Source: Candidatus Kuenenia stuttgartensis (GTDB lineage Bacteria > Planctomycetota > Planctomycetia > Planctomycetales > Planctomycetaceae). From it: a stretch of 52,936 bases of DNA. How positions within the stretch are numbered: position 1 is the stretch's first letter; each line of letters starts with the position of its first letter. A program made the translations under genes and the position numbers. Location: contig CAMAXD010000005.1 in assembly GCA_945861975.1 (NCBI GenBank), forward strand, positions 1 through 52,936, read 5' to 3'. Shown here piece by piece: positions 1 to 52,936 of this stretch. The notes beneath the pieces are model-generated. The model ran no database searches, was not told where the DNA came from, and saw only the letters and a list, made by a program, of their open reading frames with translations.

Positions 1-705
1 GATGCTGTCCTCGTGCGGACGATGCCTCCCGGAACATTAGAGCAGGTCGTCGCTCGGATGGATCTGCTGGCTGGGCTTGAGGCCTGTGCAACACGCGTCA
101 TTAACTCACCGCGCGCTCTGGAATGTGCAGTCGACAAGTACTTGACAACTCAGCGTCTCGCGCTGGCAGGATTGCCGGTGCCGGAGACCGTCGTCTGCGA
201 GAACGCGGAAGCTGCCTTGAATGCCTTCGAGATGCTGGGGCGAGATGTCGTCGTGAAGCCGCTGTTCGGGGCCGAAGGTCGCGGCATTATTCGTGTGTCA
301 GATCCCGAGCTGGCGATGCGTGCCTTTCGCACTTTGGAACGATTGGGTTCGGTCCTCTATCTTCAGAGATTTCTCGATGGGCCCGGATTTGATATTCGCG
401 TGTTGTTGCTGGACAGTCAGCTTGTCGGTTCGATGAAACGCATTCCCAAAGAGGGTGATTTTCGCGCGAATATCTCTCAGCAGGGAACCGGAATTCTTCA
501 TCGTCCTTCAGACAGAGAGATTGAGCTGGCGATCGCTGCGGCGAAGGCGACGGGCTGTTCATTTGCCGGCGTTGATTTGATGTACGACAACGATCAACGG
601 CCTTATGTCATAGAGGTCAACGCGGTGCCGGGATGGCGAGGACTGGAGCGAGCCTGTGGCGTTGATGTTCCCGAGACTTTGTTCCGTTGGCTCGAAATTG
701 ATTGA
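1..705 (+). CDS. RimK-family ATP-grasp ligase, 5' partial
   Basis: The reading frame is open from the first base of the window, so the true start lies upstream; the GTG at 13 is only the first possible start inside the window. What remains (about 234 residues) is a nearly complete ATP-grasp domain. The visible motifs are VVVKPLFGAEGRG (ATP-binding lysine and glycine-rich loop), YLQRFLDGPGFDIRVL, and the metal/ATP site GVDLMYD...YVIEVNAVPGWRGLE near the C-terminus. These are typical of RimK-type enzymes, which ligate L-glutamate or another amino acid to a carboxylate. Planctomycetes carry members linked to tetrahydromethanopterin C1 metabolism (MptN-like), and the TMPPGTLEQ segment near the start reminds me of those. 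The exact substrate is inference. No neighbour inside the window helps decide. Confidence 0.8.
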   Translation, partial: DAVLVRTMPPGTLEQVVARMDLLAGLEACATRVINSPRALECAVDKYLTTQRLALAGLPVPETVVCENAEAALNAFEMLGRDVVVKPLFGAEGRGIIRVSDPELAMRAFRTLERLGSVLYLQRFLDGPGFDIRVLLLDSQLVGSMKRIPKEGDFRANISQQGTGILHRPSDREIELAIAAAKATGCSFAGVDLMYDNDQRPYVIEVNAVPGWRGLERACGVDVPETLFRWLEID

Positions 706-938
706 AGGAAACGCACATTTCGCTAATTTCCCGAACTCTCATAGAGCAGTTCAGCAGGGACAACTCTGCCCGTCGAGCACAGAGTTGCTGCTCGAAGCAG
801 GCTTGATGAAGGCGGCAAAAGTTTTGGCCAGGCGAGTGGTTTCCTTGTGATCTTTCCGCCAGGAATAGCTATCCTGATGTGTGACGATCCTGCCTCTGAC
901 TCTTTCGATTTGTCCTGACTCCCACCAGGTTGACAACG
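706..938. other. Intergenic region before the PPC-domain gene
   Basis: This 233-bp gap separates the ATP-grasp gene from the secreted PPC protein. I see no gene, strong hairpin or Shine-Dalgarno-like site in it. The promoter of the downstream gene presumably lies here but I cannot point to one. Confidence 0.4.
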
Positions 939-3900
939 ATGAGCCGACAATTCTGCTTCCTTCTGTTTCTCGCTGCCTGTTTCTGCCTGCAACCAGTGCA
1001 GGCTCAACTGCCAACGGTAAGACTCGATGGCGTGTTTCCTGCCGGCGAAGCACCGGGCGCTACTGTGGAATTGACCATTACGGGGAACGACCTTGATGAT
1101 GTCGATCGGCTGGTTTTCAGTCACGATGGAATCTCGATGACGCGGAAGATGGCGGAGGAGACGCCCTTTGAAGAAGGTCCCCAGCCGATTGAGAATGTGT
1201 TCCTTGTCACGGTCGCTCCAGGAGTTCCTCCCGGCAACTACGATGTGAGATGTCAGGGGAAATACGGGCTGTCGAATCGTCGGACCTTTGTTGTCAGTGC
1301 TACGGCTGAGTTCGTGGAAACAGAGCCGAATGGTGGCAATGACGTTCCGGCCTGGGTTGAGAAAGATGGCTTGCGAGAGAATGCTGCTCAGGAAATCACG
1401 TTGCCAGGCACGATAAACGGCCAGTCTTCTGGCGGACCAGATGTGGACTGGTATCGGTTTGTAGGAAAGGCAGGGCAGCGAATTCTGCTCGACGGGCAAT
1501 GTCGCCGGATTGACTCGCGGATGGATCTGGCCGCGACGATTTTTACTGAGTCTGGCGTTATCGTTGGAGAATCACGAACGGGGCAGGCGAATGATTCCAT
1601 CACGGATGTGACGCTTCCTGCGGACGGACTTTATTTCATCAAAGTTCACGACGCCCTGTTTGCACAGGGAGCGGGATATGCCTATCGATTGACGATTGGG
1701 GCTATTCCGTATCTGGACTTCGTGTTTCCTCCTGCGAGTCTGCCGGGATCCAACGAAGAATTTACGATCTATGGTCGCAATTTGCCGGGAAGTCAGCCGT
1801 CACCGTATCAGTTGGATGGTCGTCCGCTGGAGCAACTGACCGTGCAAATCCCGATGCCGGGTGATGTTGTCGGCAGGCTCACGTATTCCTCGTTGATTGG
1901 GCCTCATCAGGCAGGTATGGATGGCATTGAATACAGAATTGCTGCAAACGGCATCCAATCCAATGCGGTACTGATTACGCCAGCGACGGCCCCAATTGTG
2001 CGCGAGGCTGCGGACAACAACAATCCCAATGCTCCGCAGCTATTGACTCTGCCGTGTGAAGTTGCGGGCTCGTTTTATCCTCAGCGCGATGTGGACTGGT
2101 ATTCTTTTGAAGCGCAGAAGGATGATGTCTGGTCTTTTGATGTTTATGCGCAGCGGCTGGGTCGGGCAATCGATCCTGCAATATTGATTCAGCGGATCGG
2201 TACCAATGACAAAGGTGAGCCGACCTTTACCGACGTGACTTTTTTGGATGATGTGCCCGAACTCAACATCAACAATCGATCGGGGCGACATGAATTTGAT
2301 GAGCGAACGGCGGATCCGTCTTATCCGTTTAGAGCACCGGCTGACGGGATGTATCGAGTCCTGCTGAAGGACAGTGTGAGTGCTGTGCGAAGTGATCCAC
2401 GGCTGATTTATCGGTTAGCGATTCGAAAACCTCAGCCCGACTTTCATGTTGTGGCAATTCCGGGAGGTTCCACCGAGAGTCTGATGCTTCGCAAGGGCGG
2501 ACGCGATGTTGTCAGAGTCACCGCTTATCGCCAGGATGGTTTTACTGGTGAAATCCTTGTGTCAGTGACGGGATTGCCGGAGGGAGTGACCACCCAGGAG
2601 ATCACAATCGGTCCCGGAAACAATCATGGAACTCTGGTTCTGTCCGCCACGGATGCGGCACCAATGGGAGTGGGGACGCTGCAGATCGTGGCCAAAGCCA
2701 TGGTCAACGGAGCAGAGCTGGTCCGTCCGGCACGGTATGGCGCGGCGTTAGTTCCGTTTCAGTTCAATCAGCCCAACGCCAATGTTCCCAGCGTTCCTTC
2801 GCGACTTGTTGAGCGGTTACAGATTTGTGTTTCAGAGAAGGAAGCCGCTCCGCAAGTCCTGACGATTGGTGACGGGAAGCCGCTGGAGACATCACGTGGC
2901 GGTGTCTTGAAGATTCCATACACCGTTAAGCGAGTCGAGGGTTCAGCTGGTACTCTGATTGGATTCCCCAACGACTTTCCACCGAACACGAACGCTCAGC
3001 AGGTGAATATTGGCGCCAATGAAAAGGGTGAGTTTGAGCTCCGTTTTCAGGCCAACACCGTTCCGGGGACTTATTCGTTTTATTTGGCGGGCTTCAATCA
3101 GGGGTTGCAGTACAAACGGAATCCTGAGCTGGCTGAGAAAGCCAAACTGCGACAGGAGCGGATCGCGAAGATTCTGATGGATGCTCAACTGCAGGCCCAG
3201 AAAGCTCAGCTGGACAGCCAACAAAAAGTGACGGAGTTCAACCAAGCCAATACGGCTCTGACTCAGGCAAACACAGCACAGCAGCAGGCTGATCAGAAAG
3301 CGATAACGACAGCAGCGGCGTTGATGCAGGCAGAAGCGGTGTTCAAGCAGAAGACGGAGCAACTGGCAGCGGATGCGGCGAACGAAACACTGAAGCAGCA
3401 GTTATCGCAGGCACAGGTAGCATTTGATGCGGCAAAAAAGGCTGCTGATGAGGCAACGGTTTCAGCGACCGAAGCGGCAACCAAACAGGTTGAGGCAACC
3501 GCGAAGCAGAAAGCGGCGGAGGAGGCCCGTGTGAAAGCGCAGGCTGATCTTCAGGCGGCTCAGCAACTTTTGCAACTGGCGACTCAGGAAAAGCAGCGAG
3601 CTGACCAGTTTGCGAATCAGAAACAGAACGAAGCCAATGTCCGAGCCTTTAATGTACTCATTCCATCAAACACTCTCACGATTAAAGTCGTTGAGTTCCC
3701 CGCGAAGGTCGAGGCGATGCCAGAAGTACTTACCGTCAATCAGGGAGAAAATTGTGCCGTGGTGATTAAGGTTTCACGTCAATATGAGTTCACCGGGGCA
3801 ATCAGTGTTCAGTCGCAGTTACCGGGCGGAGTTGGCGGCATCAGTATTCCGGCCGCGAATATTCCGGAGAATCAATCCGAGATCAAATATGACATCACCG

Positions 3901-4022
3901 CTCAGCCGAATGCCACCGCAGGCGAACATCTGCTGAATGTTCGCCTGCAGATGAATTTCAACGGCCAGAATCTGGTGCTGGAACGACCAATCAAACTCAC
4001 CGTTGTTGAAGTGAAAAAGTAA
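939..4022 (+). CDS. Secreted pre-peptidase C-terminal (PPC) domain protein with long coiled coil
   Basis: A 1027-residue exported protein. The ATG at 939 gives MSRQFCFLLFLAACFCLQPVQA, a clear signal peptide with an A-x-A-like cleavage site; a TTG nine bases earlier is possible but less likely. An N-terminal Ig/TIG-like segment is followed by two PPC-type beta domains, each with the DVDWY(R/S)F signature (about residues 130-240 and 355-480), then further beta-sandwich-like segments. Residues about 737-900 switch abruptly to an Ala/Gln/Lys-rich heptad region, a predicted coiled coil, after which a last beta-domain closes the protein. PPC domains usually sit on secreted enzymes or cell-surface proteins; here I see no catalytic domain, so a structural or adhesive envelope role is inference. 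The gene is convergent with flgE. Confidence 0.82.
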   Translation: MSRQFCFLLFLAACFCLQPVQAQLPTVRLDGVFPAGEAPGATVELTITGNDLDDVDRLVFSHDGISMTRKMAEETPFEEGPQPIENVFLVTVAPGVPPGNYDVRCQGKYGLSNRRTFVVSATAEFVETEPNGGNDVPAWVEKDGLRENAAQEITLPGTINGQSSGGPDVDWYRFVGKAGQRILLDGQCRRIDSRMDLAATIFTESGVIVGESRTGQANDSITDVTLPADGLYFIKVHDALFAQGAGYAYRLTIGAIPYLDFVFPPASLPGSNEEFTIYGRNLPGSQPSPYQLDGRPLEQLTVQIPMPGDVVGRLTYSSLIGPHQAGMDGIEYRIAANGIQSNAVLITPATAPIVREAADNNNPNAPQLLTLPCEVAGSFYPQRDVDWYSFEAQKDDVWSFDVYAQRLGRAIDPAILIQRIGTNDKGEPTFTDVTFLDDVPELNINNRSGRHEFDERTADPSYPFRAPADGMYRVLLKDSVSAVRSDPRLIYRLAIRKPQPDFHVVAIPGGSTESLMLRKGGRDVVRVTAYRQDGFTGEILVSVTGLPEGVTTQEITIGPGNNHGTLVLSATDAAPMGVGTLQIVAKAMVNGAELVRPARYGAALVPFQFNQPNANVPSVPSRLVERLQICVSEKEAAPQVLTIGDGKPLETSRGGVLKIPYTVKRVEGSAGTLIGFPNDFPPNTNAQQVNIGANEKGEFELRFQANTVPGTYSFYLAGFNQGLQYKRNPELAEKAKLRQERIAKILMDAQLQAQKAQLDSQQKVTEFNQANTALTQANTAQQQADQKAITTAAALMQAEAVFKQKTEQLAADAANETLKQQLSQAQVAFDAAKKAADEATVSATEAATKQVEATAKQKAAEEARVKAQADLQAAQQLLQLATQEKQRADQFANQKQNEANVRAFNVLIPSNTLTIKVVEFPAKVEAMPEVLTVNQGENCAVVIKVSRQYEFTGAISVQSQLPGGVGGISIPAANIPENQSEIKYDITAQPNATAGEHLLNVRLQMNFNGQNLVLERPIKLTVVEVKK

Positions 4023-4044
4023 CCCGGTAGAGAACTTTGAATCA

Positions 4045-4068
4045 GCATCATCAAGTCGGAGATGATGC
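4045..4068. terminator. Possible bidirectional terminator hairpin between PPC gene and flgE
   Basis: GCATCATC (4045-4052) and GATGATGC (4061-4068) form a perfect 8-bp inverted repeat with an 8-nt loop. It lies 22 bp after the PPC gene stop and 14 bp after the flgE stop on the other strand. There is no good T-run on either side, so the terminator call is weak. Confidence 0.35.
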
Positions 4069-4082
4069 CAGCGTGACAGGCG

Positions 4083-5750
4083 TTATCTGATGATGCTGGT
4101 CAGTTCCTGAAGGATTTCATCTGTTACGGTAATCGTTCTGGCGTTCGCCGAGAATCCTCGCTGGGCAATGATGAGACGAGTGAATTCGAGAGCAAGGTCG
4201 ACGTTGGATCCTTCCAGTTGTCCGGCGCGGAGGGCACCGCGACTTCCGGACAGAGCGGTGCCGATGTCGGGATTGCCACTCGCGAGTGAAGACGTGAAGT
4301 AGTTGTTTCCGATCGCGACGAGACCGTCTGGATTTCGGAAGGAGGCAATAGCCATTTGCGCAAGCGGGATCTTCAGGCCGTTTGAAGCCAGCCCGAAGAC
4401 CTTGCCGTCGGTGTCGATCTGCACTTCAGACAGTTCACCGGGGGGAAATCCGTCTGGCGTCAACTGAAGTCGTGATGCTTGTCCCAACGCCGTCAGGCCG
4501 TCGAATTGTGCGGGTGTACCGAAGCGAAGACTGAGAGTCTGCGAGGCGGGTTGACCTCGAAACTGGACGGTGATGTTACTGTCGCCCACGCCAGAGCCCG
4601 TGACTTGAGCGAATGATCCATCTGGTTGAAATGAGATTCCCTCAACCAGCGAGTCGAGGATTGTTCCTTCTGTAGGCGAAACAGAGGCGACAAGAGTCCA
4701 CGATTGATCGGCCTGTTTGGTCATCGTCAGGCCGATGGTGTGTCCCGCCCCGCTTTCATCGAAAACCTCGACGGACTGAAAAACGCTATCCGCGTGTTTT
4801 CCTGTTCGAGTCAGGATTATCTCATGGTCTTCAAAGTCTGATCGTCCTGCATTTGTAGGGCCATCGCTGAATGACATAGACAGAAAGGATGGACCGGTAG
4901 CATCTGCTGTGCCAACAATGTTGCCTAACCCGTCAAGGGTCACGGTCGAACCGGAAAACGAAGAATTTAAAGCTGCGATAAGGTCGGCTACCGTGGATGT
5001 GGGCGTCAGGAGAAGTTCCGTCACCGTGGGATTCGAACCATCTGTTCGACGTCCACTAATCAGGATCTTGTCTCCGGCGAGGTAATTCACGGTATTTGAA
5101 TCGAGGTCGGACAAAAGAGTCGTCAGTGTGGCAGGTAACCCTGCGGCCAACAGCGGTGTGGAAGTCATCACTTCCTGTGCCACAGGACCGGTCGACGTTG
5201 AGGAAAGATTCCCCTTGATTTGCATCTCTGTCGAAACCTGACCTGGAATGCTGACTCCTTTGGGAACATAGATGCGATCATCACCCGGAGTCTGAAATGC
5301 CGGCAGTTCTCCATTGGGTTCGCCGGTTGGTCCAAAGCGTCGCACAAGATATCCCGTGGAAGGGTCCGACAAGTAACCACTCTCATCCAATGAGAAAGCT
5401 CCTGCACGCGTGAAGTAGGTACGCTCGCCGGAAGAAGCGACGAAGAAGCCGCCTCCATCCAGTGCCAGGTCCATGTCGTTTCCGGTTGATTCCAGATTGC
5501 CCTGAGCAAAGTTCAGGTCGACCTGAGACAGGCGGCTACCAGTTCCGATCTGTACCGAATTCACACTGCCCAGAAGTCCTGACGATGACGACGACGTACC
5601 TCGTTGAACTTCGTACATAAGGTCAGAGAACAGGGTACGGGATGTCTTGTAGGCGGTCGTATTGAGGTTGGCGAGATTATTGCCCACGACCTCGAGCATC
5701 TTTTGATGACCGCGGAGTCCGGAAATCCCGGTAAGTAGAGAGTTGGCCAT
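4083..5750 (-). CDS. flgE: Flagellar hook protein FlgE
   Basis: A 555-residue flagellar hook protein. The N-terminus MANSLLTGISGLRGHQ, followed by VVGNNLANLNTTAYKTSR, is the conserved D0 region of axial rod/hook proteins. GNDMDLALDGGGFFV is the standard FlgE/FlgG motif, and the C-terminus (EGSNVDLALEFTRLIIAQRGFSANARTI) is the matching D0 helix. I chose the ATG at 5750; a TTG two codons upstream extends the frame slightly. The middle (about residues 180-420) is the variable surface domain. FlgE polymerises on the rod to make the hook that transmits torque to the filament. It is the last gene of a minus-strand group fliK-flgD-flgE, 101 bp after flgD. This suggests that the organism has a flagellated swarmer stage, as many planctomycetes do. 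Confidence 0.93.
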   Translation of the reverse strand: MANSLLTGISGLRGHQKMLEVVGNNLANLNTTAYKTSRTLFSDLMYEVQRGTSSSSSGLLGSVNSVQIGTGSRLSQVDLNFAQGNLESTGNDMDLALDGGGFFVASSGERTYFTRAGAFSLDESGYLSDPSTGYLVRRFGPTGEPNGELPAFQTPGDDRIYVPKGVSIPGQVSTEMQIKGNLSSTSTGPVAQEVMTSTPLLAAGLPATLTTLLSDLDSNTVNYLAGDKILISGRRTDGSNPTVTELLLTPTSTVADLIAALNSSFSGSTVTLDGLGNIVGTADATGPSFLSMSFSDGPTNAGRSDFEDHEIILTRTGKHADSVFQSVEVFDESGAGHTIGLTMTKQADQSWTLVASVSPTEGTILDSLVEGISFQPDGSFAQVTGSGVGDSNITVQFRGQPASQTLSLRFGTPAQFDGLTALGQASRLQLTPDGFPPGELSEVQIDTDGKVFGLASNGLKIPLAQMAIASFRNPDGLVAIGNNYFTSSLASGNPDIGTALSGSRGALRAGQLEGSNVDLALEFTRLIIAQRGFSANARTITVTDEILQELTSIIR

Positions 5751-5851
5751 AGTCAATCAGGTCCGTATATGCGACAAATTTTTCGGAAGACAGTGAGTTA
5801 AGGAGACAGGCTGAGCCAGCGAATCGAACAGCAGTCATGAATCAAGGGCTG

Positions 5852-6292
5852 TTACGGGGAAAGATTTTGCTCGCTGTAGGCAACACCCGTAACGTTGCTG
5901 ATCGGGTAAAAGTTGTTGCCAATTCGTACCAGAATCTGACCTTCATCCGGCTTGATCTCAGAGACGATCCCCGTCTCCGCGGCTTCATCACCGTAGCGGA
6001 CACTCAAGCCCAGAAGCCCGGCCCCGGCGTTGATCGATTCGAGAGTTCTCAGGTCACTTTCCCCGGACGTTTTCTCGATCAGAGTGTCGAGCTTTGTCCC
6101 CAGGCCAGTGATACCACTATTCATATTCTGAATTCCTTCCACAGTGGTGAACTGTGCCAACTGAGCAAGGAAAGCATCGGTGTCGGTTGGCGCCGTGGGA
6201 TCCTGGTACTGGAGTTGCTTTGCAAACAGAGTCAGGAACTGGTCTTTGCTGGCAATACCGGAAGTGGATGCTGCGCTAACTGCTGTGGTCAT
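5852..6292 (-). CDS. flgD: Flagellar hook assembly (capping) protein FlgD
   Basis: A 146-residue protein starting at the ATG at 6292. The N-terminal half holds the FlgD signature: KDQFLTLFAKQLQYQDPTAP, then AFLAQLAQFTTVEGIQNMN. This region is needed for hook-cap function and export. FlgD is a transient scaffold that caps the growing hook while FlgE subunits are added. At 146 residues it is short compared with enterobacterial FlgD (about 230), and the C-terminal Fn3/tudor-like region seems reduced to a single small beta segment. Minimal FlgD proteins of this kind occur in other phyla. It lies between fliK (61 bp upstream) and flgE and is probably co-transcribed with them. Confidence 0.9.
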   Translation of the reverse strand: MTTAVSAASTSGIASKDQFLTLFAKQLQYQDPTAPTDTDAFLAQLAQFTTVEGIQNMNSGITGLGTKLDTLIEKTSGESDLRTLESINAGAGLLGLSVRYGDEAAETGIVSEIKPDEGQILVRIGNNFYPISNVTGVAYSEQNLSP

Positions 6293-6353
6293 GGCTGATG
6301 AGCCTTCTTGGGGTGTCTTAATTTGTGGGAGCGGTTTTGACCGGACTAATGTT

Positions 6354-8024
6354 TCAGGCTCTAAAATTCAACGCGTGTTGCGAATCTCCGGTGCGTGTGG
6401 TGGCCGCTGTGGAGATTTGACTGGCTGCCCCATTATGCGAATTGCGACGCTGAGTTCCGACGGGCTGATCGAACCGCGAAGTTGAGTCCTGAGAAGTTTG
6501 TCGCTGAAACGCTCCGCCATTCATCATGTCAGCAGACAAAAACTCCAATGAGTGGAGATCCATTTTTTCTCCTCGTAATTGATTTTCGATTTCGCTGCCT
6601 CGGGCCAGCAGCATGTCCATCGTGACCGCCTCGCGCGCTGTAACCCTGACGGCGAGGCCCTCTTTCGATTTGGACAACTCAATCACCATCTCGCCGAGGT
6701 CCTGAGGATCTAACTGAACAGTCAGGGTTTCTGATTCTGCGGTTGTTTGTCTCTCCAGATGCTCAATTACAGCACGTGATACCTGAGAGCTCAGCGGTTG
6801 CCGCATTTCAGATGTCACTGAAGTTGTCAGATCCGGCAGGGTCAGAGCGACTGCTCCAGAAGAAGAGAGTCGTGCTCCGTCTGATCCGGAGGAAGACGTG
6901 TGCCCGACATTGCTCAGCAGTGGATCATCGTCACGAGAGCCAGATTGATTCGATGTGCGATCTGCGTCAGAACCGGACTGTTGCACCCAGAACTGGTCGA
7001 GAGTCTCATCGCGCGAATTCTCAAGCGTGGTTTTCTGCAGTCCGCTTGTGTCCTGTAAAAGTGCATCTGATGCATTCATCGAAGTTCCGAGAGAATTCAG
7101 CTGGCCTATGCTCTCGGTACCGAGTGGAGCGAGGTACGTGATTTCAGACAAACCATCGCCAGAAAGACTTGATTGCAGTCCACTAGTTCCCGACCGATTT
7201 CTTGTGGGGGCCGTGGCAGCGACAGCACGGCTCAGGGTGTTCATGATTTCCTGAGTGACCGCGTCCGTATCTTTGGTGGATTCATAGGGCCGCGTGGCGG
7301 ACCGGAAAGTTGTCTCGAGGCCCAATTGCTGAAATCCCAGCTCTGCATTGGGCAACACTTCGACTTTGGTATGCGGGTCTGCTGCGTTCAATATTGAGGA
7401 AGAGGCACTGGGGTTCTTAATGGATGAGTTGTTGCCAGGGATCGTCAGTCCACCAGAAGTCTGTTTAGGCTTAACATCAGCTTTGGCCGCAGGCGCTGCA
7501 GTGTCAGGGATTTGTATGTCGGCAGTGTCGAGCTTCTCTGGCTCTGAAGAGGGAGGAGTTGGCGTCAGAGCCGCATTCGATGCTGTTGATTTGGGCGGGG
7601 CAGAAGAAACGACCTGCTCCGGGAATGAAGTCTTCGGGACACTCTGGGTTGATGCGGCTGGATTTGATGCTGCTGGATTTGGTGCGGCAGTGAGAAAACT
7701 GTGCGAAGCATCAGAAGTGGTGGCCTTCTGGAGGTCAGAAGTCGTCGCTTCGATAGTCCCGGCGCTCGGCGAGACGTCTACTTTGGTCTGCTGCAATTTG
7801 TCTGCGGATACCGCAGTATTCAGAAGCATCCCCAGAACCTTCGAGAAATCTTCCAGGTCCGGCTCTTCATCAGGTTTCCGAGTCGTGTCGTCCGGTTTCT
7901 CTGCCGCTACTCTTTCCTTTTCTTCTGCTCGGCATTCGTGGCACGCTTCCGGATTCTTTGGCGCGTAGTCTGAGTAGTCGTTCTGGGGTGGCAGCACGGT
8001 CGTAAATGGAACGAGCATAACCAT
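6354..8024 (-). CDS. fliK: Flagellar hook-length control protein FliK
   Basis: The C-terminal region has the Flg_hook (FliK C-terminal) signature, LTVQLDPQDLGEMVIELSKS with AVRVTAREAVTMDMLL, followed by a short disordered Gln/Ser-rich tail. The long N-terminal part is rich in Pro, Ser, Thr and Ala and of low complexity, as usual for FliK, which acts as a secreted molecular ruler and switches the export gate from hook to filament substrates. The start is uncertain. The frame is open to a TTG at 8195. ATGs lie at 8048, 8024 and 8018, and the one at 8024 has GGGAAG 9 nt upstream, so I use it. Near the start is a CHEC motif; a second CxxC (CDLC) lies in the extension upstream of 8048. It is the first gene of the fliK-flgD-flgE group. 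Confidence 0.83.
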   Translation of the reverse strand: MVMLVPFTTVLPPQNDYSDYAPKNPEACHECRAEEKERVAAEKPDDTTRKPDEEPDLEDFSKVLGMLLNTAVSADKLQQTKVDVSPSAGTIEATTSDLQKATTSDASHSFLTAAPNPAASNPAASTQSVPKTSFPEQVVSSAPPKSTASNAALTPTPPSSEPEKLDTADIQIPDTAAPAAKADVKPKQTSGGLTIPGNNSSIKNPSASSSILNAADPHTKVEVLPNAELGFQQLGLETTFRSATRPYESTKDTDAVTQEIMNTLSRAVAATAPTRNRSGTSGLQSSLSGDGLSEITYLAPLGTESIGQLNSLGTSMNASDALLQDTSGLQKTTLENSRDETLDQFWVQQSGSDADRTSNQSGSRDDDPLLSNVGHTSSSGSDGARLSSSGAVALTLPDLTTSVTSEMRQPLSSQVSRAVIEHLERQTTAESETLTVQLDPQDLGEMVIELSKSKEGLAVRVTAREAVTMDMLLARGSEIENQLRGEKMDLHSLEFLSADMMNGGAFQRQTSQDSTSRFDQPVGTQRRNSHNGAASQISTAATTRTGDSQHALNFRA

Positions 8025-8407
8025 GGTATTCACGCTTCCCGAAAACATATTCAGTCGATCGATGGCTTCGGTCAGATCCGTTTTGCAGAGATCACAATCC
8101 ACACGGGTCGGAGTTCCTGGTTTGGAAGTGTCCTGCCAACATTCGCCCGCTTGCGTTTGCTCCTGAACAAGATTGGCCCGGAAGTCTTGCTGCAAACGCA
8201 GTTCATTTAGCCACTAACCGCAGTTTGCGTACCGAGAAGTGGTTTCAGGTCGTGGGCATTTCTACTCAGTGCCTACAAAGCCCGATTTTTACAGGTCCGG
8301 AATGAGCCGACTGGTCTGAAAAGGAGACTGAGCAGTTCCGCTCAGAACGTACTGCGGGAAAAAAATTCCCAGCAACAGAAAACGTTTCCGCTTTCGTTCT
8401 GTGGGAC
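8025..8407. other. Gap between fliK and the histidine-kinase pseudogene
   Basis: The part next to fliK (8025-8195) remains open in the fliK frame and could be coding if an upstream start is used. The rest holds no gene. Two small inverted repeats are visible: CTGAGC (8328-8333) with GCTCAG (8340-8345), and the palindrome GGGAA-AAAAA-TTCCC (8356-8370). They lie just downstream of the pseudogene on the minus strand and could be leftovers of its terminator. Confidence 0.4.
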
Positions 8408-9034
8408 TCAGTTCGTTCGTGGACCTTTCAGGTGCGTCACCTGTGCCAGCACTTTTTCCAGTTCATGACGGCGGAAAGGCTTTTGCAGAAAGCCGTCAAA
8501 GGAGTCTTCGTAGGCACCGTATTCTGAGCTGGAGATGTAGCCACTGCAAAGAATCGCCGGACTCTTGCAACCGGCCGCGCGGATGGCTGTCAATGCTTCA
8601 CGTCCATTCATCCCAGCCATCGTATAGTCCACCAGGATGGTGCCAAAATCTGATCATAGTTGGGCCAGGGCGACGGCCGCTTCTCCACTGGAAGCTTCGA
8701 CGGAAATAGTAACCCGGTCCGGCAAAGCCGCTTTGACGACGGGCATCATTTCCCGTACTAGAGCGCAGAGATCGATAACAGATTTTTCCGCAGTGGATCG
8801 CCCGGTGCAGGCCAGCATCTCCGCCAGCTGGATCGCTTTCTGTTTTTCGCGATCGCAAGTCTCCTGCAGAGCCACGCGCCCGCACCGATGACCGCTACCG
8901 CCAGCCCCGCCAGCACAGCGGAAAGCGAGCCAAATTTTAATGCAATTTGGTTGTACAAGTAGACCGGATGATTCCTCAGATCTTCCTGTTGCGGTTTTGC
9001 AATGGAGGAAGAATCTGGCGGACTCGGCTCCTGA

Positions 9035-9048
<14 letters not shown>
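8408..9048 (-). pseudogene. Decayed hybrid histidine kinase / response regulator
   Basis: Three pieces of one sensor kinase can be read in order on the minus strand. The ATG at 9048 opens a soluble head and one hydrophobic segment (LSAVLAGLAVAVIGAGAW). Near 8875 the frame must shift to continue as ALQETCDREKQKAIQLAEML and a kinase-like stretch, LVREMMPVVKAALPDRV. That stretch runs directly into receiver-domain sequence (SSGEAAVALAQL), with no ATP-binding HATPase domain between them. An in-frame TGA at 8654-8656 then breaks the receiver, which resumes as DFGTILVDYTMAGMNGREAL (the phosphoacceptor Asp region) and ends at 8408. So I see one frameshift, one internal deletion and one nonsense codon. 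The first 14 bp overlap the 3' end of ilvD. Confidence 0.72.
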
Positions 9049-10720
<1,672 letters not shown>

Positions 10721-10853
10721 GGCGATTTTAACTGGTTTGACTGGATAAATTGGGCCGTGGGAGTTGTGAGGACGGAAGTCATTCAGAGTTCCTCAGGCGG
10801 CACGATAGCAGCCAACCAGCCCCGTCGCAAAGTCGGATGAAAACAACCTCGTG

Positions 10854-10874
10854 ATTTCCGGCAGCGGCGGAAAT
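10854..10874 (-). terminator. Possible terminator hairpin after the GlmU-like gene
   Basis: ATTTCCG (10854-10860) and CGGAAAT (10868-10874) form a 7-bp stem with a 7-nt loop in the gap between ilvD and the GlmU-like gene. On the minus strand it follows the GlmU-like stop by 95 bp, and a weak T-rich stretch comes after it. The assignment is tentative. Confidence 0.3.
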
Positions 10875-10968
10875 TTGACGGACAATTCCGGAGGCAAGTG
10901 GTCAAAGGGTGACGATGTTGCTGGTCAAAGGTCGTCCGCTACGTCCCCGAAGCCGCGGTCACTCGTCT

Positions 10969-12042
10969 TTACGAGGCACGCTGAATCGCCAGCTGACGCT
11001 CTCCGTCGGTCCGCTCAAACACGACTCGCAACAAGCGTTCAGCAACTGGCGACAATTCCCGTCCGCGACGACGCATGACGACATGGGCCGTCTCGATGGC
11101 CGATTCAAGTGACCAGTCCATCGTCAGTTCACCCCACATCACGCTGCAGAAGGATGGGATGTGTCTGGGCAGCAAACGTCCGCTGGGCAGGACCATCGTC
11201 ATCACGCCGATTGAACTTCCCGTATTGAACATGCTGTCGAGAGAAATCCTGGAGTGATCTCCGATGAATGAACCGACCTTGATGAAGCCTGAGTCCACGA
11301 GTGGCCCCAGCAGAGGAACCTTGACGCTGCTGTAGTCATTCTTAAGGTCCGATGTGGACGACATTGCTCCGATGTTCACCCAAGGGCAAACATAACTATG
11401 GCCGAGGAATCCTTCGTGATACTTGTTCACATCGCCATGCAGGATCGATTCTTCGACTTCTCCTCCAACCCGGCACTGTTCCCCGATTGTCGTGCCACCT
11501 CGAATCAGTGCCCGAAAAATCTGGGAACCGCGACCCACATGGCACGGACTTTCTATTCGAGTAAACGACTGGATTTGGACATCACGATCAATCGACACCG
11601 GACCACGTCGAGCATCAATAACAACATACGGATCGATTGATGCCTGCGAAGAGATGTAGATGTCAGCAGTATCCCCCAGAATCTGAACATGGTCGAAATC
11701 AGGGCGCTGGGAAACTCCTTCGTCGCAGAAGTCTCTGACCAGTTGTCTGGCGTTTTCGTTGATCAGATCGCACGGATAGCGAACAAACTGTCCGTTCGTG
11801 GGCACGATCCGCTGAGTTCCGGCATAGCGTTCCCGCGAGACTTCGGGATCGTTCTCGAAGATCTCTGCAAGCTCTTCTCCTTCACCAGGAATCCAGGCGG
11901 GATGTCCGTCGATGTAGCCAGCTCGATGATTCAAAAAGTCGAGTGAACTCAGCCGACGTTCAGGAAGCCAGCGGCCGTTGATCAGCAGGACCGGCCCTTT
12001 TCGAAGCCAGTCTCGATCATTCACTTTGATTTCCGGCTGCAC
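10969..12042 (-). CDS. GlmU-like sugar nucleotidyl/acetyltransferase lacking its N-terminal domain (probable pseudogene)
   Basis: The visible 357 residues match the C-terminal three quarters of the alternative GlmU family (TIGR03991-type). Shared features are the LLINGRWLP segment, then a left-handed beta-helix of hexapeptide repeats (IDPYVVIDARRGPVSIDRDV, then GTTIGEQCRVGG, then the family's GHSYVCPWVNIGAMSSTSDLKNDY). The frame stays open and family-like upstream of the GTG at 12042 back to 12087 (DVWIRSWLKESY), where a TGA at 12088-12090 stops it. Only 13 bp then remain before the stop of the AAA gene. The usual first 90-100 residues (FED...LTRPxFxLRCG, the nucleotide-binding part) therefore have no room and are absent. 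Intact relatives activate amino sugars for the envelope. This gene is a truncated remnant or an acetyltransferase-only version. Confidence 0.72.
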   Translation of the reverse strand: MQPEIKVNDRDWLRKGPVLLINGRWLPERRLSSLDFLNHRAGYIDGHPAWIPGEGEELAEIFENDPEVSRERYAGTQRIVPTNGQFVRYPCDLINENARQLVRDFCDEGVSQRPDFDHVQILGDTADIYISSQASIDPYVVIDARRGPVSIDRDVQIQSFTRIESPCHVGRGSQIFRALIRGGTTIGEQCRVGGEVEESILHGDVNKYHEGFLGHSYVCPWVNIGAMSSTSDLKNDYSSVKVPLLGPLVDSGFIKVGSFIGDHSRISLDSMFNTGSSIGVMTMVLPSGRLLPRHIPSFCSVMWGELTMDWSLESAIETAHVVMRRRGRELSPVAERLLRVVFERTDGERQLAIQRAS

Positions 12043-12100
12043 TTCTGAATAGGACTCTTTGAGCCACGACCGGATCCAGACGTCTTTTCAACACACACAC

Positions 12101-13537
12101 TCATCCGATCTCGTACGTCACAACTCCATGGCGCTGAGCCCGGCTGATACGGTCTGTCGCGTAAAGCCCGGCCAGAACAAACTCAACACACGATGCCCTG
12201 ACCGCAGAGTTTTCTGAAGCGTTCAGTTCAAAGGCTTTATCCCAGATCGGCGGGACTCGCTTCAGCAGCGTTTCATAGTGATCACTGGGAAGCATATCAC
12301 CAACCTCAATCTTGACGCCTTTGGAGAAGATCTGAGAGATCGCTTCGAGTCCATGCTGCTCAACGTACTCTGCGAACACACTCTTTATGGCTTCAGCGAT
12401 GACTGCATCCAGAACCTGACGTTCGCTCATCTGATGACTGCTCATCAAATCGATCTCAAGCTTTCCAAGCGATGATGAGTACAGATGTCCGAGATCACTG
12501 ATTCGTGGTACCGCTGGCTTTTCACCCAGTACAGCTCCTCTGCGACGAGCACTGGCGATCATCGTGTGATAATTTGCAATACTGAACCGCGCGCTGACGC
12601 CGGAAGTCTGATCGATGTAACGACTCTTTCTTGCGCTACGGCTGATTTCTTCGATAATTTGTTTCATGAAGAAGGGCACAACGACAGGGAAGTCACCATC
12701 GAGCGGAACATCACATTCCTGCTCCATGATCTGGATCCCGGAGTCACGATCGTAAGGATAATGAGTCTGAATCAGGCTGCCGATGCGGTCCTTCAACTGC
12801 GGAATCACTTTTCCGCTGCGGTTGTAGGTCGCCGGATTCGCAGAGAACAGGATCATCACATCCAGATCAAACTGAATGGGGTAACCACGAATCTGCACAT
12901 CTCGTTCTTCAAGGATATTGAACAGGCCGACCTGCACGAGTTCATCCAGTTCGGGTAGCTCGTTCATCGCGAAGAGCCCTCGATGCATTCGGGGAATCAG
13001 CCCGAAGTGCAAAGCCTCCTCAGCCGACATGCTGGTTCCTCCTGCCAGCCGCGCAGGATCAATTTCACCGATGATGTCGGCGAATTTTGTTCCAGGGGCG
13101 AGCCGCTCAGCGTATCGGTCTTCACGCGACCACCAGGCAATGGGAATCTGGTCTGGAGACTTTTCGGCAATGCAACGTTTGCCTTGAGAGGTAATAGGCT
13201 TGAAGGGATCCTCGTGAACCGGGCAGCCCGGCAGATCAAGATACGGGATCGCGTCATCAAGAAAACGAGGCAGGGCACGCATCATGCGGCTCTTGCCCTG
13301 ACCCTTTTCGCCAAGAAATAAAATGTCGTGTCCCGCCAGCAGCGCAAGGCTGATTTCGGGGATAACGGTGTTTTCGTAGCCCAGAATGCCAGGGAATAGA
13401 TCCCTGCCTGATGCGAGCATTTTGAGGAAGTTATCGCGGACTTCCGCTTTGACAGATCTTGAAAGCCAGCCGCTGGCCTGAAGTTCTGCCAGTGTCGCGG
13501 GGCGATTATGTGTTGCGGGGTTGGCCGGCTGAGACAT
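12101..13537 (-). CDS. MoxR/Mg-chelatase-I-like AAA ATPase
   Basis: A 478-residue AAA ATPase starting at the ATG at 13537. Walker A is GEKGQGKS (residues 76-83) and a Walker B-like strand is [13 protein letters not shown] (about 185-197). Sensor 1 is [10 protein letters not shown] (231-240), and [11 protein letters not shown] follows as expected for the arginine region. The [20 protein letters not shown] head and the C-terminal helical domain resemble the family usually annotated in planctomycetes as magnesium chelatase or sigma-54-interacting. Such proteins act as oligomeric chaperones, often with a VWA partner. No VWA gene is adjacent; the nearest is the BatA protein at 31682. The gene ends 13 bp before the point where the truncated GlmU-like frame opens. 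Confidence 0.8.
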
Positions 13538-13739
13538 CGAGGATCTGTTCCTGACGAAGAATCGGTTCTGCAGGGTTAACGGAGTGAGACATTATTGACT
13601 GCTGCAGCCCGGTGAACAGTCAGGTCGTCAAAAATAGTGTTGTCGTCGTTCTTAAAAGCGATTTTTCAAACCCAGGTGGAGGTTGAAATTTCTGGCGTAA
13701 ACGCACCATTAAGCTACGAAAACGCGGATTCTTCAGTGC

Positions 13740-15287
13740 TCAACGTGGTCGAGCTGAAATTGTGGGCCACGGGACAGCTTTCAGCCAGGTGAAAGCGGCG
13801 AGCAATGTCCATAAGACAACAGGAATCAACATCGCGAGTCCTGCGAGACTCATGAGCGACTCCGTGCGGCCATAATGCATTTCATTGTACAGACGTGTTA
13901 CGACAGGTTCGAGCTGAACAGGTCTGAGAATTGATGCCGTTGTGACATCCCAGAAACACCACTGAGCAATCACCAGCCCGCACAGCAGCCAGCGGAAGGT
14001 CGTCATTCTCCAGAAGATCATGGACACTCGCTGACGAATTTCCGGGTGCGGAGAACTCATCAACAGTGAAGCAGAATGCAATGATGATCGTTCCATCATC
14101 TGATTCATCATCGCGACAAGTGCGAAGGATCTGGGGAGAATCGCCATGGACTGCCCCAGTAACATGGGTAGCCAGGTATCGTAAAGAGGCCGCAGGAGAC
14201 TGTGCTGAAAAGCGACCAACAGAAGCAGGCTAAGCACCAGCGAGCCGATCAATCCGGGCAGAAGCAACAGCAAGAGCAGTTTTTGATGCAGAGGTTGATG
14301 AGATTGATTTCGGCCATGAGGTTTTGATGTCGCCTGCATCATCCCGGCCAGGTTAATCGCCAGTGCGGCTGCAGCGACAGCAAAACCCGTCGAGGTCAGA
14401 ATTTGCTCTGCCGCCATTTGAAACATATCCGGGTTGCTCAGCAAGGCCCGCAATCCACGCAAAGCGCTGAATAGATTTACGGAAAGTGGCCAGAGGAGAA
14501 ACAACCCAATCCCAGGCAATAGACAGCACAAACTCAGCAGTCGATTCGGCTGGTGTCTGGAAGAATCCGGATGCGATGTCAAAGAAGGGACAGCCGCTTT
14601 CGGCGCATGTCGCAGCAGCATCCATAAAGCGGGAGACAGCAGGATCAGTTCGATGAAAAGTGGACCAGAAATCATTCTGACCGAGTCGCTCAGTGGTTGG
14701 CGATCGGCGTGGGCATCAAACAACCAAACGGACCATGTGACAGGGTATCGATCGATCTGCATCAGCGCGGCTGTTTCAAATTCCTGAAACGACGTCAAGG
14801 CCATGATGCTCCATGCGATCAAACTGGATCTCCAGCGGCCGGTCAGCCGCAGCATCAGCCATCCCTGCCTCCATTGCATCATCGTGGGTGAACAGGATTG
14901 TCGGGAGGAGTTCGACGGTCTCAAAGAGTCCCAGGCGTGCAGAGACTCCCGGCTGACCGACGACCGAGTCACCATCTGTCTGACGGCAACTCCAAAGGCC
15001 GTGGATCGCGCTACGAGCAGCAATAGATACAGGAACTCTGTGGAGAAAGCGGCGAGCAGGCGTGGTGTCCCCTGACTCAGTTGCGTGGCTGTCAGACGGT
15101 AGTTAAATCCAATCAGCAGTTCTGGCACGAAGAACGGAAGAACAGCGAAGAACATCCAGAGCCGGCGTGAGCGAGTGGTCGTGGAGCACTCAAGTTGTTT
15201 GGTCAGGGCCGCAACGGGCACGAGGGCTATGCTGGCCACAAACACGCAGCGAATGAGAGACCAAAACAACGATTCGGTAAGTGTCAT
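13740..15287 (-). CDS. ABC transporter permease, iron(III)/thiamine type
   Basis: A 515-residue polytopic membrane protein that begins MTLTESLFWSLIRCVFVASIALVPVAAL and carries about ten to twelve hydrophobic segments. They fall in two halves separated by a charged, Pro/Ser-rich central loop (about residues 240-260). This two-module layout fits FbpB/SfuB-type binding-protein-dependent permeases. The EAA-loop region is not well conserved to my eye (LMSSPHPEIRQRVSMIFWR in the second half is the best candidate). The start lies 10 bp downstream of the binding-protein stop, so the two genes form one transcription unit. No ABC ATPase follows: the next gene downstream is the MoxR-like ATPase, which is not of the ABC class. 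Confidence 0.75.
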   Translation of the reverse strand: MTLTESLFWSLIRCVFVASIALVPVAALTKQLECSTTTRSRRLWMFFAVLPFFVPELLIGFNYRLTATQLSQGTPRLLAAFSTEFLYLLLLVARSTAFGVAVRQMVTRSSVSRESLHAWDSLRPSNSSRQSCSPTMMQWRQGWLMLRLTGRWRSSLIAWSIMALTSFQEFETAALMQIDRYPVTWSVWLFDAHADRQPLSDSVRMISGPLFIELILLSPALWMLLRHAPKAAVPSLTSHPDSSRHQPNRLLSLCCLLPGIGLFLLWPLSVNLFSALRGLRALLSNPDMFQMAAEQILTSTGFAVAAAALAINLAGMMQATSKPHGRNQSHQPLHQKLLLLLLLPGLIGSLVLSLLLLVAFQHSLLRPLYDTWLPMLLGQSMAILPRSFALVAMMNQMMERSSLHSASLLMSSPHPEIRQRVSMIFWRMTTFRWLLCGLVIAQWCFWDVTTASILRPVQLEPVVTRLYNEMHYGRTESLMSLAGLAMLIPVVLWTLLAAFTWLKAVPWPTISARPR

Positions 15288-15297
15288 GCCCTGGAAT

Positions 15298-16335
15298 TCA
15301 CTTTCCGGAATACTCCTGAGACAACCAGTTCAGTACTTCCTGATCATGTTGTGCTGCACCGTCAAGAGAAACTCCTTCGGCCGCCCATTTCAGTAAAGGC
15401 TGAAGATCAGCAGGCAAAAGAGTTTCGTTGACAGGCCCCAGTGGGATCTGCCTTGAGGCCGAATTTGCCAGCATGATCTCGACTTCTTCGGAGATCAGAT
15501 AGCGAATAAATTTGTCTGCCAATTCCGGATTTGGGCAACCTCGGATTTTAGCAACGCTGTTTGGCAGGCAGATCGTTTTCCCCGATCTTAGTCGCACAGG
15601 GAGCATTTTGACCGGCTTGCCCTGATCCATGGCGATGAACACATCATCAGAATCAGTGAATCCAAACAGGCAGGCTCCTTCCGCGACGAGATCTTTGACG
15701 GCCCCGTTTCCGCGAGCCTCGCGGATGCCTCGATCACGCAGAGAGCGGTGCCACGATTTGAGTTCCTCAAATCCCCACTCTTCACAGAGAACGGCGTAAT
15801 GTGAGAGGGTAGTTCCGAAGAGCGGAACCGCAATCGCAGCCTGTGAGAGTGAATCGGCTTTCATCGCGCTTTCGACAGCATCCTCTCTGGCCGACATCAG
15901 GCTCGTGTTGACAATGTAGACGCGCAGCCGCGCGGCAAAGCCTGCCCACTGATTGTCCGGATCCTTGAACTGTTGTGGAATCCTTGCAAAGAGGGATGCA
16001 TCACAAGTTTCAAGAACACTCTCATTCTTCAGTCGAATGGTACCCAGTGTCTGATTGTTCCAGAAGACATCACATCGAGGCCGATCTTTCTCAGCGATCA
16101 ACAGATTTGTGAGTCCCAGAGACTTATTGGCCTCTTCGTCATAACGAACCTGTACGCGAATCCCGGTTCGTTGTTCGAAGTTGCGAATGATGGAATCCGC
16201 AAAGATCGAATCATGAGCGCAGTAAACGACAAGCGTCCCGGACTTATCGCTTTGTGAGTTCAGAAACAGAGGTAAAGCCACCGCTACTAACAGGATGGCA
16301 GTGAGAACGGGAAGGCGGTTTGAGTAGTATGCCAT
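15298..16335 (-). CDS. ABC transporter extracellular substrate-binding protein (Fe3+-type)
   Basis: A 345-residue protein. The frame is open further upstream, but the ATG at 16335 gives MAYYSNRLPVLTAILLVAVALPLFL, a signal/anchor sequence, whereas the upstream 55 residues are Arg-rich and unlike a signal peptide. The mature part begins LVVYCAHDSIFADSIIRNFEQRTG, the classical start of Fe3+/spermidine-type binding proteins (SBP class 1/6), and contains CDVFWNNQ and GLTNLLIAEK, the usual hinge-side motifs. It should deliver a metal or small anion to the permease encoded 10 bp downstream. The substrate cannot be decided from sequence. Confidence 0.83.
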   Translation of the reverse strand: MAYYSNRLPVLTAILLVAVALPLFLNSQSDKSGTLVVYCAHDSIFADSIIRNFEQRTGIRVQVRYDEEANKSLGLTNLLIAEKDRPRCDVFWNNQTLGTIRLKNESVLETCDASLFARIPQQFKDPDNQWAGFAARLRVYIVNTSLMSAREDAVESAMKADSLSQAAIAVPLFGTTLSHYAVLCEEWGFEELKSWHRSLRDRGIREARGNGAVKDLVAEGACLFGFTDSDDVFIAMDQGKPVKMLPVRLRSGKTICLPNSVAKIRGCPNPELADKFIRYLISEEVEIMLANSASRQIPLGPVNETLLPADLQPLLKWAAEGVSLDGAAQHDQEVLNWLSQEYSGK

Positions 16336-16514
16336 GACGATTGCTGGCCTCGGAAGACAGTCAGGTCCCCGGCGAGTGCGTCGCACACGATCTATTTCTG
16401 ATCGAGGCGTCCCGGGAGTCTTGCGGCCGCGTGGCCCGAACCGGACCGTCGCTGAGTTGGAAATCGGTGTTCCCAGGACGGACCTGTGAACACCGTGCAA
16501 AATTCAGAATGCCA

Positions 16515-17216
16515 TTACTTTGCTGGAGCTGGCTCTTCAGCCGCAGGCGCAGCGCTGGACGGTACTGGAGCGTCGCCTGCCGGGGTTTCACTCGCAGGGG
16601 CTTCAGCCGGCACACTGTTTTCAGCAGCGGCCGGGGTTTCAGCGGGCGAAGGGGAATCGGAGGACACAGGCTCGTCTTCCATCGGAGGTCTTTCACTCTT
16701 TCCACCTCCGGTATCTGGTCTGCCGCCCATTCCCATCCCGGGACCTCCCATGCCGCCGCCCATCATGCCAGAAGCTTCAACTCCTGAGTCGGCAGTCCCG
16801 TCAATCGATGGATCAGATTTGGCGATGCTGTCTGTTTCATCGGAAGCGAAGAACGCCATGGCCATGGGCTTTTCTTCGTTGGTGGCGACAATGGTAAGCT
16901 TCGGACTGGTCTGTCCCATCAGAGGTCTGAGAAAGCTGTACCATTCATAGTGGTAGTAAGTATCAGTACCATGGTTTTCAATGGTTTCTTTAGGAGCCAG
17001 TGAGATCATTCCGCGAGCATCTTCAAGCGAAAGGTCAGTGAACTCTCCATCGTTTGATTTCGCGGCCAGTGATTTTCCGGACATCATTTGCCCAAATCCC
17101 GCGCGGAGTTCAATGGCACACACGACGCCCACAACCAGTAAGAGAATCAGCGAAGCAACGGTGCGAATGGGCGAAACTTTGGGGCTCTTCGCCGACTTTG
17201 GTTTTACGTCAGCCAT
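16515..17216 (-). CDS. Single-pass membrane protein with Gly/Met-rich and Pro/Ala-rich tail
   Basis: I do not recognise a named family. The ATG at 17216 gives MADVKPKSAKSPKVSPIRT, a basic head, followed by one membrane helix (VASLILLLVVGVVCAI, about residues 20-36). A compact domain follows (about 50-130, with TYYHYEWYSFLRPL and PKLTIVATNEEKPMAM), then a low-complexity tail with GMMGGGMGGPGMGMGG and Ala/Pro/Glu repeats ending EEPAPAK. An upstream GTG at 17270 is possible but gives no better N-terminus. Similar small proteins with a tail of this kind are common next to envelope genes in planctomycetes. Whether it belongs with the downstream ABC genes (180-bp gap) is not clear. Confidence 0.6.
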   Translation of the reverse strand: MADVKPKSAKSPKVSPIRTVASLILLLVVGVVCAIELRAGFGQMMSGKSLAAKSNDGEFTDLSLEDARGMISLAPKETIENHGTDTYYHYEWYSFLRPLMGQTSPKLTIVATNEEKPMAMAFFASDETDSIAKSDPSIDGTADSGVEASGMMGGGMGGPGMGMGGRPDTGGGKSERPPMEDEPVSSDSPSPAETPAAAENSVPAEAPASETPAGDAPVPSSAAPAAEEPAPAK

Positions 17217-17321
17217 GAAAATCTCCCGGAATAAACGAATTGAACGAGAAAGACAGACAATTCCCCACAATACTCATCGTCTGGACGGTTGTCACCCGTA
17301 CATGGCGGATAGCGATCACGG

Positions 17322-17362
17322 AATTTCCGCATTTATTCCTGTGTAATTTCCGCATTTATTCC
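17322..17362. repeat. Short tandem duplication, 18-bp unit
   Basis: The 18-bp unit AATTTCCGCATTTATTCC occurs at 17322-17339 and again, identical, at 17345-17362 (23-bp period). It lies in the divergent intergenic region between the membrane protein and the EF-hand gene, 143 bp before the latter's start. Two copies at this spacing could be an operator, but they may equally be a recent slippage duplication. Confidence 0.6.
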
Positions 17363-17504
17363 CGTGATAAAGGCGGCGTTCTGGCCAGCAGTCTGATCAA
17401 AGTGGGGATCCCGGTCATTGCAAACGATCACCTGGATTCAATGCCGCGTCTTTGATAGCCTGAATCGTGTAAAACTCAGACCACCTGAATTCAAGGAGAG
17501 CTGT

Positions 17505-19463
17505 ATGGGATTGCTTCAAGCGGGCATCGGTCACGTCTGTCGTCTGCTGATTGCTGCGGCAATCCTCGTTGATGATTCTCAGCAGGGGTATGCTCAGCCT
17601 CCCAGCCTCCGATTGAAACCGCCCGTCGCAAATGACGACAATCCACTCAAGGCGGCTTTTGTTGATCGTGACATTGACGCCAGCGGAGGGCTCAGTGAAG
17701 CCGAATACGTAGCCGATTCACAACCCGACCTTGTGAGACGGAAGCGAGATTTCGCGGTGTTTGATTTCGACGCAGACCAGCAGTTGTCCCTGGATGAGTT
17801 TCTGACAATTCCGATGGGCCAAAGTGAAAACCATCGAGGTGTCATCAATGATCCGGTCATTCGCATTGCCGAGTCGAGACTGACCGGGATGCTCGAGCAA
17901 TGGGGCCAGTGGGACAAAAACTCAGATACGACGTTGGATCGAGAAGAGTTCACAGCGGGCCGAATTGCCGCAGGGATCCCGGGGCTTCAGAATGCTGACT
18001 TCAGTATGTGGGATCAGGATCGAGACGCGAAGATTTCCACAGACGAAGTCGCTCGAACAATGGAACTGGCTTATGGTATTCGTACGCCAGCGGGTGATCT
18101 GCTTCGCAACAACGCCGGGCGAGTTGTCGACTGGATCACATTTCGTGGTCTCAAAGTCGACGGAAATGGAATGGTCAGCAAGGCAGATTATTTTGAAGCA
18201 CTCGGCGGTGCAGAGAATAAAGAAGGCTGGTTCAGTTCAATCGACAAGAACCTCGACGGTCAATTTGACTTTGCCGAATTCGCTCAGGGAGACCACCGTA
18301 CGGATCCCGTTCAGACGTTCCTGAACCTGGATACAGATCTGAATGGTGTATTGTCCCGCGCGGAGATTGATACGCTGCCTTCTGACTGGAAGAAGATGGC
18401 TTTGTTTGCATTCGCCGGATTCGATGACAATCACGACGGTGCGATTTCGCTTTCCGAGTATCAGTTGATGCCTCAGTGCAATCTTCTGGCATCATGGATG
18501 AGCGCGGTGGATACCAATGATGATGGTCTGTTGCTGCAGTTTCGGTTGCTGCCGGGAATTCCGCTGGCCGCTCTTTCGGCAGAGTACTTCCAGCGTCTGG
18601 ATCTTGATCACGACAAAGCATTGTCGCTCAATGAGTTTTCCTTTGTGACGAATTATCGCCCACCGGCCGAGATTCGAATCCAGTATGTAGACGGACGCCG
18701 GAAGGCCATTACCTTCCCGGGCTACGGATTCGTTTGTTCCCCGGAAATTTCACCCGATAACAAATGGGTCGCTGTCGATGGCTGGGAGCGAAATCAGTCC
18801 AATACCGACGCTCATGTTCTGGTGGCCAGTCTTGAAACAGAGGAGATCCGAGATCTGGGGATCGGCTGTATGCCCAATTGGTCTGCGGATGGAAAACAGA
18901 TCGCGTATTGCCGATATGGCGAAGGAGTCTTCATTCGCAGTTTCGAGGAAGGCTCGGATGAAGAAGAACTGATTGATCCTGCCGGCTGGGCGATCCAGTT
19001 CTCAGCCGATGCGTTGCATGTGGCCTACGTCAAACGAAATGATCTCGTCATTCGGAATATCGCGACGGGCGAACCGCGTGCGGTCTTTGCTGCTGGCGAC
19101 AATCCTTATCGGTATATTGAACACAACATCGAGTGGTCTCCTGACTCATCGAAGATTGTCTTTCGAGGACATCGCAAAAATGGAGAAATAGATATCGCCA
19201 CGATTTCGACCGCGGCGAACGGACCCGATCTAATAGTTTGCTGCAATGGTGCCGATGTGGCACCGGACTTCGCTTGGCAGCCGGATGGTCAAAAAGTCCT
19301 TTTCCCGCGACAGATTGCAGGACAATTAAGCCAAATCTATGAGGTGACTGCGGAGAAAGACCAGCAGCCAGTTCGCTATGCGTTCCAGCCGGAAGATCGC
19401 GGCAATAGCGGGCTCGATTGGTCTCGCGATGGTAAAGTATTTTCATTCATGAGCGACAAGTAG
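17505..19463 (+). CDS. Exported EF-hand repeat protein fused to a TolB/PD40-like beta-propeller
   Basis: A 652-residue protein. AAGGAG ends 7 nt before the ATG at 17505 and decides the start over the upstream candidate at 17418; a signal peptide follows (VCRLLIAAAILVDDSQQGYAQ). Residues about 53-380 carry some ten EF-hand-like calcium loops, for example DFDADQQLSLDEF, DKNLDGQFDFAEF and DDNHDGAISLSEY. Residues about 404-652 hold five or six propeller blades of the PD40/TolB type (SPDNKWVAVD, SADGKQIAY, SPDSSKIVF, QPDGQKVLF, SRDGKVFSF). EF-hand arrays on exported proteins are frequent in planctomycetes and presumably use periplasmic calcium. The fusion to a propeller suggests a Ca-dependent binding protein, which is inference. 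One EF loop (DTNDDGLLLQFRL) is degenerate. Confidence 0.78.
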   Translation: MGLLQAGIGHVCRLLIAAAILVDDSQQGYAQPPSLRLKPPVANDDNPLKAAFVDRDIDASGGLSEAEYVADSQPDLVRRKRDFAVFDFDADQQLSLDEFLTIPMGQSENHRGVINDPVIRIAESRLTGMLEQWGQWDKNSDTTLDREEFTAGRIAAGIPGLQNADFSMWDQDRDAKISTDEVARTMELAYGIRTPAGDLLRNNAGRVVDWITFRGLKVDGNGMVSKADYFEALGGAENKEGWFSSIDKNLDGQFDFAEFAQGDHRTDPVQTFLNLDTDLNGVLSRAEIDTLPSDWKKMALFAFAGFDDNHDGAISLSEYQLMPQCNLLASWMSAVDTNDDGLLLQFRLLPGIPLAALSAEYFQRLDLDHDKALSLNEFSFVTNYRPPAEIRIQYVDGRRKAITFPGYGFVCSPEISPDNKWVAVDGWERNQSNTDAHVLVASLETEEIRDLGIGCMPNWSADGKQIAYCRYGEGVFIRSFEEGSDEEELIDPAGWAIQFSADALHVAYVKRNDLVIRNIATGEPRAVFAAGDNPYRYIEHNIEWSPDSSKIVFRGHRKNGEIDIATISTAANGPDLIVCCNGADVAPDFAWQPDGQKVLFPRQIAGQLSQIYEVTAEKDQQPVRYAFQPEDRGNSGLDWSRDGKVFSFMSDK

Positions 19464-19544
19464 ATCCTGGAATCGCATCCCGGATGCACGGCACCGCGCA
19501 TCCGCCTGATAACATACGTTTCTAACCCCGTTTGAGTTTCTCGC

Positions 19545-22500
19545 ATGTCAATTCATCGAATCCCTCTGACGAGTTCTGTTTTATTTGCACTCATGTTCAT
19601 TCTGAGTGGCTGCTCAACGGAAACAAAGCCTGTTGGAAAGCCGCCAGAGACCAGTCCCGATGGCAGCGGAGTTACAGAGAGCTCCTCTGCTTCCGAGATG
19701 ACGGTTGAGCAGGTTCAGAAAATTGTGCAGTTGCATAACCGCGGCGTGGGGCATCTTGAAAATCATGAGTGGGCTGATGCCGAAGCAGCACTCAGTGAGC
19801 TGCAAGCACTGTTGCCTGAGAGCGTTGACGCAGCTAACAATCTGGCGGTTTCTCGGACTCTGTCGTTGATCGATCGAAGCTCTCCGTACTCTCAATCGAA
19901 AGACCCGAAGGCCTATACAACAGCGGTCCAGAAAGCGAATGAGGCCCTTAAGTTGCTGGATGCTCTGGTGAAGACCGACGAGCAGAAAGCGGTTGCGGCA
20001 TTGATTGCTGGCAAGCAGGCTGCCTACGAAGACAGTTCAACGAATCCTCGGATTGCTGTAGCTCTCGAGCATTTGCGTCGCGCGATTACTCTTTCGGGAG
20101 ACCGTCCGCAAATGTGGTATGCCCTCGTGCTCGCGATGGAAGGCCATCGCGATTATTCGGACGCGCCGGAACTTATCAAGGCCTTGCAGAAAACCAGTGA
20201 ACTGGCTCCGGAGAATCTGGCTGTTGTTGGGAAGTTGATGGAGAAACAAGCTCTTGGACTAAACTCAAAGAACGCAGAGACGAAGCAGTTAGCCGCTACG
20301 ATTTCGACGACTCTGGAAAAAGTCGCTGTGTTGTTGCAGCCATTAAATTCAGCCATCAAGCAACAGCGGCGAGTCGACCTTGTTGAGACAATTCGAAAAG
20401 CGCTCGCGGGGCCGGGCAAGGATAATCCAGCGGTACTGCTGGGGCCGGCCATGATGACCAAGAATCTGATGTTACCGGAACTGGCGACTCAGATCGACCA
20501 GCGTCGTATCGATCTGAATCTGCTGGAGTATCTGATAGTCGATCTGCCCGGCCGATTGCCGTTGATAGATGATGTTCGGGCGGCTGTTTTTCCTCCGGCA
20601 GAGCCTACTGTGCTGAAAGAGTTCACGCCTGGAAGCGGACTTCCGGAGATTACGGGAGTGACGCAGGTGCAGTTGCAGGACATGAATCTGGATGGAGCCG
20701 ATGACCTGATCCTTGTTCAGGACGGTCGGATTCAAATTTATTCGCGCGGCCTTGATGTTTCCGCGCCGTGGACATTGTTGATGGAATCTCCGCAGGAGGC
20801 AGGGACCTTCAGCAACTTTCTCCTTGCTGACATCGACCGCGATTTTGACCGTGCTTTGTCAGACATCAAGAATCCTGTGAAGTTGCGTGACAGGGATGGA
20901 GATCAGAAGATTGTCAAAGATGGCAGCGGAAAGAATCGCTGGTTTGATACGGACCTGGATGTTGTGGCCTGGGGCGAAGCGGGTGTGGCAATCCTGAAGA
21001 ACGAGTCTTCAGAAGCGGGGGGCCGGAGTCTGACCGTACTTCCGCAGGCGGCAGCAGTCACGGCCGTTAATGATGCCGACGCGGCGGATCTGGAATCTGA
21101 CGGAGATCTTGATTTGATCTTCGCGACATCAGCCGGAATGACACTCTGGAAGAATATCGACGGCAAGACGTTTGAGCCGATCACTGATGGGGTCACGCTG
21201 CCGACTTATCCGATTGCAGCCGTTTCGATCGGTGACTGGAACCGTGACATGGCCATGGATGTCATCGGCGTGAGTGCAGATGGTAAAGCGGGATGGCTTC
21301 AGAACCTGCTTCATTCTCGCTTCCGATGGCTCGATGGTTTGCCATGTCCAACAGGCGCGGAAGACGTTCTCATTGACGATTTCAACAGCGACAGCCGCTG
21401 GGATTTGCTGATCGCAGGGTCCTCCGGTACAAGCTTAATCGCCCCGAAGAACAACGAGTTGCTTACAGACTCGACAGCTGTTTCGTTGGCAACAAGTCGC
21501 GGTATGTCTCTGCATCGCGCGGATTTTGATAACGATGGTCGTTCTGATCTCGTGTCGGCGGGTCCTGCCGGATTGACCCTGCTGCGCGGTACCAATGATG
21601 GTAAGGCGGAAGATCTGACGAAGTTATTCCCAACCGGTACAAAAGCCATACGTGTGGCGTCGTCTGACATGGACGATGATGGAGATCTGGATCTGATCCT
21701 CGTTTCCGATGACGGAAAATTGCAGCAGCTGACAAACAACGGCGGCAATGAAAATGAGTGGGCCGAGGTTGTCGTTCGTGCTGTTGGTGACGATCCACAG
21801 TTTCCCTCAAATCGAGTCAACATGCATGCGCGCGGCTCAGTCATTGAACTGCGTGCCGGGGCCGCCTATCAGGCTCACGTCATCACTGCTCCCAAGCTGC
21901 ATCTCGGTTTGGGGAAGGCCAAAGAGATCGATACAATTCGTGTCATTCTGACGGACGGTGTTCCACAGAACATTACGAATACGTCGCTGCTGCGTGCTCG
22001 TCTGGGAATTCTGTCGCCACAGATTCTGAATGGGTCCTGCCCATATATTTACACGTGGAATGGCGAACGATTTGAGTTCTTCAGTGATTGTTTGTGGGCT
22101 GCTCCGATCGGGCTGATTCAGGCGACTGGCGACATGGCACCGACTCGCGAGTGGGAGTACCTGATGATTCCCGGCGAACAATTGAAGCCGCGAGATGGTC
22201 GTTATGTATTGCAGTTAACGGAAGAGCTTTGGGAGGCTGCTTACTTCGATGAAGTAAAGTTGATGGCTGTCGATCATCCCGCGGATGTTTCAATCTTCAC
22301 CAACGAAAAAGTCGGCTCTCCGGAGATGGCGGCTCACCGAATTCATACAGTACAGAATGCACGTCTGCCGGTTTCGGCTGTTGACGAAACCGGACGAGAT
22401 CTCCTGCCCGGATTGAAGTCTCTCGATCAGGATTATGTGCAGCCGTTCAAAGGTCGAATTCTGCAGGGACTCACCGATGAATGGACCATGGAATTTGATC

Positions 22501-23354
22501 TGGGACCGCTCGCTGCGTCAGACGGAAGTCGTCCGAAGAATATTCGACTGGTGATGATTGGCTGGGTGTTTCCAACGAATACCTCGATCAATCAGGCGAT
22601 CGTTCAGAACCCGGAGCTTGAACCACCGGCACCGCCGTCGCTGGAAGTGATTGATTCCAATGGTGAGTGGAAAACGGTTCGGCCATTCATCGGCTTCCCG
22701 AGCGGTAAGACGAAAGCCATGGTTGTTGATCTGACAGACGCATTTCTGACCACTGATTATCGTTTGCGGATTCGGTCGAGTATGGAGCTCTACTGGGATC
22801 AGGTGTTCTTTACCGTGGATGAAGAGGATGCCGAAACGCAGTCACAGGACTGTTCTTTGGCAGCGGCTGATTTGCACTATCGAGGTTTTTCTCGCCGTAC
22901 CTACGCTGACAACGCGCTCTTCCGCGATGGACACGCGCCGGAGGGATACGATTATGATTCCGTCACAACGGTGCCTCGATGGAATGAAATGCTGGGCCGA
23001 TTCACACGGTATGGTGAAGTGTTGCCGTTGCTGGGTCATCAGGACGATCAAATGGTCGTTATGGGGCCCGGTGATGAGTTAAGCGTGGAATTTGTCGTGC
23101 CTGATAAAGAGATACCGGCGGGATGGAAAAGAGATTTTGTGCTCTACAACGTGGGCTGGGATAAGGACGCCGACCTGAGTACGGTTTATGGACAATCATC
23201 GGAGCCCTATCCGTTCAAAGCGATGACTCGCTATCCGTTGGCACCGGATGAAAGCCAGCCGTCTTCGCCCGAATATCTCAGATATCTGGAAGAGTATCAG
23301 ACTCGCGAGTATCAGCGTTTCGAGTTTCGCGATCTGATTCGTGATGGACTTTAG
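19545..23354 (+). CDS. Large FG-GAP/UnbV-like lipoprotein with N-terminal TPR
   Basis: A 1269-residue protein. The signal peptide ends in a lipobox, ILSGC, making C23 the lipidated residue. A TPR-like helical segment follows (HNRGVGHLENHEWADAEAAL, about residues 65-110). Residues about 378-735 contain at least five FG-GAP/VCBS-type calcium loops (DMNLDGADDLILV, ESDGDLDLIF, DFNSDSRWDLLI, DFDNDGRSDLVS, DMDDDGDLDLIL), expected to form an integrin-alpha-like propeller. The ASPIC/UnbV-type motif (ARGSVIELRAG, then LHLGLGKAKEIDTIRV) comes at about 760-815. The last 450 residues are a beta-rich C-terminal region typical of planctomycete homologues and of unknown function. It is presumably anchored in the envelope. 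The gene lies 81 bp after the EF-hand gene in the same direction. Confidence 0.8.
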   Translation: MSIHRIPLTSSVLFALMFILSGCSTETKPVGKPPETSPDGSGVTESSSASEMTVEQVQKIVQLHNRGVGHLENHEWADAEAALSELQALLPESVDAANNLAVSRTLSLIDRSSPYSQSKDPKAYTTAVQKANEALKLLDALVKTDEQKAVAALIAGKQAAYEDSSTNPRIAVALEHLRRAITLSGDRPQMWYALVLAMEGHRDYSDAPELIKALQKTSELAPENLAVVGKLMEKQALGLNSKNAETKQLAATISTTLEKVAVLLQPLNSAIKQQRRVDLVETIRKALAGPGKDNPAVLLGPAMMTKNLMLPELATQIDQRRIDLNLLEYLIVDLPGRLPLIDDVRAAVFPPAEPTVLKEFTPGSGLPEITGVTQVQLQDMNLDGADDLILVQDGRIQIYSRGLDVSAPWTLLMESPQEAGTFSNFLLADIDRDFDRALSDIKNPVKLRDRDGDQKIVKDGSGKNRWFDTDLDVVAWGEAGVAILKNESSEAGGRSLTVLPQAAAVTAVNDADAADLESDGDLDLIFATSAGMTLWKNIDGKTFEPITDGVTLPTYPIAAVSIGDWNRDMAMDVIGVSADGKAGWLQNLLHSRFRWLDGLPCPTGAEDVLIDDFNSDSRWDLLIAGSSGTSLIAPKNNELLTDSTAVSLATSRGMSLHRADFDNDGRSDLVSAGPAGLTLLRGTNDGKAEDLTKLFPTGTKAIRVASSDMDDDGDLDLILVSDDGKLQQLTNNGGNENEWAEVVVRAVGDDPQFPSNRVNMHARGSVIELRAGAAYQAHVITAPKLHLGLGKAKEIDTIRVILTDGVPQNITNTSLLRARLGILSPQILNGSCPYIYTWNGERFEFFSDCLWAAPIGLIQATGDMAPTREWEYLMIPGEQLKPRDGRYVLQLTEELWEAAYFDEVKLMAVDHPADVSIFTNEKVGSPEMAAHRIHTVQNARLPVSAVDETGRDLLPGLKSLDQDYVQPFKGRILQGLTDEWTMEFDLGPLAASDGSRPKNIRLVMIGWVFPTNTSINQAIVQNPELEPPAPPSLEVIDSNGEWKTVRPFIGFPSGKTKAMVVDLTDAFLTTDYRLRIRSSMELYWDQVFFTVDEEDAETQSQDCSLAAADLHYRGFSRRTYADNALFRDGHAPEGYDYDSVTTVPRWNEMLGRFTRYGEVLPLLGHQDDQMVVMGPGDELSVEFVVPDKEIPAGWKRDFVLYNVGWDKDADLSTVYGQSSEPYPFKAMTRYPLAPDESQPSSPEYLRYLEEYQTREYQRFEFRDLIRDGL

Positions 23355-23420
23355 TCTTGGCGAAAGATCCTCGTTGGCGGTGATTCTTGCAGGTTGTTGA
23401 TTTCGTGATGGATTCAACTT

Positions 23421-23452
23421 ACGCGTTTAACGGCGAGCCGCAGGCGTAGGCG
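23421..23452. repeat. Dispersed-type intergenic repeat (GCGAGCCGCAGGCG core)
   Basis: The GC-rich core CGGCGAGCCGCAGGCGTAGG (23431-23450), with flanking bases, lies in the 175-bp gap before the TPR-like gene. It resembles, from memory, short intergenic repeats that recur in planctomycete genomes. Only one copy is in this window, so the repeat status is inferred and not shown here. Confidence 0.35.
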
Positions 23453-23529
23453 AAATTGGGCAAGAGTGGCGACGGTGCGACGTTAAGGGATTAAGTCAAT
23501 AGGCCGCTTGTATAACGAGGCGACTGGAT

Positions 23530-24594
23530 ATGTCAGCAGATCAATCAATGAAGAGAGCCGGATTAACAACGGCTTTCATCTGTCGTTGGTTGCATCATCT
23601 GTCGATTTGTATTCTCCTCGTGATGTCCCATTATGACTCTCTCTCCGCGGATGAAACATCCCGATTGCCACTGGTCACAGATGACCGCGTGGTTGTTCGC
23701 TCAGAGGGCGGCTATCGCACAAAGACAATTTCCTGTGTCATTGAAGATATTATCGGACAGACCATCATCGTTCGTCGCTCGGGCAGCACGGTGAATGTGA
23801 TTCGCCTGCAGGAAGTTGTTTCGGTGCAGTTCCGAAAGTCAGAAGAGTTCAATGAAGGCCTGAAGAAGCTTCGATCGCGTGACTGGAAGACGGCACTGAC
23901 ATCGCTTCAAACTGCGGTCACGACAGAGAACCGAAACTGGGCTCGTCGAGAAATCAATGCCCACCTGGCTCAGGCTTATCGCGCGCTGGGGGAGTTCGAA
24001 GGATGTCTGGCGACTGTTGAGAAAATTGTTCAGGATGATCCTGATACGCGACATGTTGTCGAGCTGCCGCTGGTGTGGGATGAGCGATTGCCTGTGGAGA
24101 GTCGAATCCAATTGGCCGCCGCCGATCTGAAATCTCCGTCTGAGGTTCGGCGGCTTGCGGCTGCTTCCGCGTTGTTGCAGGAATCGAGTCAGGAAGCGGC
24201 TGCGGTAGCGGCACTTAAGGAACTTGAGAAGTCGGCGACCGGTGTTTTTCTGGAGCTTGTGAGGGCTCAGCTCTGGCGTCTGCGTTTGTTGCATCCTGAG
24301 CAACTGCGGGAGGCGGAAGTGGAAAGCTGGAGCCAACATGTACGGGAACTCGACCGTCGGACTCGATCGGGCCCGGAGTTCATCATCGGGCGAGCATTGC
24401 TGGCGACTCATGATTATGACAACGCCGCAACAAGTTTGCTCTGGATGCCCCTGCTGGAACCGCTTGATCCACCGACGACAAATGCCAGTCTTGAGGACGC
24501 GATCACAGCGTTGGAATTATCTGGACGAGACTCAGAGGCCGAGAGGCTCCGCCAGGAATATCGGCTGGGAGAATCCATGGATGAACGAAATTAA
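23530..24594 (+). CDS. Exported TPR-like protein of unknown function
   Basis: A 354-residue protein from the ATG at 23530. An N-terminal hydrophobic segment (LSICILLVMSHY) after an Arg/Lys-containing head looks like a signal peptide. The next part (VVVRSEGGYRTKTISCVIEDI...VIRLQEVVSVQF, about residues 50-105) is a small beta domain of the kind seen in planctomycete proteins that store a gene-specific SH3/OB-like fold. From about residue 110 the protein is helical and TPR-like (LKKLRSRDWKTALTSLQTAV, then INAHLAQAYRALGEFEGCLATVEK). I recognise no enzyme motif. The same direction and proximity suggest that it may work with the two exported proteins upstream, but there is no direct evidence. Confidence 0.6.
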   Translation: MSADQSMKRAGLTTAFICRWLHHLSICILLVMSHYDSLSADETSRLPLVTDDRVVVRSEGGYRTKTISCVIEDIIGQTIIVRRSGSTVNVIRLQEVVSVQFRKSEEFNEGLKKLRSRDWKTALTSLQTAVTTENRNWARREINAHLAQAYRALGEFEGCLATVEKIVQDDPDTRHVVELPLVWDERLPVESRIQLAAADLKSPSEVRRLAAASALLQESSQEAAAVAALKELEKSATGVFLELVRAQLWRLRLLHPEQLREAEVESWSQHVRELDRRTRSGPEFIIGRALLATHDYDNAATSLLWMPLLEPLDPPTTNASLEDAITALELSGRDSEAERLRQEYRLGESMDERN

Positions 24595-24722
24595 CTCTGA
24601 ACTCTGCGAAGCAGTTATTCCGCCCGCGACCACACTTGAGGCAATGGTCTAAAGGAAGTATCCCGCGAACAATCGGCCTCTATTCGTATCGCGCAGAAAT
24701 AATCGGCCGCTTAATAATGAAC

Positions 24723-25568
24723 TCAAAACAAGCCGAACCACTTTTTCCTGCGGCCTGTGTTCGTTCGCTTGAGGTCGACAACTTCCTGGATGTTGTGTCT
24801 TGAAAACAAAGCCAGAAGTTTGTCGAGACCAAAGTCGAGTTTGTAGGCCGTCTCTTCCGGGTACAGCGGAACGACTGAGTAGAAATGTATGCTCTGTTCG
24901 TTGTCGAGTGGCAACGTATGAAAGTCATCACCAAAGTTGAGTGGTGGCAGAACGAGCGCGCAGGAAAACGCGGTGTTCTCTGCGTAACGTTCGGCCGGAT
25001 CTCCATTTGGCACTGTGTGGCCGGAACCCAGCCAGGTGTCGTACTCATGGGGAAGTCTGGCAAGTACCTTCAGAAGTCGAACGGGCCAGTAGTTTTCTTC
25101 GTCAGCGAAAGCTTCCTGAGAGATCTTCCATGTCTTTGGTAACTGGATCAGCAATTCTGCAAATCGCAAATCCTGGCAGACGTCCGGAACGGTCATTGGC
25201 CGATCACTCATACCACTGGTGACCAGAGTATGCCACGGTCGCTCCTGAGATGGTTTCACCCAGTGACTATCGCTGTGGCCAAGGTCCGAGAGGATCTCGT
25301 GAAAGACCATATTCACCGGTCCGATATGCTTTTCGATATGAGCCGAAATGGCTTCGAGATGCACCTCATTCCCCGGTGCCAGTTCGAATTCACGAGTCCT
25401 CGGTTCGTGACGCAGAAGGTCTGTGCCGTGTCGCGATTTTGGGGGTTCATCGAGCGGTGGAATGAGCAGGATCGTTCCACACTCTTTGCATTTGACACTT
25501 TTTCCGGCGCGGTTATCGGGAACCCGATAGCGTTTTTCGCACTCTTCGCAGCGGACGATGATCGTCAT
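24723..25568 (-). CDS. Zinc-ribbon plus Suppressor-of-fused (SUFU)-like domain protein
   Basis: A 281-residue cytoplasmic protein. The ATG at 25568 is preceded by GGAG with 6-nt spacing, which favours it over the ATG at 25580 and the GTG/TTG starts further out. The N-terminus has a zinc-ribbon-like module with two CxxC pairs (C7/C10 and C27/C30, in VRCEECEKRYRVPDNRAGK...CKECGT), the form common in planctomycete proteins. Residues about 75-250 match the SUFU domain: SHWVKPSQERPWHTLVTSGMSDRPM, then RFAELLIQLPKTW, with a late SIHFYSVVPLYPEE. Bacterial SUFU proteins are often immunity or toxin-neutralising proteins, and SUFU in animals regulates Hedgehog signalling; the role here is unknown. It ends in a Lys/Arg/Trp tail, RRKKWFGLF. 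Confidence 0.75.
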   Translation of the reverse strand: MTIIVRCEECEKRYRVPDNRAGKSVKCKECGTILLIPPLDEPPKSRHGTDLLRHEPRTREFELAPGNEVHLEAISAHIEKHIGPVNMVFHEILSDLGHSDSHWVKPSQERPWHTLVTSGMSDRPMTVPDVCQDLRFAELLIQLPKTWKISQEAFADEENYWPVRLLKVLARLPHEYDTWLGSGHTVPNGDPAERYAENTAFSCALVLPPLNFGDDFHTLPLDNEQSIHFYSVVPLYPEETAYKLDFGLDKLLALFSRHNIQEVVDLKRTNTGRRKKWFGLF

Positions 25569-25734
25569 GGTGGACTCCATGAAGTCCGGAGGCTTCAAAT
25601 GGCGGGCCAGGGTGAGTAAACAAACGAATTGCACCTGCTGTAGGATGTGCTGATCTGTGCCACTCTGCTGGCCAGCATCGCCAGTAGTTTACGTTGAGGA
25701 TGATCCTTTTTGTTGAGCGGACAGACAAGCGACT

Positions 25735-27387
25735 TTATGTTTGCTCGGCCAAAGATTTTTGGTGATGTTCATGCACCGTTCGAGCCATTGCGTTGCTGAT
25801 TTCTTCCTCATCGCCCAGCACGATGTCAGCCCCCGCTTCAAGGAATTCGGACATGTAAAGCTGGTAACGCGATCGAACAATCTTGGTTGCCTGCGGAGTC
25901 AGTGTTCGAATCAGGTTCAACACGGCCAGCGCATCGCCGCGTGAGGGCAATGTGATCACGACAACTCGCACGTGTTCCAGATGCAGATGCTCCAGCACCT
26001 CTGCATTTCCAGCATCGCCGATTACGGCTCGAAAACCGAGAGCTTCTGCAGCCGCAATTCCTGTCGAACTCAGGTCGACCACAAGGACACGATCTCGAAT
26101 GTCCTGCAGCCCTCTGACCGCACCACGACCGGCCGGGCCGAAACCGATGATCAGAACTTCGCACGGCGAATGTCCGTCGGAGTGTTCCGGTTCCTGAGTT
26201 GCCGTGGATCCGCGTCGTCGATTCAGCCAGGCCGAAATCTTTGGAGCCAAACTGATCAACCAGGGAGTCACAATCAATGTCACAATCGAAGCGGACACGA
26301 TCGCTGAATACTGCGTTGCCGACAGGATACCGCCGGTACGCGCTTCGCTGCCGAGAACGAAAGCGAATTCTCCCACCTGGCAGAGGCACAACCCTGTCGA
26401 CAACGACACACCCGAGCTCTGGCCGAACAAGCGAAACAAACCCCAGATAATGATGGCCTTACCAACCAGGATCACGGCCGCCAGCGACAATACCGTGGGC
26501 AGGTTCTTGAACATCCAGACGGGATCCGCAATCATCCCCACGGCACCAAAGAACAACGTCAACAACACGATTCGAAGAGAAGAAATATCGGCTCGAACCT
26601 GAACCGCGAACTTTGAATTTCCCAGAAACATACCAGCGACGAAGGCCCCAAGTGCTGGCGACAGTTTCGCCGCATGAGCAGCCCAGGTGGCTCCCAGCCC
26701 GATGATGATGCTGAGCAGAACAGTGAGTTCTCGATTTCGTGCGAACGACGCCGACTGGAGTGCACGCACGGCGACGTAGTTCATCAGAAAATACAAGCTG
26801 CCAATGATGACAAACGCCGCCAGAAGAATGCTGAAGACTCGAGACACAATAGCCGCTGGTTCTCCTCCTTCAGCCAGCAATGGAATCAGGATTGCCAATG
26901 GCACAACGGCCATATCCTGAACCAGCAACACCGCCAGTGAGTTGCGTCCGGAATGTGAATCCATTTCCCCGCGGTCCACGAGCACTCGCAGAACCGCAGC
27001 AGTACTGCTCAGGCAGATCATCGCTCCAATAGCGACGGATGTTGTTAATGGCAGCCCCCACAGCCGACATGCCAACGCTCCCAAAATCAACGTCGTTACA
27101 ACCTGTGCGGCGCCGCAGAGCAGGGTGGACTTGCCCAAACCAATGACTCGCTTCCACGAGAACTCCAGGCCAAGACTAAACAGGAGCAGGGCAACGCCCA
27201 GTTCGGCGATCGATTCAATTTGCTGCTCAGCTTTGACGATCGCAAAACTTCCTGGGCCCCCCATGACCATACCAGCCAGGAGATATCCGACCAGCGGACT
27301 TTGCTTCAGCGCGGACATCAGGCTTCCGGCCAGCAAACATGCCAGTAACAGCAGAATGATCTGCAACAGCATGTTCCACGAATCCAT
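25735..27387 (-). CDS. KefB-type monovalent cation:proton antiporter (CPA2) with TrkA-N domain
   Basis: A 550-residue membrane protein. About twelve hydrophobic segments (residues 5-385) form a Na_H_Exchanger domain. They include the family motif GVALLLFSLGLEF near residue 65, and later LVQDMAVVPLAIL and PALGAFVAGMFLG. The C-terminal cytosolic part (from about residue 408) opens with the Rossmann motif VLIIGFGPAGRGA and VLVVDLSS, and continues as a TrkA-N/RCK regulatory domain ending in GDEEEISNAMARTVHEH. KefB/KefC-like proteins exchange K+ or Na+ for H+ and respond to NAD(H) or glutathione adducts; which ion is used here is not visible. The gene is transcribed alone and starts at the ATG at 27387. 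It is a distinct CPA2 transporter and not the KefC/YcfD type. Confidence 0.87.
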   Translation of the reverse strand: MDSWNMLLQIILLLLACLLAGSLMSALKQSPLVGYLLAGMVMGGPGSFAIVKAEQQIESIAELGVALLLFSLGLEFSWKRVIGLGKSTLLCGAAQVVTTLILGALACRLWGLPLTTSVAIGAMICLSSTAAVLRVLVDRGEMDSHSGRNSLAVLLVQDMAVVPLAILIPLLAEGGEPAAIVSRVFSILLAAFVIIGSLYFLMNYVAVRALQSASFARNRELTVLLSIIIGLGATWAAHAAKLSPALGAFVAGMFLGNSKFAVQVRADISSLRIVLLTLFFGAVGMIADPVWMFKNLPTVLSLAAVILVGKAIIIWGLFRLFGQSSGVSLSTGLCLCQVGEFAFVLGSEARTGGILSATQYSAIVSASIVTLIVTPWLISLAPKISAWLNRRRGSTATQEPEHSDGHSPCEVLIIGFGPAGRGAVRGLQDIRDRVLVVDLSSTGIAAAEALGFRAVIGDAGNAEVLEHLHLEHVRVVVITLPSRGDALAVLNLIRTLTPQATKIVRSRYQLYMSEFLEAGADIVLGDEEEISNAMARTVHEHHQKSLAEQT

Positions 27388-27573
27388 GTTTCTACCTTTC
27401 CGATTGTTTCCGCATCAACGATCGCAGTGTCATTCTAGTCGAGCGGCCGATATTCTGGTGCGGTTGGTTACTGTTTTTCTGGCCTTCCTGTGCTGTCGAT
27501 AAACCTTCGAATGATGACAGCCAGCCGACGCTCATGCAGAAAAAAGGATGGTCAGGTGCTGATTTCGTCAACC

Positions 27574-28911
27574 ATGCTCTTCAGATCGAAAGTACCGTTG
27601 GCTTGCTGGATTCTTGCGATGATCAGTTGTCTTCTTGCGATTATCAGTGGAGTGGCTTCCGCCGATGGACTCGAGAAGCTCAAGGCCGAACGACTGGAAG
27701 CGGTGCGGGTCAGCGTCGATGCGATTCGCAAGCAACGCGTCGACTTTCCTCGAACGGACGGTTATCAGGAGCATCGAGCCAACTTGCATGTTCATTCACA
27801 CTGGTCACATGACAGTGTGGGCACGATTGAGGAGATCGTTGCGGCGGCGAAGCAGACAGGCACCAGCGTCGTGATGTTCACCGAGCACCCCGCTGATCAC
27901 TATGACTTTTTTGTCGATGGGCACCGAGGTGTCCGTGACGGCGTGCTGCTGATTCCCGGCGCAGAAATGCAGGGGTTTCTGGCTTATCCAACAATCAGCC
28001 TGCGTGGTGTGACGCCAAAGTCGCCGCAGGAACTTTCCGATTTGATCCTTGGCAGAGACGGACAGGCGTTTGTGTCTCATCCGGAAGAACGCATGGACTG
28101 GGAGATTCAGGGCGTGACCGGCATGGCGATTTACAATACTCATGCCGACTTCAAAGATGAAAAGAGCATGATTTCCGCGATGAAGAATCCGTTTCGGATG
28201 ATTCAGCTTTCAGAACTGATTCGCAAGTATCCTCAGGAGTGCTTTGCTGCCCTGCAGAACTATCCGGCGGACTACCTGAAACGCTGGGACGAGCTGTGTC
28301 TTAAAGCTCCGCACACAGGTGTTTCAGCCAACGACGCACATCAGAATGTTGGTTTTGTGATTCGATGGACCGAAGGTGAGAAAGGACAGCTGGAAGATGC
28401 GTTGGGAGAAAAGCTGATTGAAATGGATCTTGCTTTTCTGCCTGACAGCGAGAAACTTCGGAAGGACAAAAATCCGGGTGATCTCATCTTCAGCATGTAT
28501 CTCGATCGCTACGAAAACAGCCTTCGACATGTTGCAACTCATCTTTTGCTTAAAGAGCAGTCGGAACAATCTGTTCGCGAGTGTCTGGAGGCTGGTCGAG
28601 CCTTCGTGGCGTTCGACTGGATGGCTGATGCAACCGGCTTCGATTTCTACGGAGAATCAACTGCGGGGCGACATGAGATGGGGAGTGAGATTGTCATCGC
28701 AAAACCTCTCAACTTTCACGCCGCCGCGCCGTTGCCAGTCCATTGGAAACTGTTTCGAAATGGAGTTGTGATGGCAGAATCAAATGGACGCGAAGCAACG
28801 TTTGCTGCAGATTCGGATGGCGTCTATCGATGTGAAGCATGGCTTGAGATTGCAGGAGAGCCGATGCTCTGGATTCTGTCCAATCCCATTTACGTTCGCC
28901 CTGAAATGTAG
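27574..28911 (+). CDS. Exported PHP-domain metal-dependent phosphoesterase-like protein
   Basis: A 445-residue protein. I start at the ATG at 27574, which gives MLFRSKVPLACWILAMISC and a signal peptide ending near VASADG; an extension to 27490 adds a Lys/Arg-rich stretch without obvious function. The PHP fold is shown by NLHVHSHWSHDS (about residues 70-81, HxH metal ligands), MFTEHPADHYDFF, SHPEER and the late VSANDAHQNVG, i.e. the usual His/Asp/Glu ligands of a trinuclear metal site. PHP proteins hydrolyse phosphoesters; exported members of this kind are common in planctomycetes and their substrate is unknown. A C-terminal beta segment (about 380-445) follows, with NPIYVRPEM at the end. Confidence 0.8.
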   Translation: MLFRSKVPLACWILAMISCLLAIISGVASADGLEKLKAERLEAVRVSVDAIRKQRVDFPRTDGYQEHRANLHVHSHWSHDSVGTIEEIVAAAKQTGTSVVMFTEHPADHYDFFVDGHRGVRDGVLLIPGAEMQGFLAYPTISLRGVTPKSPQELSDLILGRDGQAFVSHPEERMDWEIQGVTGMAIYNTHADFKDEKSMISAMKNPFRMIQLSELIRKYPQECFAALQNYPADYLKRWDELCLKAPHTGVSANDAHQNVGFVIRWTEGEKGQLEDALGEKLIEMDLAFLPDSEKLRKDKNPGDLIFSMYLDRYENSLRHVATHLLLKEQSEQSVRECLEAGRAFVAFDWMADATGFDFYGESTAGRHEMGSEIVIAKPLNFHAAAPLPVHWKLFRNGVVMAESNGREATFAADSDGVYRCEAWLEIAGEPMLWILSNPIYVRPEM

Positions 28912-28912
28912 C

Positions 28913-28931
28913 CATCTTGCTCCGCAAGATG
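28913..28931 (+). terminator. Hairpin immediately after the PHP-domain gene
   Basis: CATCTTGC (28913-28920) and GCAAGATG (28924-28931) form a perfect 8-bp stem with a 3-nt loop, starting 2 bp after the stop codon. No T-run follows, so if it ends transcription it does so without a classical uridine tract. Confidence 0.45.
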
Positions 28932-29050
28932 AGCCTTGTTGGGCGCACAGTGTCGTGCCAAAATCGCTGGTCAACCAGCGAAAGTTGACGCGACGGTCTA
29001 CCTTGGATTGCACGCTCAGTGGCTCAGCATCGAGAACCCCTGTAAGGCCT

Positions 29051-29070
29051 CGTCTCGACGGAGCGAGACG
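29051..29070. repeat. Inverted repeat, 7-bp arms (CGTCTCG/CGAGACG)
   Basis: CGTCTCG (29051-29057), a 6-nt loop and CGAGACG (29064-29070) lie in the convergent gap between the PHP-domain gene and algH. Sequences with this core are familiar from planctomycete intergenic regions. It lies downstream of both genes and could be a shared end signal or a dispersed repeat. Confidence 0.45.
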
Positions 29071-29148
29071 GCTACGTTAAATCGCGAAGGAATTGCTCGG
29101 CAGAATTTACCGGGCGTTGCTTGGGAGCGACCATCGTCACGACCATCG

Positions 29149-29715
29149 TCAATTCCATTCGGCATTGCGAATATTGTGAGGAAGCAGCCGGTTGGCTCGA
29201 TGCAGCCGCCGAGTACACACTTCCCACAGACCATAGATGTCTTCTTCCAGAACCAATGTGCCGTCGGCCGGTTGAGTGTGCCAATCACCTCGAGCCAGTT
29301 CACCTTCCAACTGGCCTTCGCCCCAGCCAGCGTATCCGGAGATCAGACGAAACTTGACGCTGATATCCGGCTTCTTCCCGTTGCGGACAACTTCTTCAAA
29401 CGAATCTTCACTGCTGGCAAGAAAGAGTCCGGGGGCGACTTCCTGATCAGTCTTCCCCAGCGAAACACAGTTGTGCAGGATGAACAGAGAAGTCGGTTCG
29501 ACGGGGCCACCAACGAATACTGGTGAGTCGTTGACATTTGAAACGCCCTGTTGAGAAAGCGCCTTGCCAATGGTCATCGCCGACGGTCGATTGATGACCA
29601 AACCCATTGCTCCCTGATCATTGTGGTCGAGCATTAGCACAACACTGCGATAGAAATTGGAATCTTTCAGGTGGTTGGCGGCAACCAGAAAGCTGCCTTG
29701 CAGAGAAATCGACAC
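29149..29715 (-). CDS. algH: AlgH/UPF0301 (YqgE) family protein
   Basis: A 188-residue member of the AlgH/UPF0301 family. The GTG at 29715 is chosen because AGGAG sits 7 nt upstream and because VSISLQGSFLVAANHLKDSNF matches the family start. The GTG at 29742 would add nine residues that the family does not have. The family signature MGLVINRP(S) is present, followed by VFVGGPVEP and, near the C-terminus, RLISGYAGWGEGQLEGEL, the conserved G-Y-A-G-W-G-xxQLE block. The biochemical function is unknown; in Pseudomonas it affects alginate regulation. It is convergent with the PHP-domain gene. Confidence 0.9.
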   Translation of the reverse strand: MSISLQGSFLVAANHLKDSNFYRSVVLMLDHNDQGAMGLVINRPSAMTIGKALSQQGVSNVNDSPVFVGGPVEPTSLFILHNCVSLGKTDQEVAPGLFLASSEDSFEEVVRNGKKPDISVKFRLISGYAGWGEGQLEGELARGDWHTQPADGTLVLEEDIYGLWEVCTRRLHRANRLLPHNIRNAEWN

Positions 29716-29815
29716 TTTGCAACTCCTGTAACCACCAGACACAGTACTGTTAAACGATCACTTCAAATGAGCCAAATTGTTGAGTTCGTTGGCCAGAGTA
29801 AACCAAGTCAGTTGC

Positions 29816-29886
29816 GACCGAAAAATTGACGACCGAAAAATTCAGATCTGCGAAGTCTGCATCGCTCTGCGATTCATTTTTCGGTC
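29816..29886. repeat. Nested direct and inverted repeat GACCGAAAAAT
   Basis: GACCGAAAAATT occurs twice in direct orientation (29816-29827 and 29831-29842). Its inverted partner ATTTTTCGGTC is at 29876-29886. Either direct copy can pair with the inverted one to give an 11-bp stem, so alternative hairpins are possible. The site lies between algH and the DUF493 gene, upstream of algH on the minus strand, and could affect its expression or end the DUF493 transcript. Confidence 0.5.
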
Positions 29887-29980
29887 ACTTAATCTTTCTG
29901 TCGAATGTGTTCTCACTGAATGCACACCGCCAATGTGAAATCAAGTTTCTTCAGCCCAGACACCTTTCAGGTGCAGCTTG

Positions 29981-30262
29981 TTAAAGCAGCATTACCAGCC
30001 CGTCCATGCCGGACAGCCGACTGTAAACCGCCAGAACCTGTTGAGATGATTCACACAGGGGTTCAATGGTGACCGCCACGTGTCGCCCGTGTTCCGTATT
30101 CCGGAGCGAAAACGGTGGATCACTCTCCAGTTTTAGTTCATCACGAACGCACGACAATACCCGAGCCGTAAAATTTCCGTCGGCGTACCCAATCACTTTG
30201 AACGTGTAGTGACATGGGAACGAATGTTGTTTTTCGAGCAGGTCAATGGCCGGAAGATTCAT
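29981..30262 (-). CDS. DUF493 / YbeD-like small protein
   Basis: A 93-residue protein from the ATG at 30262 (a GTG one codon earlier is also possible). Its order of elements fits the DUF493 (YbeD/UPF0250) family, a small ferredoxin-like alpha-beta fold: an N-terminal helix ending FPCHYTFKVIGYA, then a segment that ends in a second beta hairpin (HVAVTIEPLCESSQQVLAVY) with LSGMDGLVMLL at the C-terminus. In enterobacteria YbeD lies in the lipoate region and was linked to lipoate or cell-envelope stress; no clear role is established. It follows the rhodanese-DUF2892 gene by 34 bp in the same direction and probably shares its transcript. Confidence 0.83.
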   Translation of the reverse strand: MNLPAIDLLEKQHSFPCHYTFKVIGYADGNFTARVLSCVRDELKLESDPPFSLRNTEHGRHVAVTIEPLCESSQQVLAVYSRLSGMDGLVMLL

Positions 30263-30296
30263 CACACAGTCCTCATGTTTCTCTTAAGCTCTTTGA

Positions 30297-30872
30297 TCAG
30301 CCGCATTGTCCCTGTGAGCAGCATCCTCCGCCAGTCGAACAGGTGTTCAGCGAACGGTTCCACGGAGCTTTTGTCAGGAGCATTCCCATCCCGCAGGTGT
30401 TGCTCAGACCTGCGAATGTCAGACCAGCACCGATGAATGCCGGCACGACTAGAAACAGGATGTTCCAAAAAGCCAGCAGAGAGCCGATCAGTGTCAGCAG
30501 ACCTGCACAAATTCGAACCTGTCGCTCGAGTGAGATCATCTTCTTTTGACCGCGATTGACCGGCAGGCCAGCTTGTTCCCAGGCCGCGGTTCCGCCTTCG
30601 ACGTTGACCACATTGCTGTAGCCCGCTTTTTCAAACATCTGGCAGGCTTGTGCCGAACGTCCCCCGGAGCGGCAGATAATGTAGAGCGGTTCAGAAGCTT
30701 TTGCCCCGCGAGATTCCATGATGGCTTTGGGATTCAAAGTATCCAACGGTGCGGACAACGCCCCTACGGCATGAACTTCGTAGAACTCCATCAGGGATCG
30801 GACATCAATCAGGTCAAAACCGCCTTTGCGACTGAGCGGGGCGAATTCCTGAACGGAGATCTTGCTGGACAT
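30297..30872 (-). CDS. Rhodanese domain fused to DUF2892, cysteine-rich tail
   Basis: A 191-residue protein. The first 110 residues are a rhodanese domain (FDLIDVRSLMEFYEVHAVGA; active loop CRSGGR with the catalytic cysteine; NVVNVEGGTAAWEQAGLPV). It is followed by two hydrophobic helices (CAGLLTLIGSLLAFWNILFLV and FIGAGLTFAGLSNTCGMGML) of the DUF2892 type, then a tail with the cluster CSTGGGCCSQGQC. This is the architecture of YgaP-like membrane rhodaneses, which handle sulfane sulfur at the membrane; the substrate here is inferred. The extra five-cysteine tail is unusual and could bind a metal or carry sulfur. The start is the ATG at 30872. Confidence 0.83.
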   Translation of the reverse strand: MSSKISVQEFAPLSRKGGFDLIDVRSLMEFYEVHAVGALSAPLDTLNPKAIMESRGAKASEPLYIICRSGGRSAQACQMFEKAGYSNVVNVEGGTAAWEQAGLPVNRGQKKMISLERQVRICAGLLTLIGSLLAFWNILFLVVPAFIGAGLTFAGLSNTCGMGMLLTKAPWNRSLNTCSTGGGCCSQGQCG

Positions 30873-31183
30873 GGTTCACTTATCCAAAACCGAAGGCGCG
30901 GACTCGAAAGGATTTATCAGAACGAATTCACAGGAAGTATACCGTCGAGCGGCAGATTTTTGCTCCGGAATCTGCCGTTTCCCGGATCGCCGACCATTGG
31001 TGAGAGGAATGCGTTGCCCGTTGTCTTCTCGATCTGTTAGTTTTCGTCTCGACCCACGGTTTGTGGCTCAGAAAAGGGGTCCGGAACCAATCGTGCGAAG
31101 CACCCTTCGGGCCATTTGACTATTGGTTCCGGACCCCTTTTCTGAGCCTCGGTCATTTCATTTCGACGCTCTCCTTAGGCCGT
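30873..31183. other. Intergenic region holding two hairpins
   Basis: No gene is visible in these 311 bp. CGGCAGATT (30950-30958) and AATCTGCCG (30969-30977) form a 9-bp stem with a 10-nt loop, upstream of the rhodanese gene. The 27-bp inverted repeat (see its own entry) fills 31065-31148. The promoters of the two divergent neighbours presumably share the remainder. Confidence 0.5.
31065..31148. repeat. Perfect 27-bp inverted repeat with 30-nt loop (REP/palindromic-element-like)
   Basis: The left arm 31065-31091 is GGCTCAGAAAAGGGGTCC followed by GGAACCAAT; the right arm 31122-31148 is its exact reverse complement. The loop 31092-31121 contains its own small stem (CGAAG/CTTCG). With no mismatch over 27 bp, it can form an extended hairpin or cruciform. 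It resembles, from memory, short palindromic elements with an AAAAGGGGTCC core that are scattered in several bacterial genomes and often tied to REP-associated (Y1/IS200-like) transposases; no such transposase gene is in this window. It ends 35 bp before the DCC-family gene. Confidence 0.8.
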
Positions 31184-31615
31184 ATGATGTCTGCCATAGG
31201 CCAATTCAATTCAGGGACTTCAAACTTTCCCGTCGTTTTTTTTGACGGGGTTTGTGGTCTGTGCAGTCACAGCGTGAACTGGTTATTGGCTCGTGATCCC
31301 GAGCATCGCCTGCGGTTTGCTCCGCTTCAGGGGGCAACGGCCGCGGCGATGATTTCTTCTGATCTTCGCGACCGGCTTGATACCTTGGTTTTCGTCCGCA
31401 ATGGCACAACCTACATCCGCACAGCCGCGGTGAGCCGCATTCTGATGGCGCTCGGTGGCCGATGGCAGATGGTGGGTGCTATGCTGTGGCTGATCCCATT
31501 TCCCGTGCGTGATCTGGGCTATCGGCTGGTGTCTCGGTTCCGTTACCGAATGTTCGGAAAACACGACGCCTGTCGCCTGCCAACGCCCGCTGAACGCGCG
31601 GTGTTTCTGGATTAG
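31184..31615 (+). CDS. DCC-family thiol-disulfide oxidoreductase-like protein (DUF393)
   Basis: A 143-residue protein. The frame is open from 31061, but the ATGs at 31184 and 31187 give a family-like N-terminus (MSAIGQFNSGTSNFPVVFFDGVCGLC) and the longer version would run through the inverted repeat. The family signature DGVCGLC (DxxCxxC) lies at about residues 22-28 and is followed by the helix SHSVNWLLARDP. FAPLQGATA and the C-terminal YRLVSRFRYRMFG also fit the family. DCC proteins are thioredoxin-like and are thought to reduce or transfer disulfides, but a substrate is not known. It is separated from the BatA gene by 66 bp, in the same direction. Confidence 0.85.
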   Translation: MMSAIGQFNSGTSNFPVVFFDGVCGLCSHSVNWLLARDPEHRLRFAPLQGATAAAMISSDLRDRLDTLVFVRNGTTYIRTAAVSRILMALGGRWQMVGAMLWLIPFPVRDLGYRLVSRFRYRMFGKHDACRLPTPAERAVFLD

Positions 31616-31681
31616 CAGATTGCTCGGCCGAAAAACTCGGCGAATCAAGAACGCCGATTTTCGAAACAGGCCGTGGTCTTC

Positions 31682-34021
31682 ATGCTTCAATCACTTATCA
31701 ACCCCTGGCTGCTGATTGGGCTGGCTGGGATTGCGTTGCCGGTGATTGCTCATCTGCTGAATCGACGGCGCTTCGATGTGGTCGAATGGGGAGCCATGCA
31801 GTTCCTCAATCCCTCGCGCCGCACGCGTCGCAGATTGAAGCTGGAAGAACTGCTGTTGCTTCTACTGCGGATTGCTCTTGTCACTGTCATCGTGTTGGCC
31901 GTCGCGCGACCGGTGATACCGAGTGGTTTTCTCAGCGGTTTTTATTCGTCGGGTTCTCGGACAGTTGTTCTTGTGATCGATGGTTCCAACTCCATGTCAC
32001 GGACGGATGGGATGAAGACTGTTCACCAGACTGCTGTTCGACGAGCGATGGAATTCCTGCGAACTCTGGGTCCGAATGACACTGTTGCGATGATTGATGC
32101 CCGAGATGTCCCGCGTGCCGTGATCGAATCGCCTCTGCGAGATATCCGGGCGGTGGATGAGCAATTACTGAATTTGCCCGGCCCGGGTGGCGCTTGTGAT
32201 GCATTGGCAGCGATTGAAAAGGCGATTGGAATCCTGGGACGCTCCAGTGCTGCTGCAAGAGAAATCGTGGTCTTCACGGATCGACAGAGTCAGGGTTGGC
32301 GTCCGACCAGTGACGCCGATTGGGCCCGTGTTGATGAGATGCTCAAGTTCCCTGCGGTGCGTCCTCAAATCTGGGTTGTCGATGTGGGGTTTCCTGTCGA
32401 TCCGAGTTCCCGCAACGTGTCGGTAGGACGAATTGAGATCTCCCGAGAAATGTCGGTTCCTGATTTTCCGGTACGATTGAGGGTCCCGATTCGAAACGAC
32501 TCTGATCGCGAAATACAGATTCCTGTTCGGCTTCAGATGGAAGGTCAGACGCTGCCCGGACAGACTCAGGATGTATCCGTCCCTGCTCGATCTGAGGGAA
32601 TTGCCGAATTCGAACACTCCGCTCGTTCGGCCGGGACGCATGTGCTGACAGTTGTCGCGGAGATTTCTGGAGATGCGATCGTTGCCGACAACGCCAGTCA
32701 TGCCGCGTTGCACATTTCAGATTCCCTCGCCGTGTTACTTGTGAACGGAGTCCCCTCGTCGACACCGGCGGAACGAGCGACTTTTTTTGCCGAGCTGGCG
32801 TTTGCTCCTCCTGAGCAGGGAGTACCGTGGGTTCGGACACAAGTTGTTGATGCCACAGATCTGACGCCGGAACATTTTCAAAAGGCCGCCGTCGTCGTTC
32901 TGTGTAACGTTGGCATGATCCCAGACAAAGCTGCAAAGGCGCTGGCGGATTTTGCCGCGGCTGGAAACGGTGTAATGATCGCCTGTGGCCCGAACACAAC
33001 ACCGGAGTCATTTGAGCAGACTTTTGTGGCAACCGGATTGTTGAAGCCATTGCGTGTCATAGGAACCCAAGAGATTTCCGAAACGGACGTTCCGTTGCAA
33101 CTCGCACCGCTTGCGATTCAACCGGGCTGGCTGGATCGTTTTCGATCCGACCCGTCGCGGAGTTTCCTGAAGGCAGGCTTTGCTGCGTGGGTGCAAACGA
33201 AGACAGTTGAACCTGACGTAACAGAGTCAGAATCGTCTGCGATCTCATCGAAATCAGGTTTGCCGATTGCACTGGCTCAGTTAAGCAACGGTGCTCCGCT
33301 AATCCTGGAGGCTCGCCACGGGGCCGGCACCGTCTTAATGCTGACGTCGACGCTCGATCGCACCTGGACAGATTTGCCAACGCGGTCCGACTTCGTGCCG
33401 TTTCTGCACGAGGCTGTGTTTCACGTGGCGTCGTCCAGAAGCCATCGCAATATTGGCTTTGCGGAACCTCAGGTGGTTCGATTCTCTTTGCCAGAGACAG
33501 CAGAAATCACCGGTAACCAATCCAACGGCAATTCAGCGAGTGGAAGATCCAGTAAAAAACCGGATGGTCTGTTCACGATCACGAACCCGGCAAAGTCTAA
33601 AACGACACTTCCCGGAGCCAGCGATAGCACGGCAGCCGAGGCTGTTTTCAACGAAACGTTTGTCCCGGGAGTTTACCGTGTTGACGGACCGGCCGAATGG
33701 CCGACTCCACCCCGCGATGCCTTTGTGGTAAACTATGACCATGCTGAAGATGATCTGACGGAACTGACTGCAGCGGACAAAGATCGACTAGCCACAAATG
33801 ATCGGATCCACTTTGTGCCCGCCTTCAGCGAGCTGGCTCGACGAATGTATGGCGAAGAGAGCACGTGGGAGCTGTGGGCTCTGCTGATGGGCCTCTTCCT
33901 GTTGCTGCTGATTGTTGAGCTTATCCTGACTCGTCGATCTGTTCAGAAGGGCTACGGATTTGTTTTTGACGGGGTCAATTCGCCGTCTGCGATTGGCAGT
34001 GAACCCGCAAAAAGTCCCTGA
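31682..34021 (+). CDS. BatA/VWA-domain membrane protein
   Basis: A 779-residue protein. The N-terminus MLQSLINPWLLIGLAGIALP and HLLNRRRFDVVEWGAMQFL is the BatA N-terminal domain, followed by LLLLLLRIALVTVIVLAVARP, a second membrane helix. From about residue 95 a von Willebrand A domain shows the metal-site motif DGSNSMS (DxSxS), and a later FTDRQSQGW supplies the MIDAS partner region. The long middle (about 330-560) is a glutamine-amidotransferase-like beta domain common to planctomycete BatA proteins, and one membrane helix (LMGLFLLLLIVELIL) closes the protein. BatA-type proteins are thought to act with MoxR ATPases in periplasmic or envelope quality control; here the only MoxR-like gene is 18 kb away. 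The start ATG at 31682 is chosen over 31673. The 3' end overlaps the M28 peptidase gene by 70 bp. Confidence 0.83.
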   Translation: MLQSLINPWLLIGLAGIALPVIAHLLNRRRFDVVEWGAMQFLNPSRRTRRRLKLEELLLLLLRIALVTVIVLAVARPVIPSGFLSGFYSSGSRTVVLVIDGSNSMSRTDGMKTVHQTAVRRAMEFLRTLGPNDTVAMIDARDVPRAVIESPLRDIRAVDEQLLNLPGPGGACDALAAIEKAIGILGRSSAAAREIVVFTDRQSQGWRPTSDADWARVDEMLKFPAVRPQIWVVDVGFPVDPSSRNVSVGRIEISREMSVPDFPVRLRVPIRNDSDREIQIPVRLQMEGQTLPGQTQDVSVPARSEGIAEFEHSARSAGTHVLTVVAEISGDAIVADNASHAALHISDSLAVLLVNGVPSSTPAERATFFAELAFAPPEQGVPWVRTQVVDATDLTPEHFQKAAVVVLCNVGMIPDKAAKALADFAAAGNGVMIACGPNTTPESFEQTFVATGLLKPLRVIGTQEISETDVPLQLAPLAIQPGWLDRFRSDPSRSFLKAGFAAWVQTKTVEPDVTESESSAISSKSGLPIALAQLSNGAPLILEARHGAGTVLMLTSTLDRTWTDLPTRSDFVPFLHEAVFHVASSRSHRNIGFAEPQVVRFSLPETAEITGNQSNGNSASGRSSKKPDGLFTITNPAKSKTTLPGASDSTAAEAVFNETFVPGVYRVDGPAEWPTPPRDAFVVNYDHAEDDLTELTAADKDRLATNDRIHFVPAFSELARRMYGEESTWELWALLMGLFLLLLIVELILTRRSVQKGYGFVFDGVNSPSAIGSEPAKSP

Positions 34022-35370
34022 ATGATGCGAGTCATATGCGGGATATTCAATCGGCTGACTTCATCCGTCGGTTGATGATAGTCACTGTGAAGAGATCCGG
34101 CGGAAAAGCTGTGAGCAATCACTCCCTTTTGAACAAACGCGTAATTGTCGCTGCGAGTGTACAACATCTCACTGACATCTTCGCGATAAAAGATCGTCAC
34201 ATCCGCCCGCACTGCGCCGGCTGCCATTTGGTCGCCAAGATTGGAACGCGTCCAGCCGGTTCCCCATGACTTGCCTTCGGCGTTTTCTTCCGGGCGTCCA
34301 ATCATCTCAATGTTGATGTTGGCGACGATTTTCTCCAAAGGCCACAGCGGGTTCTCGGCATAGTACTTTGAACCAAGCAGACCCTTCTCTTCGCCCCAGA
34401 ACGTCATAAAAATGACCGACCGTTTCGGGCGTTGTTTGAGCGCGCTGTAAGCATCAGCCAATGTGACGACAGCAGTGACTCCGGTGGCGTTATCGTCGGC
34501 TCCGTTATTGATCGTATCACCGCCGCGATCACCCTCCAGCCGTCCAATGTGATCGAGGTGAGCCGAGATGATGATAGCCTCTGTGGCAGGTTCCTGGTCA
34601 CTACCTCGCAGAACGCCGATCACGTTTCTGACGGGGGTTGCAATAGTTTCTCGTGCCGGGGCTTCGATGTGAATTTCCCCGGTTATGTCTGAATCGGCAC
34701 CGATCAGGATTACCGGACACACTGTCAGAAATTGAGCGGGAAATGTCAGCGGCTTGTCTCGAAGGCGACCGGCTGCTTCCGGCAGGATGCTGTCATCTGC
34801 GACTCGCACCAGAATAGCGGCCGCGCCGTTGCTGTCAATTTGGGTGACGCGTCTGGACCATGTGGCGACCAGCATCCCCGGATTGTCGACGGCCTGCGGA
34901 GGCAATGGGAATTCATCGATCACGACGATCTTGCCGGTGACATCATTCAGATCTTTTCCGTCCGACGTCTTCGCGGTCACCGTAGACTCTTTCTCGCCGC
35001 CGAAGAGGACTCCTCGACATTCCAGAGGCATTCCATCTCGCGTTACGACTGCTTCTGTTTTGGGCTGCAGATACTGAGTCAGTTCGGTTGTTTGATAGTA
35101 GTTGCCCTCAGGCCCCAATCCTTCCAGCCCGGCTCCTTTGAATCTGGCCGAGACATAAGCGGCCGCGATATCGAGTTCTGTTGAAGGTGTATTGCGGCCG
35201 GCCATTTCGTCCGAGGCCAGAAACGACACCGTCGACAGGACTTCGGACTGTTCGATTGTCTGAATGGCTGCTTTTTGATCGTCCGTCAACGGAGCGACAG
35301 AGATCTCCTGTGCGAAACAGGTTTGAGAGATCGCCGCAATTGTGCAACATCGCAGGACAGATCGAAACAT
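33952..35370 (-). CDS. Exported M28-family zinc aminopeptidase-like protein
   Basis: A 472-residue protein with a signal peptide (MFRSVLRCCTIAAISQTCFA). A PA-like insert occupies about residues 120-260. The catalytic domain shows HLDHIGR (H and D ligands), NGADDNATGV (bridging D), WGEEKGLLGSKYYAEN (catalytic Glu plus ligand Glu) and the final His in SLHSDYHQPTDE. The fourth ligand position, usually Asp in NxDM, is Glu here (NINIEMIGRP), a variant known in related bacterial M28 proteins. Such enzymes release N-terminal amino acids from peptides in the periplasm. The C-terminal 70 bp lie on the opposite strand of the BatA gene end, so the two genes converge and overlap. Confidence 0.9.
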   Translation of the reverse strand: MFRSVLRCCTIAAISQTCFAQEISVAPLTDDQKAAIQTIEQSEVLSTVSFLASDEMAGRNTPSTELDIAAAYVSARFKGAGLEGLGPEGNYYQTTELTQYLQPKTEAVVTRDGMPLECRGVLFGGEKESTVTAKTSDGKDLNDVTGKIVVIDEFPLPPQAVDNPGMLVATWSRRVTQIDSNGAAAILVRVADDSILPEAAGRLRDKPLTFPAQFLTVCPVILIGADSDITGEIHIEAPARETIATPVRNVIGVLRGSDQEPATEAIIISAHLDHIGRLEGDRGGDTINNGADDNATGVTAVVTLADAYSALKQRPKRSVIFMTFWGEEKGLLGSKYYAENPLWPLEKIVANINIEMIGRPEENAEGKSWGTGWTRSNLGDQMAAGAVRADVTIFYREDVSEMLYTRSDNYAFVQKGVIAHSFSAGSLHSDYHQPTDEVSRLNIPHMTRIIQGLFAGSLPIADGELTPSKTNP

Positions 35371-35402
35371 GAGATATCCGTTCGGAAAGGGATCAATGAA
35401 AA

Positions 35403-35433
35403 GAAGCCCGGCTTTTTAGAAAAGCCGGGCTTC
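35403..35433 (-). terminator. Intrinsic terminator after the cupredoxin-like gene
   Basis: GAAGCCCGGCTTTT (35403-35416) and AAAAGCCGGGCTTC (35420-35433) form a perfect 14-bp stem with a 3-nt loop. On the minus strand the stem is followed by a short T-rich run (TTTTCATT). It begins 33 bp after the stop of the cupredoxin-like gene and lies upstream of the M28 gene. It is the most convincing terminator in the window. Confidence 0.8.
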
Positions 35434-35465
35434 CAATGCGAGCGTTTCAGGGTTCGATGTTCAGT

Positions 35466-36227
35466 CTACTTCTTTTCGCCCTTGAGCTTGTCAACGCTGA
35501 CTTCAACAGGCTTTAGTGCATTGTCACCCTTCTTCACGGTGACGGCGTACTTGCGATTGACGTAGCCCATGCGTTCGTGCCAAACGCGGAATTCGTGCTC
35601 ACCAACAGGCAGGTTCGGAATGGTGAACTTGCCGTCCTTATCGGTCACAGCGGCATATGGATGATCAACAACCATCCAGTAAGCTGCCATCCATGGGTGG
35701 AAGTCGCACGTGACTTTAATCGGCAAGCTTTCGCCAACCTTGTAATCAAGCTTTTCGCCCTTGCCCAAGGCCGTGTTCGGAGCGATCAACACGTTGATAG
35801 GCTGATTCTTCAAAGGATACGTGTGAGTGTTGTGAGCAATCGCGTCACTTGAAATGACTTCAACGGTCTGGCCACCGAGGACAACCATGGCGTGCGGAGT
35901 AAACATGCAGCCCTTCTGGTCGAAGACAACGGTTGCTGGCTCAGGCTTTTTCGCATCCGGATGGACGGTCTTTGGAGCTTTGGCAAGGTAAACGAAAACG
36001 TTGGCAACGCCCTTGGAATCCTTGTCGATCAGCAGGTCGTCCTTGAAGGTGTCGAGTTCAGCGCAGACGGCCTTGTCTTTAACGTCCGCACCAGCTTTGT
36101 GCAGCAGTTCCGGAGCTGGAATTGCGCCGGTTGCAACAATCTGACCAGAGACATTGCCCCAGTCCTGAGCAACGGCGGATGCAAAGCAGCATGCTGAAAG
36201 AGCCGCTGACAAAAAGATCTTCTTCAT
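35466..36227 (-). CDS. Secreted cupredoxin-like protein with C-terminal beta domain
   Basis: A 253-residue protein. The ATG at 36227 has AGGAA about 8 nt upstream and is followed by MKKIFLSAALSACCFASAVAQ, a signal peptide, so the longer open frame to 36350 is not used. A blue-copper-like site is suggested by H132 and H135 (AHNTHTY) and by C174-H177-M180 (KVTCDFHPWMAAYWMV), the Cys-His-Met arrangement of cupredoxin loops; the fold resembles methylamine-utilisation-type proteins in planctomycetes. From about residue 190 a short carboxypeptidase-regulatory-like beta domain follows (AAVTDKDGKFTIPNLPVGEHEF). An electron-transfer role in the periplasm is inference. A good terminator follows, which fits a well-expressed gene. 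Confidence 0.8.
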   Translation of the reverse strand: MKKIFLSAALSACCFASAVAQDWGNVSGQIVATGAIPAPELLHKAGADVKDKAVCAELDTFKDDLLIDKDSKGVANVFVYLAKAPKTVHPDAKKPEPATVVFDQKGCMFTPHAMVVLGGQTVEVISSDAIAHNTHTYPLKNQPINVLIAPNTALGKGEKLDYKVGESLPIKVTCDFHPWMAAYWMVVDHPYAAVTDKDGKFTIPNLPVGEHEFRVWHERMGYVNRKYAVTVKKGDNALKPVEVSVDKLKGEKK

Positions 36228-36673
36228 TGTGATATTCCTGAGTTTCAAGGATCCGACACGGAGCAGGCCATCGTGAACCGAAGAGCTACCTCTGATGGAA
36301 ATAGCCGAGCCGGGCTCTCCACGTCCCGGACACATACCGCGCTGCTCCAAATTTTATGACCGAGACATCGCGAAGTCGAATGCGTCTTTTCGATTCTTCT
36401 TCCCACGACGAAGTACTTCCCAGCGTTGGGAGTTCATGAGACTATCGGTAAAGTGACATGACGCAAGTGCGGAGGCGGCTTCCTGAGGACGTTTTTCCTT
36501 GGCAAAAGGGGAGTTTCTCTGAAACCGAGCCCGGATAGCTCAGGAAGTGGCGAATAGTCACGGAGTGTTTCGGCGAAGTCTTCCGTTAGTGGGACTGCTT
36601 CAAAATAGGCGGTGTATCCTGTCTGCGCCATGGCTGATGTGAGGGTGACAGTGTGGTGAAAGGTATTCCCGAT
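36228..36673. other. Divergent intergenic region without convincing gene
   Basis: These 446 bp lie between the divergently transcribed cupredoxin-like gene and the toroid-type hydrolase-like gene. A minus-strand frame of 65 codons (36434-36631) has an ATG start but no recognisable motif and no ribosome-binding site; I leave it unannotated. No strong repeat or hairpin is visible. Confidence 0.4.
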
Positions 36674-37915
36674 ATGACAACCCGCTGTTGCCTGCTAATT
36701 CAAGTGATCGTTTTCATGGCTCTTTCCGGGTTCCAATTGGCGTCAGCCGATGAGGTGCGTCCGGGCGTCAAGCCACCAGATGAAATCGTGAGGCAGGTCC
36801 GGCCTGCACTTGAACGCGGGCGATTGGCCCTTGCGGCCAGGGATGCCGAGGCGACTCGAAAAGCCGTTCAGGAAGCGGTTGATATTCTCGGCCCGTGGGC
36901 CGGCAATCCTGAAACGGTGACGCGGTACTTTCCACCGATTGATCGATCAGCGTTTCCTATCGCCAAGGTTCGAGACCATTGGCTCAAGGAGATCCATCGA
37001 GGGAAAAGAGGACTCCCATGGCTGAAGAATCCGACCGGTGATCCCAACAGAATGCAGGCGGGACTTCGTGAAGCCGCCTGGCCTCTCGACACACTGGCTC
37101 GAACGGCCATACTGTTCCCTGAGCATCGCGAAGAGTTAACGGCGATCGTTAGACAAGGGGCTGATTGGCTGGTCGGTCGGCAACACTCATCCGGCGTGTT
37201 TCCGTTTCCGGTGGGACCAGGTCTCAACCCTCGCGAAAAGGTGGGCCACATCGTTGCTCGCGCGATGAAGGAGCATCCCGAAATTGTCGTTGATGGCTGG
37301 ATCTCGGACGATGCTGCTGACGGTGGGCTTCAGTTCGATAACGGACTTTGCGGACGAGCCCTGATCAGCGTCTGGGAGTTGACTCGGGAGGACAAATATC
37401 TGGAGGCTGCTCGTAAGTCCGGCGACTGGGCGATGTCTCGGCCACTGGTATCGAACTGGAACTACAACGCATTCAGTGTCGGGTTGCTGGCTCGATTGGC
37501 CACTGCAACCGGAGAAGGCAAGTATCTGGATGCGGCTGTGGAGAAAGCACAGATCGGAGTCTTGCCCGGACAAATGGCCACCGGCCGCTGGTTCGACGCT
37601 CACAACGCCTGCGCTGTGTACCACAACATCCTGATGCGTGAACTCCTGGAATTGCTTCATGCATTGCCCGAGGATCACCCTTTTCGGCCGACGGTGTCCG
37701 ACGCTGTCACACGAGGACTCAATCAGGCGGCCACAGAAACACTGGCCAGCGGCTACACAGGAACGTGGACCGACAATTTCGCTCGAGGCCTGCAATGGAT
37801 TGGCGAAAATCGGGAATGGCGAAGTGCACTCAACGTCAATCTCAACGCCAGCGGCCAAAACGGTGCACCATCCATCGGGTTTGCGGCAGTTCCGGTGATT
37901 GAAGGGGCTCAATAA
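36674..37915 (+). CDS. Exported (alpha/alpha)-toroid protein, glycosidase-like
   Basis: A 413-residue protein. The ATG at 36674 gives MTTRCCLLIQVIVFMALSGF and a signal peptide ending near LASADE; a GTG at 36653 would add seven residues before it. The body is helical, with repeated W-containing helix pairs (ADWLVGRQHSSGVFPF, ISVWELTREDKYLEAARKSGDWAM, SVGLLARLATATGEGKYLDAAV). This pattern fits the six-hairpin toroid of unsaturated-glucuronyl hydrolases and N-acylglucosamine epimerase-like or GH127-type proteins. I see no sure catalytic pair, so enzyme class and substrate are inference. It is followed by a second exported carbohydrate-type gene 136 bp downstream in the same direction. Confidence 0.65.
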   Translation: MTTRCCLLIQVIVFMALSGFQLASADEVRPGVKPPDEIVRQVRPALERGRLALAARDAEATRKAVQEAVDILGPWAGNPETVTRYFPPIDRSAFPIAKVRDHWLKEIHRGKRGLPWLKNPTGDPNRMQAGLREAAWPLDTLARTAILFPEHREELTAIVRQGADWLVGRQHSSGVFPFPVGPGLNPREKVGHIVARAMKEHPEIVVDGWISDDAADGGLQFDNGLCGRALISVWELTREDKYLEAARKSGDWAMSRPLVSNWNYNAFSVGLLARLATATGEGKYLDAAVEKAQIGVLPGQMATGRWFDAHNACAVYHNILMRELLELLHALPEDHPFRPTVSDAVTRGLNQAATETLASGYTGTWTDNFARGLQWIGENREWRSALNVNLNASGQNGAPSIGFAAVPVIEGAQ

Positions 37916-38051
37916 TCTCGGCCGTGGTTACTTTCTGACAACAGCCGGAGAAGTGACCTCTGATGGTCCGAGATGAAACACGCTCGCTGGTCGCCACGTG
38001 ATTGGCGCAACTACACTCCCGACAGGATTACTTTCTGACGGAGAGCGTTTG

Positions 38052-40355
38052 ATGAATTGTTTAAACTTGTTGCGACGGATCTTGTGTCTCTGTTGTGTGG
38101 CTGTACTGGCTGAGTCAACGGCCAGCGCTCAGGCTCCGCAAAAGATCTGGGATCGAGAAATTGCTGCTCAGCCATTTGATCGGCAGGCGTTTCATCAGGT
38201 GGCGATTCCGGATTGGCTGCAGGATACGCTCGGCTGTGGTTATACGTTGTCCGTGATGAACACTGTTCAGCGAGAATTGGCGGTTAAGCATGGCGTGCGG
38301 CTGAGTGAAATGGGGTTCGTTGACCCGTTTTACACTTACTACGACAGTCAGCTTCTGAAGCGACGCAGCCCTTATGTTCCGCCCGATCGACTGGAGAAGG
38401 ATATCGCGGAGTACAAACGTCTGGGCGTTCGAATCCTGGGAGTCTATCCGCCGTGTCTGCAGGCAGAAGCCTATGAGTTGCACCCCGATTGGAGACGTAT
38501 CGCGACCAATACGACCGAGATTCCTCAGACCGACATGGTGAAGTTTCCACACGGCGGCATGCTTTGTCTGCTTGGTCCCTATGGGGATTTTTTCGTCGAT
38601 GTGCTGGCTGAGATTCTCACGAAGTTTCCGGATGTTGACGCATTCAGCTTTGACGGTCTGCATTACGGCGGCGTCTGCTATTGCGAACATTGCCGCAAGA
38701 ATTATCGCGCCGAAACCGGTTCTGAAATTCCCAATACGGACCTCAATGACATCGAATTCCGGAAGTACCAGCACTGGGCTGATCGCAGAATGGAAGACCT
38801 CGTGCGACGAATGCAGACGCGATTGAAGGGCATCAAGCCGGACGTTGCTTTAGTCACGTGGACCACAAACGCCGGACGCTACGGGCACTTTCTCAGCATT
38901 CCTCGCAACATGCCGACACGGATGAATCTGCTTCTGGATGCACCCGACCAGGAATTCTGGATGGATGAATCCAACCGAGGCACGACTATTGTTCCTGCGT
39001 TTGCCAACGCCTACATCTGGGCATGTACGAATCACCGAGTCGCGTTCAGTGAGCCATATATCCTGAGTCATGGAAATCCTTACGGCAATGACAGCTTTCC
39101 GCCAACAGAGATTCAGCGTCGCATGTTGCTGGCTGCAACTTACGGAGCCACTCCCAGCATCGCGGTGATTCAGGCCGAAAACCTGCAGCAGGGCCTGTAC
39201 GACTGCATGGACGAACTCCAGCGTCGTAAAGAATGGTTAATTCGCAAACAACCCGAACGATGGGCCGCGCTGGTCATGAGCGATAACACTCGCAACTTTT
39301 ACGGCCGAAGTGCGGGTCAGGTTGAGGAACGTTATCTGGCCAACGTCTTCGGGACATTTCGAGCCGTGGTCGAAGAGCATTTGCCAACCACTGTGATCAA
39401 TGATTGGAATCTGAATGCCGAAGATCTTGCTCGTTACAAGGTTTTGATCCTGCCGAATACGGCATGCCTTGATCAGCAACAGGTCGCGGCTGTTCGTGAG
39501 TTCGTTGCCAATGGTGGTGGCCTCGTTGCCAGCCTCGATGCATCACTGTTCGATGAATTTGGAACGCCGCGAGATAACTTTGCATTGTCGGACGTGTTCG
39601 GCGTCGACTATCGAGGTCTGCTGACAAACGCCGCTGAACCCTCAGACGCGCTGGACGTCAATTTTGCGAAATCCATCGGCCCGGACTACTGGGAGAAGCG
39701 TAAAAACGTCTTTGACTTTCGACAGGATCCCGATTCATTTTTGAATCAGGGCAAAATGCGAACTTACGTCCATCGCCAGCAGGTGACATTCAAAGGTCCG
39801 GCCGTGAAGGTGAAAGCCGCTTCGACCAGTCAGACAATACCCGGAACCATTCGTTTCAAAGGAACTCCCGACGTCACTGACCATCCAGCAATCGTCACGC
39901 AGCAGTTCGGCAAAGGCCGAGTCGTCTATTTTGCTGCGGGACTTGATGCTGGCTATTACCTCTATTCGTATCCGTATCAGCGACTGGCTCTGAAGCATGC
40001 GATTACCTGGGCGGCCAATGAATCGCCTCCGATTCAGGTGAAGGCCCCGATGTGCGTTCACAGTACGATCATGCGTCAGCAGACGGAGCAGGGTTCACGC
40101 CTGGTTGTGCATCTCTTCAACGATCTGAACACCACAGCTCACCATGCCTTGCCCGTCGATGATGTACCGTTGCGGGAGGAAACAGTACCGATTCACGAGA
40201 TCGAAATTTCAATTGATGCGCGGTATCAGGTTTCCAAAGCCGTTCAGCAGCCGGAAGGGCTTGAACTTCGGATCAACAAGAACGATGCCGGTTTGTCAGT
40301 GATGGTTCCGAAGTTGGAGATTCACTCGATGGTGGTGCTGGAGCTGGCAAAGTAG
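38052..40355 (+). CDS. Exported glycoside-hydrolase-like protein with beta-galactosidase trimerisation-type domain
   Basis: A 767-residue protein. GGAG ends 9 nt before the ATG at 38052, which gives MNCLNLLRRILCLCCVAVLAESTASAQ, a signal peptide; the open frame upstream is not needed. The first 400 residues look like a TIM barrel with VDAFSFDGLHYGG and CYCEHCRKNY (a CxxC pair seen in GHL10/COG1649-type hydrolases). The next part contains a Rossmann-like amidotransferase-fold domain, as in GH42 trimerisation domains: VLILPNTACLDQQQVAAVRE, then VANGGGLVASLDASLFDEFG. A late beta domain follows. The substrate is presumably a polysaccharide, which is inference. It shares the transcription direction of the toroid protein. 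Confidence 0.65.
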   Translation: MNCLNLLRRILCLCCVAVLAESTASAQAPQKIWDREIAAQPFDRQAFHQVAIPDWLQDTLGCGYTLSVMNTVQRELAVKHGVRLSEMGFVDPFYTYYDSQLLKRRSPYVPPDRLEKDIAEYKRLGVRILGVYPPCLQAEAYELHPDWRRIATNTTEIPQTDMVKFPHGGMLCLLGPYGDFFVDVLAEILTKFPDVDAFSFDGLHYGGVCYCEHCRKNYRAETGSEIPNTDLNDIEFRKYQHWADRRMEDLVRRMQTRLKGIKPDVALVTWTTNAGRYGHFLSIPRNMPTRMNLLLDAPDQEFWMDESNRGTTIVPAFANAYIWACTNHRVAFSEPYILSHGNPYGNDSFPPTEIQRRMLLAATYGATPSIAVIQAENLQQGLYDCMDELQRRKEWLIRKQPERWAALVMSDNTRNFYGRSAGQVEERYLANVFGTFRAVVEEHLPTTVINDWNLNAEDLARYKVLILPNTACLDQQQVAAVREFVANGGGLVASLDASLFDEFGTPRDNFALSDVFGVDYRGLLTNAAEPSDALDVNFAKSIGPDYWEKRKNVFDFRQDPDSFLNQGKMRTYVHRQQVTFKGPAVKVKAASTSQTIPGTIRFKGTPDVTDHPAIVTQQFGKGRVVYFAAGLDAGYYLYSYPYQRLALKHAITWAANESPPIQVKAPMCVHSTIMRQQTEQGSRLVVHLFNDLNTTAHHALPVDDVPLREETVPIHEIEISIDARYQVSKAVQQPEGLELRINKNDAGLSVMVPKLEIHSMVVLELAK

Positions 40356-40388
40356 TGCTTGGTAAATCGTTAGTTCTTGCCTGCGGTG

Positions 40389-41402
40389 TCAGTCGCAGTC
40401 GTTGATCCTCAGATTCGACTGCGACAACACCTGCGGGTTACAGACATTCTGCAACGTTCGTCCTGCCAGAATATCCAGAATGGGTTGGGCACATCCGTCG
40501 CTCATACGGATGGCAGCTTCGATCGAGTTGAACGCGTTGTGAGGAGTCAGCAGTAGCCCCGGAGTCTTTTGCAGAGGATGGTCTGCCGGGAGAGGCTCCA
40601 TCTGATACACATCGATCGCCGCAGCGGCAATCTGCTTTGTATTGAGCGCATCCATTAGTGCCGTTTCGTCGATCAGTTTGCCACGCGAGGTGTTGATCAG
40701 CCATGCATCGGGGCTCATCATCGCCAAACGACTTGTGTTCACCAGATGTACGGTTTCAGGCTGATTCGGCGCGTGGATTGAGACGACTCTGCTTCTTTTA
40801 AAGACATCATCCAGTTCGACAAACTCGACATTCGGAAAAAGGCTGGCTCGAGACGAGTTACTGTAATACGGATCATAAGCGATCACTTTCATTCCAAAAC
40901 CAATTGCACGACGCATGACGGCCTGGCCAATTTTCCCAAAGCCAACGAGTCCCAGAACTTTGCCAGTGAGTTCAAAGCCGCGAAGTTCAGTCCAGCCGCC
41001 TTCCTGCATGCACTGCAGGCCTTCGCAGATGCGCCGAACGCCGGAGAGCAACAATGCAAAGCAATAGTCTGCCACGGCATCGGTCATCGCATCCGGGACA
41101 TTGGTGACAATCACTCCGGCTTCAGTTGCTGCGGGAAGTGATACAGAGTCGATTCCCACGCCGCATCGAGCGACAAGCTTCAGAGCAGGGCACTGTGCGA
41201 ACACCGCAGGGCTATAAGGATCCGTTGCTGCGATCACAGCATCCATGTTCTGCAACTGCTCAATCAGACTTGCTTCCGTGAGCGGTCCCCAGCGATCGGA
41301 AATCGTGATTCTGCAGCCTGCCGCTTCCAGAGATTTCCACGCGTCGATTCCGCTGTCATGGAACGCACGAGCAGTGACAAGAATATTCCAGGGTTTGGCC
41401 AT
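40389..41402 (-). CDS. D-isomer-specific 2-hydroxyacid dehydrogenase
   Basis: A 337-residue NAD-dependent oxidoreductase from the ATG at 41402. The Rossmann motif is VGFGKIG (153-159), preceded by ELTGKVLGL. The catalytic residues R240 (NTSRGKLID), E269 (YQMEPLP) and H288 (LTPHNAF) are all present. The N-terminal VARCGVGIDSV matches the substrate-domain motif of phosphoglycerate dehydrogenase-like members. It reduces a 2-keto acid or oxidises a D-2-hydroxy acid; the substrate is unknown, and the regulatory ACT domain of SerA is absent, so this is a stand-alone form. It is transcribed divergently from the amidohydrolase gene, with 139 bp between the two starts. Confidence 0.9.
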   Translation of the reverse strand: MAKPWNILVTARAFHDSGIDAWKSLEAAGCRITISDRWGPLTEASLIEQLQNMDAVIAATDPYSPAVFAQCPALKLVARCGVGIDSVSLPAATEAGVIVTNVPDAMTDAVADYCFALLLSGVRRICEGLQCMQEGGWTELRGFELTGKVLGLVGFGKIGQAVMRRAIGFGMKVIAYDPYYSNSSRASLFPNVEFVELDDVFKRSRVVSIHAPNQPETVHLVNTSRLAMMSPDAWLINTSRGKLIDETALMDALNTKQIAAAAIDVYQMEPLPADHPLQKTPGLLLTPHNAFNSIEAAIRMSDGCAQPILDILAGRTLQNVCNPQVLSQSNLRINDCD

Positions 41403-41541
41403 GGCGATTCATGATCCATGTGGGGAGATTACGGTTCGAATTGCAGGAGGAGGCCGGAATCTAACGGTATAATTACCAACCCGCAAATTGCTGATCTGCT
41501 GCCTGGTAAAGTTCTGTTGGATTGTGATCGAAAGGGATCGA

Positions 41542-42954
41542 ATGACAGACCGAGAGAAGAAGACCGAGCGTCGCTTTCCGACATCAAAAACTGCGACGAG
41601 TTGGCTGTCGATGATCGCCATCCCTCTGTTTGCGATGACAGTTGATGCCTCCGATGCCACCATGCTTATCATCGAGCATGTTCGAATCTTCGATCCGGAA
41701 TCCGAGCAGATGTTGCCCGAACGGACCATCGTCGTTCGTGGTTCGGAAATTCTGAGCGTCACGGAGCCCGACGCAGTGACTCCCGCTTCAGGCGAGGTGA
41801 CTCGGATCGATGGCAGGGGCAAGTTTGCATTGCCCGGACTGATTGATGCCCACGTCCACGTTGTTCATGTGCTTGATTTTGCACATATGACGGGTGACGA
41901 AGTCCTGCCGCTCTATCTGGCTGCCGGCGTGACCTCAATTCGAAGCACAGGCGATGAAGTCGTTGCGGCAACTTTGGTTTCGCACTTTGCGGAGGCTCAT
42001 CCAGAAAGTGCCCCGCGTGTCTTTACATGCAGTCCGCTGCTTGATGCAAGTCCGGTGATTCATCGTGACGTTGGGCAGGCCGTCACGGATCCCGTCGAAG
42101 TTCCAGCCCTGTTTGAAAACCTTTCCAGATGGAACATCACAACAGTCAAGATCTACGCCGGGACTTCGAGGCCCGTTGGTAAAGCGATCATCGACGAAAG
42201 CCATCGACGTGGGCTGTTCGTGACGGGCCACCTCGGCAACTATTCTGCTCAGGACGCGGTCGCGGATGGAATCGACGGGCTGGAACATATCTGGTCCGTG
42301 TTCAACTATTCGTTTCCTCCTGACGCAACCACGGAACCAGGTCATCGTGGCCGTCTCGATCTCACGAATCCCGTGTGTGAGTCCCTGATTGAAGAGCTTG
42401 TGAAGCACAAAACATACGTTGATCCAACGCTCTCGGTGTTTCGCAATATGATCCTGCTTCCGGATGTCCCTGAAGTACGAGACCATCCCGATAATGGGCT
42501 TGTACCAAAGCGGCTCAGGGACTTCTGGCCTGTTTATCTTCAGCGAACCGGTTGTCCTCAGGGCGGGATATTGGAAGATCGTCGTCGTGAGTTTGCGAAG
42601 TATCAGGAGCTGACTGGGAAGTTGTATCGAGCGGGCGTACCGTTACTGGTCGGCACTGATTCTCCTGAGCCTCACGTGACTCCGGGGTTCTCTCTCCATC
42701 AGGAACTTGAGATGTTGGTAGAATCCGGTCTGCCTCCGGCCGCCGCTCTGCATGCCGCAACGTTGAACAATGCCACGGTGCTTGGACAGAAGGATAAGCT
42801 CGGTTCGATCTCACCAGGAAAACATGCGGATCTCATTCTGCTGACCGCAAACCCGCTTGAAGACATCCGCAATACTCGCCGAATCGAACTCGTAATCCGC
42901 AACGGTGTTGTCAGTCGCCCGGCAGAAGTGCTCAAACGAGTTCCTGTTGAATGA
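41542..42954 (+). CDS. Exported amidohydrolase (imidazolonepropionase-like)
   Basis: A 470-residue amidohydrolase. The ATG at 41542 has AAAGGGA a few bases upstream, and a hydrophobic stretch (LSMIAIPLFAMTVDASDA) acts as signal peptide. The metal-site HxH is AHVHVVHV (H104/H106), with further ligands in VKIYAG (Lys), FVTGHLG and GLEHIWSV (His) and VGTDSPEPH (Asp). A C-terminal LGQKDKLGSISPGKHADLILL is the typical end of the composite beta sandwich. Members of this group open cyclic amides, hydrolyse dipeptides or cleave other C-N bonds; the substrate is unknown. It is transcribed in the same direction as the flavin amine oxidase that follows after 191 bp, so a shared nitrogen-compound pathway is possible. 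Confidence 0.88.
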   Translation: MTDREKKTERRFPTSKTATSWLSMIAIPLFAMTVDASDATMLIIEHVRIFDPESEQMLPERTIVVRGSEILSVTEPDAVTPASGEVTRIDGRGKFALPGLIDAHVHVVHVLDFAHMTGDEVLPLYLAAGVTSIRSTGDEVVAATLVSHFAEAHPESAPRVFTCSPLLDASPVIHRDVGQAVTDPVEVPALFENLSRWNITTVKIYAGTSRPVGKAIIDESHRRGLFVTGHLGNYSAQDAVADGIDGLEHIWSVFNYSFPPDATTEPGHRGRLDLTNPVCESLIEELVKHKTYVDPTLSVFRNMILLPDVPEVRDHPDNGLVPKRLRDFWPVYLQRTGCPQGGILEDRRREFAKYQELTGKLYRAGVPLLVGTDSPEPHVTPGFSLHQELEMLVESGLPPAAALHAATLNNATVLGQKDKLGSISPGKHADLILLTANPLEDIRNTRRIELVIRNGVVSRPAEVLKRVPVE

Positions 42955-42968
42955 TGACGAAGTAAGAC

Positions 42969-43076
42969 ATGAACCCAGAAACGGTCGCACGGCTGCACGA
43001 AGATGAAGAACTGCAGGCTGTGACACAGTATCAGAGTCACTGCGCGGCTATTGTGGCGTTTGTTGTGTTCAACTAG
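42969..43076 (+). CDS. Small ORF of 35 codons, doubtful
   Basis: An ATG-initiated frame, MNPETVARLHEDEELQ to IVAFVVFN, lies in the gap between the amidohydrolase and the amine oxidase. It ends with a hydrophobic patch. There is no good ribosome-binding site and I recognise no family; it may be chance. Confidence 0.15.
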   Translation: MNPETVARLHEDEELQAVTQYQSHCAAIVAFVVFN

Positions 43077-43145
43077 ATTTAGCATGACGACAAACAGAAA
43101 GGGTTGTACCACCCTTGATCCGAAGGCTTTTCAAGCTGACTTCAG

Positions 43146-44522
43146 ATGAAACGACGAGACGTTGTCGCTTTATGTGGCCTGACGATAGCCGGCCTTCCAA
43201 CGGCGAGTTCGACCGAAGCTGGCGAGACATTGAAAGAGGCAAAACGACTGGATCGAACGCTTGTGATTGGAGCAGGGCTTTCGGGCCTGGCGGCGGCTCA
43301 GAAGCTCACGGCGGCGGGGCATGACGTCGTCGTGTTGGAGGGGCGCGACCGGATCGGCGGCCGTATCTGGACGAGCACTCGCTGGCCCGAGTTGCCGCTT
43401 GATCTTGGTGCCTCCTGGATTCATGGCGTCAAAGGCAACCCGCTCACCAGCCTTGCGGACCGCATTCAGTCTAAACGAATCGCGACCAGCTATGACAGTG
43501 CGATTGTCTACGATGTGAATGGTGATCCGCTTGGTGAAGACGCCGAAGAAAGTCTGGAAGAGATTCGAGAACATCTACTTGAGCGACTGAAGAAGGCTCA
43601 AGACAACGACAAAGATGTCTCCGTCCTCAGCGTGGCAGAAAAGTTATTGGCTGATCTTGATGATGACGATCCGAAGACGGAGCGTTACTTCAACTTCGTG
43701 CTCAGCGGAAACATCGAACAGGAATATGCCGGTAGTGCGGAAGAACTTTCCGCGTATTGGTATGACAGCGCGAAGCATTATCCCGGAAATGATGCACTCT
43801 TTGCGAGCGGCTTCCACGAAATCACGAAGCATCTGTCGGACGGCCTGAAGATAGAAACCAGCCAGGAGGTTCAGGAAATCCACTGGCAGGAGACTCCGAT
43901 ACGAGTGGTCACGAAGAAGCAGGAATTCACGGCTGACCGAGTCATCGTCACGCTGCCTCTGGGAGTGCTCAAGGCAGGCAGCGTTCGCTTTGTCCCGCCA
44001 TTGCCAGAGAAGAAGCAAAAGGCGATCGCAACTCTGGGTATGGGCGTTTTGAACAAGTGCTATCTTCGATTTCCCGAAGTCTTCTGGCCGAACAATGTCG
44101 ACTGGCTGGAGTACATAGCAGAAGAACACGGTGAGTGGACCGAATGGGTGAGCTTTGCTCGAACCATGGGCCAGCCGGTACTGCTGGGTTTCAATGCAGG
44201 AACTCGTGGACGTGAGATTGAAGTTTTGACCGATGAAGAGATCGTCGAAAGTGCGATGCAGACGCTGCGAATTCTGTACGGAGACGACATTCCCGAACCG
44301 ACCGATTTCCAGATCACTCGCTGGGCTTCTGATCCGTTCGCCCGCGGTTCGTATTCTTTTTGCTCGCTCGGCTCAACCCCTCAAATGCGCCGTGAGCTGG
44401 CTCATCCGCTTGATGGCAAACTCTTCTTCGCCGGCGAAGCCACAAATGTCGATTACTACGGCACCGCCGACGGAGCCTGCCAATCCGGCCTCCGCGTGGC
44501 GGATGAAGTGCTGAGGGGATAG
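43146..44522 (+). CDS. Flavin-containing amine oxidase
   Basis: A 458-residue FAD-dependent enzyme of the monoamine/polyamine-oxidase family. The FAD dinucleotide motif is VIGAGLSGLAAAQKL (40-54), followed by VVVLEGRDRIGGRIWT and LDLGASWIHG, both diagnostic. VIVTLPLGVLK, near the middle, and GKLFFAGEATN, near the C-terminus, are the other conserved blocks. The N-terminus MKRRDVVALCGLTIAGLPTAS has a twin-arginine pair and a hydrophobic run, so Tat export of the folded flavoprotein is likely. It oxidatively deaminates an amine, releasing aldehyde, ammonia and hydrogen peroxide; which amine is not visible. The start is the ATG at 43146. Confidence 0.92.
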   Translation: MKRRDVVALCGLTIAGLPTASSTEAGETLKEAKRLDRTLVIGAGLSGLAAAQKLTAAGHDVVVLEGRDRIGGRIWTSTRWPELPLDLGASWIHGVKGNPLTSLADRIQSKRIATSYDSAIVYDVNGDPLGEDAEESLEEIREHLLERLKKAQDNDKDVSVLSVAEKLLADLDDDDPKTERYFNFVLSGNIEQEYAGSAEELSAYWYDSAKHYPGNDALFASGFHEITKHLSDGLKIETSQEVQEIHWQETPIRVVTKKQEFTADRVIVTLPLGVLKAGSVRFVPPLPEKKQKAIATLGMGVLNKCYLRFPEVFWPNNVDWLEYIAEEHGEWTEWVSFARTMGQPVLLGFNAGTRGREIEVLTDEEIVESAMQTLRILYGDDIPEPTDFQITRWASDPFARGSYSFCSLGSTPQMRRELAHPLDGKLFFAGEATNVDYYGTADGACQSGLRVADEVLRG

Positions 44523-44541
44523 CCAGTGCAATGACAGATTG

Positions 44542-44835
44542 AGGACAATCGCTCTCCAGTAGAACGACTGTCTTAGTCGTTCAGAAGACAAAGAGCCCGA
44601 ATCCGACGACCGTCCGTTAGTGATTTACTTCCCCGGCAATTCGCTCAATCGACATCAACAGATACAGGACCTTCACGAAGTTGCCAATTGCGGTCACGAC
44701 GTGCTGATCTTCGACTACGCCAATGAACGTCATAGTGTGACTCAGGGACAGGGTTCGTTCAGCATGAAGTTTTCCCGTTACGCGAAAGCGCCGCGAGAAG
44801 TTCAGTTGGCCGCGTTATATGGCAAGAACCGTTGA
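44542..44835 (+). pseudogene. Alpha/beta-hydrolase remnant
   Basis: Only one recognisable block survives: PLVIYFPGNSLNR, then LHEVANCGHDVLIFDYAN, which corresponds to the first strands and the oxyanion-loop region of serine alpha/beta hydrolases. It is in frame from just before 44581 to a stop near 44835; upstream the frame closes at a TAG around 44560. No nucleophile-elbow GxSxG, acid or histidine segment is present downstream. The region is thus a fragment of a gene otherwise lost, in a 557-bp gap between the amine oxidase and the DUF1501 gene. Confidence 0.5.
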
Positions 44836-44851
44836 TATTGCCGACCCAAAA

Positions 44852-44883
44852 GCAGGGGGCGACTGTAAGGACTTGCCCCCTGC
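44852..44883. terminator. Hairpin with 9-bp arms after the hydrolase remnant
   Basis: GCAGGGGGC (44852-44860) and GCCCCCTGC (44875-44883) form a 9-bp GC stem with a 14-nt loop. It lies between the remnant and the end of the DUF1501 gene and could terminate either, though no T-run is visible. Confidence 0.35.
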
Positions 44884-45079
44884 GGTCTGCATTGTGGATC
44901 AGCATTCCCGGTGCGACATCGACCACACAGTGCTAACGCAACGGGAGATGATGTTGCAAACGAATCGCGGGCGAAGAAGAGACGTCCGGTGCCGTCGGAG
45001 AAGAGGCGGAAATTCGGAGCTGCTCTCTTCTGATGCCCGGTCCGCATTCACTGGGCTGCCATGCTGGCGAGATACGGAG

Positions 45080-46474
45080 TCAGAACAGCTGTTGAATGGG
45101 CTCGCCTGTGGTCAGGCGATGGGGCCTTCCTGTCTGGTCAAAAATGTTGAAGGCGTGGTCGATTCCCATCCGCCAGAAGATCGTGGCGGCAATGTCACCT
45201 GGCGTCACAGGGTCTGTGTCTGGATGAGCGCCGAACTTATCGCTGGATCCGAAAACCGCACCACCTCGTACACCACCCCCGGCCATCAGCACCGAATAGC
45301 AGTGAGGCCAGTGATCTCGCCCAGCACTCGCATTGATGGTCGGCGTCCTGCCAAACTCTCCGGTCGCGACAATCAGCGTGGACTCCAAAAGGCCTCTCTG
45401 GTCGAGATCTTCAATCAACGCCGACAGAGCCTGATCGGCCAATGGCAGCAGATAGTTCTTGTGCTGACTTTCACAGTTGACGTGAGCATCCCAGTTCTGT
45501 CCCTGCTGTCGACAATCATAAACGTTGACAAAGGGGACGCCTGCTTCGACCAGTCGTCGAGCCAGCAGCAGGTTTTGACCTCGCATCTGGCGAGCGAAAC
45601 CCAATTCGCCACTTCCGCCGTTCACTTCGCCTTTGGAAATCGGGGCGGTACCAAAGCCATAGCGTTCACGGACCTCAGGAGATTCCTGAGTGATATCCAT
45701 GGCTCTGCGAATAGTCTCGGATTCCAGCAGATCAAAGGCCCTGTCATAAAACTGGCTGATCGGACTGGCGATGCTGGCTGATGGGTTCAAGGCTTCCAGC
45801 AGACCTCGCCGTTGTCCCAGTCGCTTGTCGTTCATTCCATCCCGAGGACGCAGGACTTCGACGGGGTAAATTTTCTGGTCGGGGTCTACATCAATCTGCA
45901 GGGGGTCGTACGCGTTGCCGAGAAACCCGCCTCCCTGACACGGCGTTGGAACAACATTCTGAAAAATATAAGGCAGAGCGGCGAACGGAACGTCGTATCC
46001 CACCGTTCGCTTTAAAAACGAGAATGCACCACCGTAGCTGGGATAGAACTGCGGAATCGATGCAAACAGTTCCCGATCGGGTCCTTCCAGTGGCCTGCCT
46101 GTCAATGCATGTATGGATGCCGAATCATGCAAACTGGCCTTATGATGAACACTGCGCACGATCGCGACTTTGTCCATCACACGAGACATGTGTGGCAGAT
46201 GCTCGCAAATCTGAAGTCCGGGGACCGATGTGGAAATCGGCTGAAATGAGCCTCGTATCTCGGCCGGCGCGTCCGGCTTCATATCGTAGGTATCCAGATG
46301 ACTCGGGCCACCATAATAAAACAGCAGGATGCATGCCCGGATCGGCGTCACGCCGGTACGTGCCCCATTGGCAGCCTGCATATTCATCAGTCCGCCAAGT
46401 GACAGTCCAAGAGATCCTGTTCCACTCCGCTGAATGAACCTGCGACGGGCGAGGTCTTTAATGGAACTGGTCAT
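45080..46474 (-). CDS. DUF1501 Tat-exported protein
   Basis: A 464-residue protein of the DUF1501 family, abundant in planctomycetes. The ATG at 46474 gives MTSSIKDLARRRFIQRSGTGSLGLSLGGL, a twin-arginine signal; the extra 30 residues from 46564 lack such a function. Family motifs are YYGGPSHLDTYDMKPDAPAE near the start, RSVHHKASLHDSASIHALTG, and the C-terminal TGEFGRTPTINASAGRDHWP. The fold is alkaline-phosphatase/sulfatase-like, but the reaction is not known. In most planctomycete loci the DUF1501 gene is paired with a DUF1549/DUF1553 cytochrome-like gene; here it follows an enolase-superfamily gene and a sulfatase gene on the same strand instead, suggesting one unit. Confidence 0.93.
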   Translation of the reverse strand: MTSSIKDLARRRFIQRSGTGSLGLSLGGLMNMQAANGARTGVTPIRACILLFYYGGPSHLDTYDMKPDAPAEIRGSFQPISTSVPGLQICEHLPHMSRVMDKVAIVRSVHHKASLHDSASIHALTGRPLEGPDRELFASIPQFYPSYGGAFSFLKRTVGYDVPFAALPYIFQNVVPTPCQGGGFLGNAYDPLQIDVDPDQKIYPVEVLRPRDGMNDKRLGQRRGLLEALNPSASIASPISQFYDRAFDLLESETIRRAMDITQESPEVRERYGFGTAPISKGEVNGGSGELGFARQMRGQNLLLARRLVEAGVPFVNVYDCRQQGQNWDAHVNCESQHKNYLLPLADQALSALIEDLDQRGLLESTLIVATGEFGRTPTINASAGRDHWPHCYSVLMAGGGVRGGAVFGSSDKFGAHPDTDPVTPGDIAATIFWRMGIDHAFNIFDQTGRPHRLTTGEPIQQLF

Positions 46475-46604
46475 CACCCGGAATCTCCTGTTGGCTGTCA
46501 GAGTCGCCGCCGGACTTACATTGAGGAAACCGAAGGCACTGGTGTCCATGAGGCATTGCGTCATGGACGCCGACGCGATGTCGTTCTATCGTGGATGCAG
46601 AATA

Positions 46605-47783
46605 CTATCGCAGCTCTGGTGTTGCGTAGATCTGTTTTCCACGGACGCGAATTTCAACGTCTACCAGATACGGAGCAATACCTTCAAAGTCGGGTTCGAT
46701 GCCAAGGCCGGGGGCGTCGGGGACGTGAAGGAGGCCGGTCTGGTCCGGAACGATATGGTTCTTCGTCATCGCTCTGGCCAGTGATTTGAGTTCCGTCGGG
46801 AATTCGCAAATCGTATGGGACTCAAGTCCTGCAAACGGTTGCAGAGAAGCAGACAACGCGAGGTTAGACGTGAAGGTGTGATTGACGTATGTGACGCCCT
46901 TCGCGACCGCGTAGTCAGCCACGTCTTTGCTGATCGTGATACCGCCGATGCGACCTGCATCGATTTGCACGTACTTCAGTCCGGCATAGTCAACCATGTG
47001 TTTAGCCATATGGAAGTTGTGACAACCTTCTCCGCCCGCCATTCCAACGTTTCCACTTTCCAGCGACAATGCGTGATACTCGGACAACGCGCCGGAGACG
47101 AATGGTTCTTCCAGCCACGTGGCGTTAACTTCCTTCAGCATCGTTAGTCGCGCTCGAGCGGCGTCCAGATCGGTGTTCCAGACGGTTCCCGCGTCGACCA
47201 GAAGAATGCCGTTTTTTCCTAAGCCTTCGCGGGCTGCGGCGAGCTGATCACAGTCGGCTTCAACGGTTGATAAGCCGAACGGTCCCCAGCCAAACTTGGC
47301 TGCTCGAAAACCCTGTGCGGCGATGGACTTTGCCTTCTGAAGCGTCTCGGCGGCGGTATCGCCAAACAGCACTGATGCATAAGGTGTTTTGGGAAAGCGA
47401 GACTTGTAACCCAGCAGCTTCCAGACAGGTTCATTCAGTCGATGCCCCAGCAGATCCCACAACGCGATGTCGATTCCCGAAAGCGTATGGTCCGCTTGCA
47501 ACAGGTCGAGGCTATTGGCACGAACCAGATTTCCGATTCGACGTATGTCGTTGACGTCGTTAATTTCCTGGCCGATTATGGAAGCAATCACTGGCTTGCA
47601 GGCACTATGTGACATCGGGCAAACCAGGCTGGCAATCGACACCAGAGGAGCCGCTTCGCACTCACCCCAGCCGACGTAATCACCAGCCGCGACGCGAACC
47701 AGTAACGCATCCTGGCTGCCATCGCCGATGTCCAGAACCTGAGGCATGGAGAGGTAGTAGAAATCGACAGCATCGATTTTCAT
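46605..47783 (-). CDS. Enolase-superfamily (mandelate racemase/muconate lactonizing) enzyme
   Basis: A 392-residue enzyme, start ATG at 47783. The MR-MLE pattern is present: the lysine in GFRAAKFGWG (K163), metal ligands D197 (LLVDAG), E225 (TWLEEPF) and E252 (GGEGC), and the acid/base pair D275 (QIDAGR) and H302 (VNHTF). This is the mandelate-racemase-like subgroup with a His-Asp dyad, which mostly dehydrates sugar acids. The gene starts 10 bp after the sulfatase gene, a tight pair on one transcript. That suggests use of a desulfated sugar acid, but the substrate is inference. Confidence 0.9.
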   Translation of the reverse strand: MKIDAVDFYYLSMPQVLDIGDGSQDALLVRVAAGDYVGWGECEAAPLVSIASLVCPMSHSACKPVIASIIGQEINDVNDIRRIGNLVRANSLDLLQADHTLSGIDIALWDLLGHRLNEPVWKLLGYKSRFPKTPYASVLFGDTAAETLQKAKSIAAQGFRAAKFGWGPFGLSTVEADCDQLAAAREGLGKNGILLVDAGTVWNTDLDAARARLTMLKEVNATWLEEPFVSGALSEYHALSLESGNVGMAGGEGCHNFHMAKHMVDYAGLKYVQIDAGRIGGITISKDVADYAVAKGVTYVNHTFTSNLALSASLQPFAGLESHTICEFPTELKSLARAMTKNHIVPDQTGLLHVPDAPGLGIEPDFEGIAPYLVDVEIRVRGKQIYATPELR

Positions 47784-47793
47784 AATCACTTTT

Positions 47794-49398
47794 CTATTCG
47801 TTTAACTTTGGAGGTTCTTTCGCCGCTGGGCGACTGCAGCCAGAGACGAGGGATTGTTTTAGCAGAGCTTCGAGTTCGATAACAACCTCAGGGTGTTTCA
47901 TCGCGAGGTTCGTCGTTTCGCCCGGATCACTTTGGAGATTGTACAACTGACCGGCCGCAGTTGGTGCCATATCCGGTAGCGCAAACGGTTTGAGTTCCAG
48001 ATTGCTTTCGTAGTTGTTACCGCCGGATCCTTTGTGAGCCAGATATTTCCACTTGCCGCGACGAATCGCCAGGTCTCTTGAACCGGTGAATGCCTGCTGC
48101 AACAAGTAGGGACGAATGGGCTCGCGGTCTTTACCCATCAATACCGGCAGCAAACTGAAGCTGTCTTCGGCAGTGTTGTCCGGGACTTTCACGCCAAGAA
48201 TCTCCGCGGTCGTCATGAAGACGTCGCACAGCGAAGCGATCTGATCGGATTTCGAACCCGGCGCGACGTCGCCGGACCAGCGGACGATGAATGGAACTCG
48301 ATGACCACCTTCCCAATTGTCACGCTTGACGCCTCGCCAAGGTCGTGCAGGATCGTGGTTGTGATCATGGCGCATATGGACAACGGAGGTCACTTCCGGC
48401 CCATTGTCGCTGGTCACGATTACCAGCGTGTTGTCGGCAACTCCCAGCTCATCCAGAGTCTTCATCAGTTCGCCGACAATGTGGTCGAATTCGAAAATGA
48501 AATCACCATGGGGACCAAATTGGGTTTTCCCTTTGAAGTCTCGGCCCGGAAATGATGGCAGATGAACGGCCTGTGTAGCATGGTAAAGGAAGAAGGGTTT
48601 GTTCGGAGTGTCCTTCACATGCTGGTGAAGGAACTGCTGACTTCGTTCCAGAAACTTCATGTCGACTTCTTCCAGGTCGAAGTCAGGAGCCTGCCAGCCG
48701 CGTCGGTTATCGTTTGCGTATGGATGTTTGGGCAGATTGGATTTATCGAGCAGCCTTGTTGGCGGCACTGGAATTCGATCGCCATCCATGTAGGCATAGA
48801 GCCAATCCGTTGTCGGACAACAGGCCGTTCCGAAGAACTGATCAAAGCCACAATCAAGCGGCCCACCATCGATGCGTCGAGTGTAATCGATCGACTCAAC
48901 GGCCTCCGAGGAGTCCTGATGAATCGGCTTGCCGTCTGTGTCGTAAAACGTCAGTCCGATATGCCACTTGCCAACACACACCGTTGAATACCCTTGTCCG
49001 TGCAGCATTTTTGGCAGAGTCATTCGATCCTCTGCGATCAATGATGGTCCGCCAGCCCCCGTGAAAACTCGCCCGCCGTTGGGAATTCGAAACGCCATCT
49101 GACCAGTCATGAGACTATACCGAGTCGGCGTGCAAACCGTACACGGACTATGCGCGTCGGTGAATCGCATACCATCGAGTGCCAGCCGATCCAGGTTCGG
49201 CGTGGGAATGCGAGACTCAGGGTTGTAGCAACCGACATCTCCGTACCCGAGATCATCGGCCAGGATCAACACGATGTTGGGTCGCTGCCCGGCGTTGGTC
49301 ACCGAGACCGGGGCGCCATCAATTGCGAACGCTGTGCTCGCAATCCAAATGATGACGGCGAGTTGAGCCAGGTTAAGTCGCAAGAATGCAAAGAGCAT
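47794..49398 (-). CDS. Type I sulfatase (arylsulfatase family)
   Basis: A 534-residue exported sulfatase (signal peptide up to about residue 26). The formylglycine motif is C89-T-P-T-R in SPCTVCTPTRYSLMTGQ, and the metal-binding head is ADDLGYGDVGCY (D48/D49). KWHIG (144-148) and SDNGPE complete the active site. The cysteine needs oxidation by a formylglycine-generating enzyme; none is in the window. Planctomycetes carry many such enzymes for sulfated polysaccharides; here the partner is the MR/MLE gene 10 bp downstream. The start is the ATG at 49398. Confidence 0.93.
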   Translation of the reverse strand: MLFAFLRLNLAQLAVIIWIASTAFAIDGAPVSVTNAGQRPNIVLILADDLGYGDVGCYNPESRIPTPNLDRLALDGMRFTDAHSPCTVCTPTRYSLMTGQMAFRIPNGGRVFTGAGGPSLIAEDRMTLPKMLHGQGYSTVCVGKWHIGLTFYDTDGKPIHQDSSEAVESIDYTRRIDGGPLDCGFDQFFGTACCPTTDWLYAYMDGDRIPVPPTRLLDKSNLPKHPYANDNRRGWQAPDFDLEEVDMKFLERSQQFLHQHVKDTPNKPFFLYHATQAVHLPSFPGRDFKGKTQFGPHGDFIFEFDHIVGELMKTLDELGVADNTLVIVTSDNGPEVTSVVHMRHDHNHDPARPWRGVKRDNWEGGHRVPFIVRWSGDVAPGSKSDQIASLCDVFMTTAEILGVKVPDNTAEDSFSLLPVLMGKDREPIRPYLLQQAFTGSRDLAIRRGKWKYLAHKGSGGNNYESNLELKPFALPDMAPTAAGQLYNLQSDPGETTNLAMKHPEVVIELEALLKQSLVSGCSRPAAKEPPKLNE

Positions 49399-49467
49399 GG
49401 AACTAAAGGCTTTCGTGATGGACCAGCAGCCTACCAGACGTCGTGTTCGTCAGCCATCCTCATGATC

Positions 49468-49489
49468 CGGCGAGCGGTTGGGCGTCAGC
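49468..49489. repeat. 22-bp repeat, left copy (inverted with 49626-49647)
   Basis: The sequence GGCGAGCGG-T-TGGGCGTCAGCC is the reverse complement of the copy at 49626-49647 with one mismatch (T for C). Sequences of this type, G-C rich and containing GGCGTCAGCC, occur as dispersed intergenic elements in planctomycetes as far as I recall. The pair forms a large hairpin-like arrangement next to the retron. Confidence 0.6.
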
Positions 49490-49625
49490 CGTCTGTGTTT
49501 CGGTTCCTACCTCCGGAGGCGATGCGACCATTTGAGATTCGATGTTCTTCAGGACCTGCGGAATTTGGAGATTCGAATACATGCCAACCGAGTAACGAGA
49601 CCTGGCAGTGCGCGTGGACTCGGAG

Positions 49626-49647
49626 GGCTGACGCCCAGCCGCTCGCC
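49626..49647. repeat. 22-bp repeat, right copy (inverted with 49468-49489)
   Basis: This copy reads GGCTGACGCCCAGCCGCTCG followed by CC and pairs with the left copy with one mismatch. It ends 66 bp before the a1 arm of the retron RNA and is not part of that structure. Confidence 0.6.
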
Positions 49648-49713
49648 TGAAACGAACGCGATCATCAGGCTTTGTTTCTGAGGTCGACAACGGTAACATT
49701 CGTAAGGTTTCGA

Positions 49714-49932
49714 GTGGGAGAGAGCAGCGTTCTAAGACCATCTTGCTGCGGCGTTACGCCGTGGTTGATTATTCTTCCCAACTCGTCCCCAGAGTCGTTG
49801 TTCGTTTGGCCAGCTCACCCAGTGGGCTGTTCGACCAAAACAAGCACAAGGCTTTCGCCCAGCCCACTGGTTGAGCTGGCCTTGGTGAACGCCTCTGGTC
49901 CGCAGATCGAAGTTAGACGTTGCCTCTCCCAC
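49714..49932 (+). ncRNA. Retron non-coding RNA (msr-msd) candidate
   Basis: Directly upstream of the reverse transcriptase. The a1 arm starts GTGGGAGAG (49714-49722) and pairs exactly with CTCTCCCAC (49924-49932). Pairing continues inward as GCAGCGT with ACGTTGC (one G-U), then CTAA with TTAG, giving about 20 bp with two single-base bulges. The G at 49736, directly after a1, is a good candidate for the branching guanosine. An msr-like hairpin CGGCG-TTA-CGCCG (49749-49761, extended to 8 bp) follows. The msd-like stem then pairs CCAGAG (49789-49794) with CTCTGG (49893-49898), CGTT with AACG, and a 21-bp arm, 49808-49828 with 49861-49881 (one mismatch), around a 32-nt loop. A predicted msDNA would be roughly 125 nt. 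The arrangement a1-msr-msd-a2-RT is the known retron order. The folding was done by eye. Confidence 0.75.
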
Positions 49933-49969
49933 ATTTTTCCGCTCATTGCTTGCTGCAGAATTTGTAGTC

Positions 49970-51589
49970 ATGCTCATTCGACTGCTGCGGTTCCTGATTC
50001 GACTGGCTCTGCCAACCCCGCAACCTCCGCGCGAGATGCCATCGTCGCTGGCCGGAAGAGATTTATCCGGACAACCGGGTTCTGCGACGCGTGCTGTTTC
50101 CCCGGTTGCAAACACCACGGTCCAGCCAGCTGGTCCAGCGGCGTTAAAAGGCAATTCGCTATCGGGACTCAATACGGATAAGTTCGCGCCGATGTCGGTC
50201 GCTGACGCTTTAGCCGCGACGGGTGCCGCCGACTGGCGATCTGCCAACTTTGATTCTCGATCGATCATTCCGCCGGCAGATCTGCCGCGAATACAGGTCA
50301 TCGATCGTACAATGGTGGGAATGGGGTTGATCTCTGAACAGGAGCTGGCCGAGATTCACGACATCGGGCGTGAGATGGCCCAGTTCCAGAGCGATGCAAC
50401 ATTCATTCATCAGGCGGGCGAAAGAGCGGTCGCGATCAGCCGCGAAGAGCGTCAGAGACTCAAAGAACAAAAGAAGGCCGAGGCGGAACAGAGACGAGTG
50501 TTGCGGCGCCAACAAGTGGCTCACAGGCGAGCGACCGACATCGTGTTTTTGGGCCGAGGTGTCTCGCGAGGTCTTGCTGATCGTCGCTCGAATATCGAAA
50601 CGCTGCAGGCCGGAGCACTTCCGCTGTTGTCGAGTCCGGCTGAACTGGCCAATGCGATGGGGCTGACAATTTCAAAACTCCGCTGGCTTGCGTTTCACAG
50701 CGATGCTCCGAACCGGGTTCATTATGTCTCGTTCAACATTCCGAAAAAGAGCGGTGGGATTCGACGACTTTCCGCCCCGCACCAGCAACTGGCGGCGGCT
50801 CAACACTGGATACTGACAAACATTCTGAACCTGATCCCTGTTCATCAGAATGCTCACGGCTTTGTGGCACAGCACTCCGTTGTGACGAATGCAGCACCGC
50901 ATGTTGGTTCGTCTGTCGTGATCAACGTGGACCTGAAAGATTTCTTCCCCAGTATCACGTTGGCTCGCGTCGACGGGTTGTTTCGCCGGATCGGTTATTC
51001 ACCAGCGATCGCGACGATTTTGGCTCTGTTGTGTACGGAGTGTCCCCGCGACGCCGTATCTTTCGGTGGTACAACCTATCACGCAGCGACCGGTCCACGA
51101 GCACTTCCGCAGGGGGCTTGTACAAGTCCAGCCATCTCCAATCTTATTGCGCACAAGCTGGATCGTCGCATGTCGGCCATGGCCAACAAACTGGGCTGGC
51201 GCTACACGCGGTACGCTGACGACCTGACGTGGTCGATTGATGCCGATCCCTCGCCGTCCGTCGGTTATGTGTTGGCTCGACTTCGCCATATTGTTGACGA
51301 TGAAGGTTTTGGGTTGAATCACGAGAAGACTCGTGTCCAGCGCAGAAGTCAACAACAGTCGGTGACCGGCGTTGTGGTCAATGACCGCCTGAGTATTTCG
51401 CGGGACACAATTCGAGAAATCCGGGCCATTCTGCATAATGCAAAACGCACAGGCCTGGCGGCTCAGAACCGAAACCAGCACCCGCACTTCGACAGCTGGC
51501 TGATCGGGATGATCGGGTGGATTGAAATGGTGAATCCTCAGCAGGGTGGAAAACTGCGAACCGAGCTGATTGAACTTCTACGAAAGTAA
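49970..51589 (+). CDS. Retron reverse transcriptase (Mx162-type, with N-terminal extension)
   Basis: A 539-residue protein from the ATG at 49970 (frame open from 49946; ATGs at 50036 and later are also possible). The RT palm shows D321 in DLKDFFPSI, GPRALPQGACTSP, and YADD at 415-418 in RYTRYADDLTWS. Retron hallmarks are NAHGF (294-298, X region) and VTG (465-467, Y region). The N-terminal part before the palm, with KKAEAEQRRVLRRQQ and FLGRGVS, then SKLRWLAFH, HYVSFNIPKKSGG and AAQHWIL, closely follows what I remember of the myxobacterial Mx162 enzyme. The first 20 residues (MLIRLLRFLIRLALP) are amphipathic and could touch a membrane. The gene begins 37 bp after the RNA. It would synthesise msDNA primed on the RNA. 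No effector gene is evident next to it. Confidence 0.9.
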   Translation: MLIRLLRFLIRLALPTPQPPREMPSSLAGRDLSGQPGSATRAVSPVANTTVQPAGPAALKGNSLSGLNTDKFAPMSVADALAATGAADWRSANFDSRSIIPPADLPRIQVIDRTMVGMGLISEQELAEIHDIGREMAQFQSDATFIHQAGERAVAISREERQRLKEQKKAEAEQRRVLRRQQVAHRRATDIVFLGRGVSRGLADRRSNIETLQAGALPLLSSPAELANAMGLTISKLRWLAFHSDAPNRVHYVSFNIPKKSGGIRRLSAPHQQLAAAQHWILTNILNLIPVHQNAHGFVAQHSVVTNAAPHVGSSVVINVDLKDFFPSITLARVDGLFRRIGYSPAIATILALLCTECPRDAVSFGGTTYHAATGPRALPQGACTSPAISNLIAHKLDRRMSAMANKLGWRYTRYADDLTWSIDADPSPSVGYVLARLRHIVDDEGFGLNHEKTRVQRRSQQQSVTGVVVNDRLSISRDTIREIRAILHNAKRTGLAAQNRNQHPHFDSWLIGMIGWIEMVNPQQGGKLRTELIELLRK

Positions 51590-51642
51590 TTGATCGATCC
51601 GTCGACGCACCACTTCAGCATTTCAGATATTCGCAACCATGA

Positions 51643-52026
51643 CTGAACCTTCTGGCTCCCAGCATCGATTCCTACTTCCGGAAGGCTGCCAGGTCGTTGT
51701 ATGGTGTGCCGGAAGTGATCGAATGTTATGACACTCAGGAGCATTATTGGGAGCTGCAGCGTTTTCTGGTGTTGGCCCTGAAGTCGAATCCCAATGTTCT
51801 GGAAGGTCTTTACACGCCGTTGATCGAAAAGACCTCATCGATTGGTGACGAGTTAGTGGCCGTTCGTCGGGGCGAGATGCCGTGGGAAGAATCCGAAGCA
51901 CGGCGGTTGAGATTGCACAAAGAGTTCGATGAGGCACTGAAAGAAACCAGCCTGCCTGAATGGCCGGATTACGAACGTGTCAACGACTTTCTGGTTCGAG
52001 CCCGCCGGGCCGCCGTGGAGATCTGA
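51643..52026 (+). pseudogene. Truncated nucleotidyltransferase (RlaP/PF10127-like), N-terminus missing
   Basis: The frame opens after a TGA at 51640-51642 and runs to 52026; the first start-like codon is TTG at 51697. The encoded segment contains LQRFLVLALKSNPNVLEGLY (the helix after the nucleotidyltransferase core) and a C-terminal end of the family type (PWEESEARRLRLHKEFDEAL, then LPEWPDYERVNDFLVRARR). The N-terminal part with the GSR...D catalytic region is absent, and the short piece around SIDSYFRKAARSLYGVPEVIE joins directly to the C-terminal block. The upstream neighbour is the retron RT, 54 bp away. It could be a remnant or a retained helical domain; a remnant is more likely. Confidence 0.5.
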
Positions 52027-52226
52027 GCAGATACCTCATCTTTCGTTTCGCCCACTGGATGCTGCTCTTGTGGAGTACCCGGATTGTCGAAAACAGGCCA
52101 TTTTTACCGGAAAAATCTGCGTCTTGCGGGAATTGCCGGTTTCCCGGTAAAAGACGGTGTGAGAGTTCGCCGTTTGAGCTTTCTGAGTCTCGGTGTGTTC
52201 CTTATTCCTTTCCCGCGAGAGCATGG
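52027..52226. other. Intergenic region before mreB with inverted repeat
   Basis: TTTTACCGGAAAA (about 52102-52114) and TTTCCCGGTAAAA (about 52140-52152) are inverted copies with one mismatch, giving a hairpin of about 13 bp with a 25-nt loop. It lies some 75 bp before the mreB start and could be a terminator of the upstream unit or a 5' leader structure. Confidence 0.45.
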
Positions 52227-52936
52227 ATGCTTGGCTGGGTTCGAAAACGATTCTGTGCTGATCTCGCGATCGATCTGGGGACGACATCGACCCAGATTGG
52301 TCTGCCGGGGGAAGGAATCCGTATTGACGAGCCCTCGGTCGTGGCTGTTCCGAGGGGAACTCATCGAGTTGTCGGGCGCGGTGCGGCTGTCGGGAAACTG
52401 GCCTACCAGATGCTGGGGAGAACGCCGGAAGGAATTACGGCAGTTCGCCCGCTGAAACACGGCGTCATCAGCGATTTCGAGCTTTGCGAAACGATGCTGC
52501 GGTATTTCATTCGCAAAGCATGTGGGCAGTCGATGGGGTTGCGGCCACGAGTGATCATTGCAGTTCCTGGATGCATTACGCCAGTTGAACGGCGGGCTGT
52601 ATTCAACAGCGCGGAGCGGGCCGGGGCAGGGCGGGTCTGGTTGATTGATGAGTCGAAAGCCGCCGGGATTGGTGTGGGGTTACCGGTTTCGGAACCGCTG
52701 GCCAGTATGATCTGCGACATCGGAGGCGGAACAACGGAGGTCGCCGTTCTAAGTCTCGCCGATATTGTCGCGTCGCAGTCGATTCGTACGGCCGGCGAAA
52801 CGATGGACGAAGCAATCGTCAAATATCTGCGACGGCGATACTCGTTGCGAATTGGCGAGCAAACAGCCGAGCAACTCAAGATTGCCATCGGCAGTGCTGC
52901 TCCTCTGGATCATGAGCTGACTCATGAAGTCAGCGG
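52227..52936 (+). CDS. mreB: Rod shape-determining protein MreB, 3' partial
   Basis: The frame from the ATG at 52227 (MLGWVRKRFCADLAIDLGTT) stays open to the window edge, giving the first 236 residues of an actin-like protein. The phosphate-1 motif is IDLGTTSTQIGL, the hinge/next block EPSVVAVPRGTHRVVGRGAA, then MLGRTPEGITAVRPLKHGVISDFE and the helix MLRYFIRKACG, all close to the MreB consensus. Phosphate-2 is CDIGGGTTEVAVLSL (about residues 170-184). MreB polymerises beneath the membrane and guides elongasome enzymes; planctomycetes lack FtsZ, and mreB presence varies, so this tells us that a rod-type elongation system exists here. MreC/MreD and the rest would follow downstream, beyond the window. 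Confidence 0.93.
   Translation, partial: MLGWVRKRFCADLAIDLGTTSTQIGLPGEGIRIDEPSVVAVPRGTHRVVGRGAAVGKLAYQMLGRTPEGITAVRPLKHGVISDFELCETMLRYFIRKACGQSMGLRPRVIIAVPGCITPVERRAVFNSAERAGAGRVWLIDESKAAGIGVGLPVSEPLASMICDIGGGTTEVAVLSLADIVASQSIRTAGETMDEAIVKYLRRRYSLRIGEQTAEQLKIAIGSAAPLDHELTHEVS

What the first reader, a model, noticed from the sequence alone, without database searches (positions are those of the whole stretch)
49714..51589. Complete retron locus of the Mx162 type in a planctomycete
A retron RT with YADD, NAHGF and VTG motifs and a long N-terminal extension is preceded by a roughly 220-nt region with a1/a2 arms of about 20 bp and two internal hairpins. Seen in sequence: motifs, arms and their spacing. 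Known: retrons make msDNA and several are anti-phage systems. Inferred: that this one is active and related to the myxobacterial branch. I have no evidence that this particular locus has been described.
Basis: partly seen in the sequence, partly recalled or inferred. Interest (0 to 1): 0.9.

Follow-up and report, generated by a model that had tools for sequence, protein, structure and literature searches.

The report
Planctomycete retron with scattered parts
This stretch carries the RNA and enzyme genes of a bacterial system that copies a small RNA into DNA (a retron), and in this group of bacteria the genes for its usual partner proteins seem to lie elsewhere in the genome, which was not expected of such systems.

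Summary
In detail: window 49714-49932 encodes a retron msr-msd RNA and 49970-51589 its reverse transcriptase (RT). The RNA covaries across three phyla (19 of 33 pairs changed on both sides, 0 of 500 shuffles as high). The RT scores as type XIII. 'Mx162 type' is half right: presumptive Mx162 also scores XIII but sits on another branch. 'Complete' is wrong in cis: type XIII loci usually carry SWIM and HEAT-ARM genes (SWIM upstream in 64 of 71 loci), not found in this 52.9-kb contig. In seven genomes of the family with this RT class these genes are unlinked: SWIM on another contig in 7 of 7, HEAT-ARM in 5 of 7, not in the window's own draft. In one, the ncRNA too is away from its RT. Other planctomycetes carry extra ncRNAs in trans with divergent msd stems. 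RT and SWIM are under purifying selection. One SWIM model resembles sliding clamps. msDNA synthesis, function in trans and defence are untested. In passing: a second, widespread retron in this family.

The parts
49672..49699 (+). putative ncRNA promoter: TTGTTT, 16 nt, TAACAT; ends 14 nt before a1
   Evidence: Present in the window and four same-genus homologues (TTGCCT instead of TTGTTT in L005); read by eye from the alignment; no transcription data
49714..49735 (+). a1 arm of the retron ncRNA
   Evidence: pairs with 49913-49932, with compensatory changes in homologues
49736..49736 (+). predicted 2'-5' branching guanosine
   Evidence: first base after the a1/a2 duplex; invariant (G23) in the 14 aligned ncRNAs; role inferred
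49745..49765 (+). msr hairpin GCTGCGGCGTTACGCCGTGGT
   Evidence: helix 2, 97.6% of cells paired; position
49789..49898 (+). msd stem-loop: basal stem 49789-49799/49888-49898, main stem 49808-49834/49855-49881
   Evidence: inverted repeats I3 and I1; helices 3 and 4, 9 of 10 pairs of helix 4 with changes on both sides
49913..49932 (+). a2 arm; reverse transcription is predicted to begin just before it (template end 49912)
   Evidence: start point inferred
49714..49932 (+). whole msr-msd ncRNA, 219 nt
   Evidence: model R1, 209.9 bits (the window sequence is one of the 14 training sequences); fold z -8.97
49970..51589 (+). retron reverse transcriptase, 539 aa (547 aa from TTG 49946)
   Evidence: PF00078 3.3e-19; PADLOC RT_XIII 531.7 bits; fold nearest retron Ec86 RT
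49970..50560 (+). N-terminal extension of the RT: short helix at the start, low-confidence linker, long helix, DIVFLGRGVS motif
   Evidence: alignments; AlphaFold2 model; function unknown

Best explanation
This is a chromosomal retron of the type XIII lineage. The 219-nt ncRNA folds with its 5' and 3' ends paired (a1/a2), the RT binds it, primes on G49736 and copies the long hairpin into a branched RNA-DNA (msDNA). In most relatives this ncRNA-RT unit sits with a SWIM zinc-finger gene, and in the nearer ones also a HEAT-ARM gene; by analogy with studied retrons these proteins would be held inactive by the RT-msDNA complex and released when a phage disturbs it. In this planctomycete genus the operon has been taken apart: ncRNA+RT, SWIM and HEAT-ARM lie at unlinked chromosomal sites, kept in the same genomes by selection and still able to act in trans. 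Shown: the ncRNA structure and its covariation, the RT family, absence of the partners in cis, co-occurrence in trans, purifying selection. Inferred: msDNA synthesis, assembly of the unlinked parts, defence role.
For: RT family and fold. ncRNA. R1 also finds the ncRNA upstream of the RT in loci it was not trained on: L014, L015, L017-L019, L036, L037, L041-L044, L047, L052, L057, L122 and, cut by a contig edge, L033 (L052 is the G119 contig of L017). Type XIII partners; SWIM upstream in 64 of 71 loci with enough flank. Absence in cis: tblastn of the whole window with RT, SWIM and ARM references finds only the RT (best SWIM and ARM E 1.8 and 2.4). Presence in trans: of 12 family genomes with this RT class (>=500 bits) 5 are linked and 7 not; these 7 all have SWIM_XIII on another contig and 5 of 7 HEAT-ARM_XIII on a further one. 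In the other 158 genomes SWIM_XIII of >=440 bits occurs in 8 (7 of them have it on the same contig as another RT hit; p 1.1e-8) and HEAT-ARM of >540 bits in 0 (p 2.2e-8). G162 (20 contigs, 100% complete) has the parts well inside contigs of 557, 260 and 887 kb. SWIM neighbours are shared by G000, G126, G132 and G117. RT and SWIM divergences track each other as well in pairs with an unlinked genome (rho 0.77) as in linked ones (0.67), RT and HEAT-ARM likewise (0.76 and 0.80); Mantel RT-SWIM p 2e-4. dN/dS window-G126: RT 0.086, SWIM 0.109, two neighbour genes 0.124 and 0.051.
Against: No HEAT-ARM gene was found in the window's own genome, a 94% complete draft in 612 contigs, nor in G122. G132 has the SWIM without an RT, ncRNA or HEAT-ARM hit. 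In G122 and G117 the SWIM hit runs to a contig end. HEAT-ARM_XIII hits of 27-280 bits occur in 14 further genomes, so the family is not confined to this RT class. Five of the seven unlinked genomes are one clade; the lineage-collapsed test counts three lineages. Co-inheritance and correlated divergence are also expected from plain vertical inheritance of unrelated genes. Nothing here shows expression, msDNA, complex formation or defence.
Confidence: 0.72

Rival explanations
1. An ordinary type XIII retron whose partner genes were lost: the ncRNA-RT pair lives on as a solitary or domesticated msDNA maker, and the SWIM and HEAT-ARM genes elsewhere have taken on separate jobs.
For: HEAT-ARM not found in G000 or G122; G132 keeps SWIM without an RT hit; a second planctomycete retron with no SWIM or HEAT-ARM match in the 8.1 kb around it was seen in 17 of 17 loci examined, so retrons without these partners can be stable.
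Against: SWIM present in 7 of 7 and HEAT-ARM in 5 of 7 genomes with the unlinked RT, and HEAT-ARM above 540 bits in 0 of 158 genomes without this RT class.
Confidence: 0.2
2. The unlinking is largely an artefact of draft assembly or binning.
For: Most of these genomes are drafts in many contigs; several hits touch contig ends or are partial (G117, G122, G319, G354).
Against: G162, G126, G337 and G133 have ordinary genes or kilobases of sequence on both sides of the parts fetched; SWIM neighbours are shared between genomes; GC of the pieces is alike within G126 (0.548-0.554), G162 (0.550-0.569) and G060 (0.625-0.649).
Confidence: 0.05
3. The RT is not a retron RT (group II intron, DGR or DRT) and the upstream structure is incidental.
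For: TIGR04416 group II RT/maturase is hit weakly, 58.8 bits against a cutoff of 300.
Against: Retron RTs lead; the structure covaries.
Confidence: 0.01

Closest known systems
Type XIII retrons (PADLOC models RT_XIII, SWIM_XIII, HEAT-ARM_XIII)
   Same: RT profile (531.7 bits); ncRNA of the same family as in XIII loci of Planctomycetota, Verrucomicrobiota, Polyangium and Myxococcus
   Different: SWIM and HEAT-ARM not in the locus; SWIM on another contig, HEAT-ARM not found in this genome though unlinked in three same-genus genomes, G117, G126 and G133
Retron Mx162 (Mxa1) of Myxococcus xanthus
   Same: both score as RT_XIII, extended N-terminus; presumptive Mx162 has SWIM_XIII on the same contig in 27 of 27 genomes of the genus
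   Different: separate RT branch; 241-nt ncRNA match that R1 scores at only 17.7 bits; SWIM linked
Retron Ec86 (Eco1)
   Same: nearest solved RT by sequence and fold; same general plan
   Different: 30% identity in the fold alignment; solved chain of 320 residues, without the long N-terminal extension; different type

Membership tests
Retron (general) | Retron-clade RT with catalytic YADD and region X NAxxH | tested here: met
   YADD 415-418, NAHGF 294-298; retron RTs lead; the region X criterion was read in passages of PMC6868368
Retron (general) | ncRNA with a1/a2 pairing, a conserved G at the end of the duplex and an msd hairpin | tested here: met
Retron (general) | Production of branched msDNA | not testable with these tools
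   needs a gel and sequencing
Type XIII retron | RT best matched by RT_XIII | tested here: met
   531.7 bits, next model 360.4
Type XIII retron | SWIM_XIII and HEAT-ARM_XIII genes in the same locus | tested here: not met
   none in the 52.9-kb contig; SWIM on C236, HEAT-ARM not found in this draft. Hence filed as a dispersed variant, not as a canonical type XIII locus
Mx162 clade | RT groups with the Mx162 RT | tested here: not met
   presumptive Mx162 rows (such as L092, L115, L123-L128, L130) lie on another branch; quick tree, and their identity as Mx162 is itself inferred from ncRNA length, CAGC and genus-wide presence
Group II intron or DGR RT | closest to those families | tested here: not met

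The most novel reading that the evidence does not exclude
In planctomycetes the retron is not a locus but a dispersed network: RT, ncRNA, SWIM and HEAT-ARM are separate genes acting in trans, and one RT serves a family of two to seven ncRNAs scattered over the chromosome that keep the same RT-recognition core while their msd stems diverge, giving a repertoire of different msDNAs. The SWIM partner carries a PCNA-like sliding-clamp fold, which would tie msDNA sensing to the replication machinery.
Probability: 0.4. Interest if true: 0.92.

Novelty: new variant of a known kind. Interest (0 to 1): 0.74.

Why it matters
Retron annotation usually looks for the parts side by side (recalled, not tested here); here RT, ncRNA and partner genes are scattered yet co-retained, so such systems could be missed or called orphan. 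If the parts work in trans, a retron need not be a compact cassette, and one RT could run several msDNAs. That makes it directly testable whether the msd stem, which varies between copies, sets specificity. That one SWIM model looks like a sliding clamp gives a first structural idea of what type XIII partners might do, including the SWIM gene beside the presumptive Mx162 retron. The role of retrons in general was called poorly understood in the 2019 review seen in passages (PMC6868368); later papers in the listings treat several as phage defence.

Tried and rejected
Rfam at gathering and at E up to 5: only sub-threshold miRNA hairpins, rejected. The first arm search ran on unoriented loci and crashed; redone with orientation. 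Group II intron or DGR identity rejected. Phage-borne origin: the IMG/VR scan found 218 relatives and kept 80; the best segment identity is 40% over the RT core, and none of the 80 has a SWIM or HEAT-ARM match at E 1e-3; their retron type was not tested. The RlaP piece downstream (51697-52026) was considered as a partner and rejected: among the 32 neighbourhoods compared it recurs only in G126, where it is a full gene. The methyltransferase between ncRNA and RT was seen only in L014 and L015. The profile of the SWIM alignment against PDB sequences gave nothing significant (best E 0.029); only the fold search did.

The RT tree is the quick method without bootstrap, 41 of 140 inner branches open, no group II outgroup, midpoint root; one meeting of long branches was flagged. 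Its last line failed when saving the tree, after the result had printed. G319 was labelled unlinked in that tree although its SWIM hit touches a contig end. Fisher tests ignore kinship; a lineage-collapsed version is. The first Fisher test counted as SWIM-positive only the subclass of this RT (1 of 158); counting every SWIM_XIII hit of >=440 bits it is 8 of 158. In one search I entered coordinates by hand: all 63 RTs of >=470 bits (59, 4 more), SWIM hits of the matching subclass (second-subclass hits left out) and the ncRNA hits of the genomes concerned (three below 39 bits left out). The 14 ncRNAs are those of 21 loci looked at in which arms next to the RT could be seen.

Mestre et al. 2020 and a 2021 FEMS review were sought and are not held, so the types are taken from PADLOC model names and otherwise recalled.

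Full report
Observation. The window's last 3.3 kb hold a well-formed retron ncRNA (49714-49932) and RT (49970-51589). Pfam gives RVT_1 at 3.3e-19; PADLOC gives RT_XIII at 531.7 bits, next best 360.4. The RNA is far more stable than its shuffles (z -8.97). A promoter-like TTGTTT-N16-TAACAT ends 14 nt before a1 and is kept, with a weaker -35 in L005, in the four nearest homologues (alignment, read by eye).

Covariation. In four same-genus homologues (68-92% RT identity) the ncRNA is largely identical outside the stems, while the msd stem (three unlike versions among the five) and the a1/a2 arms change sequence and mostly keep complementarity. I aligned 14 ncRNAs from Planctomycetota, Verrucomicrobiota and Myxococcota, those of 21 loci looked at in which arms beside the RT could be seen. 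RNAalifold gives 33 pairs, 19 with changes on both sides; 94.1% of 456 cells pair, 0 of 500 shuffles as high, slid controls 30-45%. The structure was derived from this alignment, which favours it somewhat. The base after the a1/a2 duplex is an invariant G in these 14, predicted as the branch point at 49736.

A covariance model from these 14 (R1) was run over 131 sources (51, 80). At 45 bits or more it hits the window, 15 of the other 50 sources and 17 of the 80. These include training loci and copies of them (L001, L032, L112). Not trained on are L014, L015, L017-L019, L036, L037, L041-L044, L047, L052, L057, L122 and the edge fragment L033. The other sources scored below 25 bits or not at all; among them are the presumptive Mx162 loci (17.7 bits at best), so R1 describes one branch of type XIII, not the whole type.

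What the locus lacks. Comparing neighbourhoods, two protein families recur beside these RTs. PADLOC names them HEAT-ARM_XIII and SWIM_XIII. Orders seen are HEAT-ARM, SWIM, ncRNA, RT and HEAT-ARM, ncRNA, SWIM, RT. Of the 80 loci, 71 have at least 2.9 kb before the RT match; 64 of these have SWIM there. The seven without are L032 (window clade), L047, L064, L074, L076, L082 and L089; L074 and L082 have a SWIM piece downstream. Nine loci are shorter, one of which (L085) shows SWIM. A HEAT-ARM match to the L139 protein is seen in 14 of the 80, so it marks the nearer relatives. The window, which is the whole contig, shows neither gene.

Parts in trans. Across the 170 genomes of the family, 12 carry an RT of this class (>=500 bits). 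Five are linked (G001, G012, G077, G120, G140). In the other seven (G000 the window, G126, G133, G122, G117, G162, G060) SWIM_XIII lies on another contig in 7 of 7 (in G122 only a 372-base piece at a contig end), and HEAT-ARM_XIII on a further contig in 5 of 7 (not found in G000 and G122). In G060 the ncRNA too is alone: a 173.5-bit R1 hit on contig C51, with none in the 16.6 kb around the RT on C26; its predicted fold has the arms and msd stem. SWIM neighbours are shared by G000, G126, G132 and G117, and a HEAT-ARM neighbour by G126 and G117, so these look like settled chromosomal genes.

Against this reading: G132 has the SWIM but no RT, ncRNA or HEAT-ARM hit; G117 and G122 SWIM hits touch contig ends; five of the seven genomes are one clade. 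Fisher tests over 165 genomes (the five linked left out): SWIM 7 of 7 against 8 of 158 with any SWIM_XIII of >=440 bits (p 1.1e-8) or 1 of 158 of the same subclass (p 1.4e-11); HEAT-ARM of >540 bits 5 of 7 against 0 of 158 (p 2.2e-8), though weaker HEAT-ARM_XIII hits occur in 14 other genomes. RT and SWIM identities correlate over 22 genomes (r 0.86, Mantel p 2e-4); pairs with an unlinked genome do as well as linked pairs (rho 0.77 and 0.67; RT with HEAT-ARM 0.76 and 0.80). dN/dS between window and G126 is 0.086 (RT) and 0.109 (SWIM); two neighbour genes give 0.124 and 0.051.

Wider sample. In the class, 397 genomes drawn by the tool gave 66 with an R1 ncRNA (E<=1e-4), 82 with SWIM_XIII (E<=1e-100) and 87 with an RT at E<=1e-80. 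Joining both sets there are 63 genomes with an RT of >=470 bits (59, 4 more); SWIM lies within 3 kb in 48, elsewhere in 13 and was not found in 2. Of the 13, G319, G354, G375, G117 and G122 are uncertain because of contig ends, partial hits or short contigs; G337, G289 and G425 add cases outside this family with sequence on both sides. On the RT tree the unlinked label needs 6 gains or losses, at least 4 forced by starred branches, so dispersal probably arose more than once.

Extra ncRNAs. Within 4 kb of the RT there are 0, 1, 2 or 3 ncRNA hits in 7, 38, 14 and 4 of the 63 genomes; 14 genomes have at least one away from both RT and SWIM. These are lower bounds, since only five candidates per genome were scored in the class sample, and in drafts such as G298, G371 and G437 'away' may mean a contig break. 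In G216, a one-contig genome, R1 finds seven copies in the stretches fetched: two in the RT locus, three in tandem and two single. Over 21 pairs they share 91% of core columns but 48% of the msd stem-loop and 37% of the arm columns (arms also align poorly). The five drawn keep the long msd stem; in two of them, L188 and L191, the minimum-energy fold of the padded stretch pairs the arms otherwise. In G246, G225 and G353 a solitary copy lies in a similar gene setting, and another in G351 and G326 (by eye). Over the 30 hits, 97.3% of cells pair (that alignment is fitted to the model). These copies look maintained; that the RT uses them is inference.

Relation to Mx162. In 27 of 27 genomes of the genus of Myxococcus sp. 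RHSTA-1-4 an RT with a 500-527 aa frame occurs (counted by eye), with SWIM_XIII on the same contig in all 27 (one search held). Where R1 matches it end to end in L127, L115 and L091 the stretch is 241 nt and it carries CAGC near the branch in L127 and L115, as reported for Mx162 in PMC6868368 (passages). R1 scores it at 16.7-17.7 bits, so these ends are rough. I take it as Mx162; that is inference. L127 scores best as RT_XIII but the group lies on a different branch from the window.

Structures. The window RT model (pLDDT 85.1) matches retron Ec86 RT best (E 1.1e-23) and other retron RTs before group II and DGR. The SWIM protein of L036 (pLDDT 76.5, pTM 0.73) gives sliding clamps, or complexes that contain one, in all 50 listed of 464 matches at E<=0.001 (best E 5.6e-9, target-normalised TM mostly 0.57-0.69, query-normalised about 0.3, 7-14% identity). 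The SWIM finger of the L139 homologue is just below the Pfam cutoff (17.5 against 19.6 bits). Sequence profiles do not detect the clamp, so this rests on one predicted model.

Mechanism. As committed in the best explanation: RT-ncRNA makes msDNA; SWIM and HEAT-ARM act with it, here from other loci. The sequestered-effector idea is borrowed from studied retrons (PMC12548924, abstract start and one passage). What the effectors do is open; a clamp-like SWIM protein could bind the msDNA duplex or interfere with replication (inference).

Literature. In the ten searches of the open library I saw no listed paper on planctomycete retrons, type XIII function, unlinked retron parts or a clamp-like SWIM partner. 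Three of these lists were cut (20 of 581, 15 of 114 and 12 of 76 papers shown). One search listed one defence survey holding both 'retron' and 'Planctomycetota', and one paper holding 'type XIII' and 'retron', both seen as listings only. Most subscription papers, and Mestre et al. 2020, are not in that library, so this is not proof of absence.

Noticed in passing
In 15 of 17 loci examined a 136-177 nt ncRNA with arms like GGGTCGCACAA/TTGTGCGGCCCGC precedes it or overlaps its open frame (not settled in L219 and L223); 14 aligned (near-copy L212 left out) give 40 pairs, 19 with changes on both sides. In eight genomes of one genus the flanking genes are shared; none of the 17 loci has a SWIM or HEAT-ARM match.
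   Followed up: partly
L188, L189, L191, L192, L194-L198: Solitary and tandem retron ncRNAs of the R1 family between other genes, away from any RT found.
   Followed up: partly
L014 37-2664, L015 154-2664: Type XIII relatives of the same genus with a methyltransferase gene of about 240 aa between ncRNA and RT; no SWIM_XIII hit at E<=1e-5 for their genomes G128 and G130.
   Followed up: no
L007 (=L135) before the RT; L138 5526-6001: Two tandem ncRNA copies before one RT (G162), and before SWIM-RT (G077).
   Followed up: no
window 51697-52026: Remnant of an RlaP nucleotidyltransferase gene (Pfam match to 35 of 249 positions); the counterpart in G126 is full-length, 324 aa.
   Followed up: no
window 49469-49491 and 49625-49647: Two inverted copies of GGGCTGACGCCCAGCCGCTCGCC (2 and 0 mismatches, mean 0.00 expected by chance) just upstream of the retron promoter.
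   Followed up: no
L156 (G132 C63): SWIM_XIII in the same gene setting as in the window's genome and 93% identical to that of G126, in a draft without RT, ncRNA or HEAT-ARM hits.
   Followed up: no
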